DNA of 64,000 nt, taken from Aureimonas altamirensis (lineage in GTDB: Bacteria > Pseudomonadota > Alphaproteobacteria > Rhizobiales > Rhizobiaceae). Below the pieces are notes generated by a model. The model was not told the DNA's origin. It was given only the letters and a program-made list of their open reading frames with translations, and made no database searches. Below, in pieces: positions 1-64,000 of this stretch. The position numbers were made by a program, and so were the translations under genes. Numbering within the stretch: the first letter of the stretch is position 1; each line of letters opens with the position of its first letter. The stretch lies in contig NZ_JAMQCO010000005.1 in NCBI RefSeq assembly GCF_023702225.1, positions 62,001 to 126,000 of the forward strand, written 5' to 3'.

Positions 1-32
1 CGCCGTGGCGTGGTGCGGCAACCTCGCGCCGG

Positions 33-48
33 AACCGCCGTGGCGGTT
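33..48. other. Short perfect palindrome upstream of cysK
   Basis: AACCGCC and GGCGGTT are separated by two bases, 32 bases before the cysK start. It could be the end of an upstream terminator or an operator. The window edge prevents a decision. Confidence 0.3.
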
Positions 49-79
49 AGACTGGGCCATGAGCAAACGGGAGAGCACC

Positions 80-1111
80 ATGGACAAGACGGTCAACGAC
101 CAGATCGCACGGACGCATGGACGCGGGCGTGTCTACGATTCCATTCTGGACACGATCGGCGATACGCCGCTGGTCCGGATCGACAAGTTCGCCCATGAGA
201 AGGGCGTGAAGGCGAAGCTTCTCGCCAAGCTGGAATTCTTCAATCCGATCGCCTCCGTCAAGGACCGCATCGGCGTCGCCATGCTGGAAAAGCTCGAGGC
301 CGATGGCGCCATCGAACCCGGCCGGACGGTTCTGGTGGAGCCGACATCCGGCAATACGGGCATCGCACTGGCTTTCGCGGCTGCGGCCAAGGGCTATCGC
401 CTCATCCTGACCATGCCCGAGACGATGTCGCTGGAGCGGCGCAAGATGCTGCGCCTTCTGGGTGCGGACCTTGTCCTGACCGAGGGCGCCAAGGGCATGA
501 AGGGGGCCATCGCCAAGGCCGAGGAGCTGAAGGCGGAGCTGCCCAATGCGGTGATCCCGCAGCAGTTCGAGAACCCGGCAAACCCGCAGATCCACCGCAT
601 CACCACGGCTGAGGAAATCTGGAACGATACGGGCGGCAACGTCGACGTCCTCATATCGGGCATCGGCACGGGCGGCACCATCACCGGCGTCGGCCAGGTG
701 CTCAAGGCCCGCAAGCCGGACGTGCGTGTCGTGGCGGTGGAGCCGGAGGCTTCGCCCGTCCTGTCGGGCGGCAACCCCGGCCCGCACAAGATCCAGGGCA
801 TCGGCGCGGGCTTCGCGCCGCCGATCCTGGACAAGACCGTCTATGACGAGGTGGTGACAGTGTCCAATGACGACGCCTTCGAAAACGCCCGCCTTCTGGC
901 GCGGATCGAGGGGATACCCGTGGGCATCTCGTCCGGCGCGGCGCTGACGGCCGCCGTCGAGGTGGGCCGCCGCCCCGAGAACGATGGGAAGACCATCGTC
1001 GTCATCATACCGTCCTTCGCCGAGCGGTATCTTTCGACGGCGCTGTTCGAGGGATTGGGCGACGAGGCGCCCGCGGCGCCCGCCGACCGCCCGGCCGGCG
1101 GCGCGATCTAG
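80..1111 (+). CDS. cysK: Cysteine synthase A (O-acetylserine sulfhydrylase)
   Basis: PLP enzyme of fold type II that makes L-cysteine from O-acetylserine and sulfide in the cytoplasm. Seen: SVKDRIG with the PLP lysine, the substrate loop PTSGNTG, the phosphate-binding [10 protein letters not shown], and ISSGAA near the C-terminus. An ATG at 80 is chosen because GGGAG lies just upstream and the protein then begins MDKTVNDQ. The frame stays open to position 5 and has another ATG at 59, but the extra residues look like untranslated sequence. The product is 343 residues, normal for CysK with a short polar tail. A hairpin overlaps the stop codon. Cystathionine beta-synthase-like enzymes share the fold, so exact substrate is by family resemblance. 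Confidence 0.93.
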
Positions 1112-1140
1112 AGCGTTTCCTGCTCATATGGAAACGCTCT
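1110..1140 (+). terminator. Hairpin after cysK, between convergent genes
   Basis: AGAGCGTTTCC (1110-1120) and GGAAACGCTCT (1130-1140) are perfect inverted repeats around a 9-base loop. The structure begins inside the cysK stop codon and ends 8 bases before the end of the convergent P450 gene. No T-run follows, so it may act in both directions or be a copy of an intergenic palindrome family. Confidence 0.6.
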
Positions 1141-1148
1141 AAGGGCCA

Positions 1149-2513
1149 TCAGCGGCGGCGGCTGACCCGCATGGGCAGGCCGCCGCGCGGTTGAACCGTA
1201 ATCTTCTGCACCGGATAGGGCTGCTCGGTGCCGGCATAGTCGAAACGCAGATGCCGCATGAGGCTGGCGAGGGCGATGACGCCCTCGTGCATGGCGAAGC
1301 TCGAGCCGATACAGACCCGGGGCCCGACGCCGAAGGGCAGGTACTGGAAGCGGTCGAGCTTCTCGCGCTCTCCCGGCATGAACCGGTCCGGTATGAAGTA
1401 GCCGGGCCTGTCCCAATAGAGCTCGTTGCGGTGGACGAGCCACGGCATCACCAAAAGGGAAGCGCCGGCGGGAATGTCGATGCCGCCGACGCAATCGTCG
1501 GCCAGCGCCGTCCGGTTCAGCGATGGGGCCGGCGGATAGAGACGCATCGCTTCTTCCAGCGCGGCCCGTGTGCGCGGCAGCTTGTCCAGCCACTGTGCCG
1601 GATCGGGCAGGCCGTCCAGCGTGGCATCCAGCTCTTCCTCGACCTTGCGGCGCTCGTCCGGCGCCTGCGCCAGGAGATAGAGGGTCCATCCCAAGGCACG
1701 AGCCGTCGTCTCGTGGCCGGCGCCGATGAAGGTGATGATGTTGTCCTCGATCTCGGATCGCGAGAGGCCGTCCGTCTTCAGCAGCATCGTCAGGAAATCG
1801 CCCGGCGCGGCGTCCGGGGCGCGCTCCAGCATCGCGATGCGTCGCTCCATGGTGTCGGCGATCAGCTTGCGGAAGTAATTGGTGCTGCGCATGCCGATCA
1901 GCCTGTTGATGCGCGGCAGGAAGGCGGGGGCATCGAGGATGTCCAGCGGGTCCACCCGTCCCATGCGGGCCAGAAACGTTTCCATCGAGCGGGCGAATTC
2001 CTTCGGCTCGCCCGTGATGTCGTCCGAGAACAGCGTCGCCTGAAGGATGTCGTAGGTCAGCAGCGTCATCTGGAAGGCGACGTCGACCGTTTCGCCGCTT
2101 TCAGCGAGCCCATCGGCGAAGGCGGCGCTGCGGGCCGCCATGACGGGCGTCAGCCCGTCGATGTTGCGCGGCGTGAATACCGGCGCGAGCGCCCGCCGGG
2201 TGCGCTTCCACAATTCGCCCTCCGCCGTCAGTAGCCCGTCGCGCAGCATGAGCCGCAACACCCGCTGCCGCAGCGGCTGCATCGCGTAGTTGCGGGCGTT
2301 GTCGACGAGGCAGTGGCGGATGCCGGCAGGATCGTTGACGATAACGGTGGGCACGCGCAGCCAGTTGGCCTTGAGATACGGCTCCTTGAAGGCGCGCGAG
2401 CCCCAGATCTCGATGGGATTGCGCGATGCCGTCAGCACGAAGCCGAGCATGCCGAGCGGCTTGGTGTGAGGCGTCGGGGCCGGGGCGAGGAATGGCTCTG
2501 CGATCGTATCCAT
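1149..2513 (-). CDS. Cytochrome P450
   Basis: Heme-thiolate monooxygenase of 454 residues. Seen: the I-helix oxygen-activation motif AGHETT near residue 266, the K-helix EEAMR (ExxR) near 323, and the heme loop FGVGPRVCIG with its cysteine ligand near 394. There is no N-terminal membrane anchor, so it is a soluble bacterial form that would need separate ferredoxin or flavodoxin partners; none is adjacent. It has the look of the CYP1xx group found in rhizobia, but the substrate cannot be read from sequence. The start is the ATG at 2513, with a G-rich stretch directly upstream. It diverges from gyrB and shares a 162-base promoter region with it. Confidence 0.93.
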   Translation of the reverse strand: MDTIAEPFLAPAPTPHTKPLGMLGFVLTASRNPIEIWGSRAFKEPYLKANWLRVPTVIVNDPAGIRHCLVDNARNYAMQPLRQRVLRLMLRDGLLTAEGELWKRTRRALAPVFTPRNIDGLTPVMAARSAAFADGLAESGETVDVAFQMTLLTYDILQATLFSDDITGEPKEFARSMETFLARMGRVDPLDILDAPAFLPRINRLIGMRSTNYFRKLIADTMERRIAMLERAPDAAPGDFLTMLLKTDGLSRSEIEDNIITFIGAGHETTARALGWTLYLLAQAPDERRKVEEELDATLDGLPDPAQWLDKLPRTRAALEEAMRLYPPAPSLNRTALADDCVGGIDIPAGASLLVMPWLVHRNELYWDRPGYFIPDRFMPGEREKLDRFQYLPFGVGPRVCIGSSFAMHEGVIALASLMRHLRFDYAGTEQPYPVQKITVQPRGGLPMRVSRRR

Positions 2514-2567
2514 GCCCCCTCATATGGGAAGTCCGATACCCTCGGTCGAGCTTTGGCCGATGCTTTC

Positions 2568-2583
2568 ATTTTCGCCTGAAAAT
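2568..2583. promoter_or_regulatory. Palindrome in the P450/gyrB divergent promoter region
   Basis: ATTTTC and GAAAAT flank a 4-base centre in the AT-rich part of the spacer between the divergent P450 and gyrB genes. It may be an operator or part of a promoter. No regulator can be named. Confidence 0.35.
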
Positions 2584-2666
2584 GCCTATATTCGGGAAGC
2601 TTGATAAGCCGCAGTCGCGGCAGGGCCGGCGGCGATTCGCCACCCGGGCCGCAGCCGCGCCAATGA

Positions 2667-5111
<2,445 letters not shown>

Positions 5112-5436
5112 TCTGACTTTCTACAGAAAATATGCAGCAGCGGTTCAAGCGAGATCGGTGCCCATCGAGTGGTGCCGATTCCGATAGCAGACGATAGCAA
5201 TCATCAGGTTGCGATGGCTGTGATCCGCAGGCATTGAAGCGCACTCTCTCGGCCACGGTGTTGAGGGACCGAGACATTTGCCAGCAGCGGCTTGGTAAAC
5301 CCAAAACAATATCTGTTAGTTGATCAAAAAAGGCGGGGGCAAACTCGTTTCCGAGCTGCCCCCATACTGTTTAGACTCTTTTGGCATCCCGCATGGGAGC
5401 AAGCTTCATCGAAATGTCGCCACCAACCGAGTGATC
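5112..5436. other. Gene-poor lower-GC spacer after gyrB
   Basis: About 325 bases between gyrB and the HEPN-like ORF. I found no convincing gene, tRNA or insertion-sequence end on either strand. The base composition is clearly more AT-rich than the flanking core genes, as in the following ORF, which suggests that this spacer came in with it. Confidence 0.4.
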
Positions 5437-6327
5437 ATGAAGGTATCCACTGCGACAGCAATGTCAAGCTCGACGTCTGTGCCCTTGATGGAGCCTAGGC
5501 GCCCCCGTTATCAAAGCGAGCTCCGCGAGCTTGTCGATACCTACCTCGCACGTACTCCATGGGCAAAGGAAGCCTGTTTCCTTGAAGAGGATATACGCAA
5601 GCTTCACCCGCTGATGCTGGGCGATGCGTTGCGCGAGCTGATCGCGGGTCGCTCGAAGGGCGAGATCGGGGTGCGATCGGCCCTCCTGATTGTCTATGGC
5701 CGCAAAATGAAAGAGATGGCTGCTCTTTACCCTCTTGCCTTCAGTGTCGAGAACGCGCTTCGCGCCCGTGTCGCCGAGGCGACCTCCGGACGGTTCGGCT
5801 ACGACACATGGTGGAGGCCTATCCGCTTCGCCATGAAGAACGGGCAGGATCCACAAACCGTAAAAGAGATTATGAAGGTACCGATTACGAGCAAGTTGGC
5901 CCGTCGAGTCGGCGACATCATCGCCTTCGTGGATGGCGAACGTCTAACGCGGGATACGACGGAAATCATGACTTGCGGGAGCGCCTTCCTGGCAGGTTCG
6001 ACCTTCGGCCAGTTGCGTTACCTTGTCATCGACTCTTGGAGTGTCTTCGACCACCTGTTCGACGGCAAGAGGAACGGCTTGCGTGCCATGTCGAAAGAGG
6101 ATTTCGCCAGCCTTTCGAAGGCTGTGAACGATACTCGTAACGACCTTTACCATCACAATCCGGTTGCCTACCGCCAACGCTTCATCGAAGCGTGCGAAAG
6201 GATTGCCGACCACCTCGACCTGCATCTCGGATCCATCGACGCTTTTCTCACGAATGCTCGATACACGAGGCCGGAATTCGATGTGACGGCACAGGATCGG
6301 CACTGCGCAGACTACCCTACGGGGTAG
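5437..6327 (+). CDS. Abi-like / HEPN-domain protein, possible abortive-infection factor
   Basis: A 296-residue protein from the ATG at 5437; the frame stays open back to a TTG at 5320, and ATGs at 5461 and 5488 are also possible, none with a clear ribosome site. The C-terminal half has the layout of Abi_2-type proteins: an N-terminal helical region with SVENALRARVAE, then STFGQLRYLVIDSW, then the motif RNDLYHH (6136-6156). That last motif fits the Rx4H signature of HEPN ribonucleases. By family knowledge such proteins are RNA-cleaving toxins or phage-defence effectors. No antitoxin or partner gene is adjacent. Lower GC than its neighbours and position beside a conserved gene suggest transfer. 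Function is inferred. Confidence 0.6.
   Translation: MKVSTATAMSSSTSVPLMEPRRPRYQSELRELVDTYLARTPWAKEACFLEEDIRKLHPLMLGDALRELIAGRSKGEIGVRSALLIVYGRKMKEMAALYPLAFSVENALRARVAEATSGRFGYDTWWRPIRFAMKNGQDPQTVKEIMKVPITSKLARRVGDIIAFVDGERLTRDTTEIMTCGSAFLAGSTFGQLRYLVIDSWSVFDHLFDGKRNGLRAMSKEDFASLSKAVNDTRNDLYHHNPVAYRQRFIEACERIADHLDLHLGSIDAFLTNARYTRPEFDVTAQDRHCADYPTG
6312..6327. terminator. Small hairpin over the stop codon of the HEPN-like gene
   Basis: CTACCC and GGGTAG flank the loop TACG; the right arm includes the TAG stop. It sits between two convergent genes only 7 bases apart, so it may stop transcription from both sides. The stem is short. Confidence 0.35.
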
Positions 6328-6334
6328 ACCGGTA

Positions 6335-7579
6335 TCAGGCCGCGAGCTGACTGCGGATGACGTCGCTGCGGTGGCGGAAGACGCTGTCGCGGGTCAGGTG
6401 TTCCGCCGAAGCGCCGGCGGCGCGGATCAGCGTCGCCAGCACGCCCCGGTTGGCGTCCAGCCCGGCGATCGTGTCGGCGAGGGCTTCCGGGTTGCCGCGG
6501 GGCACCAGCAGGCCGGCGCCTTTTTCGTCGATCAACCCGGCGGAATAAGGGTCCTTGTAGCCGATCAGCGGCGTCGCCGAATGCAGGCTTTCGATAAGAT
6601 TGCGCGGCGACTCGTCGCTCAGATGGCAGAACATCAACAGATGGGCGTCGCGGTAGGAGGTCCGGACGCGCGCCGGGTCGGACACGAATCCCTCGAAGAC
6701 GAGCTCATCTTGCGTCAGGCCCGCCTTCTCGGCCGCAGCCCGCATGGCGGGGAGAAGGTCGCCGTCGCCCAGCCACCGGGCCTCGAAGGCAACGCCGCGC
6801 GCCTTCAGCGCCGCCAGCGCGGCGACCCACTCCAGTGGCCCCTTCATCGGCGCGGCGCGGCCGCAATAGACGATGCGCAGCGGCCCGCTGGCGGCGCCCT
6901 GCGCCTTCGCGGCGACTTCCCGAGGCGACAGCCGGTCGTCCGCATTGAAGTGGATGTCCTCCACCTGGTGCGGATTGCGGGCGATGGGCCTGAAATGATC
7001 GAAGACCGTCGCCCCGTGCAGCAGGCTCAGTTCCGCGCCGCGCACGGCGCGCTTTTCGTTCCGCTCCATGATGGCCATCTTGATCGCCGTTTTGAGCCGG
7101 CCCTTCAGCGACCCGTCGCCTTCGGCCTTTACCACCTGTGACTCCACACGGTCGAACCAGACAGCATGGGCGATGCCGTGTCGCCGGGCGACGGCGGCGG
7201 CGAGTTCGCCCGGGTCGCCCAGCCAGCCGCCGTAGGCGAAGCTGTGGTAATGGGTATCCCGCATCAGCTGCAGCATGGTCTCGGACAGCGCCTTGCGCTG
7301 GCTGAAAAGGACCTTGAGGTCGTAAGTGTTGGGGATCGGCACGAGCTTGATGCCCGGCTCCGTCAATCCTCCTTCGGCGGCGTCTTCCCAGCCCGGCGGC
7401 GGGGGGGCGTCGTGGCAGATCGAGAAGGCAACGAGGCGCGAGAAATTCTCCTTCCAGGCATGCAGCCCGGAAATCGTCTGCCGCTCGGCGAAAAGCCGCC
7501 CGTCATGGCGATAGAGCGGGGCGCTGAAGCCCAGCATCAGGGAATTGTCCGTCCGTGTCATCGTCGTTCTCGCTGGCAT
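6335..7579 (-). CDS. Glycosyltransferase, GT4/GT-B type
   Basis: Predicted to move a sugar from a nucleotide donor to a cell-surface or exopolysaccharide acceptor. The 414 residues end in a GT4-like C-terminal Rossmann domain: LRIVYCGRAAPMKGPLEWVAAL, then ARWLGDGDLL, LVFEGFVSDP, and the donor-site stretch SDESPRNLIESLHSATPLIGY with the conserved acidic/E-x7-type arrangement. No membrane segment or signal peptide is seen. Starts at 7579 and 7561 (MTRTDN) are both possible and neither has a strong ribosome site. It is alone: no other polysaccharide genes are nearby, so its product is unknown. Confidence 0.8.
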   Translation of the reverse strand: MPARTTMTRTDNSLMLGFSAPLYRHDGRLFAERQTISGLHAWKENFSRLVAFSICHDAPPPPGWEDAAEGGLTEPGIKLVPIPNTYDLKVLFSQRKALSETMLQLMRDTHYHSFAYGGWLGDPGELAAAVARRHGIAHAVWFDRVESQVVKAEGDGSLKGRLKTAIKMAIMERNEKRAVRGAELSLLHGATVFDHFRPIARNPHQVEDIHFNADDRLSPREVAAKAQGAASGPLRIVYCGRAAPMKGPLEWVAALAALKARGVAFEARWLGDGDLLPAMRAAAEKAGLTQDELVFEGFVSDPARVRTSYRDAHLLMFCHLSDESPRNLIESLHSATPLIGYKDPYSAGLIDEKGAGLLVPRGNPEALADTIAGLDANRGVLATLIRAAGASAEHLTRDSVFRHRSDVIRSQLAA

Positions 7580-7678
7580 GCTGCGGGGCGGCGGTTCCGG
7601 TCAGGATAGACGGAGGCCGCCGCCGGAGCCATAGCGCCGGCCTCCTCCATCCGGATGACGGCCGTGCCGCATTCGGTA

Positions 7679-9310
7679 TCAGGCGGTTTCCTTCAATGCG
7701 GGGGGCCCCTTCAACTGCGCTTCGCCGGAGTAGGCGTCGGGCTGGTTGATCTCGGCTTCCTTTTCGGTCGCGTACCATTGAGACGTCCGATGCAGCACGA
7801 GGCGGTCGCGGCCGAAACCTCGCAACAGGCCCCACATCATCAGGATAATGACGAAGGCGAAGGGGAAACCGGCGACGACGGCGGCAGCCTGCAACGCCTG
7901 CAACCCGCCCAGCACCAGAAGCACGGCCGCGATCGCGCCCTCCGCCAGAGCCCAGAACAGGCGCTGGATCTTCGGCGGGTTGGCATGGCCGCCGGCCGTC
8001 AGCATGTCGATGACGAAGCTGGCGCTGTCGGACGAGGTGACGAACCAGATGACGATCATGAAGACCACCAGCACATTCAGGAGTGTCGTGAAGGGATAGA
8101 ACTCCATCAGCGCGAAGATGGCGCCGCCATAGCTGGCGCGCGTGACTTCGACGAGGCCCGGATCGCCCGTCAGTTCAAGGTGCAGCGCCGCGCCGCCGAA
8201 GGCGGTGAACCAGAGGAACAGGATACCGCAAGGAATGAGGAGGACGCCGAGAGCGAACTCGCGCACCGTCCGCCCGCGCGAGATGCGGGCGATGAAGATA
8301 CCGACGAAGGGAGACCAGGAGATCCACCAGGCCCAGTAGAAGATCGTCCAGTCGACCTGCCAGTCGGTACCCGAATAGGCCTCGTTCCAGAAGGAGAAGC
8401 GGACGATGTCCTGGACGTAGAGGCCGATATTCTCCACGAAGCTGTCCAGGATATAAAGTGTCGGGCCGGTGGCCATGATGAAGGCCAGCATGATGAGCGT
8501 CAGCCCCACATTGAAGTTGGACAGGCGCTTGATGCCGCTGTCCAGCCCGGCCATGACCGACGCGGTGGCCATCGCGGTGATGACGGCGATCAGGATCAGC
8601 TGGATCGCGGTGCTTTCGGGCCAGCCGAACAGAGTCGACAGGCCGTCGTTTATCTGCATGACGCCAAGGCCCAGCGATGTCACCACGCCGAACATGGTGC
8701 CGAAGACCGCGAGGATATCCACCGCATGGCCGATCGGTCCGTAGATGCGCTGGCCGATCAGCGGATAGAGGGCTGAGCGGACGGATAGCGGCAGGCCGTG
8801 CCGGAAGTGGAAATAGGCCAACGCAAGGCCGACCACCGCGTAGATGGCCCAGCCATGGATACCCCAATGCAGGAAGGACAACACCATCGCCTGCTGCGCG
8901 GCTTCGGCCGTTTCGGGCGTTCCGATGGGCGGGGCCAGGAAATGCTGCAAGGGCTCGGCGACGCCCCAATAGAGAAGACCGATTCCGATGCCGGCGGAGA
9001 ACAGCATCGAGACCCAGGAAAAGAGGCCGTATTCGGGTGTCTCCGTCTGCGCCCCGAGGCGGATGTCGCCATAGCGGCTGAACGCGACGTAGAAGGTGAA
9101 GATCAGGGCGAGATTGGTCGTCGACGTCAGGAACCAGCCGAACCGCTCGGCGATCTGCGATTGCGCACCGGTAAACAGCGTGTTCGACAACTCCGGCGCC
9201 AGCATTCCGAACAGCACGAAGCCGACGATGAGGAGGGCGGAAACGGAGAATACGCTCCGGCTGACATGCGGGAAGGGGCCGAGACGACCGGTTCTGACCT
9301 CACGCTGCAA
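7679..9310 (-). CDS. BCCT-family betaine/choline/carnitine transporter
   Basis: Sodium- or proton-coupled uptake of a quaternary-ammonium osmolyte across the inner membrane. Seen: about 12 hydrophobic segments, GIGIGLLYWGVAEP near 110, and the BCCT signature region WAWWISWSPFVGIFIARISRGRT near 320-345 with its aromatic substrate cage. The 543 residues lack the long C-terminal osmosensing tail of BetP. The start is a TTG at 9310, supported by AAAGGA eight bases upstream; the next in-frame Met lies inside the first membrane segment. That Shine-Dalgarno can pair with an upstream leader segment (separate entry). Substrate is not decidable between glycine betaine, choline and similar compounds. 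Confidence 0.9.
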   Translation of the reverse strand: MQREVRTGRLGPFPHVSRSVFSVSALLIVGFVLFGMLAPELSNTLFTGAQSQIAERFGWFLTSTTNLALIFTFYVAFSRYGDIRLGAQTETPEYGLFSWVSMLFSAGIGIGLLYWGVAEPLQHFLAPPIGTPETAEAAQQAMVLSFLHWGIHGWAIYAVVGLALAYFHFRHGLPLSVRSALYPLIGQRIYGPIGHAVDILAVFGTMFGVVTSLGLGVMQINDGLSTLFGWPESTAIQLILIAVITAMATASVMAGLDSGIKRLSNFNVGLTLIMLAFIMATGPTLYILDSFVENIGLYVQDIVRFSFWNEAYSGTDWQVDWTIFYWAWWISWSPFVGIFIARISRGRTVREFALGVLLIPCGILFLWFTAFGGAALHLELTGDPGLVEVTRASYGGAIFALMEFYPFTTLLNVLVVFMIVIWFVTSSDSASFVIDMLTAGGHANPPKIQRLFWALAEGAIAAVLLVLGGLQALQAAAVVAGFPFAFVIILMMWGLLRGFGRDRLVLHRTSQWYATEKEAEINQPDAYSGEAQLKGPPALKETA

Positions 9311-9312
9311 GC

Positions 9313-9393
9313 TATCGATCCTTTCGTGGAGACTGCCGCACCGGGCGGCCGGGAGTGCCGACCCATATGGGGCGCCCCCGCGAAAGGTCGATA
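9313..9393 (-). promoter_or_regulatory. Leader segment able to sequester the BCCT ribosome-binding site
   Basis: On the RNA of the minus strand, UAUCGACCUUUCG (from 9393-9381) can pair with CGAAAGGAUCGAUA (from 9326-9313): 13 base pairs with one bulged A, over a 54-base loop. The downstream arm contains the AAAGGA Shine-Dalgarno and ends two bases before the TTG start. The upstream arm shares four bases with the 3' arm of the hairpin after the preceding gene, so the two foldings compete. Confidence 0.45.
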
Positions 9394-9418
9394 ACCGGAC
9401 GCTCGCGCGTCCGTTATC
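9390..9418 (-). terminator. Hairpin directly after the LLM oxidoreductase gene
   Basis: On the plus strand GATAAC-C-GGACGC pairs with GCGTCC-GTTATC around TCGC: 12 base pairs with one bulge, next to the stop codon. No U-tract follows. It may be a weak terminator, an mRNA 3' stabiliser, or one state of a switch with the BCCT leader. Confidence 0.5.
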
Positions 9419-10438
9419 TCAACGCCAGCCGAGGCCGGGTGCGACATGCTTCAGGATATTCTCGATCACATGCGCATTGTACTCGACCCCGAGCTGGTTG
9501 GGCACGGTGAGAAGCAGCGTATCCGCCTCCGCGACGGCTTCGTCGTCCGCGAGAAGCCGGATGAGCGCGTCGGGCTCCGCCGCATAGTTGCGGCCGAAGA
9601 TCGAGCGGGTCCTGTCGATGACGCCGACCTGGTCGCGCGCATCGCCGCCGCGTCCGAAATAGGCGCGGTCCTCGTCACTGGTCAGGGCGAAGATGCTGCG
9701 GCTGACCGATACGCGCGGTGTACGGGTATGGCCTGCCTCTTTCCAGGCCGCGCGATACGCGCGGATCTGCCGTGCCTGCTGCACGTGGAACGGCTCGCCG
9801 CTTTCGTCCGTCTTCAAGGTCGAGCTTTGCAGGTTCATGCCCAGCACCGCGGCCCAGACGGCTGTCGCATCGGACGCCGCGCCCCACCAGATCCGGTCGC
9901 GAAGGCCCTCCGAGTGCGGCTCCAGCCGCAGCAGGCCCGGCGGGTTGGGAAACATGGGTTGCGGGTTCGGCTCGGCGAAGCCCCTACCTTCGAGTAGTTG
10001 GAGCAGAGTCTGGGTCCGCTCCCGCGCCATGTCGGATTCGGTCTTCCCCTCGGCCGGCCGGTATCCGAAGTGCCGCCAGCCATCGATGACCTGTTCGGGC
10101 GAGCCGCGGCTGAGGCCGAGCTGCAATCGTCCACCGGCGATCAGGTCGGCCGCGCCGGCGTCCTCCGCCATGTAGAACGGGTTCTCGTAGCGCATATCGA
10201 TGACGGCAGTGCCGGTTTCGATCCGTTTCGTGCGAGCGCCGACGGCTGCCAGCAGCGGAAAGGGCGAGGCAAGCTGGCGAGCGAAATGGTGAACGCGGAA
10301 ATACGCCCCGTCGGCGCCCAGTTCTTCGGCCGCGACGGCGAGTTCGATGGATTGCAGCAGCGCGTCGCCCGCAGAGCGCGTCTGCGAACCCGGTGCCGGA
10401 GACCAATGCCCGAAGGAGAGAAACCCGATCTTCTTCAT
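9419..10438 (-). CDS. LLM-class flavin-dependent oxidoreductase (luciferase-like)
   Basis: 339-residue protein of the bacterial luciferase superfamily, a TIM barrel that uses reduced FMN or F420. Seen: the opening KKIGFLSFGHW, LAVAAEELGADGAYFRVHHF, the flavin-site stretch RTKRIETGTAVIDMRYENPFYMAEDAGAADLI, and LQLGLSRGSPEQVI. The ATG at 10438 follows AAGGA with 8 bases of spacing. The BCCT gene lies 108 bases downstream on the same strand, so the two may be co-transcribed. Substrate is unknown; related proteins include alkanesulfonate and alkanal monooxygenases, and the YhbW/MsnO8-like group. Confidence 0.85.
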   Translation of the reverse strand: MKKIGFLSFGHWSPAPGSQTRSAGDALLQSIELAVAAEELGADGAYFRVHHFARQLASPFPLLAAVGARTKRIETGTAVIDMRYENPFYMAEDAGAADLIAGGRLQLGLSRGSPEQVIDGWRHFGYRPAEGKTESDMARERTQTLLQLLEGRGFAEPNPQPMFPNPPGLLRLEPHSEGLRDRIWWGAASDATAVWAAVLGMNLQSSTLKTDESGEPFHVQQARQIRAYRAAWKEAGHTRTPRVSVSRSIFALTSDEDRAYFGRGGDARDQVGVIDRTRSIFGRNYAAEPDALIRLLADDEAVAEADTLLLTVPNQLGVEYNAHVIENILKHVAPGLGWR

Positions 10439-10456
10439 CTCGAACGTCCTTTTCCG

Positions 10457-10471
10457 CCCGTTCTACGGGCT
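10457..10471. terminator. Small hairpin between ftsI-like and LLM genes
   Basis: GCCCG and CGGGC surround TTCTA in the 107-base gap. It could reduce read-through from the ftsI-like gene into the LLM gene on the same strand. The short stem without a T-run makes this weak. Confidence 0.3.
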
Positions 10472-10545
10472 TGTACGGCTTCGAGATAGGACCGACCGGC
10501 GACGTGCGCAATTTGCGGATTGGAAACGCAGTGTCGTCGTTTGCC

Positions 10546-12234
10546 TTACTGCGTGATCGCGTTTGCCAGGAAGTGCTGATGGCCGTGCGCCCGCGCGCGG
10601 ACGATGTTGGGGAAGGGGTCGCGCGGCTGGGTGAACTCGGGCGGCATGCGCATCATCGGCAGGATGCGGTTCAGGATCGCCTTGGCGGTCGGCACCGCGT
10701 TCCAACCCGCCGTCCGGAAACCGTGCGTGCCCTCGACGGGCTTCGGCTCGTCGAGCATGACGAGGATCAGGTATTTCGGCTCGTGCGCCGGAACGAGTCC
10801 CATGAAGGAGGTCATCACCTTGCCCTTGGCGTAGCGTCCGTCGATCACTTTCTCGGCGGTGCCCGTCTTGCCGCCGACATGGTAGCCGGCGATGGTGGCG
10901 CGGCGTGCCGAGCCGTCGATGCCGTTCAGCCGCATGAGGTAGCGCAGGGCCTCGCCGGTCGACGGTGCTATGACGTCCTCGGCGATGACGCGGCCTTCGA
11001 CCGGCGTATCCTTGATGAAGGTCGGACGGATCAGACGGCCGCCATTCACCAATGCGGCGACGCCCATGGAAGCCTGCAGCGGCGTCACCGCCAGTCCGTG
11101 ACCGAATGCGATGGTGGCGGTATTGACCGCACCCCAGTTGCGCGGAACGATGGGGGCGGCGCTTTCGGGCAGTTCGGTCGTCAGGCGGGTGAGCTGGCCG
11201 AGCGCCCGCAGGAACTCCTTGTGCCTGTCCACGCCGATCTGCATCGCCATCTTGCCGAACACGATGTTGGACGAGACGAGAAAGGCTTCCGGCATGTTCA
11301 GCGGCCGCTTTTCCCCGCGATAGTCGCTGATCGAAAACCGGCCGAAGCGCAGGGGATTGGTCGCATCCACGACGGAATGGATGTCGAAGGCGGTGCTGTC
11401 GAGCCCCATCGCCATGGTCAGGGCCTTGAAGGTCGAGCCCATCTCGTAGACGCCGACATTGATGCGGTTGATGTTTTCCTTCCGGTGCGCCTCCGTCGGA
11501 TTGTTCGGATCGAAATCCGGCAAGGACACGAGGGAGACGACTTCGCCGGTGTTGACGTCGAGCACCAGGCCCGCACCGCCGATGGCGTCGTAATGGTCGA
11601 TCGCCTTGCGCATCTCGTCGGCGAAGGCGTGCTGGACATAGAGGTCGATGGACAGGTTGACGGGGTCGAGATCCTCGCGGCGATAGTCCATGCCGGCGGA
11701 GCGCAGGACGTTGAGGCCGCTATCGTCGATCCAGCTTTCGATGCCGGCGATGCCCAGATTGTCGATGTTGACCGCGCCCAGCACCTGCGCCGCTGCCGCG
11801 CCGTTGGGATACAGGCGGCGCACCTCGGGGCGAAAGCCGATGCCGGGCAGACCGAGATTGTGGATCGCCTGCTGCTTGGCCGGCGTGATCGAGCGGCTGA
11901 CCCAGGTGAAGCCCGACTTGCCGCTGAGCCTGCGATACAGCGAAGCCGCGTTCAACTCCGGCAGGATGGTCAGCAACTGCTCGACCGTTTCGTCCGGATC
12001 GATCACGCGGCGCGGCTCGGCGAAAACGGAAAACATCACGATGTCGCGCGCCAGGATCTCGCCGTTCCGGTCCAGGATATCGGGTCGCGAATGCGACGGG
12101 GCGGCGCGTGCCAGGACCGGCTGGTCGGGCTCCAACGTGGTCAGGTGGACAAGTCGACCGAAGATCGCCAGAAATGCTGCCGAGAAGACGGCCAGCAGGA
12201 CATAGGTTCTGAAAGACGTCGCAACTTGGTTCAT
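10546..12234 (-). CDS. Class B penicillin-binding protein, FtsI-like transpeptidase
   Basis: Membrane-anchored peptidoglycan transpeptidase, D,D-crosslinking in the periplasm. The 562 residues start with a short cytoplasmic tail and one membrane segment (TYVLLAVFSAAFLAIFG), then a pedestal domain (RPDILDRNGEILARD near 50, GIGFRPEVRRLYPNG near 130) and the catalytic domain with all three active-site motifs: STFK near 266, SSN near 322, KTGT near 457. It resembles FtsI/PBP3 rather than PBP2 of rod systems. Rhizobial ftsI normally sits in the mraZ-mraW-ftsL-ftsI-murE cluster; none of those genes is here, so this may be a second class B enzyme or a relocated ftsI. Confidence 0.87.
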   Translation of the reverse strand: MNQVATSFRTYVLLAVFSAAFLAIFGRLVHLTTLEPDQPVLARAAPSHSRPDILDRNGEILARDIVMFSVFAEPRRVIDPDETVEQLLTILPELNAASLYRRLSGKSGFTWVSRSITPAKQQAIHNLGLPGIGFRPEVRRLYPNGAAAAQVLGAVNIDNLGIAGIESWIDDSGLNVLRSAGMDYRREDLDPVNLSIDLYVQHAFADEMRKAIDHYDAIGGAGLVLDVNTGEVVSLVSLPDFDPNNPTEAHRKENINRINVGVYEMGSTFKALTMAMGLDSTAFDIHSVVDATNPLRFGRFSISDYRGEKRPLNMPEAFLVSSNIVFGKMAMQIGVDRHKEFLRALGQLTRLTTELPESAAPIVPRNWGAVNTATIAFGHGLAVTPLQASMGVAALVNGGRLIRPTFIKDTPVEGRVIAEDVIAPSTGEALRYLMRLNGIDGSARRATIAGYHVGGKTGTAEKVIDGRYAKGKVMTSFMGLVPAHEPKYLILVMLDEPKPVEGTHGFRTAGWNAVPTAKAILNRILPMMRMPPEFTQPRDPFPNIVRARAHGHQHFLANAITQ

Positions 12235-12345
12235 TTTACCCAGGGTCGAACTATACTGGCGATACAGGCTCGCGGCGACCCTAGAGTGGCTCTGTTAACT
12301 GTCCGTTAATCACAGAATCGTGTTCCGTGAATGCGCTCAGCGTTA

Positions 12346-12954
12346 TTACGCTCCCGCCAAGCGGCGCAGCTTTTGCAGCTTGGTTTCCTGCGGCTCGTCG
12401 TAATCGAGCGTGCCGGTAAAGCGCCCGTCCGGGCCCATCAGCAGCACGGAGGCGGTATGGTCCATCGTATAGCCGCCGTCGTCCAGCGGTACGCGGCGAA
12501 CGTGGATATGGAACGCCTCGGCGGCGGCCTCGACCTGGGCTTGCGTACCCGACAGGCCGATCATGCGCCCGTCGAAGGCCTGGAGATAGCGCGCGACCTG
12601 TTGCGGCCCGTCCCTTTCCCAATCCACCGACACGAAGACGAAATCGATTGCGTCGGCCTGCGGGCCGAGTTCCCGCATCAGGCCGGTCAGCTCGTACAAT
12701 GTCGTCGGGCAGATATCCGGGCAGAAGGTGAAGCCGAAGAAGATCGCGGCGGGACGCCCCGTGAGGTTCTTCTCGGTGAACGGTTCCCCGCCGGTATCGG
12801 TCAGGGTGAACGGTCCGCCGATATCGGCGACGGAGATGGAGGCGCTCCGCGTCTGCTGCGGGTTCTGCCCGCCAACCATCGCTGTGAAGCCGGCCAGCGT
12901 GGCGCCGACGACGAGGCCGGCGCCGGCCAGAAGGGCGATGTGGCTCCAACGCAT
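12346..12954 (-). CDS. SCO1/SenC-family copper chaperone
   Basis: Thioredoxin-fold protein that delivers copper to the CuA site of cytochrome c oxidase on the periplasmic side. Seen: an N-terminal membrane anchor (SHIALLAGAGLVVGATLAGF), the copper ligands FGFTFCPDICPTTL (CxxxC) and a distal histidine in MDHTASVLL. The ATG at 12954 is used because AAGGAG lies 8 bases upstream; the frame is open further to 13005 but those residues look untranslated. Length is 202 residues, usual for the family. No oxidase genes are adjacent. It diverges from pccA. Confidence 0.92.
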   Translation of the reverse strand: MRWSHIALLAGAGLVVGATLAGFTAMVGGQNPQQTRSASISVADIGGPFTLTDTGGEPFTEKNLTGRPAAIFFGFTFCPDICPTTLYELTGLMRELGPQADAIDFVFVSVDWERDGPQQVARYLQAFDGRMIGLSGTQAQVEAAAEAFHIHVRRVPLDDGGYTMDHTASVLLMGPDGRFTGTLDYDEPQETKLQKLRRLAGA

Positions 12955-13067
12955 GTTCCATCTCCTTGTGCCGGGCCGGATCGCATATTTGCGCGCCCCT
13001 GTCACCAGCGTTTACCTGCGGGGGGAATTCGCTTTATGGAGGGGTGGCTCGGATGGGGGGAGCGCCG

Positions 13068-15056
13068 ATGTTCAAGAAGATCCTGATCGCCAATCGCGGC
13101 GAGATCGCCTGCCGGGTCATCCGCACGGCCAAGCGCATGGGCATCGCCACTGTTGCGGTCCATTCGGATGCGGACCGCGATGCCGTGCATGTCCGCATGG
13201 CGGACGAGGCCGTGTCGATCGGGCCGGCGCCCTCGGCGCAGTCCTATCTGTCCATCGATGCCATCCTTTCGGCCGTTGCCGCGACGGGGGCCGATGCCGT
13301 GCACCCCGGCTACGGCTTCCTGTCGGAAAACGCCGCCTTCGCCCGTGCACTCGACGCCGCCGGCGTTGCGTTCGTCGGACCGCCGGCCCCGGCCATCGAG
13401 GCGATGGGCGACAAGATCACCTCCAAGAAGCTGGCGGCAGAGGCCGGCGTTTCCACCGTTCCGGGGCATATGGGCCTGATCGAGACCGCGGAGGAGGCCG
13501 TCTCCATCGCCGATGGAATCGGCTACCCCGTGATGATCAAGGCTTCGGCCGGCGGTGGCGGCAAGGGCATGCGCATCGCATGGAACGCCGAGGAAGCGCG
13601 GCAAGGCTTCGCATCTTCGCGCAGCGAGGCACGCGGCGCCTTCGGCGACGAGCGCATCTTCATCGAGAAATTCGTGGAGCAGCCCCGCCATATCGAGATC
13701 CAGGTTCTCGGCGACCGGCACGGGACGATCATCCATCTGGGCGAGCGCGAATGCTCCATCCAGAGACGCAACCAGAAGGTTCTGGAAGAGGCGCCGTCGC
13801 CCTTCCTGGACGAAGAGACGCGCGCCGCCATGGGGGCCCAGGCCGTGGCGCTTGCGGCGGCGGTCGGCTACCACTCGGCCGGCACGGTCGAGTTCATCGT
13901 CGATGGCGCACGCAATTTCTATTTCCTCGAGATGAATACCCGCCTGCAGGTCGAGCATCCGGTAACCGAACTGGTCACCGGCCTCGACCTCGTGGAAGAG
14001 ATGATCCGCATCGCCGCCGGGGAGCCGCTGCGCCATGGACAGGCCGACGTTGCGGCCAAGGGCTGGGCCATGGAGGCCCGCATCTACGCGGAGGATCCGT
14101 ACCGCAATTTCCTGCCGTCCATCGGCCGGCTGACTCGCTATCGCCCGCCGCCCGAAGGGATGATCGGCGCGGTCACGGTACGCAACGACACCGGCGTTAC
14201 CGAAGGCAGCGAAATCTCGATGTATTACGACCCGATGATCGCCAAGCTGTGCACCCATGCCGCGACGCGCGAGGCGGCGGTCGACGGGCTGGCCGAGGCG
14301 CTCGACGGCTTCGAACTGGAGGGGATCGGCCATAACCTGCCGTTCCTTTCGGCCGTGACGCGCAGGGAGCGTTTCCGGACCGGCGCCCTGACCACAGGGT
14401 TCATCGCGGAAGAATTTCCGGACGGGTTCACCGGCGTCGAGCCGACGCCTGCGGAGGCGCGCCGCCTCGCCGCGATCGCGGGGCTTGTCCGCAGCCGCGA
14501 AACGGCGCGGTCGGCCCGCATTACCGGTGCGATCGCCCATCATGGCGCGACCGCCGACACGGACCTTGTCGTCACCTTCGGCGACTGGCGTTTTCATGTC
14601 GCCATAGGCGAAACCATCCGGTTCGACGATGGGTCGCACGCGAGCATCGCCAGCGACTGGAGGCCGGGGGACACGCTGTCGGCCTTCGTGGTGGACGGCG
14701 AGGAGATGCTGGTCAAGACCGGCCTGGAGGGCGGAGCCATCCGCCTGCGCTGGCGCGGCGTGGACATAAGGGCGCATGCCCGTCGGCCGCGCGTGGCCGA
14801 GCTGGCAGCCCTGATGCCGCACAAGCCTGCCCCCGATACGTCGCGCATGCTGCTGTGCCCGATGCCCGGTGTCGTTACCGCCATCGCCGTTGGCGAGGGG
14901 GATGCCGTCGAGGCGGGCCAGGTGCTCGCTACGGTCGAGGCCATGAAGATGGAGAACGTGCTGCGTGCCGAGCGGCGCGCCGTCGTCAAGCGCGTCGCCG
15001 CCGAACCGGGCTCCAGCCTGGCGGTCGACGAGCTCATCCTGGAATTCGAGGAGTAG
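13068..15056 (+). CDS. pccA: Propionyl-CoA carboxylase alpha subunit (biotin carboxylase + BCCP)
   Basis: ATP-dependent biotin carboxylation as the first half of propionyl-CoA to methylmalonyl-CoA conversion. Domains in order: biotin carboxylase N-terminal (KKILIANRGEIACRVIRTAKRMGI), ATP-grasp (KASAGGGGKGMRI near 157, EMNTRLQVEHPVTE near 290), biotin carboxylase C-terminal with FLPSIGRLTRYRPP typical of PccA, a BT-type linker, and a biotinyl domain with VEAMKMEN near 622-629. The ATG at 13068 follows GGGGAG; an upstream in-frame ATG at 13053 is less likely. 662 residues, normal for PccA. The beta subunit and methylmalonyl-CoA mutase are not in the window. 3-Methylcrotonyl-CoA carboxylase alpha is the main alternative. 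Confidence 0.88.
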   Translation: MFKKILIANRGEIACRVIRTAKRMGIATVAVHSDADRDAVHVRMADEAVSIGPAPSAQSYLSIDAILSAVAATGADAVHPGYGFLSENAAFARALDAAGVAFVGPPAPAIEAMGDKITSKKLAAEAGVSTVPGHMGLIETAEEAVSIADGIGYPVMIKASAGGGGKGMRIAWNAEEARQGFASSRSEARGAFGDERIFIEKFVEQPRHIEIQVLGDRHGTIIHLGERECSIQRRNQKVLEEAPSPFLDEETRAAMGAQAVALAAAVGYHSAGTVEFIVDGARNFYFLEMNTRLQVEHPVTELVTGLDLVEEMIRIAAGEPLRHGQADVAAKGWAMEARIYAEDPYRNFLPSIGRLTRYRPPPEGMIGAVTVRNDTGVTEGSEISMYYDPMIAKLCTHAATREAAVDGLAEALDGFELEGIGHNLPFLSAVTRRERFRTGALTTGFIAEEFPDGFTGVEPTPAEARRLAAIAGLVRSRETARSARITGAIAHHGATADTDLVVTFGDWRFHVAIGETIRFDDGSHASIASDWRPGDTLSAFVVDGEEMLVKTGLEGGAIRLRWRGVDIRAHARRPRVAELAALMPHKPAPDTSRMLLCPMPGVVTAIAVGEGDAVEAGQVLATVEAMKMENVLRAERRAVVKRVAAEPGSSLAVDELILEFEE

Positions 15057-15062
15057 AGCCGC

Positions 15063-15824
15063 TTAGGGGCGCAGGCGGTAGCCGGTCGCGAACATGCGGT
15101 TGATGACGAGGATGCAGGCCAGCATGAAGGCGAAGGTCATGCCGAGGCTGACGAAGATGTTCACGTCGGACTGGCCGAAGAAACTCCAGCGGAAGCCGTT
15201 GATGAGATAGACGACCGGGTTGATCATCGACACATCCTGCCAGAAGGGCGGCAGCATGCGGATCGAGTAGAAGCTGCCGCCGAGGAAGGCGAGGGGTGTG
15301 ACGATGAGCAGGGGCACGAGCTGCAGCTTCTCGAACCCGTCGGCCCATATGCCGATGATGAAGCCGAACAGGCTGAACGTAACGGCCGTCAGCACCAGGA
15401 AGAAGAGCATCAGCGGCGGGTGGTCGATCCGCAGCGGCACGAACAGGAACGCCGTGGCGAGGATGATGAGGCCGAGGATCACCGATTTGGTGGCCGCGGC
15501 CCCGACATAGCCGGCGACGATCTCGAGGGTCGAGACGGGGGCCGACATGATTTCGTAGATGGTGCCCGTGAATTTCGGGAAATAGATGCCGAAGGCGGCA
15601 TTGGACAGGCTTTGCGTCAGCAACGACAGCATGATGAGCCCGGGCACGATGAAGGCCCCGTAGTCGATACCGTCCACCGCCCCGATGCTGCGGCCGATGG
15701 CCGCCCCGAAGACGACGAAGTAGAGCGATGTCGAGATGACGGGGGACAGGATGCTCTGGAAGATGGTGCGCCACATGCGGGCCATCTCGAAACGATAGAT
15801 CGCGAGAACGCCGCGCCAGTTCAT
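15063..15824 (-). CDS. ABC-2 type transporter permease
   Basis: Inner-membrane permease of 253 residues with about six hydrophobic segments and the ABC-2 signature region ([79 protein letters not shown]). It pairs with the ATPase gene directly upstream, whose stop overlaps this start by four bases, so the two are translated together. The pair resembles YadH/YadG of E. coli, an exporter whose substrate is not established. It converges on pccA with only six bases between the stops. Confidence 0.88.
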
Positions 15825-16750
15825 GCCCTGCTCCTGACGAGGTCGATGAAGATGTCTTCCAGCGTGCTCTGGTGGGTGCGGATATCGTGGAGGCGGATGC
15901 CCGCCCCGTCGATGGCGGCCAGCAGCGCCGTGATGCCCGTCCGCTCGCCGCCCGTCGCATAGGCATAGGTGAGAGCCTTGCCATCGTCCGACAAGGCCAG
16001 GTCGAAACCGGACAGGGCGGCGGGGACCGAGGGGAGGGGCTCCTGCAGCTCGATGGTGAGTTCCTTGCGGCCGAGCTTTTCCATGAGCCGGGACTTTTCT
16101 TCCACCAGGATCAGCTCGCCGCCCCGGATGACGCCGATCCGGTCGGCCATCTCCTGCGCTTCCTCGATGTAATGCGTGGTCAGGAAGATGGTGACCCCGG
16201 AATCACGCAGGGTGCTGACGACGCGCCACATGTCGCGACGCAGTTCCACGTCGACGCCGGCAGTCGGCTCGTCGAGGAACAGCAGCCGGGGCTCGTGCGC
16301 CAGCGCCTTGGCGATCAGCACCCTGCGCTTCATGCCGCCGGACAGGGTCATGATCTTGGAATCGCGCTTGTCCCACAGGGACAGGTCCTTCAGAACCTTC
16401 TCCACATAGGCGTCGTTGCGCTTAAGGCCGAACAGGCCGCGCGTGAAGCTGACCGTCGCCCACACCGATTCGAAGGCGTCGGCCGTCAGTTCCTGCGGCA
16501 CCAGCCCGATCATCGCACGGGCGGCGCGGTAGTCGGAGCCGATGTCGTGGCCGCCGACGCGCACCGTGCCCTGGCTGCGGTTGGTCAAACCGCAGATAAT
16601 GCTGATAAGCGTGGTCTTGCCTGCGCCGTTGGGGCCGAGAAGCGCGAAGATCTCGCCCTGCCTGATAGCGAGGTCCACCGGTTTCAGCGCCGTGAATCCG
16701 TTGGAATAGGTCTTGGCGACATTCTCGACCGACAGGATCGGTTCCATCAT
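15821..16750 (-). CDS. ABC transporter ATP-binding protein (YadG-like)
   Basis: ATPase partner of the ABC-2 permease. Seen: Walker [14 protein letters not shown] near residue 38, the signature [17 protein letters not shown] near 137, Walker [15 protein letters not shown] near 157, the D-loop, and the switch histidine [10 protein letters not shown]. The C-terminal part after 220 is the YadG-type extension. The ATG at 16750 is preferred because GAAGG lies 5 bases upstream; an in-frame ATG at 16762 is possible. The gene overlaps the permease by 4 bases. The substrate could be a drug, lipid or polysaccharide component. Confidence 0.88.
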
Positions 16751-16777
16751 CGAAGCCTTCATCGTGAGCGAGGTCTT

Positions 16778-17875
16778 CTACTCGATCCCGCCCGCGCTGT
16801 CGCCTCCCCCGTCGGCGTCGGCCGCAAGGCTGTCCATCGGTTGCGCCGTATCGATGGACACGATGACCGACATGCCCGGCACCAGCGGACCGGACTGCGC
16901 GTCCTGCCCCTCGATCCGGATGCGCACGGGCATGCGCTGGGCGATCTTGGTGAAGTTGCCGGTGGCGTTGTCCGACTTCAGAACCGCGAATTCCGATCCC
17001 GTCGCCGGAGAGAAGCGCTCGACCCGCCCATGGAAGACGCGGCCCGGATAGGCATCCACCGTAAAGTCGACGCGCTGTCCCGGCGCCATGCCCCGAACCT
17101 GCGTTTCCTTATAGTTGGCGACGATCCACCGGTCGTCCGGCACGAGGCTGGCCAGCGCGGTGCCCGGCTGGACATACTGGCCGACGCGGGCCCCGACCTC
17201 GCCGAGCGTTCCGTCGGCGGGGGCGAGGATGCGCGTATGCGCCATGTCGAGTTCGGCCAGCGAGACGGCGGCCTTCGCACTGTCGACCGCGGCTTCCAGC
17301 GACTGGCGCGAGGTGATGACGGATGCCAGATCCTGCCGGGAAACCTCCAGCTGCGCGCGCGCCTGGTTCAAAGCGGCGTCGGCCTCGGCCCGGGACTTGC
17401 GCGCGAGGTCGAGGTCGCTGCCGGGTGCGAAACCCTTGGCGGCCAGAGGGGCGATGCGGTTCCAGTTGGCGTCCGCCGTGTCGAAGGAGGCTTCCGCGCT
17501 TTTCTGAGCCGCCTGTGCCGCCACCACCTTGGCTTCCGCTGAAAGGCGCTGCTGCTCGAAGCGCGACAGGGCCGCCTCCTGTCCCGACAGGTTGGCGCGG
17601 GCCTGCTCCAGTTTCTGGCGGTAGGTGCCGTCGTCGATGCGGGCGATGAGCGTGCCTGCCTTCACATGCTGGAAATCCTGCACGGGCACCTCGGCGACGA
17701 TGCCGGACAGTTGCGGGCTCATCATGGTGACGCGGCCTCGGACATAGGCGTCGTTGGTCGTCTGGACGCTGGACGCGAAGGGCGGCAGGTTCCAGGCGTA
17801 GAGGATCGTAAGCACACCGGCGACGCCGATGAGCGCCGCGACATAGGTTGCGAAGGAGCGGAAGATGCGGGGCAT
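16778..17875 (-). CDS. HlyD/EmrA-family membrane fusion protein
   Basis: Periplasmic adaptor that links an inner-membrane MFS pump to an outer-membrane channel. The 365 residues hold one N-terminal membrane segment (YVAALIGVAGVLTILYAW), a biotinyl-lipoyl half (MSPQLSGIVAEVPVQDFQHVKAGTLIARID), a long alanine-rich coiled coil (about 85-190), the second lipoyl half (TRILAPADGTLGEVGARVGQYV) and a beta-barrel. The ATG at 17875 has AAAGG 7 bases upstream. It is last in the marR-MFS-hlyD operon, so the pump works as an EmrAB-type tripartite exporter. No TolC-like gene is present in the window. Confidence 0.9.
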   Translation of the reverse strand: MPRIFRSFATYVAALIGVAGVLTILYAWNLPPFASSVQTTNDAYVRGRVTMMSPQLSGIVAEVPVQDFQHVKAGTLIARIDDGTYRQKLEQARANLSGQEAALSRFEQQRLSAEAKVVAAQAAQKSAEASFDTADANWNRIAPLAAKGFAPGSDLDLARKSRAEADAALNQARAQLEVSRQDLASVITSRQSLEAAVDSAKAAVSLAELDMAHTRILAPADGTLGEVGARVGQYVQPGTALASLVPDDRWIVANYKETQVRGMAPGQRVDFTVDAYPGRVFHGRVERFSPATGSEFAVLKSDNATGNFTKIAQRMPVRIRIEGQDAQSGPLVPGMSVIVSIDTAQPMDSLAADADGGGDSAGGIE

Positions 17876-17926
17876 GTTCCAGCCTTTCAAATGGTCGGTA
17901 TCGAGAACGGGGTTTCGTCGGTCTGG

Positions 17927-19552
17927 TCAGGTCGCCGCCGGCTGGGGCGGCGGGAAGATGTGCCGGAAAAAGACATGCAGCAGCAGGCAGCCGAGGCCGA
18001 AGGCGGCCAGACCGCTGACCAGCAGGAACGCGTCGTTGTAGGCGAGGATGGTGGCCTCGCGGGTCGCCTGCGCGGACAGGGCGGCAAGCGCCCTGGCCTG
18101 CTGGATCGCCGGGTCCGGCGTCGTCGAGGCATAGGCGGCGGCCATGCGCGCCACGCGCGCCGCCACCGTCGGATCGCTCATGACGACGTCTTCCACCAGG
18201 GCCCCGGAATGGAATTTTTCGCGGTAGGTGACGACGGTGCGGAAGATGCCCGAGCCGATGGCCCCTCCCAGACTCTGCGTGGTCAGGAAGACGATCAGGA
18301 AGGAGAGCAGATAGTTCATGCCCTTCTTCATTGCCGCCATGAAGCCCATGGCCAGGGCCGGCGGCAGGAACATGACGCCGGCCATGGCGATCATGGACTG
18401 GCTGACCAGCATGTTCTCGGGCCGGGTCAGGTTGGTGGCGTGCGCATCCATGAAGGCGCCGACCGACAGGAGCGCCAGGGCGGCAGCATGGATGGCCGGC
18501 GCCCGCCCGGGCTTCATGACGGCGGCCGTGGCCAGCCCCGCCAGCACCGTGCTGGCCAGCATCACGAAATAAAGGAGCGTCATCTGCTCGTTGCGCAGGC
18601 CTATGGCCTGGAAGAAACCGGAGGCGCCGCTTGTCTGCTCGGACAGGATCAGCCGGAACAACAGCAGGATGCCTGCGAAATGCAGGATTTCCGGCGACAG
18701 GATCCAGCGCAGGTCCACCAAAGGATTGGAGCGGTTGAGCTCTATCACGGCAGCGGCCGCCAGTGCGGCGACGCCGGCGGCCAGCGTCCAGCCGATCCAG
18801 CGCGCTTCCAGCCACCACTCGTAGGGGCCGACCGTAGCGGTGACGGCGATGGAGCCCAGCCCGATGGCGATCAGGACATAGCTGACGAAGTCCAGCGGTT
18901 CGAGCACCTGTGCGCGGGCCGGCGGATTGAGCGGCAGGAAGAAGATCGCGGCCAGCGACAGCATGGCCATCGCCATTTCGAGGCTGAACAGGCTGGCGAA
19001 GTCTCCCATGTCGGTCAGGAGGGGCGAGACCAGACGTGCCACCGGCATGGCGATCGAGATGTTGATGACGGCGAAGGTGACGCCCATCGTCATCTTCTTC
19101 TCGGGCGGGAAGGTCTCCAGCATGTAGAGGAAGGCGAGCGTCGACAGGGGCGAGGCCGCAACACCCGCGAAGAATCGGACGAGCAGCGCCGACCGGAAGT
19201 CGGTGACGAAGAGATGCATGGCGCTGACGGCCACGAAGGCGACGATGGCGCATTCGGCGAAGCGCCGCAGCCCGAACTGGGCGCGGATCTTGGTCATCAT
19301 CAGGGTCAGGCTGACATTGGGCGCCAGATAAGCCGCCATGAGCCAGACCGTTTCCGTCGTCGTCAGCGAAAGGCTGCCCTGCACGTTGGGCAGGTTGGAC
19401 GAGATCAGGTTGAGGCCGAGGCCCTGCGTCAGCGAGATAAGCGTGGCCGCGCCGATATACAGCGCGGCATGGGCCGGATGCCGCGCCATGTAGGGCGCGG
19501 GCGCCGGCAGCGTGCGCAGGGGGCGGTCCGGGGCGGCGGTTTCATTCGTCAT
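17927..19552 (-). CDS. MFS multidrug transporter, DHA2/EmrB type
   Basis: Proton-driven efflux pump of 541 residues with about 14 hydrophobic segments. Seen: the acceptor-entry block SLTTTETVWLMAAYLAPNVSLTLMMTKIRAQFGLRRF, TLAFLYMLETFPPEKKM, and the late SFLIVFLTTQSLGGAIGSGIFRTVVTYRE typical of EmrB relatives. The ATG at 19552 overlaps the end of marR by 11 bases, implying coupled translation; the frame is open beyond it but those residues are out-of-frame marR. Partner adaptor is encoded next. Regulation by the adjacent MarR protein is likely. Substrates are not predictable. Confidence 0.88.
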   Translation of the reverse strand: MTNETAAPDRPLRTLPAPAPYMARHPAHAALYIGAATLISLTQGLGLNLISSNLPNVQGSLSLTTTETVWLMAAYLAPNVSLTLMMTKIRAQFGLRRFAECAIVAFVAVSAMHLFVTDFRSALLVRFFAGVAASPLSTLAFLYMLETFPPEKKMTMGVTFAVINISIAMPVARLVSPLLTDMGDFASLFSLEMAMAMLSLAAIFFLPLNPPARAQVLEPLDFVSYVLIAIGLGSIAVTATVGPYEWWLEARWIGWTLAAGVAALAAAAVIELNRSNPLVDLRWILSPEILHFAGILLLFRLILSEQTSGASGFFQAIGLRNEQMTLLYFVMLASTVLAGLATAAVMKPGRAPAIHAAALALLSVGAFMDAHATNLTRPENMLVSQSMIAMAGVMFLPPALAMGFMAAMKKGMNYLLSFLIVFLTTQSLGGAIGSGIFRTVVTYREKFHSGALVEDVVMSDPTVAARVARMAAAYASTTPDPAIQQARALAALSAQATREATILAYNDAFLLVSGLAAFGLGCLLLHVFFRHIFPPPQPAAT

Positions 19553-20021
19553 CGTCGGACGCTCCCGGGTGGGAAACGGCCTCGATGGCCCGCGCCATGC
19601 GCCGCATGACGGCCAGGGCGGCCACGATCTCCCGGTCGTCGATATCGGCCAGCACGACGTCGCGAATGTCGTCGGATGCCGCCGAGACGGCAGCTGCCGC
19701 CTTGCGCCCCGCCGGCGTGAGCCGAACGATCTTCGCCCGCCGGTCGCCGGGGGACGGCAGCCGCTCGATGAGGTCCAGCCGCTCCATTCCGTCCAGAAGG
19801 CGGACCACCGTCGCGCTTTCGAGCTGGAGCTGGCAGGCCAGCTCCGTCTGCGTCGGCATCGGATGGCGGGCCAGTTCGGCAAGAGCGCGGGCGCGCGGAT
19901 AGGTCAGTCCACGCTCGCTGACGCGGGCGTTGAACAGGGTGCGCATGCGGCGGCTCGTCTTGATGACGAGGTCCGTCAACTCGGCTCGGGAGGCATGGTC
20001 CGTGTTTTGCATGTTGGGCAT
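19542..20021 (-). CDS. MarR-family transcriptional regulator of the efflux operon
   Basis: Winged-helix repressor of 159 residues. Seen: the helix-turn-helix MPTQTELACQLQLESATVVRLLDGMERLDLIERLPSPGDRRAKIVRLT with the DxRxxxxxLT wing of the family. It is the first gene of the marR-MFS-hlyD operon and overlaps the pump gene by 11 bases. A perfect 10-bp palindrome ends about six bases upstream of its start, so self-repression and release by pump substrates are likely. A second ATG at 20012 is possible. In the EmrR group the regulator also precedes the pump genes. Confidence 0.92.
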   Translation of the reverse strand: MPNMQNTDHASRAELTDLVIKTSRRMRTLFNARVSERGLTYPRARALAELARHPMPTQTELACQLQLESATVVRLLDGMERLDLIERLPSPGDRRAKIVRLTPAGRKAAAAVSAASDDIRDVVLADIDDREIVAALAVMRRMARAIEAVSHPGASDDDE

Positions 20022-20026
20022 ATAAC

Positions 20027-20036
20027 TAGTGCACTA
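20027..20036. promoter_or_regulatory. Candidate MarR operator
   Basis: TAGTGCACTA is a perfect 10-bp palindrome six bases upstream of marR and 63 bases upstream of the divergent Rdx gene. It would block the marR promoter region when bound and could also affect the divergent gene. Assignment rests on position and symmetry only. Confidence 0.5.
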
Positions 20037-20099
20037 ACAATAAACAAGACTTACAAACTGTCGCAGGCTAGAAGGTGTTTCCACACCGGAGGTCTGCCC

Positions 20100-20378
20100 A
20101 TGGCGAACACGCCGCGCATCACGATCACCTACTGCACCCAATGCCAGTGGCTGCTGCGCGCCGCATGGCTGGCGCAGGAGCTTCTGTCGACCTTCGGCAC
20201 GGATATCGGCGAGGTGGCTCTGGTGCCCGGAACCGGCGGCATCTTCGAGATCGCCTGCGATGGCGTTTCCGTGTGGGAGCGCAAGGCGGATGGCGGTTTC
20301 CCGGAGGCGAAGGTGCTGAAGCAACGCGTGCGCGACCGGCTGGACCCGGGGCGCAGCCTCGGGCACAGCGACCGGTGA
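20100..20378 (+). CDS. Rdx/SelW-SelT-like thioredoxin-fold protein
   Basis: 92-residue protein of the Rdx family, the cysteine homologues of selenoprotein W/T/H. Seen: YCTQCQWLLRAAWLAQELL, with the redox CxxC near residues 11-14 in the first loop, and later GGIFEIACDGVSVWERKADGGFPEAKVLKQRVRD, the usual family ending. The ATG at 20100 has GGAGG seven bases upstream; longer readings of this frame are antisense to marR. Family function is presumed redox-linked but not established. It is divergent from marR and followed by a 52-codon membrane ORF. Confidence 0.88.
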   Translation: MANTPRITITYCTQCQWLLRAAWLAQELLSTFGTDIGEVALVPGTGGIFEIACDGVSVWERKADGGFPEAKVLKQRVRDRLDPGRSLGHSDR

Positions 20379-20385
20379 AGACGCC

Positions 20386-20544
20386 ATGACGAAGGTGATT
20401 TCGGCGCTCCTGATCGTGGCGATGGCCGTTCAGGTGATTCGGCCGCTGGGCCTGCCCGGCCTGCGCCGGCGAGGCGACTTCTGGAAGATCGCGCTGGCGG
20501 CCCTGTTCGTCTTCGGCGCAACGGTACTCATTCGGCCACAATAG
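20386..20544 (+). CDS. Small two-helix membrane protein (52 residues)
   Basis: Starts ATG at 20386, seven bases after the Rdx gene stop. Two hydrophobic stretches, VISALLIVAMAVQVI and FWKIALAALFVFGATVLI, are joined by a basic loop GLRRRGDFW. No signal cleavage site is apparent, so it is likely an inner-membrane hairpin. Its coding character and the fit between the Rdx gene and murA make it a probable real gene. I do not recognise a named family. Function unknown. Confidence 0.65.
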   Translation: MTKVISALLIVAMAVQVIRPLGLPGLRRRGDFWKIALAALFVFGATVLIRPQ

Positions 20545-20642
20545 GGGCGCAGCGTCCGTGCCGATTTCGGGGGAATTTGAACGGCATGGCGCACTCGTGT
20601 ACTGAGGCGGGCTGTTCCGCAAAGCAGGGGTGACATCGAAGA

Positions 20643-21932
20643 ATGGACCGCATTCGCATTCGGGGCGGTAACGCGCTCAACGGCACGATTCCGATCTCCG
20701 GGGCCAAGAACGCCGCGCTGCCGCTGATGATCGCCTCGCTCCTGACGGACGATACGCTGACGCTGGAGAACGTACCGCATCTGGCGGATGTGGAACAGCT
20801 GATCCGCATTCTCGGCAATCACGGCGTCGACTATGCGGTGTCGGGCAAGCGCCTGGTCCAGGACCCTTCGCAGGGACGCACGATCCACTTCACCGCGCGG
20901 ACCATCGTCGACACGACCGCCCCTTACGAACTCGTCTCCAAGATGCGGGCGAGCTTCTGGGTGATCGGGCCGCTGCTGGCCCGCATGCACAAGGCTCGCG
21001 TCTCGCTGCCCGGTGGGTGCGCCATCGGCACCCGGCCGGTGGACCTGTTCATCGACGGGCTCCGGGCGCTGGGCGCCGAAATCGATATCGACCAGGGCTA
21101 TGTCGTCGCCGAGGCGAAGGGCGGCCTCGTCGGCGCGCGGTATCGCTTTCCCAAAGTGTCGGTGGGCGCAACCCATGTCCTGATGATGGCGGCGTCGCTG
21201 GCCCGCGGCGAAACCGTGATCGAGAACGCCGCGCGCGAACCTGAGGTGGCCGACCTGGCCACCTGCCTGAATGCCATGGGCGCGCGCATTTCGGGCGCTG
21301 GAACATCCACGATCACCATCGAGGGCGTCGCGGCCCTGTCCGGAGCGCGTCACCGCGTGCTGCCGGACCGGATCGAGACGGGCACCTACGCCATTGCCGC
21401 CGCCATGGCCGGCGGCGACGTCACGCTGGCCGGCACGCGCGCCTCCCTGCTGGATTCCGCACTCGATGCCTTGCGGCAGGCCGGGGCCGAGATCACCGAA
21501 CTGAACGACGGAATCCGGGTGCGGCGCAACGGTGCGGGTATTTCCCCGGTCGATGTGACGACGGACCCTTTCCCGGGATTTCCGACCGATCTGCAGGCCC
21601 AGTTCATGGCGTTGATGACGCGCTCCGGCGGCGTTTCCAACATCACCGAGACGATCTTCGAGAATCGCTTCATGCATGTGCAGGAACTGGCCCGGCTCGG
21701 CGCGAAGATTTCGCTTGCCGGACAGGTCGCCCGGGTTGAGGGCGTGCCGCGGCTTGCCGGCGCCCCGGTTATGGCGACCGATCTGCGCGCCTCCGTGTCG
21801 CTGGTGATCGCCGGCCTGGTTGCGGAAGGCGAAACGACGGTCAACCGCGTCTATCATCTCGACCGTGGATTCGAGCGGCTGGAAGAGAAGCTCGTCGCCT
21901 GCGGCGCGGATGTGGAGAGGATTTCGGGCTGA
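20643..21932 (+). CDS. murA: UDP-N-acetylglucosamine 1-carboxyvinyltransferase
   Basis: First committed step of peptidoglycan synthesis: transfers enolpyruvate from PEP to UDP-GlcNAc in the cytoplasm. The 429 residues form the two-domain EPSP-synthase fold. Seen: the opening [29 protein letters not shown], the catalytic-loop [17 protein letters not shown] with the fosfomycin-target cysteine near 125, [21 protein letters not shown], and [15 protein letters not shown] at the end. Length is as in other MurA enzymes. In many rhizobia murA is followed by a DUF2948 gene, hisD, a UPF0262 gene and a phosphatase gene before infA; here infA follows directly. Confidence 0.97.
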
Positions 21933-22114
21933 GCATGGCCGATCGTTCGGGCAAATCCATTCCCGCCTTGCATTTTTCCTCGTTCCGCACGATTTAGGGC
22001 GCGTGAATTTGCATCACGGGTCGGCCGCGCCGTGCGCAGCCGGCCTCGACTCGTTCCAATGGGCCGGCCCGCATCGGGCCTCGGCCGAACCCCGATCCAA
22101 GGTCAGGACCACGC

Positions 22115-22333
22115 ATGGCGAAAGAAGAAGTTCTCGAGTTTCCCGGAGTCGTAACCGAGCTGCTGCCGAACGCGACATTCCGCATCAAGCTCGAGAACGA
22201 TCACGAAATCATCGCGCACACGGCAGGGCGCATGCGCAAGAACCGCATCCGCGTTCTGACGGGCGACAAGGTGCTCGTCGAGATGACCCCCTACGACCTG
22301 ACCAAGGGCCGCATCACCTATCGCTTCAAGTAA
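22115..22333 (+). CDS. infA: Translation initiation factor IF-1
   Basis: 72-residue OB-fold protein that binds the 30S A site during initiation. Seen: [72 protein letters not shown] in full family form, beginning with the invariant start block. The ATG follows CAGGA with six bases of spacing. The 182-base region upstream has no gene and should hold its promoter. maf and yacG follow closely, forming a conserved rhizobial cluster. Confidence 0.97.
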
Positions 22334-22349
22334 GCCGGGCACGCGTCGC

Positions 22350-22964
22350 ATGGCCCAGTCGCAGCATCTGATTCTCGCTTCGGCGTCGCCGCGCCGGCTC
22401 GAACTGCTGCAGCAGGTCGGCCTGGAGCCCGAGCGGCTGTTGCCGGCCGACATCGACGAGACGCAACATCGGTCCGAGCATCCGCGCTCGCTCGCCAAGC
22501 GGCTGAGCCAGGGCAAGGCCGAGGCCGCCGCAGCCGTGCTGGAGCGCCTGGAAGAGCGGGTCGGCCGCTTCGTGCTGGCCGCCGATACGGTCGTCTGCGT
22601 CGGACGCCAAGTCATGCCCAAGGCGGAACTGATCGAGGATGCGCACGCCAACCTGCGCATCCTGTCCGGCCGTACGCACCGCGTCTATACCGGCGTCTGC
22701 GTGATCGGACCGTCGGGGCGGCTTCGCCAGCGGCTGGTGGAGACGCGGGTCCGCTTCAAGCGTCTGACGCGCGAAGACATGGACCGCTATCTGGCCAGCG
22801 GCGAGTGGCGCGGCAAGGCCGGCGGCTACGCCATCCAGGGGCTGGCGGGCAGCTTCGTCGTACGCCTGGTGGGAAGCTACAGCAATGTGGTGGGCCTGCC
22901 GCTCTACGAGACTTTGGCGCTACTTGCGGGCGAAGGCTTCCGGCAGGGCATGGCGGCTCAATGA
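22350..22964 (+). CDS. maf: Maf-family nucleoside triphosphate pyrophosphatase
   Basis: House-cleaning nucleotide pyrophosphatase of 204 residues. Seen: the N-terminal [18 protein letters not shown] phosphate loop, VLAADTVVC with the metal-binding aspartate, [11 protein letters not shown], and the C-terminal [31 protein letters not shown]. By family these enzymes hydrolyse dTTP, UTP and modified nucleotides. The stop overlaps the yacG start by four bases. Transcribed with infA upstream (16-base gap) and yacG downstream. Confidence 0.94.
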
Positions 22965-23149
22965 CCGGCGCGGTAACGCCGCTGCGGCCCAAGCGGGCCT
23001 GCCCGGAATGCGGCCGGCCCTCCGAGCGCGCGACCTATCCATTCTGTTCGCCGCGCTGCAAATCCGTGGACCTCAACCGCTGGCTGTCCGGCGCCTACGT
23101 CATACCGGGCGTCGAGGAGGAAGTGCCGGACAAGGAAGACGAAGCCTGA
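22961..23149 (+). CDS. yacG: DNA gyrase inhibitor / zinc protein YacG
   Basis: 62-residue zinc-binding protein reported in E. coli to bind GyrB and inhibit gyrase. Seen: CPECGRP and [17 protein letters not shown], which give the four zinc cysteines and the conserved DLxxWL. The ATG lies inside the maf stop (ATGA overlap). The C-terminus is acidic. The same cluster order infA-maf-yacG is common in Rhizobiales. gyrB is also in this window but 18 kb away. Confidence 0.9.
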
Positions 23150-23162
23150 TTGCCTCACCCCG

Positions 23163-23801
23163 TCAGCGCAGCGCCGCCGGCACGACGCGGGCATCGCGCC
23201 CGGATGCGAGCCGGACCGGGGCATCGCCCCCGACGCGAACCCAGCGGCCCGGATCGGCCGAATCCTGGCGCTTGAGGTAGGTGTAGGGCGTATCGCCCCA
23301 GCCGCGCACCCGCGCATCCAGATTGTCCAGGACGAAGTCGCCGTCGCGCGTCGTCAGCGTCAGCACGGCGTGGCCTTCGCCGTCCGGCTTGCGCACGACG
23401 GTCATCAGGAGGTTGCCGGCCGGCAGGCCGGCCTCGACCAGGCGCTTGCGTTTCAGGAGCGCGTAATCCTCGCAGTCTCCGCGGTCCACCGGCACGCTCC
23501 AATATTCCTCTTGTCCGTGCATGGCCCAGTCCGATGCCGGCTGAATGTCGGCATTGACCTCACGGTTGATGCCGGCGACGAGGTGGAGAAGACCGGCCGA
23601 AAGCACCAGAGGGCCCGGCGCCACCCCTGCCGGCGGCCGGCATTCCTGGGGCTGGCGCCTGCAATAGTCGAAATGGCCGATGGGCTGCGTGGTCGGGCCG
23701 GCGAGCGGCATGAACAGGGACCGGGCCTGTGCAGGCAATATCGCACCTGCACACAAGGCCGATGCGATCGCAATCGCAAGTAGCGCGCGTAGCCTGCCCA
23801 T
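23163..23801 (-). CDS. Periplasmic transglutaminase-like cysteine peptidase (BTLCP)
   Basis: Secreted protein of 212 residues from the ATG at 23801, starting with a signal peptide (LRALLAIAIASALCAGAILPAQA). The mature part has the transglutaminase-like catalytic set: cysteine in VDRGDCEDYALLKRKRL, histidine in GEGHAVLTL, and aspartate in DFVLDNLD. This is the bacterial transglutaminase-like cysteine proteinase family (formerly DUF920), common in alphaproteobacteria; relatives include LapG, but this copy has no adjacent LapD-type gene. An upstream Met at 23837 is less likely. The target is unknown; the Bap-like adhesin in this window is one candidate, with no direct evidence. Confidence 0.88.
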   Translation of the reverse strand: MGRLRALLAIAIASALCAGAILPAQARSLFMPLAGPTTQPIGHFDYCRRQPQECRPPAGVAPGPLVLSAGLLHLVAGINREVNADIQPASDWAMHGQEEYWSVPVDRGDCEDYALLKRKRLVEAGLPAGNLLMTVVRKPDGEGHAVLTLTTRDGDFVLDNLDARVRGWGDTPYTYLKRQDSADPGRWVRVGGDAPVRLASGRDARVVPAALR

Positions 23802-24036
23802 GGAAGCCGAACCCCTCGTCGTCCCCGAACCCTGCATGGAATGGTCGGACCAGGGGCGAAGAAGGTCAACATCTCCGCTGGTGGAGGGTGCCCGACTTGG
23901 ATGTAGATCGGACCGACGATCGGCGTATTTTCGGTTTCGCAGGTGCAATAGTCCGGGCTCCGTCGTTGCGGTGCAAACCGCGACGATTCAGGCAGTCCCG
24001 CGGGGTCCGGTCTGGAGTTTGACGAGCCGGATGGCC

Positions 24037-24051
24037 TTAATGTGACATTAA
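24037..24051. promoter_or_regulatory. Perfect odd-length palindrome TTAATGT-G-ACATTAA
   Basis: A 15-base dyad in an AT-rich patch of the 270-base spacer between the alpha/beta hydrolase end and the BTLCP gene start. It is about 236 bases upstream of the BTLCP start and 21 bases downstream of the hydrolase stop. It could be an operator or a weak terminator for the hydrolase gene. The rest of the spacer shows no gene. Confidence 0.35.
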
Positions 24052-24071
24052 CATCACGGGCAGGCGAAAAT

Positions 24072-24848
24072 TTATCCGCTCACCTTGCCGGATGCCAGAT
24101 CGAGGACAGCGGCATCCATCCGCCGAAGGTCTTCCTCGCGCGAGAGGCGGTGATCTCCATTGGCCACCAGCGTCAGCGTCACGCCTTCGCCGGGGAGGTG
24201 CGAGACGAGTTCCAGCGCATGGGCATAGGGCACGTCCGGATCCTGCATCCCCTGGATGATGTGGACCGGGCATCCCGTCTCCACCGGCCCGTCCAGCACG
24301 CATTGCGACAAGCCGTCGTCGAGGAGCCGCTTGGTGTAGACGGTCGGTTCTGGCGAATAGTTCGAAGCGCGTTCGATAAAGCCGTGGCGTGCAAGGTCGC
24401 GGCACTCGGCAGCGGTCAGGGACGGCTCCACGAGCCGCTTGGTGAAGTCCGGCGCCGGCGCCAGAAGCAGCATCCCGGCCATGCGCGCCTGCATCCGCCG
24501 CGCCAGCAGAAGCGCGATCCAGCCGCCAATCGACGATCCGACCAGCAGCAGCGGCCCTTCCGTCTTCGCCGATACGATGTCGGCGGCGTCGTCCAGCCAG
24601 TCGGATATGGTCAGGTCGGTGAAGCGCCCCGACGATTCGCCGTGGCCACGATAATCGAAGCGCAGAAAGCCGAGGCCCGCCTTGTCGCAGGTGGTCGACA
24701 GGCGCTCGGCCTTCGCGCCCCGCATGTCGGAACGATAGCCGCCGAGGAAGACGACTGTCGGCGCCCGGCCGGGCCGGCCGAGCCAGGCGAGCCGTTTGCC
24801 TTCGGGCCCGGCAGGCGTGAAGAATTCGGCGTTCGGCTGTGACTGCAT
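24072..24848 (-). CDS. Alpha/beta hydrolase
   Basis: Cytoplasmic hydrolase of 258 residues. Seen: LRFDYRGHGESSG after strand 4, the nucleophile elbow LLVGSSIGGW with serine near 105, an acid residue in IIQGMQDPDVPYAHALEL, and the histidine NGDHRLSREEDL. No signal peptide. The ATG at 24848 is preceded by GGAG with seven bases of spacing. Related proteins are described as carboxylesterases or palmitoyl-thioesterase-like enzymes (ABHD10/RutD-like); the substrate cannot be told. It is divergent from infC. Confidence 0.86.
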   Translation of the reverse strand: MQSQPNAEFFTPAGPEGKRLAWLGRPGRAPTVVFLGGYRSDMRGAKAERLSTTCDKAGLGFLRFDYRGHGESSGRFTDLTISDWLDDAADIVSAKTEGPLLLVGSSIGGWIALLLARRMQARMAGMLLLAPAPDFTKRLVEPSLTAAECRDLARHGFIERASNYSPEPTVYTKRLLDDGLSQCVLDGPVETGCPVHIIQGMQDPDVPYAHALELVSHLPGEGVTLTLVANGDHRLSREEDLRRMDAAVLDLASGKVSG

Positions 24849-25040
24849 CCGGCTGCTCCGTGTCGGTCTTCAAGCAAATAATATGGTAGACGGGTGAAAC
24901 TCGCCGGGCGACGTGCTATATCGAAAAGGTGATCGGCCCGAGGCCGGCGTGCCGCCGAAAGGGGGCTCGCCGGACCGGGCTGGGTTGCGTGCGTTGTCGC
25001 GCAGCTTCGCATATGTCGTCAACAACAGGAGTGAACGACC

Positions 25041-25580
25041 ATTCGCAGACCGTTTCGTGCCCCGCCCGCCCAGAAGGAAGGACCGCGCTCCAACCGGGAA
25101 ATTCGTGTTCCGCAGATCCAGCTGATCGATGCGGACGGCCAGAACCGTGGTCCGACGCCGACCGCCGAGGCCCTGGCCCTTGCGGAAGAGGCCGGACTGG
25201 ATCTCGTCGAGATCGTGCCTACGGCCAATCCGCCCGTCTGCAAGATCCTCGATCTCGGCAAGCTGAAATACGAGAATCAGAAGAAGGCCGCCGAGGCGCG
25301 CAAGCGCCAGAAGGTCATCGAGGTCAAGGAGATCAAGATGCGGCCGAACATCGACGATCATGACTACGAGACCAAGATGAAAGCCGTGCGCCGCTTCTTC
25401 GAGGACGGCGACAAGGTCAAGGTGACGCTGCGCTTCCGCGGCCGCGAGATGGCCCACCAGGAACTTGGCATGCAGCTGTTGAACCGTGTCCGCGAGGAGA
25501 CGGCCGAAATCTCGAAGGTCGAAGCCGAGCCCAAGCTCGAAGGCCGTCAGATGATGATGGTTCTGGCGCCGCGCGGCTGA
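25041..25580 (+). CDS. infC: Translation initiation factor IF-3 (ATT start)
   Basis: 179-residue IF-3: binds 30S, rejects non-initiator tRNA and wrong start codons. Seen: [32 protein letters not shown] (N-domain), the linker [37 protein letters not shown], and the C-domain [19 protein letters not shown]. The start is an ATT at 25041: AGGAG lies nine bases upstream, an in-frame TGA stands at 25032-25034, and no ATG, GTG or TTG occurs in frame before the GTG at 25215, which would delete most of the N-domain. AUU starts let IF-3 repress its own translation, as known in E. coli. Confidence 0.95.
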
Positions 25581-25719
25581 CGCGCGCGCCATCCCGGCTT
25601 GTGCCGGCCATCGCGAATGGCGGGCTTGCCATGCCGGGGACGACAGACTATAAGCCCCAGCGTTCAATTGAGAGCCGTCCGGCAGGGCATGCCGTGGCGG
25701 CTCCTAATGCTTGGCGACA

Positions 25720-25758
25720 CGTTCGGTAATGCCGAACGGCGGTCCTTCGGGACCGCCG
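25720..25758 (+). promoter_or_regulatory. rpmI leader with two overlapping hairpins
   Basis: Hairpin 1 is CGTTCGG-TAATG-CCGAACG (25720-25738). Hairpin 2 is CGGCGGTCC-TTCG-GGACCGCCG (25737-25758), a perfect 9-bp stem on a stable UUCG tetraloop. They share two bases, so both cannot be fully formed at once. The pair lies in the 207-base infC-rpmI spacer and ends 29 bases before the rpmI start. Roles could be attenuation, an L20-type autoregulatory leader, or infC 3' processing. Confidence 0.55.
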
Positions 25759-25787
25759 CCGTCGCCACATCCATCAAGGAGAGCAAA

Positions 25788-25988
25788 ATGCCCAAGATGA
25801 AGACCAAATCGAGCGCCAAGAAGCGCTTCCGCATGACGGCGACCGGCAAGGTCAAGGCCCAGCCCGCCGGCAAGCGCCACGGCATGATCAAACGCTCCAA
25901 CGACTTCATCCGCGATGCGCGCGGAACGATGATCCTGTCCAAGCCGGACGAGCGCATCGTCAAGACCTACATGCCCTACGACCGCTGA
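25788..25988 (+). CDS. rpmI: 50S ribosomal protein L35
   Basis: 66-residue basic ribosomal protein of the large subunit. Seen: [33 protein letters not shown], the invariant L35 opening, and a C-terminus [15 protein letters not shown]. The ATG at 25788 follows AAGGAG with six bases between; the frame is open upstream but those residues are leader. It is followed after 44 bases by rplT, and the two are normally co-transcribed after infC. Expression probably depends on the hairpin leader just upstream. Confidence 0.97.
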
Positions 25989-26032
25989 GCGGGCCGGGAC
26001 ACCTCAAGGTTTAGAGATTCAGGAGCGATATC

Positions 26033-26449
26033 ATGGCACGTGTCAAAAGAGGCGTTACCGCCCACGCCAAGCACAAGAAGGTTCTGAAGGCCGCCAAAGG
26101 CTTTTACGGACGCCGCAAGAACACCATCCGCGCCGCCAAGGCCGCCGTCGACCGCGCGAAGCAGTACGCCACGCGCGACCGCCGCGTTAAGAAGCGCAAC
26201 TTCCGCGCCCTGTGGATCCAGCGCATCAACGCCGGCGTCCGCGAGCATGGGCTGACCTACGCCCGCTTCATGGACGGCCTCACCAAGGCCGGCATCGAGG
26301 TCGACCGCAAGGTCCTGTCCGACATCGCCATCCACGAGCCGGAGGCCTTCGCGGCGCTGGTCGAGCAGGCCAAGTCGGCTCTCGCCTACCTCAAGGACGG
26401 CAACGACAACGCCTATGAGCGTGCCGTCGGCGAAAAGCGCGCCGCCTGA
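26033..26449 (+). CDS. rplT: 50S ribosomal protein L20
   Basis: 138-residue 23S-rRNA-binding assembly protein. Seen: [75 protein letters not shown], the complete L20 signature. The ATG has AGGAG seven bases upstream. In several bacteria L20 binds the infC-rpmI-rplT mRNA and represses rpmI and rplT; the leader upstream of rpmI makes this possible here but the sites are not proven. Strong hairpins follow the stop. Confidence 0.97.
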
Positions 26450-26459
26450 CGACGGCGTC

Positions 26460-26493
26460 CTGCCGGACTGTCCCGGCAGCATCGGGACAGTCC
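26460..26493 (+). terminator. Two alternative hairpins after rplT
   Basis: CTGCCGG (26460-26466) can pair with CCGGCAG (26473-26479). Alternatively GGACTGTCCCG (26465-26475) pairs perfectly with CGGGACAGTCC (26483-26493) around a 7-base loop. The second, longer stem excludes the first. Position 10 bases after the L20 stop suggests a termination or mRNA-stability role. Confidence 0.55.
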
Positions 26494-26505
26494 GAACCGT
26501 TAAAA

Positions 26506-26547
26506 GCGACAAGGCCCGCCGCGGATGCCGCGTGCGGGCCTTGTCGC
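26506..26547 (+). terminator. Strong terminator hairpin between rplT and pheS
   Basis: GCGACAAGGCCCGC (26506-26519) pairs with GCGGGCCTTGTCGC (26534-26547), 14 base pairs, and the loop itself folds as CGCGG-ATG-CCGCG. Only GTT follows, so this is a stem-dominated terminator of the sort common in high-GC genomes. AAAA before the stem would give a U-run for transcription on the opposite strand. Confidence 0.75.
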
Positions 26548-26658
26548 GTTCGCATGCTTTGTGCTTGAAGCTCATGACATCGGAAGAAACAGGCGGGCGG
26601 CGCGCGGCGTACAATGCGGCGCGACGGACCCGGCAGGGGAATCATGCAGGACACGACC

Positions 26659-27750
26659 ATGGCGAGCGATCTTGCGGCCATCGAGGCGCGCACCCTCTCG
26701 CAGATCGAGGCGGCGGCAAGCGAAGCCGCGCTGGAAGACGTGCGGCTGGCCGCGCTGGGCAAGAAGGGCGAAATTTCCGAGCTCCTGAAGGGACTCGGCC
26801 GGATGACGCCTGACGAGAGGCGCGAAGCCGGACCTGCGCTCAACGGCCTGCGGGATCGTGTGCAGCAGGCCCTGGCGGCGCGCAAGGAAGCGCTTGCCGA
26901 TGCCGCGATCGAGGCGCGGTTGGCGGCTGAGGCGGTAGACGTCACGCTGCCGCTGCGCCCCTCCGCGCTGGCGGCGGGGCGGCTGCATCCGCTGAGCCAG
27001 GTCGTGGACGAGATCACCGCGATCTTTTCCGACATGGGCTTCGCCATCGCCGAAGGGCCGGACGTCGAGACCGACTATTACAACTTCACCGCGCTGAACT
27101 TCCCGGAAGGGCACCCCGCGCGCGAGATGCACGACACGTTCTTCTTCCGTCCCGGCCCGGACGGGGCGCGCAAGGTACTGCGCACCCATACGTCCCCGGT
27201 GCAGGTGCGCACGATGGAAAGCCAGAAGCCGCCCATCCGCATCGTGATCCCCGGCAAGACCTACCGGCAGGATTCCGACGCGACGCATTCGCCGATGTTC
27301 CACCAGCTCGAAGGGCTGGTGGTCGATCGCAAGGCCAACATCGCCAACATGATGTGGGTTCTGGAAGAGTTCTGCCGCGCCTTCTTCGAGGTGCCCTCGG
27401 TCCAGATGCGCTTTCGGCCGAGCTTCTTCCCCTTCACCGAACCGTCGATGGAGGTGGACATCCAGTGCGACCGCTCACGCCCCGGCGAGGTGCGTTTCGG
27501 CGAGGGTACGGACTGGATGGAGATCCTCGGCTGCGGCATGGTGCATCCCAACGTGCTGCGTCTCAGCGGCCTCGACCCGGACGAGTTCCAGGGCTTCGCC
27601 TGGGGCATGGGCATCGACCGGATCGCCATGCTGAAATACGGCATGCCCGATCTGCGCGCCTTCTTCGACGCGGATGTCCGGTGGCTCGAGCATTACGGCT
27701 TCCGTCCGCTGGATATCCCGACCTTGTTCGGCGGGTTGAGCAGCAACTGA
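26659..27750 (+). CDS. pheS: Phenylalanyl-tRNA synthetase alpha subunit
   Basis: Catalytic subunit of the alpha2-beta2 class II synthetase. The N-terminal part is a coiled coil (residues 1-90) that grips tRNA; the catalytic domain shows motif 2 [29 protein letters not shown] and motif 3 [22 protein letters not shown]. Starting at the ATG at 26659 (GCAGGA seven bases upstream) gives 363 residues, close to other alpha subunits; the ATG at 26644 is possible but AGGGGA is only three bases from it. A small membrane-protein gene separates it from pheT. Confidence 0.96.
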
Positions 27751-27770
27751 CCTTGGAAGGGGCGACGGCG

Positions 27771-28166
27771 ATGAAGATGATGATCCTGGAATGCATCGCG
27801 GTTCTGGCCGGCGCCGTCCTCGGCACGGTGCTGACGGGCCTGCTGGCCTGGCTGTTCGCCGGCACGCCCTTCGTGGTGGCTGTCGCCTCCCTCGGCGCCT
27901 ATGTGCTCGGCCTCGTCACCGTCGCCCTGTTCGCCTTCCTGTACCATCAGCTGGATCGTACGCCGGCGGCGCTGGCAAGCCTTGCCGTGGGCGTCGTCCT
28001 GCCGACGCTGGTCGACCGCTTCGTGCTGGGCGATACGCTGGGCTGGACGACGATCATCCTTCTGAACCTCGTCTTCGCCGTGCTGGCGCTGTCGATCTAC
28101 CGTTTCGTGCACGCCAATGCCGCGAGCCGGCAGGCAGCGCGCGGCGTCGCCCGCCGGCTCGACTGA
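27771..28166 (+). CDS. Hypothetical four-helix membrane protein between pheS and pheT
   Basis: 131 residues with about four hydrophobic stretches (MILECIAVLAGAVLGTVLTGLLAWLF, VVAVASLGAYVLGLVTVALFAFLY, ALASLAVGVVLPTLV, TTIILLNLVFAVLALSIYRFV) and a basic C-terminus. The ATG has AAGGGG eight bases upstream. It begins 20 bases after pheS and ends 39 bases before pheT, so it must share their transcript. I do not recognise a family. It is unlikely to take part in aminoacylation; an unrelated membrane role is assumed. Confidence 0.75.
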   Translation: MKMMILECIAVLAGAVLGTVLTGLLAWLFAGTPFVVAVASLGAYVLGLVTVALFAFLYHQLDRTPAALASLAVGVVLPTLVDRFVLGDTLGWTTIILLNLVFAVLALSIYRFVHANAASRQAARGVARRLD

Positions 28167-28205
28167 ACCCATCCTTCCTTTTCCGATACGATCGCGATTC
28201 CCGAT

Positions 28206-30623
28206 ATGAAGTTCACCCTGTCCTGGCTGAAGGACCATCTCGACACCGAGGCGGGCCTTGGCGAAATCACCGAACGCCTGACCGCCATCGGCCTCGAGGT
28301 CGAGCATGTCGACGACCGGGCCGTGTTCCGACCCTTCACCATTGCGCGTGTCCTCACGGCACAGCCCCATCCGGACGCCGACAAGCTGCGCGTGCTCAGC
28401 GTCGACGCAGGATCGGGCGTCAACGGTGGCAAGCCGCTGCAGATCGTCTGCGGGGCGCCCAATGCCGCGGCCGGCCTGGTCGGCGTGCTGGCGCTGCCCG
28501 GCACCTACGTTCCGGGCATCGACACGACGCTGGGCGTCGGGAAGATCCGTGGCGTCGAAAGCTTCGGCATGATGTGCTCGGAGCGCGAACTCGAACTTTC
28601 GGACGAGCATGACGGCATCATCAGCCTGCCGGCCGACGCGCCCGTCGGCACGGCCTTCGCCGACTATGCGGGCCTGTCCGACCCGGTGATCGAAATCAAC
28701 CTGACGCCCAACCGGCCGGATGCCACCAGCATCCACGGCATCGCACGCGACCTTGCGGCCGCCGGCCTCGGCCGGTTGAAGGATGCCGCCGTCGAGCGGA
28801 TCGAGGGCGCTGGCCCGTGCCCCGTGGCCATCCACGTGGAAAGCCCGACCTGCACGGGCTTCGCCCTGCGGCTGGTGCGGGGCGTCAGCAACGGTCCGTC
28901 GCCGGAATGGATGCAGAAGCGGCTGCGTGCCATCGGCCTGCGCCCGATCAACGCCCTGGTGGACATCACGAACTACCTGACCTTCGACCGCGGGCGCCCG
29001 CTGCACGTCTTCGACGCGGCCAAGGTTTCCGGCGGACTCACCGTGCGGCAGGGCCGGCCGGGCGAGGAGATCCTGGCGCTGGACGGGCGGACCTATGCGC
29101 TGGACGAGGACGTCTGCGTGATCGCCGACGACAAGGGTCCGGAATCCATCGGCGGCATCATGGGCGGCGAGCATTCCGGCTGCGACGAGGGCACCGTGGA
29201 CGTGCTGGTGGAATCCGCCCTCTGGCGCTCGCTGGACATAGCGCGCACGGGCCGTACCCTCGGCATCGTCACGGATGCGCGCTACCGCTTCGAACGCGGC
29301 GTGGACCCGGCCTTCATGGAGCCGGGACTGGACCTTGCCACGCGCATGATCCTCGATCTGTGCGGCGGCGAGCCCAGCGAACCGGTCGTGGTTCCGCACC
29401 GCGCCGATGCGCCTGCCGAAATCCGCCTGCCCTTTACCGAGGTCAAGAGGCTCACGAGCCTGGACATTTCCCCGGACCGGCAGGTCGAGTTGCTGGAAAG
29501 GCTCGGCTTCGCCGTGACGGCCCGAGACGCGGACGGCGCAGGCGTCATCGCGCCGAGCTGGCGCCCGGACGTGGAAGGCAAGGCCGATTTGGTGGAAGAG
29601 GTGATGCGGCTGACGGGCGTGGATGCGATCGCCCCGCAGCCGCTGCCGCGCGAAGGCGCCGTGGCGGGGCGCGTGCTGACCACGGCGCAGATGCGCGATC
29701 GGCTGGTCAAGCGCGCTCTTGCTACCCGCGGCATGCTGGAAACGGTCACCTACGCCTTCATTCCGCATGAGGAGGCCGTGGCCTTCGGTGGCGGCGCGCC
29801 AGAGCTGCAACTGGAAAACCCCATCGCCGCGGAACTGACCGACATGCGTCCCTCGCTTCTGCCCAGCCTTCTGGCGGCGGCCGGGCGCAACGCGGCGCGC
29901 GGCTACGGCGATGTTGCGCTGTTCGAGGTTTCCCACGTCTACCGCGACGATACGCCTGCCGGGCAGTTGCGCGTTGCGGCCGGGCTGCGGCGCGGCACCG
30001 CAGCGCCGACGGGCGCGGGGCGCAACTGGGCCGGCAACGCCGCCCCGGTTTCGGTCTTCGACGCAAAGGCCGACGCCATGGCGGTGCTGGAGGCTGCGGG
30101 CGTGCCGACCGATCGACTGCAGGTCGAAACGGGCGCCAGCTCCTGGTATCATCCCGGCCGCTCGGGCCGATTGAAGCTCGGGCCGAAGGTGACGCTGGCC
30201 GAGTTCGGCGAGTTTCATCCGCGCGTCCTGAAGAAGATGCGTCTATCGGCCGCCCATGCCGGGTTCGAGGTGTTCCTCGACGCGCTGCCGGAGGGCAGGC
30301 GCAAGGCCACCAGGACGAAGCCGGTTCTGGAGCTTTCGCCGTTCCAGCCCGTGCGGCGCGACTTCGCCTTCGTGGTGGACCAGGCGGTGGAGGCGCTGAA
30401 ACTCGTCCGTGCCGCCGAGGGTGCCGACCGCAAGCTCGTGTCGTCGGTCAGCGTCTTCGACGTCTTCACCGGTGCGTCGCTGGGCGAAGGGCGCAAATCC
30501 GTCGCCATCGAGGTGACGTTGAAGCCGGCCGAGCGGACCCTGACCGACGAGGACCTGGAAGCGGTCTCACAGAAGATCGTGGCAGCGGTGGCCAAGGCGA
30601 CCGGCGGCACACTGCGGACCTGA
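28206..30623 (+). CDS. pheT: Phenylalanyl-tRNA synthetase beta subunit
   Basis: Non-catalytic 805-residue subunit that recognises and edits tRNA-Phe. Domains in order: N-terminal [15 protein letters not shown], the EMAP-like tRNA-binding B2 domain ([26 protein letters not shown] near 42-75), B3/B4 editing domain ([42 protein letters not shown]), B5, and the C-terminal FDX-ACB anticodon-binding domain ([17 protein letters not shown]). Usual full length. Transcribed with pheS and the intervening membrane-protein gene. hipBA follows on the same strand behind its own control region. Confidence 0.97.
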
Positions 30624-30644
30624 CGTCCGGTCACCCCAGCCGGT

Positions 30645-30745
30645 CTATGTCGGATTCAGCATAAAGCATTGATATGCGGAATCCGGCATAAACTTCTTTT
30701 ATGCGTGAAATGACATACTGGCGCTTTATGCGATTTGCGGCATAA
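30645..30745 (+). promoter_or_regulatory. Four-site hipBA operator array, 27-bp period
   Basis: Dyads of form TTATGC-N8-GCATAA start at 30645 (CTATGT half), 30672 (ATATGC), 30699 (right half ACATAC) and 30726 (perfect), each 20 bases long and exactly 27 bases apart. The last ends 19 bases before hipB. E. coli HipB binds several TATCC-N8-GGATA operators of the same geometry, so these are very probably HipB sites. The array begins 22 bases after pheT. Confidence 0.8.
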
Positions 30746-30764
30746 TGGGAGCAGGAGATTGTCC

Positions 30765-31016
30765 ATGCCGCTCATCGCTCGATCGCCCAGGCAACTGGGA
30801 AATGCAATTCGACGTACCCGTACGCAACGCGGGCTCACGCAGACGCAACTCGCCGATCTTGCCGGTATGCGGCAGGAAAAAGTGTCCGTAATCGAAAGCG
30901 GGCAGGAGGGTGCGAAGCTTTCGACGATCTTTGCCCTGCTTGCCGCGCTCAACCTCGAGATCACCGTCGGGGAAAGATCCGGCAAGAGTGAAAAAGGCGT
31001 CGAGGACATATTCTGA
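30765..31016 (+). CDS. hipB: HipB-like antitoxin, XRE-family regulator
   Basis: 83-residue DNA-binding antitoxin. Seen: LGNAIRRTRTQRGLTQTQLADLAGMRQEKVSVIESGQEGAKLSTIFALLAALNLEITV, a full lambda-repressor-like helix-turn-helix with the usual antitoxin ending. The ATG at 30765 has AGGAG seven bases upstream. By family it binds HipA and represses the operon through the four dyads upstream. The stop overlaps the hipA start by one base (TGATG), so the two are translated in coupling and the antitoxin is made first. Confidence 0.92.
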   Translation: MPLIARSPRQLGNAIRRTRTQRGLTQTQLADLAGMRQEKVSVIESGQEGAKLSTIFALLAALNLEITVGERSGKSEKGVEDIF

Positions 31017-32338
31017 TGGGCCGCCGCAAGACACGCGCGCCACTCGATGTGGTGATCAACAATCGCCTCGTCGGTCGTCTTGTCAAAGAGGCAAATGGGG
31101 CAATTCGGTATCGATACGATCAAAGCTGGCTCGATTGGGAGCACAGCTTTGCGATCTCGCTTTCGCTTCCCCTGCGGGAGACAGCCTATACCGGCGCGCC
31201 AGTCACTGCGGTGTTCGACAATCTGCTTCCCGACGACCCGAATGTCCGCAAGCGCGTCGCCGAGCGTGTCGGCGCGCAAAGTACCGACTACTATAGCTTG
31301 CTCGAAAGCATCGGACGCGACTGCGTCGGCGCGATGCAATTCCTTCCCGACGGGAAGCTGCCCGGCACCGTGCCCGATGTGAAGGGCGAGCCGCTGAGCG
31401 AGGACGAAATAGAGCGAATTCTCGCCAATCTCGAGCAGGCTCCGCTGGGCATCGAACCCGATCAGGAATTTCGTATTTCCGTTGCGGGAGCGCAGGAAAA
31501 GACTGCGCTGCTCTTTCACGAGGGGCGATGGATGCGTCCGCTCGGCACGACGCCGACAACCCACATCCTGAAGCCTCAGCTCGGTCAAATTCCTACCGCC
31601 TTCGGAATGATCGACATGAAGGCGAGCGTCGATAACGAGCACTATTGCCTGGAGCTGATGCGCGCGCTCGGCTTTGAAGTGGCCAGGAGCCAGATCCTCA
31701 CCTTCGGGAAACGCCGGGTATTGGCCGTCGAGCGATTCGATCGGATCTGGCGCGACGGATCGCACCTGTTGCGCCTTCCTCAAGAGGATTTCTGTCAAGC
31801 CACCGGCACACCTTCGGCCCTGAAATATCAGAATAATGGCGGCCCCGGCATTGTGGACGGCCTAAAACTGCTGCAGAGCGCGGACGAGCCGCTGAAGGAT
31901 CAAGCCGCGTTTTTCAAGGCCCAGATCACGAACTGGCTGATCGGCGCCACGGACGGGCATGGAAAGAATTTCAGCATTTTCCTTCGGCCGGAAGGAAGAT
32001 ACGGGCTCACGCCCTTCTATGACGTGCTGTCGGCGCAGCCAGCCCTGGATGAGAGGCAGATACCGCGCAATAGATTCAAGCTCGCCATGTCGGTCGGCAA
32101 CAGCCGCAAATACGAAATCATCAAGATCGTCGGAAGGCATTTCATCGAAACCGGCAAGGAAGCCGGGCTCGGCCAGACGATCATACGGCAGGTTGTGTCC
32201 GATCTTCTCGAGGAGGCCGTCCAGGCCTCCGAGGCGGCAATTGCCGGAATGCCGGCGGACTTCGCCGGTGAAATCCATGACAGCGTATCCGCCGCAATGG
32301 CTGCGAGATTGCGTATACTGGAGGCGACCGGCCTCTAG
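31016..32338 (+). CDS. hipA: HipA-like Ser/Thr kinase toxin
   Basis: 440-residue toxin kinase. Seen: an N-terminal HipA_N part, the glycine/serine loop RISVAGAQEKTALL with a serine near 155 equivalent to the autophosphorylated Ser150 of E. coli HipA, an ATP lysine in THILKPQL, VERFDR near 239, the catalytic NWLIGATDGHGKNFSIF near 306-321, and the metal-binding LTPFYDVLS near 331-339. All key residues are present, so it should be active. E. coli HipA phosphorylates glutamyl-tRNA synthetase; the target here is unknown. Directly downstream of hipB, within a core-gene region. Confidence 0.92.
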   Translation: MGRRKTRAPLDVVINNRLVGRLVKEANGAIRYRYDQSWLDWEHSFAISLSLPLRETAYTGAPVTAVFDNLLPDDPNVRKRVAERVGAQSTDYYSLLESIGRDCVGAMQFLPDGKLPGTVPDVKGEPLSEDEIERILANLEQAPLGIEPDQEFRISVAGAQEKTALLFHEGRWMRPLGTTPTTHILKPQLGQIPTAFGMIDMKASVDNEHYCLELMRALGFEVARSQILTFGKRRVLAVERFDRIWRDGSHLLRLPQEDFCQATGTPSALKYQNNGGPGIVDGLKLLQSADEPLKDQAAFFKAQITNWLIGATDGHGKNFSIFLRPEGRYGLTPFYDVLSAQPALDERQIPRNRFKLAMSVGNSRKYEIIKIVGRHFIETGKEAGLGQTIIRQVVSDLLEEAVQASEAAIAGMPADFAGEIHDSVSAAMAARLRILEATGL

Positions 32339-32441
32339 TCTTGTGGAAGCCGCCTTCGGTCAGGGCAGGGACCGGGATTGGGGGCAAGCTCCGCGCATCC
32401 TTGCACGGCCACACTTGGCGGCTCATGATGCGGAGGTGATC

Positions 32442-33371
32442 ATGAACCGCTCCCTCGTGTCGCTCGGCGTCGCTTTCCTGGCGGTCCTTGCCGGGCCCGC
32501 AATCGCCGCGCCGGCGGCCAAGGACCTGTTCGGCGCCCGGACGCAGCCGGCGGCCATGGCCAGCCGCAGCATCGGCTTCTATGCCAAGGGCTGCCTGTCC
32601 GGCGCGGCGGCGATGCCGAAGGACGGGCCGACCTGGCAGATGACCCGGCCGTCCCGCAACCGCGCCTGGGGCAACCCGGCAATGATTTCCCTGCTGCAGC
32701 ACCTGTCGGCCGAGGCGGCCGAAAAGGACGGGTGGCGCGGATTCCTGATCGGGGATATCGCCCAGCCGCGCGGCGGTCCGATGTCGTCGGGCCATGCATC
32801 GCACCAGATTGGCCTCGATGCGGATGTCTACCTGACGCCGATGCCGCAGCGCCGGCTGAGCGACGCGGAGCGCGACGGCCTCGACCCGCAGAGCCTCATC
32901 GACCCGAAGACCCTGCATGTGGACGAAAGCCTGTGGCGGCCGGAACATCTCAAGCTCCTGCGCCGCGTCGCCAAGGCGCCCGAGGTGCAGCGCGTCTTCG
33001 TGCATCCGGGCATCAAGCTCAAGCTGTGCCGGACGGCCGGGCGCGATCGTGCGTGGCTGGCCAAGGTGCGTCCCACCTACGGACATGACTATCACTTTCA
33101 TATCCGGATGTTCTGCCCGCCGGGCGACGCTGCCTGCGACGGACAGGCGCCCGTCGGCCGGGAGGACGGCTGCGACGACCTGGACTGGTGGTTCGATGTC
33201 GCGCTGCAGCCGCCGCCGCCCGATGCCCCGCCCTACAAGCCGAAGCCGCCTCTGACGATGGCCGATCTGCCGCGGGCCTGCGCCACCGTGCTCGATGCCG
33301 ACGCCGGGACCGCCTCGGCGTCGGCCGCGCCCGGACGCATCGCCATACCCACTCAACGCCCGTCACATTGA
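32442..33371 (+). CDS. mepA: Penicillin-insensitive murein endopeptidase
   Basis: Periplasmic zinc endopeptidase that cuts peptide cross-links in peptidoglycan. The 309 residues start with a signal peptide (SLVSLGVAFLAVLAGPAIAAPA), followed by the LAS-type metallopeptidase core: SSGHASHQIGLDADVYL (zinc histidine and aspartate near 115-130) and GHDYHFHIRMFCP near 212 (catalytic and zinc histidines). The C-terminus is rich in proline and alanine and probably disordered. The ATG at 32442 follows GGAGG with five bases between. hipA lies 103 bases upstream. Confidence 0.93.
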   Translation: MNRSLVSLGVAFLAVLAGPAIAAPAAKDLFGARTQPAAMASRSIGFYAKGCLSGAAAMPKDGPTWQMTRPSRNRAWGNPAMISLLQHLSAEAAEKDGWRGFLIGDIAQPRGGPMSSGHASHQIGLDADVYLTPMPQRRLSDAERDGLDPQSLIDPKTLHVDESLWRPEHLKLLRRVAKAPEVQRVFVHPGIKLKLCRTAGRDRAWLAKVRPTYGHDYHFHIRMFCPPGDAACDGQAPVGREDGCDDLDWWFDVALQPPPPDAPPYKPKPPLTMADLPRACATVLDADAGTASASAAPGRIAIPTQRPSH

Positions 33372-33442
33372 CGCGATAGGCGCTTGTCCAACGCCCCTTC
33401 CCTCTATCTCTACTTTCTTCAATCGATTTAGGTCTCCTGCAC

Positions 33443-34465
33443 ATGACCCCCACCCATGAAAGTGCCGAAGCGCTGCGCTTCCCGATCCTCCTGGCCGACA
33501 TCGGCGGCACGAACGCGCGCTTCGCACTTCTGGTGGATGCCTTCGCCGAACCGAAGGTGTTCCCCGTGGTGAAGACGGCGGACTACGGGAACATCGACGA
33601 CGCCATCCAGGCTGCCGTGCTGGACAAGACGTCCGTTCAGCCGAATTCCGCGGTGCTGGCCATCGCCGGCCCCATCGACGGCGACGAGATCGACCTGACC
33701 AACAGCCCCTGGATCGTGCGTCCCAAGGTGCTGATGCGCGACCTCGGCTTCGAGGAAATCGTGGTGATGAACGATTTCGAGGCGCAGGCCCTGGCCGTCT
33801 CCGCCCTTCCGGAAACCGGGCGCGAGCAGATCGGCGGGGGCATCGCGCGCGAGGGGGCCAGCCGCGTCGTCCTCGGCCCCGGAACCGGGCTCGGCGTCGC
33901 CGGCCTCGTCCGGGCCCGGCGCATGTGGATCCCCGTCGCGGGCGAGGGCGGACATATCGACCTTGGCCCGCGGACCGGCCGCGACCTGGAGATATGGCCC
34001 CATCTCGACCGCATCGAGGGGCGCGTTTCCGCGGAGGAGGTCTTGAGCGGCCGGGGTCTGGTCAATCTCTATCATGCCATCTGCACGGCCGATGGAGCGG
34101 AGCGCCGGCACGCCGATCCGGCCGACGTCACGCAGGCGGCCGGCGATGGCGATGCCCAGGCATTGGAGGCGGTCCGTCTATTCGCCACCTGTCTGGGGCG
34201 CGTCGCGGGCGACCTGGCGTTGGTTTTCATGGCCCGGGGCGGGGTCTACATCGCCGGTGGGATATTCCAGCGCATCGTGCCGCTGATCGAGCCGGAACTG
34301 GTGCGCGCCGCCTTCGAGGACAAGGCGCCGCATTCCGCCCTCCTGCGCGACATGCCGCTGTTTGCCGTGACGGAAACGATGGCGGCCCTTGTCGGCATGG
34401 CGGCCTATGCGCGCAATCCGCGCTTCTTCGGCCTGGAAACCAGCGGACGACGCTGGGCTGCCTGA
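33443..34465 (+). CDS. glk: Glucokinase
   Basis: ATP-dependent phosphorylation of glucose, in the cytoplasm. The 340 residues fit the Glk family (PF02685-type): [17 protein letters not shown] near 14-30, [35 protein letters not shown] near 107, the glucose-phosphate loop [15 protein letters not shown] near 147, and [10 protein letters not shown] near 168. A second ATP loop [14 protein letters not shown] appears near 265. The ribosome site is weak (AGG at distance). An exporter gene follows after 55 bases. Confidence 0.94.
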
Positions 34466-34520
34466 CAGGGCGGATAAAATGCTCTAAAGCGAGCGGCACG
34501 ATGAACGGGACGAGCCGGCC

Positions 34521-36329
34521 GTGAGTAGACAGAAGAACCTTTCGCTGGCCGACGGGCAGGAAAGGGGCGAGGCGTTCAAGTTGCTGCGGCGCATCCTGGC
34601 CGAAAACGGGCGCTCGCACATCAAGGGTTACGCGATCGCCATCGCATGCCTGGTCCTCGTGGCGCTGTCGACGGCCTTTCTGGCCTGGATCATGCGAGAC
34701 GTGATCGACGAGATCTTCGTCGAACGCAACCGCGCCGTGCTGCTGACGCTGCCGCTCGCCGTCTTCGCGGCCTTCCTGATCCGTGGCGTCGCCAGCTACA
34801 TCCAGGGCGTGATCCTGGCCCGTATCGGCAACGACATCGTCGCGCGCTACCAGAAGCGCCTGTTCACCCATCTCACCGAGCTTTCGGTCGATTTCTTCGG
34901 CGAGACGCGCTCGGCGCAGCTTGCGGCGCGCATCAGCCAGAACGTGACGGGCGTTCGCGACACGCTGAACCTCACCGTCACCTCGCTGGCGCGGGACCTC
35001 CTGACCCTCGTCTTCCTGATCGGGGTCATGATCTGGCAGGACCCCGTCCTGTCGGGCATCGCCCTTCTGGCCGGGCCGCCGGTCGCCATCATGATCGGGC
35101 GCCTGTCGCGCAAGCTGCGGCGCGCCACCCGCCAGTCCATCGACCTCAATGCCCAGGTGGTCGGCTCCATGCAGGAGGCGGCGCAGGGGATACAGGTAGT
35201 CAAGGCCTTCACCATGGAAGAGCCGCTGCGCCAGCGGACTGACCGGTTGGTCGAGGCTGCGGAGGAGCGCGCCAACCGCATCGCCGCCATCACCGAACGC
35301 TCCGGCCCCATCGTTGAAACCATCGCCGGCCTTGCCGTCGCAGGCGTCATCGGCTGGTCCGGTTACCGCGCCATCGTCTACGGTCATTCGCCGGGCGCGA
35401 TGTTCGCCTTCATCACCGCGCTTCTGCTGGCCTACGACCCGGCCCGCCGGCTGGCGCGGCTGCAGGTGGAGATGGAGCGTGCATTGGTGAATGCGCGAAT
35501 GATCTACGAAATCCTCGACCTCAAGCCCCGCAAGCCCGATGCGCCCGGCGCGCCGGACCTGAAGGTCAGCGGCGGCGAAATCCGCTTCGAGAATGTCAGC
35601 TTCGCCTATTCGGCCGGCGAGCCCGTATTGCGGCAGGTCGATTTTACGGCCCCCGCCGGCCGCACGACGGCCATCATCGGCGCATCCGGCGGCGGCAAGT
35701 CTACCATCCTGTCCCTGATCGAGCGCTTCTACGAGCCGTCGTCGGGCCGGATCACCATCGACGGGCAGGACATTGCCGGCGTCACCAAGCGATCGCTGCG
35801 CGCGCAGGTGTCCTACGTGCCGCAACAGGCCGTGCTGTTCGAGGGTACCATACGCGACAATCTTCGCTACGGCCGTCTCGACGCCACGGATGAAGAGATC
35901 GAAGCCGCCGCCCGCATGGCACAGGCGGAGGAGTTCATCCTGGCCCAACCCCTCGGCTACGATACGCCGGTAGGCGAAAACGGCATGACGCTTTCGGGCG
36001 GGCAGCGTCAGCGCCTGTCCATCGCCCGGGCGCTGGTGCGCGGCGCGCCGATCCTCATCCTGGACGAGGCGACGTCGGCGCTCGACACCCAGTCGGAAAC
36101 GCTCGTCCAGCGCGCCTTGACCGAGATCATGCGCGAGAAGACCGTGCTGGTGGTGGCGCATCGCCTGTCGACGATCGTCGGCGCGGACCAGATCCTGGTG
36201 GTCGAAAACGGCCGTGTGGCCGAAAGCGGCACCCATTCCGACCTTGTTGCCCGGGGTGGCAGCCTGTATGCGAAGTTCCACAGCCTGCAGGCGGCCGGCG
36301 AGATCGGCCTGTCGGGACGCAGGGAGTAG
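34521..36329 (+). CDS. ABC exporter, fused permease-ATPase (MsbA-like)
   Basis: Homodimeric half-transporter of 602 residues: about six membrane segments (residues 35-320), then the ATPase with Walker [15 protein letters not shown] near 390, Q-loop [10 protein letters not shown], signature [17 protein letters not shown] near 493, Walker [14 protein letters not shown] near 513 and switch histidine VVAHRLSTI. It resembles lipid A/lipid exporters, but the substrate is not certain; drug or glucan export are alternatives. The start is a GTG at 34521. It lies between glk and dapB on the same strand with short gaps and may be part of that transcript. Confidence 0.9.
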
Positions 36330-36357
36330 ACGTCGCGACGATGGGGAAGGATATCGG

Positions 36358-37161
36358 ATGAGACTCGTCGTTCTGGGGGCAGCCGGACGGATGGGCAAGA
36401 ACCTCGTCCGCGTCATCGAGGAAACGCCTGGCGTCACCCTGGCCGCCGCCATCGAGCGCAAGGGCTCTTCCGCGCTGGGGCGCGATGCCGGCGAGCTTGC
36501 CGGCCTCGGCGAGATCGGCACGGCCGTCACCGACTCGCTGGAGCCTGTCCTGGCGGATGCCGACGGGATCCTGGACTTCACTGCGCCGGCCTATTCCATC
36601 TTTGTCGCCGAACTGGCGGCGCAGCACGGCCTGGTGCACGTCATCGGCACGACCGGCTTTTCCGCACAGGACGATGCCGCGGTGGCAAAGGCCGCGGCAT
36701 CGGGGGCGCGGATCGTGAAATCCGGCAATATGAGCCTCGGCGTCAACATGCTGGCCGTCCTGGTGGAGCGGGCGGCGCACGCGCTGGCCGCCGACGGCTT
36801 CGACATCGAGATCGCCGAGATGCATCATCGACACAAGGTGGACGCCCCTTCCGGCACGGCGCTGCTTCTGGGCGAGGCAGCCGCCGCCGGGCGCGGGGTC
36901 GCGCTGGCGGATGCCTCGGTGCGCGTGCGCGACGGCCATACCGGGCCACGACCCTCCGGCGCCATCGGCTTCGCCACGCTGCGGGGCGGTTCGGTGATCG
37001 GCGACCATTCCGTCATCTTCGCGGGGGAGGGCGAGCGCATCGAACTGGCGCATCGCGCCGACGACCGCGCCATCTATGCGCGCGGCGCCGTCAAGGCGGC
37101 GCTCTGGGCAGGCGGGCAGGCGCCCGGCCTGTATTCCATGCGTGACGTCCTTTCGATCTGA
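36358..37161 (+). CDS. dapB: 4-hydroxy-tetrahydrodipicolinate reductase
   Basis: NAD(P)H-dependent step of the diaminopimelate/lysine pathway, which also supplies the peptidoglycan cross-linking residue. The 267 residues show the dinucleotide loop [19 protein letters not shown] at the start, [13 protein letters not shown], the catalytic [18 protein letters not shown] near 155-172, and [27 protein letters not shown]. The ATG at 36358 has AAGGA six bases upstream. gpmA follows after 17 bases, a common rhizobial arrangement. Confidence 0.96.
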
Positions 37162-37178
37162 CATTCAACGGAGCTCAA

Positions 37179-37799
37179 ATGGTGCGGACCCTCGTTCTCG
37201 TAAGACACGGCCAGAGTGACTGGAACCTCAAGAACCTGTTTACCGGCTGGCGCGACCCGGACCTGACCGAGAAAGGGGTGGAGGAAGCCAAGGCCGCCGG
37301 AGAGCGGCTGAAGGCGACGGGCCTGAACTTCGACCATGCCTTCACCAGCAACCTGTCCCGCGCACAGCGTACGCTGTCGCTTCTTCAGGGGACGCTCGGC
37401 CAGGCCGACATCCCGACGGAGCACAGCGAGGCCCTGAACGAGCGCGACTATGGCGATCTTTCCGGGCTCAACAAGGACGATGCGCGCGCCAAATGGGGCG
37501 AGGAGCAGGTCCATGTCTGGCGGCGCTCCTACGATGTGCCGCCGCCGGGCGGCGAAAGCCTGAAGGATACCGGGGCGCGTGTCTGGCCCTACTATATCCA
37601 CACCATCCAGCCGCGTGTCCTGGGTGGCGGCAACGTCATCGTGGCGGCGCACGGCAACTCGCTGCGCGCGCTCGTGATGGCGCTGGAGGGCCTGTCGCCG
37701 GACGAGATCGTCAATGCGGAGATCGCGACGGGCGTACCCATCGTCTACAGCCTGAACGCCGATTCTTCAGTGGCGTCGAAGGAGGTTCTGGAGGGCTGA
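37179..37799 (+). CDS. gpmA: 2,3-bisphosphoglycerate-dependent phosphoglycerate mutase
   Basis: Interconverts 3- and 2-phosphoglycerate in glycolysis. The 206 residues have the phosphohistidine motif [29 protein letters not shown] at the start, [12 protein letters not shown] near 52, [12 protein letters not shown], and the second catalytic histidine in [19 protein letters not shown] near 155. It is about 40 residues shorter than the E. coli enzyme, as is normal for the alphaproteobacterial form. Co-directional with dapB. Confidence 0.95.
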
Positions 37800-37806
37800 G
37801 CCGGCT

Positions 37807-38301
37807 TTAGCCGCGCCGGGCGGTTGCCAGGGCGCGGCCGAACTCGGAGGCGAAGGTTTCCCGGTCGTCCGGGTTCAGGAAGGAGCCGATCTCGGTGGCG
37901 CGCCCGCTGCCGGAGACGGCCATCCGCGTGACGCCGAATTCGTGATGGCGTTGCACGTCGAACCGGGCCCAGAACGGGTTGTAATTGTCTTCGCGGACTT
38001 CGCCGCGCGGCGAGGTCTTGCGGATCGTGAGGCGCGTGCGCGATACGCTGACTTCCTCCCGCGCGCGGGCGGCACGGTAGTTGGCGCGAAAGGCGATCCA
38101 CAGGGCCAGCACATCGAGACCGAAAAAGCCGAAGATGGGCCAGGCTCCGTGGGACAGGAAAAACAGGCCCGTGATAAGGCTGATGCCGCCGAAGCCGACC
38201 ATGACGACGGCAAATCCCGTGCGCCCCAACGAGCGATAGGGCGTCAGCAGCGCGTGGAAAAGCGGCCGCTCGTTGGGGTTCTCGCTTTCCTCGTCCGGCA
38301 T
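37807..38301 (-). CDS. DUF2244 family membrane protein
   Basis: 164 residues with two hydrophobic segments (TGFAVVMVGFGGISLITGLFFL; WPIFGFFGLDVLALWIAF) joined by a short loop, then a soluble part with FRANYRAARAREEVSVSRTRLTIRKTSPRGEVREDNYNPFWARFDVQRH and a FLNPDDRETFASEFGRAL ending, the layout of DUF2244. The start is the ATG at 38301 (MPDEESENPNERPLFHALLTPYRSL); the longer open frame upstream is antisense to nth. Function not known in the family. It diverges from nth and converges with gpmA. Confidence 0.85.
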   Translation of the reverse strand: MPDEESENPNERPLFHALLTPYRSLGRTGFAVVMVGFGGISLITGLFFLSHGAWPIFGFFGLDVLALWIAFRANYRAARAREEVSVSRTRLTIRKTSPRGEVREDNYNPFWARFDVQRHHEFGVTRMAVSGSGRATEIGSFLNPDDRETFASEFGRALATARRG

Positions 38302-38344
38302 CCTCGGTTCACCTGTCGGGCAGACTGACAAGGCAGGATACACC

Positions 38345-39103
38345 ATGGCGCCAACAGCGCAAAAGAGGGCGCCCCGTGCGCCGAGGATTCCGTACAGCCG
38401 GGCGGAGATCGCCGAGATCTTCCGCAGGTTCGCCGTGCAGCGGCCCGAGCCGCAGCCGGAACTGGAACACAGCAACCCCTTTACGCTCCTGGTCGCGGTC
38501 GTGCTTTCGGCGCAGGCCACCGATGCCGGCGTCAACCGGGCAACACGCGGCCTGTTCGCCAAAGCCGACAATGCGGCCGCCATGGTGGCGCTGGGCGAGG
38601 ACGCCATCAGGGAGGAAATCCGCACGATCGGCCTGTTCCGCAACAAGGCGCGCAATGTGTGGCTGCTGTCGAAGGCGCTGGTGGAGACTTATGGCGGGCA
38701 GGTGCCCGATACGCGTGAAGCGCTGGAAGCCCTGCCCGGCGTCGGCCGCAAGACGGCCAATGTGGTTCTGAACACGGCGTTCGGCAAGGAGACGCTGGCC
38801 GTCGACACGCACATCTTTCGCATCGGCAACCGGCTCGGGATCGCGCCGGGCAAGACGCCGGAAGAGGTCGAGCGCAATTTCCTGCGCATCATCCCGCACG
38901 GCTATCTGCGCCATGCCCATCACTGGCTGATCCTGCACGGACGCTATGTCTGCAAGGCACGCAAGCCCGACTGCCCGGCCTGCATCATCGCCGACCTGTG
39001 CAAGGCCGACGTCAAGACGACGGATGTGCCGGCTCCATTGGTGACGCTGGAGACGCGGCCCGCCGGAGAGCAGCCTCGTCCGCCTGTGACGGCTGAAGGT
39101 TAG
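38345..39103 (+). CDS. nth: Endonuclease III
   Basis: Base-excision-repair DNA glycosylase/AP lyase for oxidised pyrimidines. The 252 residues show the helix-hairpin-helix LEALPGVGRKTANVVLNTAFG with the catalytic lysine, the aspartate in LAVDTHIFRIGNRLG, and the C-X6-C-X2-C-X5-C iron-sulfur cluster CKARKPDCPACIIADLC. The N-terminus is about 20 residues longer than in E. coli and rich in Ala/Arg. The ATG at 38345 follows CAGGA with six bases between. Its stop overlaps the stop of the convergent EI24/CysZ gene. Confidence 0.95.
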   Translation: MAPTAQKRAPRAPRIPYSRAEIAEIFRRFAVQRPEPQPELEHSNPFTLLVAVVLSAQATDAGVNRATRGLFAKADNAAAMVALGEDAIREEIRTIGLFRNKARNVWLLSKALVETYGGQVPDTREALEALPGVGRKTANVVLNTAFGKETLAVDTHIFRIGNRLGIAPGKTPEEVERNFLRIIPHGYLRHAHHWLILHGRYVCKARKPDCPACIIADLCKADVKTTDVPAPLVTLETRPAGEQPRPPVTAEG

Positions 39104-39840
39104 TGCGTTTCCACCTGGGCGGGGCCAGGCTGCGGCACGCCGCCTTCGCGCCGCGAAAGCTTCTGGTGCAGATGCACCATCATCGCGGCGGCGAAGAGCG
39201 GCGTGAGCAGGTTGACGATGGGAATTGCAAGGAAGGCGGCGATGACCAGGCCGGCGATGAAGATGCGCCCGCCATTCCGGTTGCGCATGGCGGCGGCCTG
39301 GTCTTCGGAGCGATAGCGCAGGCACGCGAACTGGAAATATTCGCGGCCGAGCAGATAGCCGTTGACCACGAAGAAGGCCCCGACATTGACCAGAGGCACC
39401 CAAAGCAGCGCGAAGGCGATGAGGTTGCCCAGGATGACGATGCCGAAGAACTTGACGGACAGGACCATGCCGCGCACCAGCGGCAAGGCGCGCCCTTCCG
39501 GCTGGTCCGCATAATCCTTCCTTTCCACCGCCTCGGCAACGTCGTCGAGAAAAAGCCCGGCGATGATTGCGCTGACGGGCGCGATCAGGAAAGCCATGAG
39601 AAAGGCCAGAACGATGCCCGCCGCGATGCCGGCGAAAGCTCCGGCATTGTCGATCCAGGCCGGCATGTCGGGCGTGAAGCCGGCGAAGAATGGGATGGCC
39701 ACCGCCGCAAAAAGCCACCGCACGGTGAACCACAGCGCCACCAGCACCACGGCCGTCAGGCCGAGCACCTTCCACAAGGTCGAGCGAAATGGCTGCGAGA
39801 CGATGTCGCGCAGGGCAAGGCGTGCGGAGGAAAGGATCAT
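39100..39840 (-). CDS. EI24/CysZ-like inner-membrane protein
   Basis: 246 residues with about four to six hydrophobic segments. Seen: LRDIVSQPFRSTLWKVLGLTAVVLVALW, AFLMAFLIAPVSAIIAGLFLDDVAEAVERKDY, and GYLLGREYFQFACLRYRSEDQAAAMRNRNGGRIFIAGLVIAAFLAIPIVNLLTPLFAAAMMVHLHQ, the conserved EI24/CysZ-type block. Relatives are annotated as sulfate transporter CysZ; with no sulfate genes nearby that role is uncertain. The ATG at 39840 is preferred; sequence upstream in frame belongs to the end of the adhesin gene read in another frame. The stop codons of this gene and nth overlap. Confidence 0.82.
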   Translation of the reverse strand: MILSSARLALRDIVSQPFRSTLWKVLGLTAVVLVALWFTVRWLFAAVAIPFFAGFTPDMPAWIDNAGAFAGIAAGIVLAFLMAFLIAPVSAIIAGLFLDDVAEAVERKDYADQPEGRALPLVRGMVLSVKFFGIVILGNLIAFALLWVPLVNVGAFFVVNGYLLGREYFQFACLRYRSEDQAAAMRNRNGGRIFIAGLVIAAFLAIPIVNLLTPLFAAAMMVHLHQKLSRREGGVPQPGPAQVETH

Positions 39841-39857
39841 ATGCGGCAGTACCTCGA

Positions 39858-42800
39858 TCAGATCGTCAGCGGTCCGGTGACTCCGTCCTGTATATAGAGT
39901 GCGACGCCGGCGGATGCATTGCGTACGACATGGTAGACGATGCCGTCCAGGCTCGCGTCGCCGCTGCTGCTCCACCCGGCCAGGGAGGCCAGCTCCACCC
40001 TGTCGCCGACGTTTCCGGCCACGACCATCTGGTGGACGTTTTCCGCTGCGGCGAGGCCCGTCCATCCGTTGGTCGAATTGAAGAGGTTCGCCGAGGACAG
40101 ATCCACGACGTCCTCGACGGATATCTTGAGGCGGTTGTCGCCCGAGCCGGTCAGGTCCACCCGCTCGATGCCGGATAGCCGGCCGGCGCCGTGCTGGAGG
40201 CCCGTCCCGGGGTTCTGGAGGGCTGTGAGGTCGAGGATGATGCCGCCGCCATCGATCCTGAGCGTGTCCACTCCACTACCGCCGTCCAGATGCGAGATGC
40301 GCCCGCTCACGGCGCCGGCAAGGCCCTCCAGCAGAAAGTCGAGGCCGATGACCAACGTATCGTCTCCGGCTCCGCCGAGCGCGACGCTACCGCCGCGCGA
40401 CAGCGATATCGTATCGTTGCCCGCGCCGCCGGCGATGACCGCCGGCTGGCCGTCGTCCGACATGACGTCGTCGGCCGTGCCGCCGAGTTGCGTAATCGCA
40501 GAGTGCGTGAACGCACCCGATGTCGAGCCGTAGATGACATAGGCGCCCCCGCCCCCGGGTTGCCCGGATGCCGTCGGAGCGCCGACCAGAAGGTCTGCAA
40601 GGCCGTCGCCATTGACGTCACCCGCCGGCGAAACGGCAGCGCCGGCGAGGTCGCCCGCGCTCTCTCCGCGGATGACGAAACCGCCACCATTGCCGGCGAT
40701 GATGGAGGATAGCTGGATATCCGAGGCGTTCGCCCGGCCGAAGACGAGGACGGCGCCCCCCGCCTGCAAGCCCGTGACGTTCAGGTCGGGTGTGCCGAGG
40801 ATGTAATCGGCCAGGCCGTCCCCGCTTACATCCCCAACGGTCGCGACCGATCGGGCGATTGCGCCGGTGGCGGTGTCCCCATCGATCCGGAAGCCTGCCG
40901 AACCGCCGGAAGCGTCCGTCAGGTCGATCGGGCCGCCATCGCTCTTCCCGTAGACGATGTAGGTTCTGCCGCCACCCGAGCCCGGGGCCGTTATGGCGAC
41001 ATCGTCGAGCCCATCGCGGTTTGCGTCGCCCGCCGATGCGATCGACGCGCCGGCAAGGTCGCCGGCAGCGCCGTCTATGACATAGCCGCCGAGGCCTGCG
41101 GCGATGTCGTCGAGTTGCACCGCCGACGTACCCGCGCGTCCGAAGACGACATAGACGCGCCCGGCATGTCCGGAGGCATCCATCGCGGCTAGGACGACGT
41201 CGGCAAGCCCGTCCGCGTTGACGTCGCCGGCTGCGGCAAGGGACGTCAGGACGGTGCCCGTGCCGCTCTGCGAGCGGATCGCCGATGCCGGCATGCCGGG
41301 CTCGCCTGCCATGCCCGATGCGGCGTGGGCGCTGCCGCCGAACACGATGTATGCCACGCTTCCCGACGCCGTGCCGACCAGCATGTCGTCGAACCCGTCT
41401 CCGTTCACGTCACCCGCGGCCGCGACCCGGGCTCCGATCCCCTGTCCGGTCACCGGGCTCATGATCGCGAAGCCGCCGACGTCCAGGTCGAGGTCCGACG
41501 CCAGCACGACCGGATAGGCGACCGAGACCGAGCGGCTGTCGGTGGGCGGGTCTTGCGTTCCGTCCGCTGCAACGGCATGGATGACGGCGTCCTGCGCCGG
41601 AATGTCGTTCCGCGAAAAGACCACGCTCCAGCCGTTGTTCGATACGCTGGCCTGCCGGCTCGACTGTCCCCACGTGACGGTTACCTGGACGCCGTCCGCC
41701 AGGTTCTCGGCCGTGCCCGCGACGGTCACGTCCGATCCGCGCTCGAGATAGCTGACGACGTCGTCGGCGGACACGGGTTCTATCGCGATACGGGCGACAA
41801 GCGGTTCCGGTACGGGCGCGGACGCCGCTATCCGCACCTCGCGCGAGGCGGTGGCGAACTCGCCGATGCTCGCCCGGACCGTATAGGTGGACTCGGCCGT
41901 GTCCTGGGGGATCTCGTCTGCGGCAAATGTCACGGACCAGTATCCGGCACTGGACGGGGTGACGCTTTTCGTCGTCGTACCCCATTCGACGACGACGATC
42001 GAATCGGCTTCCACGTTCGACGCGACGCCGCTGACCGTGACGCCCGAGCTCCGCTCTGCATCGGTGACCTGATCGTCGTCGGAAACGGCCTCGATCGAGA
42101 GGGAGGGCCGCTCGAGCGCCGCGATCTGGACCTTGGTGCCTGCGACGGTCTGACCCGTCATGGCATAGATGTTCGTATAGTCTCGGGTGGCAAGTACGGA
42201 ACCCGCATCGAAGGTCGCTTGCCAGGTCTCGTTCTCCACGACGGCCGTGGCGCGCGCCGCCCCCCAGGATACGGTAATCGAGGCACCGTCGGCGATGTCG
42301 ATGGCGGTTCCCGATACGGTTATCGCGCCCGCCAGCTCGCCGTCGCTGAGTAAATTGTCGCCGGTGACGGGATCGATCGCCAGCCTCGGCGTCTTCTGCG
42401 TCGTCGTGTCCGGGGGGGTATCCGTTGCCGTTTCGGCTGCTGCGGCGCCGCTTCCTCCACCCGATACGGCCGCGATGCCGCCGCCGATCAGCGCCCCGCC
42501 GGCCAGGACGAGACTTTGCGGCGAGAGGCCCGAAGCCAGCGGCAGGCGGTTCGCCGACAGCGTCGAAAGTTCGAATCGATCGGCGGCTAGGACGTCGTAC
42601 TGGGCTGCGAAGTCGTGCGCCAGGCTGGCCAACGCCTGCCCTTCGCCATAGGAATGCACGACATCGAGACCGCCTGAGGCGTAGGATGGGCGGGGCGTGG
42701 AGCCGTCGATCGTCCTTGCCTGCCCGTCCTGCTGCGGAAGCTCGATCGATGCACCTTCGGTGGAGAAGAAATCGCGGACGACGATTTTCGTGCCGTCGTC

Positions 42801-43022
42801 CGTCAGGAGGACGAGGTCGTTGTCCGGTGTGGAAATCGCGATGACCCTGTCGACGGCTTCCTGGCCGCGTTCGGTGATCTTGACCAGCTTGAAATGTCCG
42901 TTCGGTTGCGCCGCGATCTGCACCGAGCGCCCCCGTACGACGGGGAGCGGCGCCGCGCCGCGCGACACCAGCGCGTACGAGATCGAGTTTGCGAAGGGAC
43001 TGGGTGTAAGGGGCGCAACCAT
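39858..43022 (-). CDS. Bap-like large surface protein with Ig-like, FG-GAP and RTX-like parts
   Basis: 1054 residues. Order: a BapA-prefix-like N-terminus (1-190, ending in the glycine-rich hydrophobic LVLAGGALIGGGIAAVSGGG), three Ig-like domains (about 212-300, 306-400, 410-502; each with TVSG...A...W.V.F), five FG-GAP/integrin-type repeats with calcium loops (DVNGDGFDD near 538, DVNADGLAD, DANRDGLDD, DVSGDGLAD, DVNGDGLAD near 802), two RTX-like nonapeptides (GGAGNDTIS near 866, GGAGDDTLV near 883), and a C-terminus IERVDLTGSGDNRLKISVEDVVDLS found in type I-secreted adhesins. No Sec signal. Probably exported by a type I system encoded elsewhere, for surface attachment or biofilm. GAGG lies eight bases before the ATG. 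Confidence 0.82.
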   Translation of the reverse strand: MVAPLTPSPFANSISYALVSRGAAPLPVVRGRSVQIAAQPNGHFKLVKITERGQEAVDRVIAISTPDNDLVLLTDDGTKIVVRDFFSTEGASIELPQQDGQARTIDGSTPRPSYASGGLDVVHSYGEGQALASLAHDFAAQYDVLAADRFELSTLSANRLPLASGLSPQSLVLAGGALIGGGIAAVSGGGSGAAAAETATDTPPDTTTQKTPRLAIDPVTGDNLLSDGELAGAITVSGTAIDIADGASITVSWGAARATAVVENETWQATFDAGSVLATRDYTNIYAMTGQTVAGTKVQIAALERPSLSIEAVSDDDQVTDAERSSGVTVSGVASNVEADSIVVVEWGTTTKSVTPSSAGYWSVTFAADEIPQDTAESTYTVRASIGEFATASREVRIAASAPVPEPLVARIAIEPVSADDVVSYLERGSDVTVAGTAENLADGVQVTVTWGQSSRQASVSNNGWSVVFSRNDIPAQDAVIHAVAADGTQDPPTDSRSVSVAYPVVLASDLDLDVGGFAIMSPVTGQGIGARVAAAGDVNGDGFDDMLVGTASGSVAYIVFGGSAHAASGMAGEPGMPASAIRSQSGTGTVLTSLAAAGDVNADGLADVVLAAMDASGHAGRVYVVFGRAGTSAVQLDDIAAGLGGYVIDGAAGDLAGASIASAGDANRDGLDDVAITAPGSGGGRTYIVYGKSDGGPIDLTDASGGSAGFRIDGDTATGAIARSVATVGDVSGDGLADYILGTPDLNVTGLQAGGAVLVFGRANASDIQLSSIIAGNGGGFVIRGESAGDLAGAAVSPAGDVNGDGLADLLVGAPTASGQPGGGGAYVIYGSTSGAFTHSAITQLGGTADDVMSDDGQPAVIAGGAGNDTISLSRGGSVALGGAGDDTLVIGLDFLLEGLAGAVSGRISHLDGGSGVDTLRIDGGGIILDLTALQNPGTGLQHGAGRLSGIERVDLTGSGDNRLKISVEDVVDLSSANLFNSTNGWTGLAAAENVHQMVVAGNVGDRVELASLAGWSSSGDASLDGIVYHVVRNASAGVALYIQDGVTGPLTI

Positions 43023-43195
43023 CGACGGAACCTCAAGCGCAGGGACGTAAACCCACTTGACGCTATTTCGACAGGCGCCAAAAGAAACCCAAGATTTAAT
43101 ATTTTCAGTGGTTTAGGGCGCTGTAGTGGTTTCCCTCGCCAAATGTCTCCGGAAGCGTTATCCAACGCCTGTCTCCCATCCTGACGAGAGCCTTC

Positions 43196-44218
43196 ATGCA
43201 GGAATACGATCTTCTGACCATCGGAAATGCCATCGTCGATGTCCTTACGCGGACCGACGACGCCGCGCTCGAGGCGCTCGGCGTGGAAAAGGGTGCCATG
43301 ACGCTGGTAGACGAGGCGCGGGCGATCGAACTTTACGGCGGCATGGGACCGGCCATCGAGATGTCCGGCGGCAGTGCCGGCAATACGCTGGCCGGCTTCG
43401 TGTCGCTGGGCGGTCGCGGCGCCTATTTCGGCAAGGTCGCCGCCGATACGCTCGGCGAGATCTTCACCCATGACATCCGTGCCGCCGGCGCCCATTACGA
43501 ATCTGTGCCGCTGCATGGCGGACCCTCCACGGCACGCTGCATGATCTTCGTGACGCCCGATGGCGAGCGCTCGATGTCCACCTATCTTGGCGCCTGTGTC
43601 GAGTTCGGACCGGAGGATGTCGACGAGGCTGTCGTCGCGGCCGCGAAGGTCTGCTACTTCGAAGGATATCTCTGGGATCCGCCGCGCGCCAAGGACGGCA
43701 TCCTAAAAGCCGCCGCCGCGGCGCACGCTGCTGGGCGCGACGTCTCCATGACGCTGTCCGATTCCTTCTGCGTGCACCGGCACCGGGAAGAGTTTCTCCA
43801 ACTGATGCGTTCCGGCACGGTCGACATCGTCTTCGCCAACGAGGAGGAGGCGCTGGCCCTGTACGAGACGCGAGACCTGCAGGCCGCCCTCGATGCCATC
43901 GGGCGCGACACGCGCAAGCTCGCCGTCGTGACGCGCAGCGAAAAGGGCTGCGTCGTCGTGGAAGGGGGCGCGCAGGCGGCCTATCCCGCACTGCGCGTCG
44001 ACGACGTCGCCGATACGACGGGGGCCGGCGACCTGTTCGCTTCCGGGTTCCTGCGCGGCTACACCGCCGGCCTTGACCATGGCTCCAGCGCCGCGCTCGG
44101 CGCCGCTGCCGCGGGCCATATCATCCGGCAGATGGGTCCACGGCCGCAGCTGCGGCTGGCCGACCAGCCGGAATTCGCGGCGCTTCTTGCCGAGGCTCAC
44201 CCGACCGTGGTGGCCTGA
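43196..44218 (+). CDS. Adenosine kinase, PfkB family
   Basis: Phosphorylates adenosine (or a related nucleoside/sugar) with ATP. The 340 residues show the ribokinase-type fold: EMSGGSAGNTLAGFVSLGGRGAYFGKVAADTLGEIF near 56-90 (PfkB motif 1) and DTTGAGDLFASGFLRGYTAG near 273-292 (motif 2, anion hole and catalytic aspartate). SDSFCVHRHREEFLQLM in the middle is typical of the bacterial adenosine-kinase group next to comM in rhizobia. It overlaps the end of the disrupted comM by 22 bases, tail to tail. Confidence 0.87.
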   Translation: MQEYDLLTIGNAIVDVLTRTDDAALEALGVEKGAMTLVDEARAIELYGGMGPAIEMSGGSAGNTLAGFVSLGGRGAYFGKVAADTLGEIFTHDIRAAGAHYESVPLHGGPSTARCMIFVTPDGERSMSTYLGACVEFGPEDVDEAVVAAAKVCYFEGYLWDPPRAKDGILKAAAAAHAAGRDVSMTLSDSFCVHRHREEFLQLMRSGTVDIVFANEEEALALYETRDLQAALDAIGRDTRKLAVVTRSEKGCVVVEGGAQAAYPALRVDDVADTTGAGDLFASGFLRGYTAGLDHGSSAALGAAAAGHIIRQMGPRPQLRLADQPEFAALLAEAHPTVVA

Positions 44219-45086
44219 GGTCCGACGCGATAGGCGAGAGCTTCGGCCAGATGCCGACGCTCGACTGCTTCCACCGCGTCGAGGTCGGCCATGGTGCGCG
44301 CAACCTTGAGGACGCGATGGTAGGCCCGGGCCGAAAGCCGCAGGCGGTCGGCTGCCGCCCCCATCATCGCACACCCATCCGCGTCGAGCGCGGCCGCAGC
44401 CTCGATTTCGGCGGCCGAGCAGCGGGCATTGACGTGCCCATCGGCCAGGCCCATCGCGGCATAGCGCCGATGTTGCAGGCGACGCGCGGCCGCGACCCGC
44501 TGCGCAACGTCGGCTGACGCCTCCGAGGGCCTTTGCACCATCAGGTCGGCGACCGTCACGGCGGGCACGGACATGCGCAGGTCTATCCGGTCCATGAACG
44601 GCCCGGAAACGCGCGCCTGATAGTCGCTCTGGCAACGCGGCCCCCGCGCACAGACATGGCCGGGTTCGCCCGCCATGCCGCACCGGCACGGGTTCATCGC
44701 GGCGACGAGCTGGAAACGCGCCGGATAGGTGACGCGGTGGTTGACCCGAGCGACGACGGCTTCACCGCTTTCGATCGGCTGGCGCAGCGAATCCAGCACG
44801 GCAGGCGTAAATTCGGGCAGCTCGTCGAGAAACAGGACGCCCTGGTGCGCCATGGAGACCTCGCCGGGCCGCGCTTTCGGGCCGCCACCGATCATCGCCG
44901 CCATGGAGGCCGAGTGGTGCGGGGCGCGAAACGGCCGGCTCGCGGACAGGCGTCCTTCGGCCAGCTCTCCCGCGATGGACGCGATCATCGACACTTCCAG
45001 CAACTCGCGGGGCGACAATGGCGGCAGGATGGATGGCAGGCGCTGGGCAAGCATCGACTTTCCGGAGCCGGGCGGACCGCAGAACA
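44197..45086 (-). pseudogene. comM: comM (yifB) C-terminal fragment
   Basis: C-terminal two thirds of the AAA+ Mg-chelatase-like helicase ComM, which aids branch migration in natural transformation. Seen: Walker A GPPGSGKSMLAQRLPSILPPL, RPFRAPHHSASMAAMIGGG, Walker B GVLFLDELPEF, the zinc-like block AAMNPCRCGMAGEPGHVCARGPRCQSDY and arginine-finger region DRIDLRMSVPAV, through a normal C-terminus. It joins in frame to the fragment at 51606-52246. From the element side, the frame is open to a GTG at 45147 with AGGA seven bases upstream, so a truncated ATPase could still be made. Confidence 0.92.
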
Positions 45087-45108
45087 GCATGTTGTATACG
45101 GTGGACCC
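45065..45108. other. Left attachment junction (attL-like) in comM
   Basis: Host half up to about 45086, element half from 45087. The core AGCA (45086-45089) is shared with the right junction (51606-51609). The element half ends in TGGACCC (45102-45108), the inverse of GGGTCCA at the right end of the element. The recombinase start is 32 bases further in. Confidence 0.75.
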
Positions 45109-45139
45109 ACGAGCTATCTCGGGGACCGGAGAGCATCTG

Positions 45140-46687
45140 ATGACCACAGCGTATTCCTACCTTCGTTTTTCGACGCCCGAGCAGGCCAAAGGCGACAGCA
45201 CCCGCAGGCAAATCGAACTTGCCGAGCGGTACGCTGCCGAACACGGCCTTACCCTCGACACCAACCTTCGCATGACCGACGAAGGTGTCAGCGCCTTCCG
45301 GGCCAAGAACGTGCGAGCTGGCGCTCTGGGACGCTTCCTGCGAGCCATCGATGATGGGATGGTCGAGCCGGGCTCCTTCCTGCTGGTCGAGAACCTTGAC
45401 CGCGTCAGCCGTGCCAGCCCGTGGGACGCGATGCCCATTTTCCAACAGATCATTAACGCTGGCATCACCATCGTCACGTTGCAGGATGGACGCGCTTGGA
45501 GCGAGGCGGAGTTGAGGGAGAACCCCTTCCGCATCTTCGAAAGCCTGATGGTCATGATCAGGGCGAACCAAGAGAGCGAGACGAAGTCGCGGCGTCTTAA
45601 GGCGGTCTGGGAGGCCAAGCGGCGAACGGCGGGTTCCGTCGCCCTAACTTCCCGCGCCCCGGCTTGGCTGCGGCTAGACCGTGACGTGTCTGCCTTCGTG
45701 GTCGATGAGGAGAAGGCGTCTGTCGTCATTCGCATCTACGAGCTGACGGAGGCCGGTTGGGGGCAGAACCGCATCACCGAGTTGCTGAACACCGAAGGCG
45801 TTCCCTGCTTTGGAGGCGCGAAGCACTGGCACCGCTCCTACGTGGTGAAGCTTTTGGAGAACCCAGCGGTCATCGGGACACTGGTCCCCCACGAGGTCTT
45901 CTACGAGGACGGCGTGCGGCGCCGGAAGCCCTTGGAGCCGGTCGCCGGCTACTATCCCCCCATCGTGCCGGAGGAGCTGTTCCAGCGCATCAAAGCCCAA
46001 AGGATGGGCAAGCGTGCGCCCGTGGTTCGGAAGGGGGTGGTGGCGAACTTCTTCGGCGGGTTGGCACGGTGTCCGGTGTGCGATGCCAGCATGACAAGGG
46101 TTTCGAAGGGCTCCACGAGCAAGGGCGGCAAGCCTTATCTCGTCTGCCGCGCCGCGAAGGCGGGTGCCGGTTGTCGGTACCGGGCGACGAAGCTGCCCCA
46201 GGTCGAAGAGGCGTTGTTCCAAAATGCCGGGTGGTTGATTGCGACCGCACCGAGCGGCGACGACACCTTGGACGACCAGCTTGCCCAGATCGAGGCCGGA
46301 ATGTCGGCGCTGTCGGAGCAGATCATAACGCTTGTCGGTGAACTTGCGACAAGACCCTCGGCTGCCGTTCGAACCTTTCTGGTCGAGCAAGAGGCCGCCC
46401 TGGAAGCCCTCCGCGAGGAAGAGCGCAAGCTTTTGGAATTGCACGACGCAACCAGCGGCCCATTCCTCCAGCGCCGTCAGAGCGATCTACTGGACGCCCT
46501 TGAAGCGACACCGGCCGACCCTGTCCTGGTCAACGCGCTGATGCGTCAGGTCTTCTCGAAGGTCGTCGTGGACTACCGGACGGGTCAGCTCGTCTTCGAG
46601 TGGCGCCAGGGCGGAACCACGAGCGTCACCTTCGGCTGGCCGGAGGAGGTCTTCGAAGAGGCCACGGAAGAGGCGCTGGCGAGCTGA
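45140..46687 (+). CDS. Large serine recombinase / integrase
   Basis: 515-residue site-specific recombinase. Seen: the resolvase domain with the nucleophile serine in AYSYLRFSTPEQAKGDSTRRQIELAERYA and the arginines in VENLDRVSRASPWDAMPIF and ETKSRRLKAVWEAKR; a Recombinase domain (GWGQNRITELLNTEGVPCFGGAKHWHRSYVVKLLENPAVIGTLVPH); a zinc ribbon (CPVCDASM...LVCRAAKAGAGC); and a coiled coil near 380-450. The ATG at 45140 has GGAGAG six bases upstream; longer frames are antisense to comM. Its start lies about 50 bases from the left junction. It is the probable integrase of this element. Confidence 0.95.
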   Translation: MTTAYSYLRFSTPEQAKGDSTRRQIELAERYAAEHGLTLDTNLRMTDEGVSAFRAKNVRAGALGRFLRAIDDGMVEPGSFLLVENLDRVSRASPWDAMPIFQQIINAGITIVTLQDGRAWSEAELRENPFRIFESLMVMIRANQESETKSRRLKAVWEAKRRTAGSVALTSRAPAWLRLDRDVSAFVVDEEKASVVIRIYELTEAGWGQNRITELLNTEGVPCFGGAKHWHRSYVVKLLENPAVIGTLVPHEVFYEDGVRRRKPLEPVAGYYPPIVPEELFQRIKAQRMGKRAPVVRKGVVANFFGGLARCPVCDASMTRVSKGSTSKGGKPYLVCRAAKAGAGCRYRATKLPQVEEALFQNAGWLIATAPSGDDTLDDQLAQIEAGMSALSEQIITLVGELATRPSAAVRTFLVEQEAALEALREEERKLLELHDATSGPFLQRRQSDLLDALEATPADPVLVNALMRQVFSKVVVDYRTGQLVFEWRQGGTTSVTFGWPEEVFEEATEEALAS

Positions 46688-46699
46688 TGAGCTGAGGGT

Positions 46700-48013
46700 T
46701 CACCGAACGCCCGACACGAACGGGAGCCACGCCCAGAGGGCCAGGAGCGTCGCCAGAAGCACGGGCGGCGTCAGGACGATGCCAACCCGGACGTACTGCC
46801 CCCAGGTGATGCGCTGCCCCTTGCCGGCGAGGACGTGAAGCCAGAGCAGCGTTGCCAGCGAGCCGATGGGCGTGAGCTTCGGGCCGAGGTCGTTCCCCAC
46901 GACGTTGGCGAACACCATCAGCTCCTTCGTCAACGCCGGGATGTCAGCGCGGTCGATGGCCAGGGCCCCGACGAGCGTGGCCGGCATGTTGTTCATGACG
47001 GAGGCCAGGGCTGCCACGACGAAGCCTGTCCCAATCGTGGCAACCAGCGTCCCGCGTTCCGCCAGCCAGTGGAGGACGCCGGCCGAGATGTCCGTGAGGC
47101 CCGCGTTCCCGAGGCCGTAGACGACGAGATACATTCCGATGGAGAAGAGGACGATCTGCCAAGGCGCATCCCGCATCACCTTCGATAGAGGAATGATCGC
47201 GCCCCGTCCCCCCGTCGTCCAGCGTCCTGCCACGACAAGAAGGGCTACGGCGGCAGCTCCGGTCACCAGCGCAATGGGCACCCCAAGCGGCCCTGTGACG
47301 AAGTAGGCGACCAGCAGGAGGCCGAGGAGCGGGAAGGCAGCCCGGAACACCGCAGGGTCCTTCACCGCGCTCTGCGGGGCCTCCAAGTCCTCCACTCGGT
47401 ACTCGACCTCAAGGTCCCGCCGGAAGTGCAGCCACAGGACCAGAAGCGTAGTCGCGATGGACACGAGGTCCACCGGCACCATGACGGCGGCGTAGTGCCC
47501 GAACGAGATGCCGAAGAAGTTCGCGGTCACGATGTTCACGAGGTTCGACACTACGAGCGGCAGGCTGGCCGTGTCCGCGATGAAGCCGCAGGCGACCGTG
47601 AAGGCGAGCGAAGCGGTTGTGGGAAAGCGGAGGCGCAGGAGGATGGACAGGACGATGGGCGTCAGGAGCAGCGCGGCTCCATCGTTCGCGAACAGGGCGG
47701 CGATGACGGCCCCCAGAAGGACCACGAGGGGGAACAGCCGGCGTCCACTTCCCCTGCCCCAGCGGGCCACGTGGAGCGCAGCCCACGAGAAGAAGCCGGC
47801 CTCGTCAAGAATGAGCGAGATGACGATGAGGGCGACGAAGGTGAAGGTCGCATCCCAGACGATGTGCCAGACCGTCCCGACATCGGCCCATGCAACGACC
47901 CCCGTGGCGAGCGCGAGAGCCGCCCCCATCAGCGCGGACCAGCCAATGCCGAGGCCACGAGGCTGCCAGATGACGAGGACGAGCGTGGCGAGGAAAATCG
48001 CGAAGGCGAGCAT
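46700..48013 (-). CDS. arsB: ArsB arsenite efflux permease
   Basis: Inner-membrane arsenite/antimonite exporter, 437 residues, with about 11-12 hydrophobic segments. Seen: the start [75 protein letters not shown], and [17 protein letters not shown]...[25 protein letters not shown], all conserved in ArsB (ArsB/NhaD family). No ArsA is present, so it would work as a secondary pump. It is last in the arsR-arsC-arsH-arsB series and stops 12 bases after the convergent recombinase stop. Confidence 0.95.
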
Positions 48014-48037
48014 GGAGATGTCCGGGGGCAGGAAGGG

Positions 48038-48763
48038 TCAGATGGACCGCTGGTTGACGCGCTTGGAGAGTTCTTCTGCGGTCTCGACACGCTCCGAGTA
48101 GCGGTCGGTCAGGTAGGCAGAGCGTCCACGAACGAGGAAGGTGAACTTGGCCAGCTCTTCGCAGACATCGACCACGCGACCGTAGAGGGCCGAGGGCTTC
48201 ATCCGGCCGGCCTCATCGAACTCAAGGAACGCCTTGGGCACGGAGGACTGGTTCGGAATGGTCACCATCCGCATCCACCGCCCAAGGACACGCATTTGGT
48301 TCACGGCGTTGAAAGACTGCGAGCCGCCTGACACTTCCATCACCGCCAGCGTCTTGCCCTGCGTGGGCCTCGTGGCACCGAGGGCGAGAGGCATCCAGTC
48401 GATCTGCGCCTTCATGATGCCGGTCATGGCCCCGTGACGCTCCGGGCTGACCCACACCATCCCCTCGGACCAGTCCGCAAGGTCCCGCAGCTCCTTGACC
48501 TTCGGATGGTCGGGCTCGGCTCCGTCCGGCAGCGGCAGGCCACGTGGATCGAAGGTCTTCACCTCGCAGCCGAACCAACGGAGCAGCCGGCCGGCCTCCT
48601 CGGACAGGAGCCGGGAGAACGACCGTTCGCGGATGGAGCCGTAGAGAATGAGGATGCGGGGCGGATGCGTCTGGTCGCCGGGGCGCGTCAGCATCTCGAC
48701 GTCAATCGGCTGGAGGTGCGCGAGGTCAACGCTCGGCAGATCGGCGGCCACGGGGTCGGTCAT
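48038..48763 (-). CDS. arsH: ArsH, NADPH-dependent FMN reductase of arsenic operons
   Basis: Flavodoxin-like oxidoreductase, 241 residues; ArsH enzymes oxidise trivalent organoarsenicals. Seen: [109 protein letters not shown] and [34 protein letters not shown], a complete ArsH pattern. The ATG at 48763 has GGAG eight bases upstream. Between arsC (130-base gap) and arsB (24-base gap). Confidence 0.95.
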
Positions 48764-48870
48764 GAAAGGCGCTCCGGGGGCCGTAGAAAGGAGCTGTCAC
48801 AGCCCTCGGGGACTGCTGCAGTCGCCTCAACGATCGAACCTGCGGGCGATGCTGGGACCACACGGGGCCA

Positions 48871-48888
48871 TCTCCGGACGATCGGAGA
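48871..48888 (-). terminator. Hairpin between arsC and arsH
   Basis: TCTCCG (48871-48876) and CGGAGA (48883-48888) surround six bases, five bases beyond the arsC stop. It may adjust expression of arsH-arsB relative to arsRC. The rest of the 130-base gap shows no gene. Confidence 0.35.
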
Positions 48889-48893
48889 CCGCC

Positions 48894-49307
48894 TCATGCT
48901 GCGCCTGCCGAAGTCGAGATTACCTCACCGTCTTCCTTGGTGAAGGAGCGGACCGGACGGTCCAGAAGGGAAAGGACTTCCTCGGACGGACGGCACAGCT
49001 TCACGCCCTTCGGGGTGACGACGACGGGGCGATTGATGAGAATGGGATGCGCCATCATCGCGTCGATCAGGGCATCGTCGGACAGGCTCTCGTCACCGAG
49101 CCCGAGGTCGGCGTAGGGCGTGCCCTTCTGGCGTAGGAGGTCGCGCGGCCGGCCGCCCATGGCGTTAATGAGGCCGACCAACGTCTCGCGCGAGGGCGGC
49201 TCCTTCAGGTACTCGATGACCTGCGGGTCCTCACCGGACTGGCGCATCATCTCCAGCGTGTTGCGGGACGTGCCGCAGGCGGGGTTGTGGTAGATCGTGG
49301 AGGTCAT
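48894..49307 (-). CDS. arsC: ArsC arsenate reductase, glutaredoxin-linked type
   Basis: Reduces arsenate to arsenite with glutathione and glutaredoxin. The 137 residues show the active-site cysteine in TIYHNPACGTSRNTLEMMRQSG near 13, the triad-type arginines later, and HPILINRPVVVTPKGVKLCRPSEEVLSLL. This is the E. coli R773-like class, different from the thioredoxin-linked phosphatase-like ArsC. The start overlaps the arsR stop by four bases (ATGA). gshB for glutathione is in this window but is a core gene. Confidence 0.95.
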   Translation of the reverse strand: MTSTIYHNPACGTSRNTLEMMRQSGEDPQVIEYLKEPPSRETLVGLINAMGGRPRDLLRQKGTPYADLGLGDESLSDDALIDAMMAHPILINRPVVVTPKGVKLCRPSEEVLSLLDRPVRSFTKEDGEVISTSAGAA

Positions 49308-49651
49308 CGGCAGGTCTCCGGGGGGCAGACGGTCGAGAGGCGCACGAGGTCACCGCAAATCTCCGGGTTGCCGGAGCAGCAGTCCTCGGTGAGGAAGGCG
49401 AGGAGCTGGCGCATGTCGTCGTAGCTCGCCGCGTAGAGGATGCGCCGCCCGTCTCGCCACGAGCGCAGGAGCTTGGCCCGCTCAAGGGTCGCAAGGTGGA
49501 AGCTCATCCGGGTCGGGGGGATGGTCAGGGTCTCGGCAATTTCCCCCGAGGCCATCCCGTTGGGTCCAGCGCGGACGAGCATCCGAAAGGCCCGCAGGCG
49601 GTCTGCATGGGCCAGGGCAGCGAGTGCAGCGACAGCTTCATCATCAATCAT
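49304..49651 (-). CDS. arsR: ArsR-family arsenite-responsive repressor
   Basis: 115-residue winged-helix repressor. Seen: AALAHADRLRAFRMLVRAGPNGMASGEIAETLTIPPTRMSFHLATLERAKLLRSWRDGRRILYAASYDDMRQLLAFLTEDCCSGNPEIC. The metalloid-binding cysteines lie at the C-terminus (CCSGNPEIC), as in the Agrobacterium/Acidithiobacillus type, not in the recognition helix. The start is taken at 49651; a GTG at 49711 would add 20 residues across a likely operator. First gene of arsR-arsC-arsH-arsB; arsenite should release it. Confidence 0.92.
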   Translation of the reverse strand: MIDDEAVAALAALAHADRLRAFRMLVRAGPNGMASGEIAETLTIPPTRMSFHLATLERAKLLRSWRDGRRILYAASYDDMRQLLAFLTEDCCSGNPEICGDLVRLSTVCPPETCR

Positions 49652-49667
49652 GGGCTGACTATCCAAA

Positions 49668-49682
49668 CATCCTTGTAGGATG
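49668..49682. promoter_or_regulatory. Candidate ArsR operator
   Basis: CATCC-TTGTA-GGATG is an inverted repeat 17 bases upstream of arsR, in the only untranscribed space between arsR and the divergent Cys/His-protein gene. Position suits autoregulation. The remainder of this 243-base spacer should hold both promoters; I see no gene in it. Confidence 0.45.
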
Positions 49683-49894
49683 CAAGGGTTTTGTGATGGT
49701 TGGGCCAACACCCGCTTGTTTCTGGGACAAATTTCTTCGAGCCCATCTCATAGGAGCGGAAGAGCGTCCTTCCCCCCATGGGGCGGGGTCGGTGCCGCAA
49801 GGCCGGCCGACCAGACACGCTAATGTTGCCTTGCTTTTCTTCTTCCGTTCCTGTCTGCCAGGGGACGGTCGCAAATTAGGAGCATCCAGAACGC

Positions 49895-50554
49895 ATGAGG
49901 AAGTGCCAAGTACCGGGCTGCGGGGAGATGACCACGCGCTTCGGTCGCTACTGCACCAGCCACAAGGCTCGGGCTCGACGCCATGGTGATGTCTACCAAC
50001 GCGGGGTCACCGCCACGGAGCTGAAGCCCTTCGTGATGAAGGTCCGGGCGAGGATGGCGAAGAACGCCGACAACCCGCTGTGGGACCAATGCGATGCCCG
50101 CTGGAGGGCCATCGTGGACCATGCGGTCGGCATCGGCCGGACCTTCCAGTCGGGCCAGCCGGGGAACCGCTACGAGCATCAGGCGGCCAAGATGATCATG
50201 AACATTGGCTCGCAGGTCGAGCCTCGGGCGGCCGTTGAGACGGCCTTGGCGATGTACCTGATGCGGGAGGCGGACCCGTACCGCTTCACCTCGGACGGTG
50301 CCTTCTCGGTCCAGCTCGCGAGACGGCTTCGGGGCTTGGGTGAGGTCAACGCTACGACGACCGTAGATCGGTCAGGACGGCAGCGGCGGGTCTACCGGGA
50401 GCTATCCCCGAAGGTCACCATCGTCATCGCCCAGTGGGCCGCACAGGCGCTGGGAGCGGCCGGCATCATCATCGCGAGGTTGGAGATGAAGGAGGTGGAG
50501 GCCGCCAGAGCCGAGCGGGATGCCTTCAGCGAAGCCTTGAGCCGCCTCACCTGA
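49895..50554 (+). CDS. Unknown protein with an N-terminal Cys/His cluster
   Basis: 219 residues. The first 30 hold CQVPGCGEMTTRFGRYCTSHKARARRHGD, a CxxxxC...CxxH set likely to bind zinc, often seen at the N-terminus of short phage or plasmid DNA-binding proteins. The rest is helical with no motif I know (DQCDARWRAIVDHAVGIGRTFQSGQ; RRVYRELSPKVTIVIAQWAAQALG). AGGAG lies 12 bases before the ATG. It is followed by the ParB-like gene after 95 bases, both pointing to the right end. A role in element excision, copy or regulation is possible but unsupported. Confidence 0.7.
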   Translation: MRKCQVPGCGEMTTRFGRYCTSHKARARRHGDVYQRGVTATELKPFVMKVRARMAKNADNPLWDQCDARWRAIVDHAVGIGRTFQSGQPGNRYEHQAAKMIMNIGSQVEPRAAVETALAMYLMREADPYRFTSDGAFSVQLARRLRGLGEVNATTTVDRSGRQRRVYRELSPKVTIVIAQWAAQALGAAGIIIARLEMKEVEAARAERDAFSEALSRLT

Positions 50555-50599
50555 CACCATCCAAGAACCATGCGCCGGCCGCACCACGGGGCACCATAG

Positions 50600-50614
50600 G
50601 TGCAGTGACTGCAC
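50600..50614. promoter_or_regulatory. Palindrome GTGCAG-TGA-CTGCAC before the ParB-like gene
   Basis: Perfect 6-bp arms around three bases, 35 bases upstream of the ParB-like start and 45 bases after the Cys/His-protein stop. It may be an operator or a binding site for one of these two proteins. Confidence 0.5.
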
Positions 50615-50649
50615 TTGTGCCGGCCGATGCCGAGACGAGAGGAAACCCC

Positions 50650-51504
50650 ATGATCGGAGCCACCACCTCCGCCGACATCCCATTCACCGACGACGAAGGC
50701 GAGGACGTCGAGCTGGAGCTGGCCTACGAGCCTTCCGAGACGTTGGAAGAGCTTCGGAAGATGGCGAAGAAGGCGACGGTCACCGAGCGCCCACCTCGGC
50801 TGGACCTTCAGGACATCCACGAGTACCCCGAGGTGTTCCAGCCGCGCCCTCTCAACGTCCAGCACATCGATGAGCTGAAGCGAGCGATCAAATCCCGAGG
50901 TGATGTCGAACCCATCACCGTCATGCAGATCGGCTTGAAGGCCGTCGTGATCGACGGGCACCACCGCAGGACCGCCTACGGGGACGCAGGGAAGCGTGAG
51001 GGCATCCCCGTGAAATACTTCGAGGGGTCGCTGGAGGAGGCCGTCTTGGAGGCAGGGAAGGCGAACTCCAAGGCCAAGCTCCAGATGGACAACCGCACCC
51101 GCCAAAACTACGCATGGCGGCTGGTGATGATGGACTTCTCGAAGAGGCAGATCGTGGAGGCGGCCAGCGTCTCGGACGGTCAGATCGGCATCATGCGCCG
51201 TGTCCGCAAAGAGCTTGGTCCCCTTGCCTTCGACCAGAAGCACTGGTGGCAGGCCCACAACGCCTGGAAGGGGCTGGAGAACCACACCGAGAGCGATGAG
51301 GAGCTGGAGGAGCGTCTGGAGGCGCAGGCGGCGAACTATGCCGACCGTCTCAAGAAGGAGTTTGGGTCCAAGCTCAACCGAAACACGGACCTCGCTGCGA
51401 GAGCGTTGGCTCGCCATTTCGGTCGCAGCCTCGGGCAGCTCATCGCGGACCTTCAGGGCCATTGGGATGGTCCGATGGAAGCCGGTGAGGATGACGACTT
51501 CTGA
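50650..51504 (+). CDS. ParB/sulfiredoxin-domain protein
   Basis: 284 residues. The ParB/Srx N-terminal domain spans about 55-130: PRPLNVQHIDELKRAIKSRGDVEPITVMQIGLKAVVIDGHHRRTAYGDAGKREGIPVKYFEG, with the key GHHRRTAY block. A helix-turn-helix-like part follows (SKRQIVEAASVSDGQIGIMRRVRKEL), then a charged C-terminus ending EAGEDDDF. The N-terminus is acidic. The ATG at 50650 has GAGGA six bases upstream. There is no ParA partner. Some ParB-fold proteins hydrolyse CTP or act as nucleases or regulators; the role here is unknown. Adjacent to the right junction. Confidence 0.82.
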   Translation: MIGATTSADIPFTDDEGEDVELELAYEPSETLEELRKMAKKATVTERPPRLDLQDIHEYPEVFQPRPLNVQHIDELKRAIKSRGDVEPITVMQIGLKAVVIDGHHRRTAYGDAGKREGIPVKYFEGSLEEAVLEAGKANSKAKLQMDNRTRQNYAWRLVMMDFSKRQIVEAASVSDGQIGIMRRVRKELGPLAFDQKHWWQAHNAWKGLENHTESDEELEERLEAQAANYADRLKKEFGSKLNRNTDLAARALARHFGRSLGQLIADLQGHWDGPMEAGEDDDF

Positions 51505-51512
51505 CCTACCTC

Positions 51513-51545
51513 ATGCAATCCCTACGTGGTGCAAATTGCATAGGG
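51513..51545. repeat. Nested inverted repeats at the right end of the element
   Basis: ATGCAAT (51513-51519) and ATTGCAT (51535-51541) are perfect inverted repeats; CCCTA (51520-51524) and TAGGG (51541-51545) lie partly within and beyond them. They stand just after the ParB-like stop and 40 bases before the attP-like arm. They may be a terminator, or accessory sites for recombination. Confidence 0.45.
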
Positions 51546-51584
51546 TGAAGTTCCGACGCAGCCAATTGGTGCCATCCGAACATA

Positions 51585-51628
51585 GGGTCCATTGTCAACA
51601 ACGGGAGCAGGTTGTGCCCGCCGGCTGC
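51585..51628. other. Right attachment junction (attR-like) in comM
   Basis: Element half 51585-51606 begins with GGGTCCA (51585-51591), inverse of TGGACCC at the left end. The shared core AGCA is at 51606-51609, and comM sequence continues to the right. Joined element halves match at 15 of 22 symmetric positions, as expected for an attP of a serine integrase. Confidence 0.75.
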
Positions 51629-52246
51629 CGCAACCTCGAGGGCGCGCCGGGCTTCCTCCTGGCCCCGGATATCCGCCATGTCCGGCAGCGATGCCGAAGC
51701 GGCGCGGCTGACCGGCGTAGGGCGCTCCAGGATCTGCGTGCCCCGGAAATGGTTGGCGATCTGGATGATGTTGCGGGCGGCGACGATGCGCATGTCGGCT
51801 CCGGCCCAGGCTGCCTCCGATCCGCAGGAATGGGGGCAGATGAGGCCGAGGCCACTTGCATTGGCCGCCATCGCGGCCGGCAGAACGCCATTGACGGCAA
51901 CGATGCTGCCGTCCAGCGACAGCTCTCCCAGTACTGCATAGTCCGACAACCCTGCCGGCGGAATCGCGCCGAGCGCGGCCATCAGGCCAAGCGCGATCGG
52001 CAGGTCGTAGTGGCTGCCTTCCTTCGGCAGGTTGGCCGGCGCCAGATTGATGGTGATCCGTTTGGGCGGCATCGCCAGTCCCGATGCATGAAGTGCGGAC
52101 TGGACCCGCTCGCGGCTTTCGGCAACAGCCTTGTCCGCCAGGCCGACGATCTGCATGCCGACCTTGCCGGGCGCCACCATCACCTCGACATCGACGGGGA
52201 TGGCTTCCACGCCCTGAAAGGCCACCGTGCGAACCCTGGCGATCAT
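51606..52246 (-). pseudogene. comM: comM (yifB) N-terminal fragment
   Basis: N-terminal third of ComM, about 213 codons from the ATG at 52246. Seen: MIARVRTVAFQGVEAIPVDVEVMVAPGKVGMQIVGLADKAVAESRERVQSAL, KRITINLAPANLPKEGSHYDLPIALGLMAALGAI, LGELSLDGSI, and DIRGQEEARRALEVAAAGGHNL, cut just before Walker A. The frame runs on into the element for 33 codons and stops at 51506. Together with the fragment at 44197-45086 it gives about 510 residues, the usual ComM length. Confidence 0.92.
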
Positions 52247-52430
52247 CGTGCAACCATATCCCGAACCAAAACATCCGGAGGACTATAGGATATCGTGTTG
52301 TCGTCAAGCGTGTCGTGCCACGGGGCGAAACAGCCGACCAGAATTGAATGGCGGTCTAAAGTTTTCGTCATTCGCAGCTTCGTCGATTGGGCTGCAATTG
52401 CGGCACACACAATTTTCGGACACGGGATGC

Positions 52431-52991
52431 ATGACCTCATCGAAGCGCAGCGCTGCCGATACCATCAGATGCGAGCTGGCCGTGTCGGAATGGCATATGC
52501 GCGACGTGACGATCGTCCGCGGCATCGCCTTCATCGGCGAGGGTGGCCACGACACGGACTTCATCTTCGACGCCAATGACCGCTGTGCGACCCACTTCGT
52601 CTTTTATGATCGTACGCAGCCCTTCGGCGCCCTTCGTATCCGGTTCTTTGCCGGCTTCGCGAAATACGAGCGTACCTGTTTCCGACCGAGCCATCGTAAC
52701 CCGTTCGTCGTCAAGCACTGTGTGGAGATGACGTTCCCCCACGTTGCCCGCAAGGGCTACACCCGCGTCGTCACACAGTCCGACGCACGGCTGGCGCAGC
52801 TATGGACGCGCCTCTTCGGTTTCGAATGCGTAGACCGGCACCCGGTGTTAATTCAGGGGCATCCACCCTATGTCACGGTGGTCGGCACGATTGCTGCCGA
52901 TCCGCATGCGGTCCGCTACGACGGCGAGGGCGAGGCGCTGCTTCAGGCGGAGGACGTGTGGTCAAGGAAGATGGCAGAGACTGCATCATGA
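52431..52991 (+). CDS. GNAT-fold-like protein of unknown substrate
   Basis: 186 residues from the ATG at 52431. The pattern DTDFIFDANDRCATHFVFYD...PFGALRIRFF...YERTCFRPSHRNPFVVKHCVEMTFPHVARKGYTRVVTQSDARLAQLWTRLFGFE follows the strand and helix order of N-acetyltransferases, with a degenerate motif A. It could equally be a distant N-acyltransferase. I do not recognise a named family. The stop overlaps the start of the next ORF by four bases. The 184-base upstream spacer is AT-rich; the gene sits between comM and gshB where rhizobia often have nothing, so it may be a recent gain. Confidence 0.6.
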   Translation: MTSSKRSAADTIRCELAVSEWHMRDVTIVRGIAFIGEGGHDTDFIFDANDRCATHFVFYDRTQPFGALRIRFFAGFAKYERTCFRPSHRNPFVVKHCVEMTFPHVARKGYTRVVTQSDARLAQLWTRLFGFECVDRHPVLIQGHPPYVTVVGTIAADPHAVRYDGEGEALLQAEDVWSRKMAETAS

Positions 52992-53203
52992 GTCAGGGAA
53001 AGAAGCGATCCGGCGTCGATGACGCCGCACTTGCCAAGCTGGTGCGGATGGCGCAGGCGGAAGCTCTGAAGGCGGTCGAAGATGCCGCGAAATGGCAAGG
53101 CAGCCCCGCCGAGCTTGCCGGACTGTGCGAGGAGATCGCCAGCCGTTACCTGGATATCGCGGAAAAGGCGTCCGCGCTGGCGCTGCGTCGCATGCACCAC
53201 TGA
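52988..53203 (+). CDS. Hypothetical 71-residue protein coupled to the GNAT-like gene
   Basis: ATG inside the stop of the preceding gene (ATGA). The protein is almost all helical: KKRSGVDDAALAKLVRMAQAEALKAVEDAAKWQGSPAELAGLCEEIASRYLDIAEKASALALRRMHH. No membrane segment, signal or cysteine motif except one Cys. Small helical bundles of this kind can be partner or regulatory proteins. Function unknown; the overlap suggests it works with the GNAT-like protein. Confidence 0.6.
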   Translation: MSQGKKRSGVDDAALAKLVRMAQAEALKAVEDAAKWQGSPAELAGLCEEIASRYLDIAEKASALALRRMHH

Positions 53204-53210
53204 TGCCGCA

Positions 53211-54233
53211 TCAGGCATCGAGGTTGAAGAAGGATCGGAAATCGGTTTCGGCTTCGCTCGAACCGGGCTCCGTGGACAGGTCCGGACTGAAGAACGGGTT
53301 GCTCAGAAACTGCGTGCGGTACCAGTCGTAAACGGCGCGCACCGGGGGCGATTGAAGCCGCGCCGCCTCGGCCGTGATATAGATCGGCAAAGGGACGTGG
53401 ACCTCGGAGCCGGCGCGCCGCAGGCGCGGTTCCAGCAGCGCATAGGTGCCGAGAAGGGCTATTCCGGCTGCTGCCTTGGCAAGGGCGTAATAGGCCAGCG
53501 AATTCTCGCAGTGGTGGGTGACGCGGCCCGCGGCCGCCAGTTCGTTCCAGCCGCGCCAGCGCCCGCTCGCATCCTCGTAGTATCCGCACTGAAGAAATGC
53601 GTGACCCGCCCCACCCTGGTCGAGGCGGCCGCGACGGGCAAGGTATGCCTCGGCCGCGATCGGAACCAGGTGCAGTGTCCCCACCTCTTCGCAGACGAAG
53701 TCCGTACGGCCGATGCGTGAAAGGCCGATCTAAATATCGGCAAGGTTCTTCTCGAAATTCACGAAGGACAACTGATCCTTGATATCGAGCTCGATATCCG
53801 GAAAATCCTGGTTGAGCCTGGCGACCGCCGGCGCGACGAAGGCGACGCCGATGCGGGATGGCGCGCTGACGGAGACCCGTCCCGCCAGTGCGCCCCGCTC
53901 CCGGCGCAGGCCGGAGGACAGGGTGGACAGCCGATAATCCAGGTCGGCCAGGTCGAGCGCCAGCGCGTGGCCCGTCGGCGTCAGCTTGATGCCCGAATAG
54001 CCGGAGACGACCAACTGGGCGCCGAGCTCGTCCTGCAGCCGCTTGACGTCGCGGCTGACCGTCGGGGCGCTGGTATTCAGCAACCGGGCCGCCTGGGCGA
54101 AGGACGTGCTTTTGGCGACGGCGAGGAACGTGCGGAGCTCGCGCCAGAAAGGGCGCGACAGGAGCCGAGCCACCTCGAGCGGCGAGCGGTCCAGATCGGC
54201 CCGGCCGGTTCCGAAAGGTTCGATGTTGCGCAT
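53211..54233 (-). pseudogene. LysR-family regulator with an in-frame amber codon
   Basis: One frame of 340 codons with a single TAG at 53732-53730. Before it: the winged helix LRTFLAVAKSTSFAQAARLLNTSAPTVSRDVKRLQDELGAQLVVSGYSGIKLTPTGHAL and the start of the effector domain (…VNFEKNLADI). After it the same frame continues IGLSRIGRTDFVCEEVGTLHLVPIAAEAYL…to the end. A change from GAG (Glu) to TAG would explain it. Either the gene is inactive or two partial products are made. It lies downstream of gshB on the same strand. Confidence 0.8.
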
Positions 54234-54260
54234 CGATATCGAACGCGACGGCGTGGCGGA

Positions 54261-55199
54261 CTAGACGCGATCCTCGATCTTGTCCCAGAAGAGAGCGGCG
54301 ATATCGGCTCCACCGAAGCGGCGGACCTCTCTTATGCCGGTCGGCGAGGTCACGTTGATTTCGGTCAGATAGTCGCCGATCACGTCGATTCCCACGAAGA
54401 GCTGCCCGCGCTCGCGCAGGGCCGGACCGATTCGGGCACAGATCTCGCGGTCGCGATCCGTGATGTCCGCCGGTTCCGCACGGCCGCCGACATGCATGTT
54501 GGAACGCGCATCGGTCTCGGACGGCACCCGGTTGATCGCGCCCACCGGTTCGCCGTCGATGAGGATCACCCGCTTGTCGCCCTTGCGCACGTCCGGCAGG
54601 TATTTTTGCACGATGAATGGCTCGCGGAACAGAAGCGCGAACGTTTCCAGGAAGGACGACAGGTTCCGATCGTCCCGCGTCAGATGGAAGACGCCGGCGC
54701 CGCCATTGCCGTAAAGGGGCTTCATCACGATCTCGCCGAACTCGGCGCGGAAAGCGGCAACCTCTGCCGGGTCCTTGGTGATGAGCGTCTCCGGCATGAG
54801 GTCCGAGAACTCCGTCACGAAGATCTTCTCGGGCATGTTGCGTACCCAGGCGGGGTCGTTGGCGACGATCGTGCCCGGCTGCAGCCGCTCCAGGAGATGC
54901 GTCGACGTGATGTAGTTCATGTCGAAGGGGGGGTCCTGCCGCAACAGGACGACGTCCATCTCGGCGAGATCGGTTCGCACGGGTTCGCCCAGCGTGAAGT
55001 GGCGGCCCTGTTCCTCGGCGAGCTGCATCGCCTCGATCCGTGCGGTAACGACGCCGTCGCGCATCGAGAGGCGGTCCGGCGTATAGTGGAAGAGACGGTG
55101 TCCGCGCCGCTGCGCCTCCAGGCACAAGGCGAAAGTTGAATCACCCTTGATCGTGATGGACGACACATGGTCCATCTGCACTGCGACCTTCAAGCTCAT
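54261..55199 (-). CDS. gshB: Glutathione synthetase
   Basis: ATP-dependent joining of glycine to gamma-glutamylcysteine. The 312 residues show the N-terminal [31 protein letters not shown], the substrate stretch [20 protein letters not shown], the ATP-grasp loop [17 protein letters not shown] near 160-176 and the C-terminal [23 protein letters not shown]. Normal length. Last clear member of the rph-rdgB-hemW-rsmI-yraN-gshB series, 59 bases after yraN. In related genomes comM usually comes next; here the LysR pseudogene and the GNAT-like pair intervene. Confidence 0.96.
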
Positions 55200-55258
55200 G
55201 ACACCTCGCGGGACTCGTCCTCAGGCGTGTCGTAGCCGCCAACGCCTGCGGAATGCAA

Positions 55259-55636
55259 TCACTTGTATCGGACAGGCTGCCATGCACCGGCAAGGTGCCT
55301 GAGCCGGAACGCAGACGTCACCGCGACGATGTCGTAGCGCGTGGAAAGGGCGTCGAGCTGCGGATGGCGCCCGCGCCAGACATCCGCCGCGGCCTCGATG
55401 CGTCGCCACGCTGCGTTCTGCACGGCATCCACGGCGGCCGTCACCTCATTGCGCGCCTTGACTTCGACCACGGCGAGGACGGCGCCCCGCCGGGCGATGA
55501 TATCGACCTCGCCCACGCGGCAGCGGAACCGGCGCGCCAGGATGCGATAGCCCTTGAACCTCAGCCAGAGGGCGGCGAAGCCTTCGGCGTGATGGCCCTT
55601 GCGAAAGGCCCGCCGGCGCCGGTTGCGGACGTTCAA
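55259..55636 (-). CDS. yraN: YraN/UPF0102 family protein (TTG start)
   Basis: 125 residues with the restriction-endonuclease-like fold of UPF0102: RKGHHAEGFAALWLRFKGYRILARRFRCRVGEVDIIARRGAVLAVVEVKARNEVTAAVDAV, which contains the E...D...ExK active-site pattern. The start is a TTG at 55636 overlapping the rsmI stop (TTGA); no ATG is available at the right place, and homologous sequence begins near RNRRRRAFRKGHHAE. The family may have nuclease activity; its role is not settled. Part of the operon between rsmI and gshB. Confidence 0.87.
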   Translation of the reverse strand: MNVRNRRRRAFRKGHHAEGFAALWLRFKGYRILARRFRCRVGEVDIIARRGAVLAVVEVKARNEVTAAVDAVQNAAWRRIEAAADVWRGRHPQLDALSTRYDIVAVTSAFRLRHLAGAWQPVRYK

Positions 55637-56547
55637 GCCGTGCCGTCCTTGAGGGCCAGCGCACGCCGGTACAACTCCCGACGCGGTAGGCCCGTCAGCT
55701 TGACCGCTTCCTGAGCAGCATGGGCCGGCTTCATTTCCTGAAGCAGGCCGGACAGGATCGCATCGACATCGTCGCCGGAGGCGGCAGCCTCGGGAGCGGG
55801 CGGGCCGACGCAAACCACGATCTCGCCGCGCACGCGTTCCATCGCCTGGAATGTCCTCGCGAGGCCGGACAGCCCGTCGCGATAGATCGTCTCGTGAAGC
55901 TTCGTCAGTTCGCGGCACACGGCCGCCGGCCTGTCGCCCAGCATCGCGGCCATGTCCGCCAGACTGTCGGCGATACGATGGGGCGCTTCGAAGAACAGGA
56001 GCGTGCCCGGCACCCGTGCCAGTTCCTCGAAGCGGGCACGTCGCGCCACCTGCTTCTGCGGCGGAAAGCCGGCAAAGAAGAAGGCGTCGGTCGGCAGGCC
56101 GCTGGCCGCCAGCGCCGCCAGCGGCGCCGATGCGCCCGGAACCGGAATAACGGGAAAACCCGCGGCGATGGCCAGGCGAGCGGCCGGAAAACCGGGATCC
56201 GAGACGACGGGCGTTCCGGCGTCCGAAACCAGCGCGACGGACTTGCCGGCCGCCAGGGCCTCGAGGATGGCGGCCCCCGCGGCCTCCGAATTATGCTCGT
56301 GATAGGCCATGCTGGCGCGCCGGATGCCATAGCGTTGCAACAGCTTGGCGGTCACGCGCGTATCTTCGCACGCCAGCATGTCGGCCCCTGCCACGATCTG
56401 CAGCGCCCGCAGCCCCATGTCGCCCAGATTGCCGATGGGCGTGGCCACGAGGTAGAGCCCCGGCTCGGGCCTCGGCGCGTCGAAGACCTGCCCCAGAAAG
56501 GTAAAGCGCGAATCCGGACGTGCTTCCTCCACGGCGCTCTCCCTCAT
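55633..56547 (-). CDS. rsmI: 16S rRNA (cytidine1402-2'-O)-methyltransferase RsmI
   Basis: SAM-dependent methylation of 16S rRNA C1402. The 304 residues show GLYLVATPIGNLGDMGLRALQIVAGADMLACEDTRVTAKLLQRYGI, YHEHNSEAAGAAILEALAAGKSVALVSDAGTPVVSDPGFPAARLAIA, and PGASAPLAALAASGLPTDAFFFAGFPPQK, the tetrapyrrole-methylase fold of RsmI. The start overlaps the hemW stop by four bases, and its stop overlaps yraN by three, so translation is coupled on both sides. Confidence 0.96.
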   Translation of the reverse strand: MRESAVEEARPDSRFTFLGQVFDAPRPEPGLYLVATPIGNLGDMGLRALQIVAGADMLACEDTRVTAKLLQRYGIRRASMAYHEHNSEAAGAAILEALAAGKSVALVSDAGTPVVSDPGFPAARLAIAAGFPVIPVPGASAPLAALAASGLPTDAFFFAGFPPQKQVARRARFEELARVPGTLLFFEAPHRIADSLADMAAMLGDRPAAVCRELTKLHETIYRDGLSGLARTFQAMERVRGEIVVCVGPPAPEAAASGDDVDAILSGLLQEMKPAHAAQEAVKLTGLPRRELYRRALALKDGTA

Positions 56548-57740
56548 GCCAGTTCCGCCAGAACCCGGTCCAGCACCAGCATGCCGGCGGGTGTCGCCCG
56601 CAGGCGGTCGGTCGCCAGTCGCTCGACCATTCCATAGGACTTCAGTTCCGCCTCGCGCCCCGCATCGAGGTCGCGGCCAGACAGAAGACGCCAGCGCGCC
56701 AGGTCCACGCCCTCGCTCAGGCGCAGCCCCATCAGCAGCAGTTCCTCTGCCTGATCGTCATCGGCCAGCGGCTCGTCGATCTCCATGCCGTGTCCCTGCG
56801 CCTCGACCATTTCGAGCCAGCGCTCGGGCAGTTTCTCGTTGGCGGTAGCGTGCCGCATGGCGCTGCCGGGAATGCGTCCATGTGCACCGGGCCCGACGCC
56901 GGCATAGAGGCCGTAGCGCCAGTAGGTCAGGTTGTGACGTGATTCGGCGCCGGGTACGGCATGGTTGGAAATTTCATAGGCCGGCATGCCGCGCGCCGCG
57001 GTGACGGCCTGCGTCACCTCGTACAAATCCGCGGACAGTTCGCCGTCCGGCACCGGCAGCTTGCCGGCGCGGTGCAGCGCATGGAAGACGGTGCCTTCCT
57101 CTATGGTGAGCTGGTACAGCGACAGATGGTCGGCTGCGAGGTCGATGGCCCGCTCGAGTTCGCTGCGCCAAGCCTCTGCGGTCTGGCCGGGGCGCGCATA
57201 GATGAGATCGAAGGACAGGCGAGGAAAGGTTTCCCGCGCAAGCTCGATGGCGGCCAGCGCCTGGCGCACGTCATGCAGGCGCCCCAGGCGTCGCAGATCG
57301 GCGTCGTTCAACGCCTGGACACCCAGCGACACGCGGTTGACGCCGGCGGCGCGATAGCCCCGGAAGCGCTCCGCCTCGACGCTGCCCGGGTTTGCCTCCA
57401 TCGTGATCTCGGCGCCGTCCGCGACGGGCCAGAAACGGGCGATGGCGGAAAGGATGCGCTCGACGGTCGCCGGTTCCATCAGGGACGGCGTGCCGCCGCC
57501 GAGAAAGACGGAGGTTACCGTCCGGCCCGGCGTGCGCGCCGCCATCGTGGCCAGTTCACGCTCGAAGGCGCGCGCGAAACGCGGCTGGTCCACCGGTTTG
57601 TGGCGCACGTGGCTGTTGAAGTCGCAATAGGGGCATTTGGCCGCGCAGAAGGGCCAGTGGACATAGACGCCGAAACCGGGCTCGGCCGGAGTCGGCGTGA
57701 AGATGCGCCCCCCGGCCGGAGGTTTGGGGCCTTCAGTCAC
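56544..57740 (-). CDS. hemW: HemW, radical SAM heme chaperone-like protein (GTG start)
   Basis: 398-residue radical-SAM protein of the HemN/HemW family, now viewed as a heme-binding chaperone rather than coproporphyrinogen oxidase. Seen: the 4Fe-4S motif [23 protein letters not shown] (CxxxCxxC) near 26-45, [12 protein letters not shown], and the HemN C-terminal domain. The start is a GTG at 57740 overlapping the rdgB stop (GTGA). The far longer open frame upstream is antisense to rdgB and rph and is discounted. Confidence 0.93.
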
Positions 57741-58384
57741 GCAACGCCCAGCATGTCGCGGGCGAAGGACTGGAATGCCCGCGCGCGATGCGACAGCGCG
57801 GTCGCCTGTCCGGGCTTCCAACCGTGCTTTTCTTCCGACGACATCTCGCCGAAGGTCCGTGAATGGCCTTCGGGCAGGAAGAACGGATCGTAGCCGAAGC
57901 CGAGCGCGCCGCGCGGCGGCCATACGACGACGCCCTCGACCTCGCCGCGAAACTCGCGCGTCGTGCCGTCCGGCAAGGCCAGGCAGAGAACCGCCACGAA
58001 GCGCGCCCGCCGCTGCGCCGGCTCCAGCGCGCCGGCCGCCTGCAACTTCTCTTCCACCTGACGCATCGCCATGGCGAAATCCTTGTCCGGCCCGCCCCAG
58101 CGGGCCGAATAGATGCCGGGCGCGCCATCGAGCGCATCGACCACGATGCCGCTGTCGTCCGACAAGGCGACGAGGCCGGTGGCGGTTGCCGCGGCCAGCG
58201 CCTTGATCCGGGCGTTCTCCTCGAAGGTCGCGCCGGTCTCGTCCGGCTCCGGCAGATCGCGCTGCGAAGCGGAAACCACCGAGAAGCCGAGCGGGCCGAG
58301 AAGCTCCTCGATCTCGGCGATCTTTCCCGTGTTGTGACTGGCCACCAGCAGCGGGCCGGCCTTGGGATCGAGCGTATGGGCCAT
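57737..58384 (-). CDS. rdgB: RdgB/HAM1 non-canonical purine NTP pyrophosphatase
   Basis: Removes dITP, ITP and XTP from the nucleotide pool. The 215 residues show [23 protein letters not shown] at the start, [50 protein letters not shown] near 48-98, and [30 protein letters not shown] near 155-185. Complete. Follows rph after nine bases and overlaps hemW by four. Confidence 0.96.
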
Positions 58385-58393
58385 GGGTCTCCT

Positions 58394-59113
58394 TCAGCCG
58401 GCAAGGACCGCCTTCTGCTTCTCGACGAGTTCGGCGATGCCGGCCTTGGCAAGGTCCATGAGCGCCTTCAACTCGTCTTCGCTGAACGGCTCGCCTTCGG
58501 CCGTACCCTGGATCTCCACGATGCCGCCACGCCCCGTCATGACGAAATTGGCGTCCGTTCCGGCGGACGAATCCTCCAGGTAGTCGAGGTCGATCACCGG
58601 CTGGCCGTTGTGGATGCCGCACGAGATGGCCGCGACATGATCCTTCAGGACGGCGGCGCGCTTGACCATGCCGCGCTGCTCCATCCAGGACAGGCAGTCG
58701 GACAGCGCCACGAAGGCACCCGTGATGGCGGCGGTGCGGGTGCCGCCATCGGCCTGGATGACGTCGCAGTCCACGGTGATCTGGCGCTCGCCCAGCGCCT
58801 GGAGATCGACGATGGCGCGCAGCGAGCGGCCGATCAGGCGCTGGATTTCCTGCGTGCGACCGGATTGCTTGCCCGATGCGGCCTCGCGGCGCATCCTGTC
58901 TCCGGTCGCGCGCGGCAGCATGCCGTACTCTGCCGTCACCCAACCCTTGCCGGTGTTCTTCAGCCAGCCGGGCACGCGCTCTTCGAGACTGGCCGTGCAC
59001 AGGACGTGCGTATCGCCGAAGCGCACCAGGCACGAGCCTTCGGCATGGCGGGAGACGCCGCGTTCGAGTGTGACGTTGCGCAGTTCGTGCGCCGCGCGCT
59101 TGGATGGCCGCAT
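58394..59113 (-). CDS. rph: Ribonuclease PH
   Basis: Phosphorolytic 3' exoribonuclease that trims tRNA precursors. The 239 residues show [104 protein letters not shown] and [24 protein letters not shown], the full family pattern. The ATG at 59113 gives the standard start. First gene of the leftward operon; it diverges from hrcA, with a 110-base promoter region between them in which I see no CIRCE element. Confidence 0.96.
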
Positions 59114-59223
59114 GAGGCTTGTGTCCCGTATCGTCTTGGGGTGGTCCGCTTGTTCTCGCGTGATGTAGAATCTTTCGACGCTGGACGGAAGCGCCGGCAG
59201 GCGCTTATGTTGATGGTAGAGCC

Positions 59224-60333
59224 ATGAAGTACAGGACCACCCCCACCAACGATCCATTCGGAACGGGCGTCGGCGCGACGCTCGACGAGCGGTCCCGCGA
59301 CATCTTCCGGCTGATCGTCGATTCCTATCTCGACAATGGCGAGCCGGTGGGCTCGCGCAATATCTCGCGCCTCCTGACGCAGAGCCTGTCGCCGGCCTCG
59401 GTCCGCAACGTCATGAGCGACCTGGAGGCGCTCGGACTGATCTACGCGCCGCATGTCAGCGCCGGCCGCGTGCCGACCGAGCTTGGCCTGCGCTTCTTCG
59501 TCGACGCCTTCCTGGAGGTCGGAGACATGCCGGATGCCGAGCGCGGCCGGATCGAGGAGCATGTGCGCTCGCTGGGAGACACGCGCTCCGTCGATACGCT
59601 GCTGACGGAAGCGAGCCAGCTTCTGTCCGGCCTGTCGCGCGGGGCCGGCCTGGTGATGGCAGGCAAGAACGACCTGCGGCTCAAGCATGTGGATTTCATC
59701 CGGCTCGACCCTAAGCGGGCGCTGGCCGTCCTGGTCGGCGAGAATGGCGATGTCGAGAACCGCGTCGTGGACCTGCCACCCGGCGTGACGTCCTCGCAGT
59801 TGGTCGAGGCCGCCAATTTCCTCAATGCCAACGTGGTCGGACGAACGCTCAGCGAGGCGCATGAGCGGTTGGGCGACCTCAGGCGTCAGACGGCCAGCGA
59901 ACTGGACAAGCTCTCCCAGGAAATGGTGGATGCGGGCATCGCCGTATGGTCGGGCGCGAGCGCCGACCAGCCGAGCCGCCTGATCGTGCGCGGGCGCGCC
60001 AACCTGATCGAGAACGTATCGGCCGCCGCCGACCTGGAGCGCCTGCGCCATCTGTTCAACGATCTCGAAACCAAGAGCTCCATCATGGAACTGGTCGACC
60101 TGGCCGAATCCGGCGATGGGGTGCGCATCTTCATCGGGTCGGAGAACAAGCTTTTCTCAATGTCGGGGTCATCGCTGGTCATCGCGCCGTATCGCGACGG
60201 CGCGGAGCGCGTCATCGGCGCTGTCGGCGTCATCGGGCCGACGCGCCTCAACTACCGGCGCATCGTGCCCATGGTCGATTACACGGCGCGGCTGGTTTCG
60301 CGGCTTCTGGGCGGCGGCGCCGGCCGCCCGTGA
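59224..60333 (+). CDS. hrcA: Heat-inducible transcription repressor HrcA
   Basis: Repressor of groESL/dnaK-type operons through CIRCE sites, aided by GroEL. The 369 residues show a winged helix ([77 protein letters not shown]) and the C-terminal dimer part ending [35 protein letters not shown]. Normal length. grpE follows after 90 bases, a conserved pair. No CIRCE-like repeat was found upstream of hrcA or grpE. Confidence 0.96.
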
Positions 60334-60423
60334 CCTTGATTTTGAGGCGGCCGCATTCGATATGCGGCGGGATCGATCTGTTCCGCCGCACGGGCGGCGG
60401 CACGCAAAGGAGAGCCTGACACG

Positions 60424-61074
60424 ATGACGAACAGCGAAAACGGTACGCGCCACGACGAAGGCGTGGAACAGAAGACCGAGACCGCTGGCGCTGCCGACGA
60501 CGCCGCGACGCCCGGCTGGGGCGAGGGCGCGGCGGCCGCCGACGCCGAAAGGCTGGCCACGCTGGAGGCCGAGAACGCCGAACTGAAGGACCGGATGCTG
60601 CGCGTTGCGGCCGACATGGAGAACCTGCGCCGCCGTACCGAACGCGAGATCCGCGATGCGCGCCAGTTCGCCGTCGCCGGCTTCGCCCGGGACATGCTGG
60701 GCGTTTCCGACAATCTCTCCCGCGCCCTCCAGGCCATTCCGGCCGAGGCGCGCGACGGGGCGGACAGCGGCTTCAAGTCGCTGGTCGAGGGCGTCGACAT
60801 GACGGCCCGCTCGATGCTGTCTGCGCTGGAAAGCCATGGAGTGCGCAAGCTGGAGCCGAAGGGCCAGAGGTTCGATCCGAACTTCCATCAGGCCATGTTC
60901 GAGGTGCCCAACGCCGAGATACCCGCCAACACGGTGGTCGAGGTGGTGCAGGACGGCTACGCCATAGGCGAGCGCGTCCTGCGGCCGGCCCTGGTGGGCG
61001 TATCGAAGGGCGGCCCGAAGGCGCCGGTCGAGCCGCCGGCCGCCGGGGCGGACGAAGCGACCCGCGACGCCTGA
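60424..61074 (+). CDS. grpE: Nucleotide exchange factor GrpE
   Basis: DnaK co-chaperone that promotes ADP release. The 216 residues hold an acidic, disordered N-terminus (1-40), a long coiled coil ([59 protein letters not shown]) and the C-terminal beta-domain with [56 protein letters not shown] lies about ten bases before the ATG. Transcribed with hrcA. Confidence 0.95.
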
Positions 61075-61144
61075 TTTTTCTGCTTTCCGGTCCGCTTCCG
61101 GCTCGGCTATCCTCGTGCCGGGCCGGAAGGGGAGAAACGGACAC

Positions 61145-61927
61145 ATGCCGCAGCTTGAGGGGAATGTCGCGATCGTCACGGGGGCCGGCTCCGGCATCGG
61201 CCGCCAGATCGCCATGGCCTACGCGCGCGAAGGCGCGCGCGTCGCCGTCAGCGACATCGATGCCGGTGCTGCGGCCCGCACCGTGGAGGCGGTCGCCGCC
61301 GCCGGAGGCGAGGCCCTCGCCGTGACCATGGACGTGACCGACGAGCGGGCCGTGGAGGAGGGCGTCGCCCAGACCATCGAGCGGTTCGGGCGGATCGACA
61401 CGATGGTCGCCAATGCCGGCATCCAGATCGTCCACCCGGTCGAGGATTTCCCCTACGAGGAATTCCGCAAGGTCGTGGACATCCATCTCGGTGGCAGCTT
61501 CCTTCTGACGAAGGCCTGCATACGTCACATGTACCCGCAGAAATCGGGCTCGCTCATCTATATGGGTTCGGTGCACAGCCACGAACCATCGCCGCTCAAG
61601 AGCGCCTATGTCGCCGCCAAGCATGCCATCCTCGGCCTGGCGCGCGTGATGGCGCGGGAGGGCGGCCCCCACGGGGTACGCTCCAACATCATCTGCCCCG
61701 GCTTCGTCCGCACGCCGCTGGTGGAGAGGCAGATTCCCGAACAGGCGCGCGATCTCGGCATCTCCGAACAGGAGGTCGTCGAGCGCGTCATGCTGGGGCG
61801 CACGGTGGACAAGGAGTTCACCACGCTGGATGACGTCGCGGACGTCGCCGTGTTTCTTGCGGCATTCCGCTCCAACGCGCTGACCGGCCAGTCGATCGTG
61901 CCCAGCCATGGGTGGTACATGGCCTGA
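61145..61927 (+). CDS. 3-hydroxybutyrate dehydrogenase-like SDR
   Basis: NAD-dependent short-chain dehydrogenase, 260 residues, likely to convert 3-hydroxybutyrate to acetoacetate in PHB/ketone metabolism. Seen: [20 protein letters not shown] (cofactor), VANAGIQ, catalytic serine in YMGSVHS and YVAAKHA with Tyr and Lys. The C-terminal stretch [64 protein letters not shown] is the pattern of bacterial BdhA. The ATG at 61145 is used, with GGGGAG upstream. Other SDR roles cannot be excluded. A DUF3096 gene follows. Confidence 0.85.
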
Positions 61928-61970
61928 ACGCGCCTATTTCCTCTCACGGACACACCCGGAGAGGATTCCC

Positions 61971-62102
61971 ATGGACGTTATCGTCATCCAGCCTGTCGTC
62001 GCCCTGATTGCCGGCGTTCTCATTCTCATCATGCCGCGACTGCTGAACTACATCGTGGCATTCTATCTCATCATCGTGGGGCTGACGGGCCTGTTCGGCT
62101 GA
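61971..62102 (+). CDS. DUF3096 small membrane protein
   Basis: 43-residue peptide, MDVIVIQPVVALIAGVLILIMPRLLNYIVAFYLIIVGLTGLFG, two hydrophobic helices with a PRLLNYIVA turn, which is the DUF3096 pattern. GAGAGGA lies five bases before the ATG at 61971. It sits 43 bases after the dehydrogenase and 16 bases before the NADH dehydrogenase gene, so it may belong to that transcript. Function not known. Confidence 0.85.
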   Translation: MDVIVIQPVVALIAGVLILIMPRLLNYIVAFYLIIVGLTGLFG

Positions 62103-62118
62103 CAGGGAGGCAAGGGAG

Positions 62119-63411
62119 TTGGCAAGGCAGACGCGCATCCTGATCCTCGGCGGCGGGGCAGGCGGGCTGGAACTGGCGGTGCAGTTGGCGGGCGGCCGGG
62201 ATATCGACGTGACCCTGATCGACAGGGTGACGTCGCATCTGTGGAAGCCGCGCCTGCACGAATTCGCGGCCGGTACGGTATCCTCCTCCCTGGCGGAAAT
62301 TTCCTTCTACGTCCTCGGCCAGTTGCGCGGCTTCCATTTCGAGCAGGGCAGCGTCATCGGCATCGAGCACGCCATGAAGGCCGTGCGCCTTGCCGCCATC
62401 CATGACGATGCCGGCGAGGTCGTGGTGCCGGAACGTCTCCTGACCTATGATTACTGCGTGGTCGCGCTGGGCGGGGTCACGCCCGATTTCAACACGACCG
62501 GCGTTGCCGAGAACGCGATTCGGCTGGATGCGGCAAACGATGCGGATGCGTTCCGCAAGCGCTTCATCAACGAAATGATCCGTGCCCGCGCCACGGGTGT
62601 TCCCGCCGATGTCGTGATCGTCGGCTCCGGCGCCACGGGAACGGAACTCGCCGCGCATCTGCGCGCCTCGGAGCGCGCCTTCTTCGACTGGAGCAGCAAG
62701 GGGCCGGTGCCCCGCGGCCGCAAACTGCTCGACATCACCATCCTGGAGGCCGCGCCCGAGCTGATGCCGGGCGCCGAGACCGCCCTGCGCGAGAAGCTTG
62801 TCGAGCGGCTTCGCGGGCTCGACATCAAGACCGTGACCGACGCACGCATCACCGTGGTGGACAAGGACGAGATCCGCACCGCCAAGGGCGAGGCCTGGCC
62901 GGTGGACATCTCGGTATGGGCCGCCGGCCTCGTCGGAAACCCGGTACTGCGCAACCTCGGCCGGTTCGATTACGACGACAAGGGGCGAATCGAGGTGGAC
63001 AGCCATCTGCGATCCACCACCGACGATTGCATCTACGTCCTCGGCGACGCCGCGGCCTGCATTCCTGCAGGAGCGGAAAAGCCATTGCCGCCCACCGCGC
63101 AGGCCGCCAGCCAGCAGGCCGCCTACCTTGCCGCGGCGCTGCCGCGCGTGATGCGAAACGAGCCGGTCAGGCCGTTCCGCTTCCAGAACAAGGGGCGGCT
63201 CGTATCGCTTGCCGGGGCTGGAGCGATCGGCATCATAGGACGCCGCAAGCAGGACATACTGATCCACGGCCAGTTCGCCATCGCAGCCTATGACGCGTTG
63301 CAGCGTCAGCATCAGTGGCGCGTCCTCGGCCCGGTGCGCGGCTCGGTCGCCATCCTCGCCGACCTGTTGTCGCCGACGCGCGGGCCGCCGCTCAAGCTGC
63401 ATGGCGGTTGA
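62119..63411 (+). CDS. ndh: Type II NADH:quinone oxidoreductase (NDH-2) (TTG start)
   Basis: Single-subunit, non-proton-pumping NADH dehydrogenase, 430 residues, peripheral on the inner membrane. Seen: the FAD loop RILILGGGAGGLELAVQLAGG near 5-25, the NAD loop VVIVGSGATGTELAAHLRASE near 168-188, VWAAGLVGNPVL and the FAD-contact YVLGDAAACIPAG near 310-322. A C-terminal part contacts the membrane. The start is a TTG at 62119 with GGAGG eight bases upstream; no earlier ATG fits. Other pyridine nucleotide-disulfide family members are less likely. Confidence 0.9.
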   Translation: MARQTRILILGGGAGGLELAVQLAGGRDIDVTLIDRVTSHLWKPRLHEFAAGTVSSSLAEISFYVLGQLRGFHFEQGSVIGIEHAMKAVRLAAIHDDAGEVVVPERLLTYDYCVVALGGVTPDFNTTGVAENAIRLDAANDADAFRKRFINEMIRARATGVPADVVIVGSGATGTELAAHLRASERAFFDWSSKGPVPRGRKLLDITILEAAPELMPGAETALREKLVERLRGLDIKTVTDARITVVDKDEIRTAKGEAWPVDISVWAAGLVGNPVLRNLGRFDYDDKGRIEVDSHLRSTTDDCIYVLGDAAACIPAGAEKPLPPTAQAASQQAAYLAAALPRVMRNEPVRPFRFQNKGRLVSLAGAGAIGIIGRRKQDILIHGQFAIAAYDALQRQHQWRVLGPVRGSVAILADLLSPTRGPPLKLHGG

Positions 63412-63482
63412 CCCGCGATCTGGCTGTTGCAACGCCGACCCGGTCGTGGTGAAAGCTGAGTCGCAAGCGAAGGATTTTTGCG

Positions 63483-64000
63483 ATGAGCGTGACCGCCAAG
63501 CTTCAGGATGTGCCGGACTGCGGCTTTGCCGTCTCAGAGCCCCTGTTCGCCGCCGAGGGCCTGACCTACGCGATCGGGGAGCGGGCCCTTGTCGGACCGC
63601 TCGACCTGACGTTGCCGGCCGGCCGGGTGATCGGGTTGATCGGCCATAACGGCTCCGGCAAATCGACCCTTTTGAAGATGCTGGCCCGGCAGGAGCCGCC
63701 GACGCGCGGCGCGATCCGCTTCGAGGGAAAGGCGTTGAAGGAATGGGGCGAGCGCGCCTTCGCGCGCAAGGTGGCCTACCTGCCGCAATATACGCCGGCC
63801 GCCACGGGGATGCTCGTGCGCGAACTCGTGGCGCTGGGCCGGTATCCCTGGCACGGCGCGCTTGGCCGTTTCGGCGAGGGCGACCGCGCCAAGGTGGAGG
63901 AGGCGATGGCGCTGACCGATATCCAGAGCTTCGCCGATCGGCAGGTGGATACGCTGTCCGGCGGCGAACGCCAGCGTGTCTGGCTGGCCATGCTGGTAGC
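63483..64000 (+). CDS. ABC ATPase, iron-siderophore/cobalamin type (truncated by window edge)
   Basis: The first 172 residues are present; the gene runs past the end. Seen: LTYAIGERALVGPLDLTLPAGRVIGLIGHNGSGKSTLLKMLARQEPPTRGAIRFEGKALKEW with Walker A, KVAYLPQYTPAATGMLVRELVALGRYPW (Q-loop and the FecE/FhuC-like VRELVALGRYPW), and the signature VDTLSGGERQRVWLAML. That pattern places it with importers of ferric siderophores, heme or cobalamin. AAGGA lies eight bases before the ATG at 63483. Partner permease and binding-protein genes should lie to the right. Confidence 0.9.
   Translation, partial: MSVTAKLQDVPDCGFAVSEPLFAAEGLTYAIGERALVGPLDLTLPAGRVIGLIGHNGSGKSTLLKMLARQEPPTRGAIRFEGKALKEWGERAFARKVAYLPQYTPAATGMLVRELVALGRYPWHGALGRFGEGDRAKVEEAMALTDIQSFADRQVDTLSGGERQRVWLAMLV

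Follow-up and report, generated by a model that had tools for sequence, protein, structure and literature searches.

ComM has been described as a helicase that aids the recombination of heterologous DNA in diderms; in Acinetobacter, its loss reduced transformation with the DNA tested roughly 100-fold (PMC11472951, PMC11612176; here and below, each source is cited for part of its text). Mobile elements in comM have been described for Aggregatibacter, Mannheimia, Francisella, Pseudomonas syringae, and Acinetobacter (Croucher 2016, PMC4774983), the last including AbaR resistance islands and other insertions carrying CBASS or Zorya defence loci (PMC11472951). The magnesium chelatase/ATP-dependent protease gene was the target of 12.4% of the predicted site-specific large serine recombinases (LSRs) (Durrant 2022, PMC10083194), and LSRs of phage WO use the magnesium chelatase gene of Wolbachia (PMC9203015). 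From these parts of the literature, both LSR insertion in the comM gene family and comM disruption by mobile elements are already known.

Here, we discuss a 64,000-nucleotide stretch (the window; G000:C37:62001-126000) of the 4.33-Mb genome of Aureimonas altamirensis, in which comM is broken in codon 214 by a 6520-bp element with arsenic-resistance genes (Table 1). Like the AbaR islands, it places resistance cargo in comM, but AbaR has Tn7-like transposition genes, whereas this element has an LSR (PMC11472951). It shares with the elements of Durrant 2022 an LSR, an attB within a gene, inferred attP and attB sites, and the target gene family; the codon, the compact element plan, and arsenic cargo are not stated in the parts of that main text compared (PMC10083194). 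The sr1WO prophages also combine an alphaproteobacterial host with a serine recombinase and the same gene family (PMC9203015), but they are prophages rather than a 6.5-kb cargo element, and the likeness holds for the gene, not the codon. The cases in PMC4774983, among them integrase CF65_00446, resemble ours in that comM is a repeated insertion site and the competence argument is made, a likeness drawn without regard to integrase class. The original prediction saw in the LSR a different route into comM; an LSR element without a transposase was indeed found, but the route is not new, since LSRs in this gene are already published (PMC10083194, PMC9203015). Similarly, that the interruption of comM by mobile elements bears on competence, as predicted, had been argued before (PMC4774983, PMC11472951). 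As far as the literature searched goes, three aspects are less documented: a family of compact elements that exchange their cargo, the use by LSRs of a second site around codon 33, and the presence of related ars operons in another kind of comM element in congeners. No report of the compact comM-element family was recognised in that literature, which lay outside subscription papers and preprints.

Table 1. Features of the interrupted comM locus, with positions in the window
Feature	Position	Strand	Basis
comM 3' part, from codon 214, including Walker A	44197..45087	-	Pfam, joint translation
2-bp core at comM 3' junction (attR), CT on comM strand (AG on plus)	45086..45087	-	att alignment
attP arm P, 21 bp	45088..45108	.	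att alignment
Large serine recombinase (LSR), 515 aa	45140..46687	+	Pfam Resolvase, Recombinase, zinc-ribbon; PHROGs
ArsB arsenite efflux pump	46700..48013	-	PF02040, E 2.4e-138
ArsH-type NADPH-dependent FMN reductase (ArsH name from context)	48038..48763	-	PF03358 (FMN_red)
ArsC arsenate reductase family	48894..49307	-	PF03960
ArsR-type HTH regulator (name from context)	49304..49711	-	PF12840 (HTH_20)
HNH-endonuclease-like protein, no Pfam match	49895..50554	+	phrog_144, E 3.9e-6
ParB-like protein, ParB/Srx-type fold (longest frame from 50434)	50650..51504	+	PHROGs, predicted fold
attP arm P', 21 bp, inverted relative to P	51585..51605	.	15/21 positions match P
2-bp core at comM 5' junction (attL), CT on comM strand (AG on plus)	51606..51607	-	att alignment
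comM 5' part, codons 1-213 and core	51606..52246	-	Pfam, joint translation

The two comM pieces lie on the minus strand in the same frame, and joining the flanks at the 2-bp core gives 1530 nt encoding 509 aa without an internal stop, with AAAGGHNLLFCGPPGSGKSM spanning the joint. This agrees with the original prediction of co-oriented, in-frame pieces encoding about 510 residues and of an arsenic element that uses an LSR to enter comM just ahead of Walker A; the predicted interval, 45087-51606, is one valid way to write the element. Comparison with uninterrupted comM of relatives, proposed as a check, revealed the empty site in congeners: the joined ComM and the intact protein of congener G013 shared 91.7% identity over 509/509 residues, gap-free and collinear, and the joined DNA was 87.9% identical to that of G013 and 86.7% to that of G005. 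The G+C content of the element was 64.5%, that of the window as a whole 65.9%, and that of the flanking comM sequence 69.0%. The insertion separates the N-terminal part of ComM from its ATPase part, and the reading frame of the 5' part continues into the element until a stop at 51506. Owing to the P arm sequence, attR (window 45086-45108) has an in-frame ATG directly before codon 214 (ATG in 8 of the 10 compared elements, GTG in 1); translation of the ATPase part of ComM might start again there.

Among the seven genes of the element, the ArsB, FMN_red, ArsC, and HTH_20 matches were above the Pfam cut-offs. The LSR adjoins one end of the element and its frame is intact; S11, R9, and the zinc-ribbon cysteines, which we take to be functional residues, were invariant across eight aligned LSRs. 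Pfam scans of the seven genes yielded no transposase or other transposition gene, no phage structural, terminase, or lysis gene, and no relaxase or type IV secretion gene, and a PHROGs scan of three of them returned integrase, HNH-like, and ParB-like matches alone. The predicted fold of the ParB-like protein (mean pLDDT 70.9) had ParB 7bnk as its best Foldseek match (E 9.6e-7, TM-score by query 0.31), and, judging from this model, the protein may act in partition, in regulation, or as a recombination directionality factor. In phiC31, the directionality factor is gp3; an hhalign comparison of the ParB-like alignment with gp3 gave a probability of 0.1%, and a gp3-type role was rejected. ParB is not mentioned in the part of PMC5311408 compared. 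Single-protein searches of genome-contig and viral-contig collections found no relative, a phage collection gave one weak ParB match, and a plasmid collection gave 55 records with LSR matches, all below 60% identity and none covering 80% of the query.

Serine integrases typically have a symmetric attP and a 2-bp crossover. When the P arm was compared with the reverse complement of the P' arm in the window and nine relatives, symmetry centred on the first two bases of codon 214 gave 148 of 210 matches; ten other shifts (-5 to +5) gave 30 to 69 of 210, and 0 of 10000 trials with base-shuffled arms reached 148. The core was identical at both ends in all ten elements (CT in eight, AT in G248, and TT in G265). 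The inferred 44-bp attB has CACAACCTG-CT-GTTCTGC on the comM strand and coincides with a protein motif that is conserved in each of the ten genes compared. For recombinase tools, it is of value that the att sites of LSRs which target a single conserved codon across Proteobacteria are resolved to the base, with an attP that is symmetric and the natural core variants CT, AT, and TT.

We consider it very likely (probability about 0.93) that a 6.5-kb arsenic-resistance integrative element entered comM by LSR-mediated site-specific recombination. What can be read directly from sequence is where the element lies, that relatives have a vacant site, that the att arms are symmetric and the cores agree, and that the target is shared across the clade described below. 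In this mechanism, the window's own LSR would recombine the codon-214 attB with an attP having a central CT and inverted 21-bp arms, yielding attL and attR, and a circular form would exist or have existed. The split ComM is probably inactive, and poorer recombination of incoming DNA could help the element persist. Transformation would then be lost in the host, and retention of the element could benefit from this; a ComEC gene, the sole component of the uptake machinery searched for, was found in the host. The element would belong to a widespread compact LSR group that uses codon 214 and exchanges its cargo.

We investigated how often this codon is used. ComM was present in 288 of the 297 family genomes (E <= 1e-30), among which 25 were split at codon 214, 4 near codon 33, and 8 near codon 78; these splits were counted in 55 re-searched genomes (low ComM score, ComM missing, or congeners) plus the window's own, and other breaks may be missed. 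A search for recombinases at the same codon of other alphaproteobacterial comM genes had been proposed as a check. Of the 20 congeners, 14 had contiguous comM halves, 5 were split at codon 214, and G019 had no ComM match. LSR homologues occurred in 82 of the 297 family genomes (E <= 0.001), and among the best 30 LSR loci of these 82, a comM half breaks off at codon 214 in 21 and at codon ~33 in 2, with neither in 7; the comM association of family LSR loci exceeds chance. A profile scan gave 79 named LSR loci, of which 53 abut codon 214 and 5 lie at codon 33, and the other 21 have no comM piece. The hosts include alpha-, beta-, and gammaproteobacteria, and some are metagenome bins that carry the label of another phylum. 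Across the class, matches to the LSR alignment (E <= 1e-60) were found in 8 of 385 sampled genomes, one of them the window's own. Since 7/30 family loci and 21/79 named loci had no comM piece, some of them on short contigs, the wider LSR group has either other targets or unseen ends.

In a tree of 33 LSRs, the window fell in an 11-row clade (support 100/98), ten rows of which are labelled codon 214; the eleventh, L043 of G135, shares its contig with a comM piece whose last residue is 220. In a tree of 105 LSRs, a 54-row clade (SH-aLRT 94) comprised 45 rows at codon 214 and 5 at codon 33, the remaining 4 having no comM piece. The closest LSR found was 54% identical over 310 columns, so the mobility of the window element need not be recent. 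In G230, two comM pieces (G230:C90:3-641 and G230:C109:3-869) end at codons 213 and 214, at most 3 bases from the contig starts, which suggests an unassembled insertion.

Complete elements between comM halves numbered 30, or 29 distinct ones (L131 was left out, as its LSR and ORF lengths are the same as those of L096), and were 2.8-10.2 kb long. Fifteen compact elements encode one small-protein cluster, whose L098 member is a serine resolvase by Pfam; the ParB-like cluster occurred in nine and the HNH-like protein in six, the window's element included in both. Recognised cargo in relatives was often restriction or defence. G144 carries DzbA and DzbB (Dazbog) and an MrcB_N/NOV_C protein, G248 an MrcB_N-HNH protein, G323 an N6-methylase with a specificity subunit, and G147 UDG-, trypsin-, and hydrolase-like proteins; MmeI was found in L115 and DndB in L130, and the families listed for 74 pooled ORFs included Eco29kI, C5-methylase, and Vsr (two members each) as well as Mrr_cat. 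Many cargo ORFs matched nothing, and nine of ten proteins checked had no PADLOC family. Of the 29 distinct elements, only the window's showed its ars genes, and its four Ars proteins had no homologue among the ORFs of the other compact elements. The pooled scans covered 74 of 133 non-LSR ORFs and the first 25 families per tally, without ORFs <110 aa, members of the resolvase or ParB-like cluster, or any ORF of the elements WIN, L095, L096, L098, L145, and L146, and a relaxase in relatives is possible. Because the ORF caller retained those ORFs that lay within the limits of an element, it missed the LSR in 8 of 30 elements, and end genes may have been missed too.

A broader generalisation, which we advance tentatively and think rather unlikely, is that compact comM elements form a distinct class of minimal LSR islets of ~3-10 kb, with an LSR, often a ParB-fold protein or small resolvase, a swappable cassette that benefits the host (restriction, Dazbog, arsenic), and no transfer genes recognised in the scanned part. 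Such islets would spread across Proteobacteria riding other vehicles, and ComM loss would protect them from recombinational removal, so that a change of attB (from codon 214 to about 33) would stay within comM.

Other sites in comM are also used. Splits at codon ~33 were found in G296, G310, G114, and G135, and LSR loci at codon 33 were L045, L047, L161, L163, L167, L170, and L180. Insertion at codon 33 occupies two separate places in the LSR tree, one beside codon-214 elements of Bradyrhizobium and the other in another clade (G296, G310); a third label change on the 105-LSR tree is due to the 7.4-kb contig L174, which falls within the first codon-33 group and has no comM piece. The comM pieces in G114 (contigs C6 and C25) and G135 (C12, C13, and C24) fit breaks at both ~33 and 214, and in G135 all three contigs have LSR pieces. 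Codon ~78 is a hot spot in G087, G103, G110, G191, G250, G252, G285, and G320 (loci L110, L111, L112, and L113), with the G110 split judged from the 3' part alone; the G250 element carries Mu-transpos_C_2, rve, and IstB genes. In congener G020, comM pieces 2-83 (C25:70528-70773) and 208-505 (C47:18830-19726) are on separate contigs with no middle piece listed, and the gene is perhaps broken at both codon ~80 and 214.

The AbaR islands of Acinetobacter comM (PMC11472951, in part) and the Mu-transpos_C_2/IstB element at the codon-78 site of G250 could be taken as precedents for an AbaR/Tn6022-type resistance transposon that jumped into comM with the LSR as a passenger. However, the window element has no transposase among its genes, and its ends have the form expected of a symmetric attP around a 2-bp core, as do those of other elements; we consider such a transposon highly improbable. 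An immobile relic, meaning an old LSR integration that is now fixed, kept for its arsenic genes, and no longer excised in this lineage, is possible, if on balance doubtful. It accords with the lack of phage structural, relaxase, or secretion genes (Pfam for seven genes, PHROGs for three), of a recognised directionality factor (the ParB-like protein had no match to phiC31 gp3), and of any LSR found closer than 54%, but the LSR frame is intact with conserved motifs, both att sites are kept with identical cores, and the 14/20 congeners with contiguous comM halves indicate that the insertion is not ancestral to the genus.

Whether the loss of transformation matters to the element is a separate point, and we give even odds to comM being struck merely for a conserved, durable attB around Walker A, with that loss a by-product without advantage to the element. 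The conserved protein motif at attB in the ten compared genes and the general conservation of LSR targets (PMC10083194, in part) are in keeping with this. In 31 intact genes, a stretch at codon ~32 also weakly resembles the codon-214 attB (its best rank ran from 1 to 289 among roughly 3000, with a median of 33; a weak test), a likeness by which the second site could be accounted for from sequence alone. On the other hand, LSRs from two places in the tree use codon ~33 of comM, non-LSR elements strike a third place at codon ~78, and competence genes are enriched among LSR targets in the part of Durrant 2022 drawn on (PMC10083194). These loci form a wide-ranging natural collection in which to ask whether it is the sequence of comM or the effect of its loss on recombination that makes mobile elements choose it.

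As evidence against ars genes being a peculiarity of the window's element, we found that congeners G011 and G001 have a different, larger element in the same comM codon (31.5 kb in G011; comM halves on two contigs in G001). Its LSR, 38% identical to the window's, is beside the comM 5' part, and its ars operon adjoins the 3' part, with identities to the window's proteins of 90% (ArsH), 81% (ArsB), 75% (ArsC), and 79% (ArsR) (L205 1185-2756, L206 5930-13208; L207 and L209); the presence of a MobA/MobL relaxase in G011 was confirmed. Contig C5 of the window's genome holds a second ars set (L212 5634-8905), with an ArsB 81% identical. The operons in the G011/G001 element and on contig C5 indicate that related ars operons move about within the genus and have entered comM elements on two or more occasions, perhaps, judging from these comparisons, by exchange between elements sharing the codon-214 site. 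The contig with the second ars set also has a resolvase-like match (C5:10375-10878).
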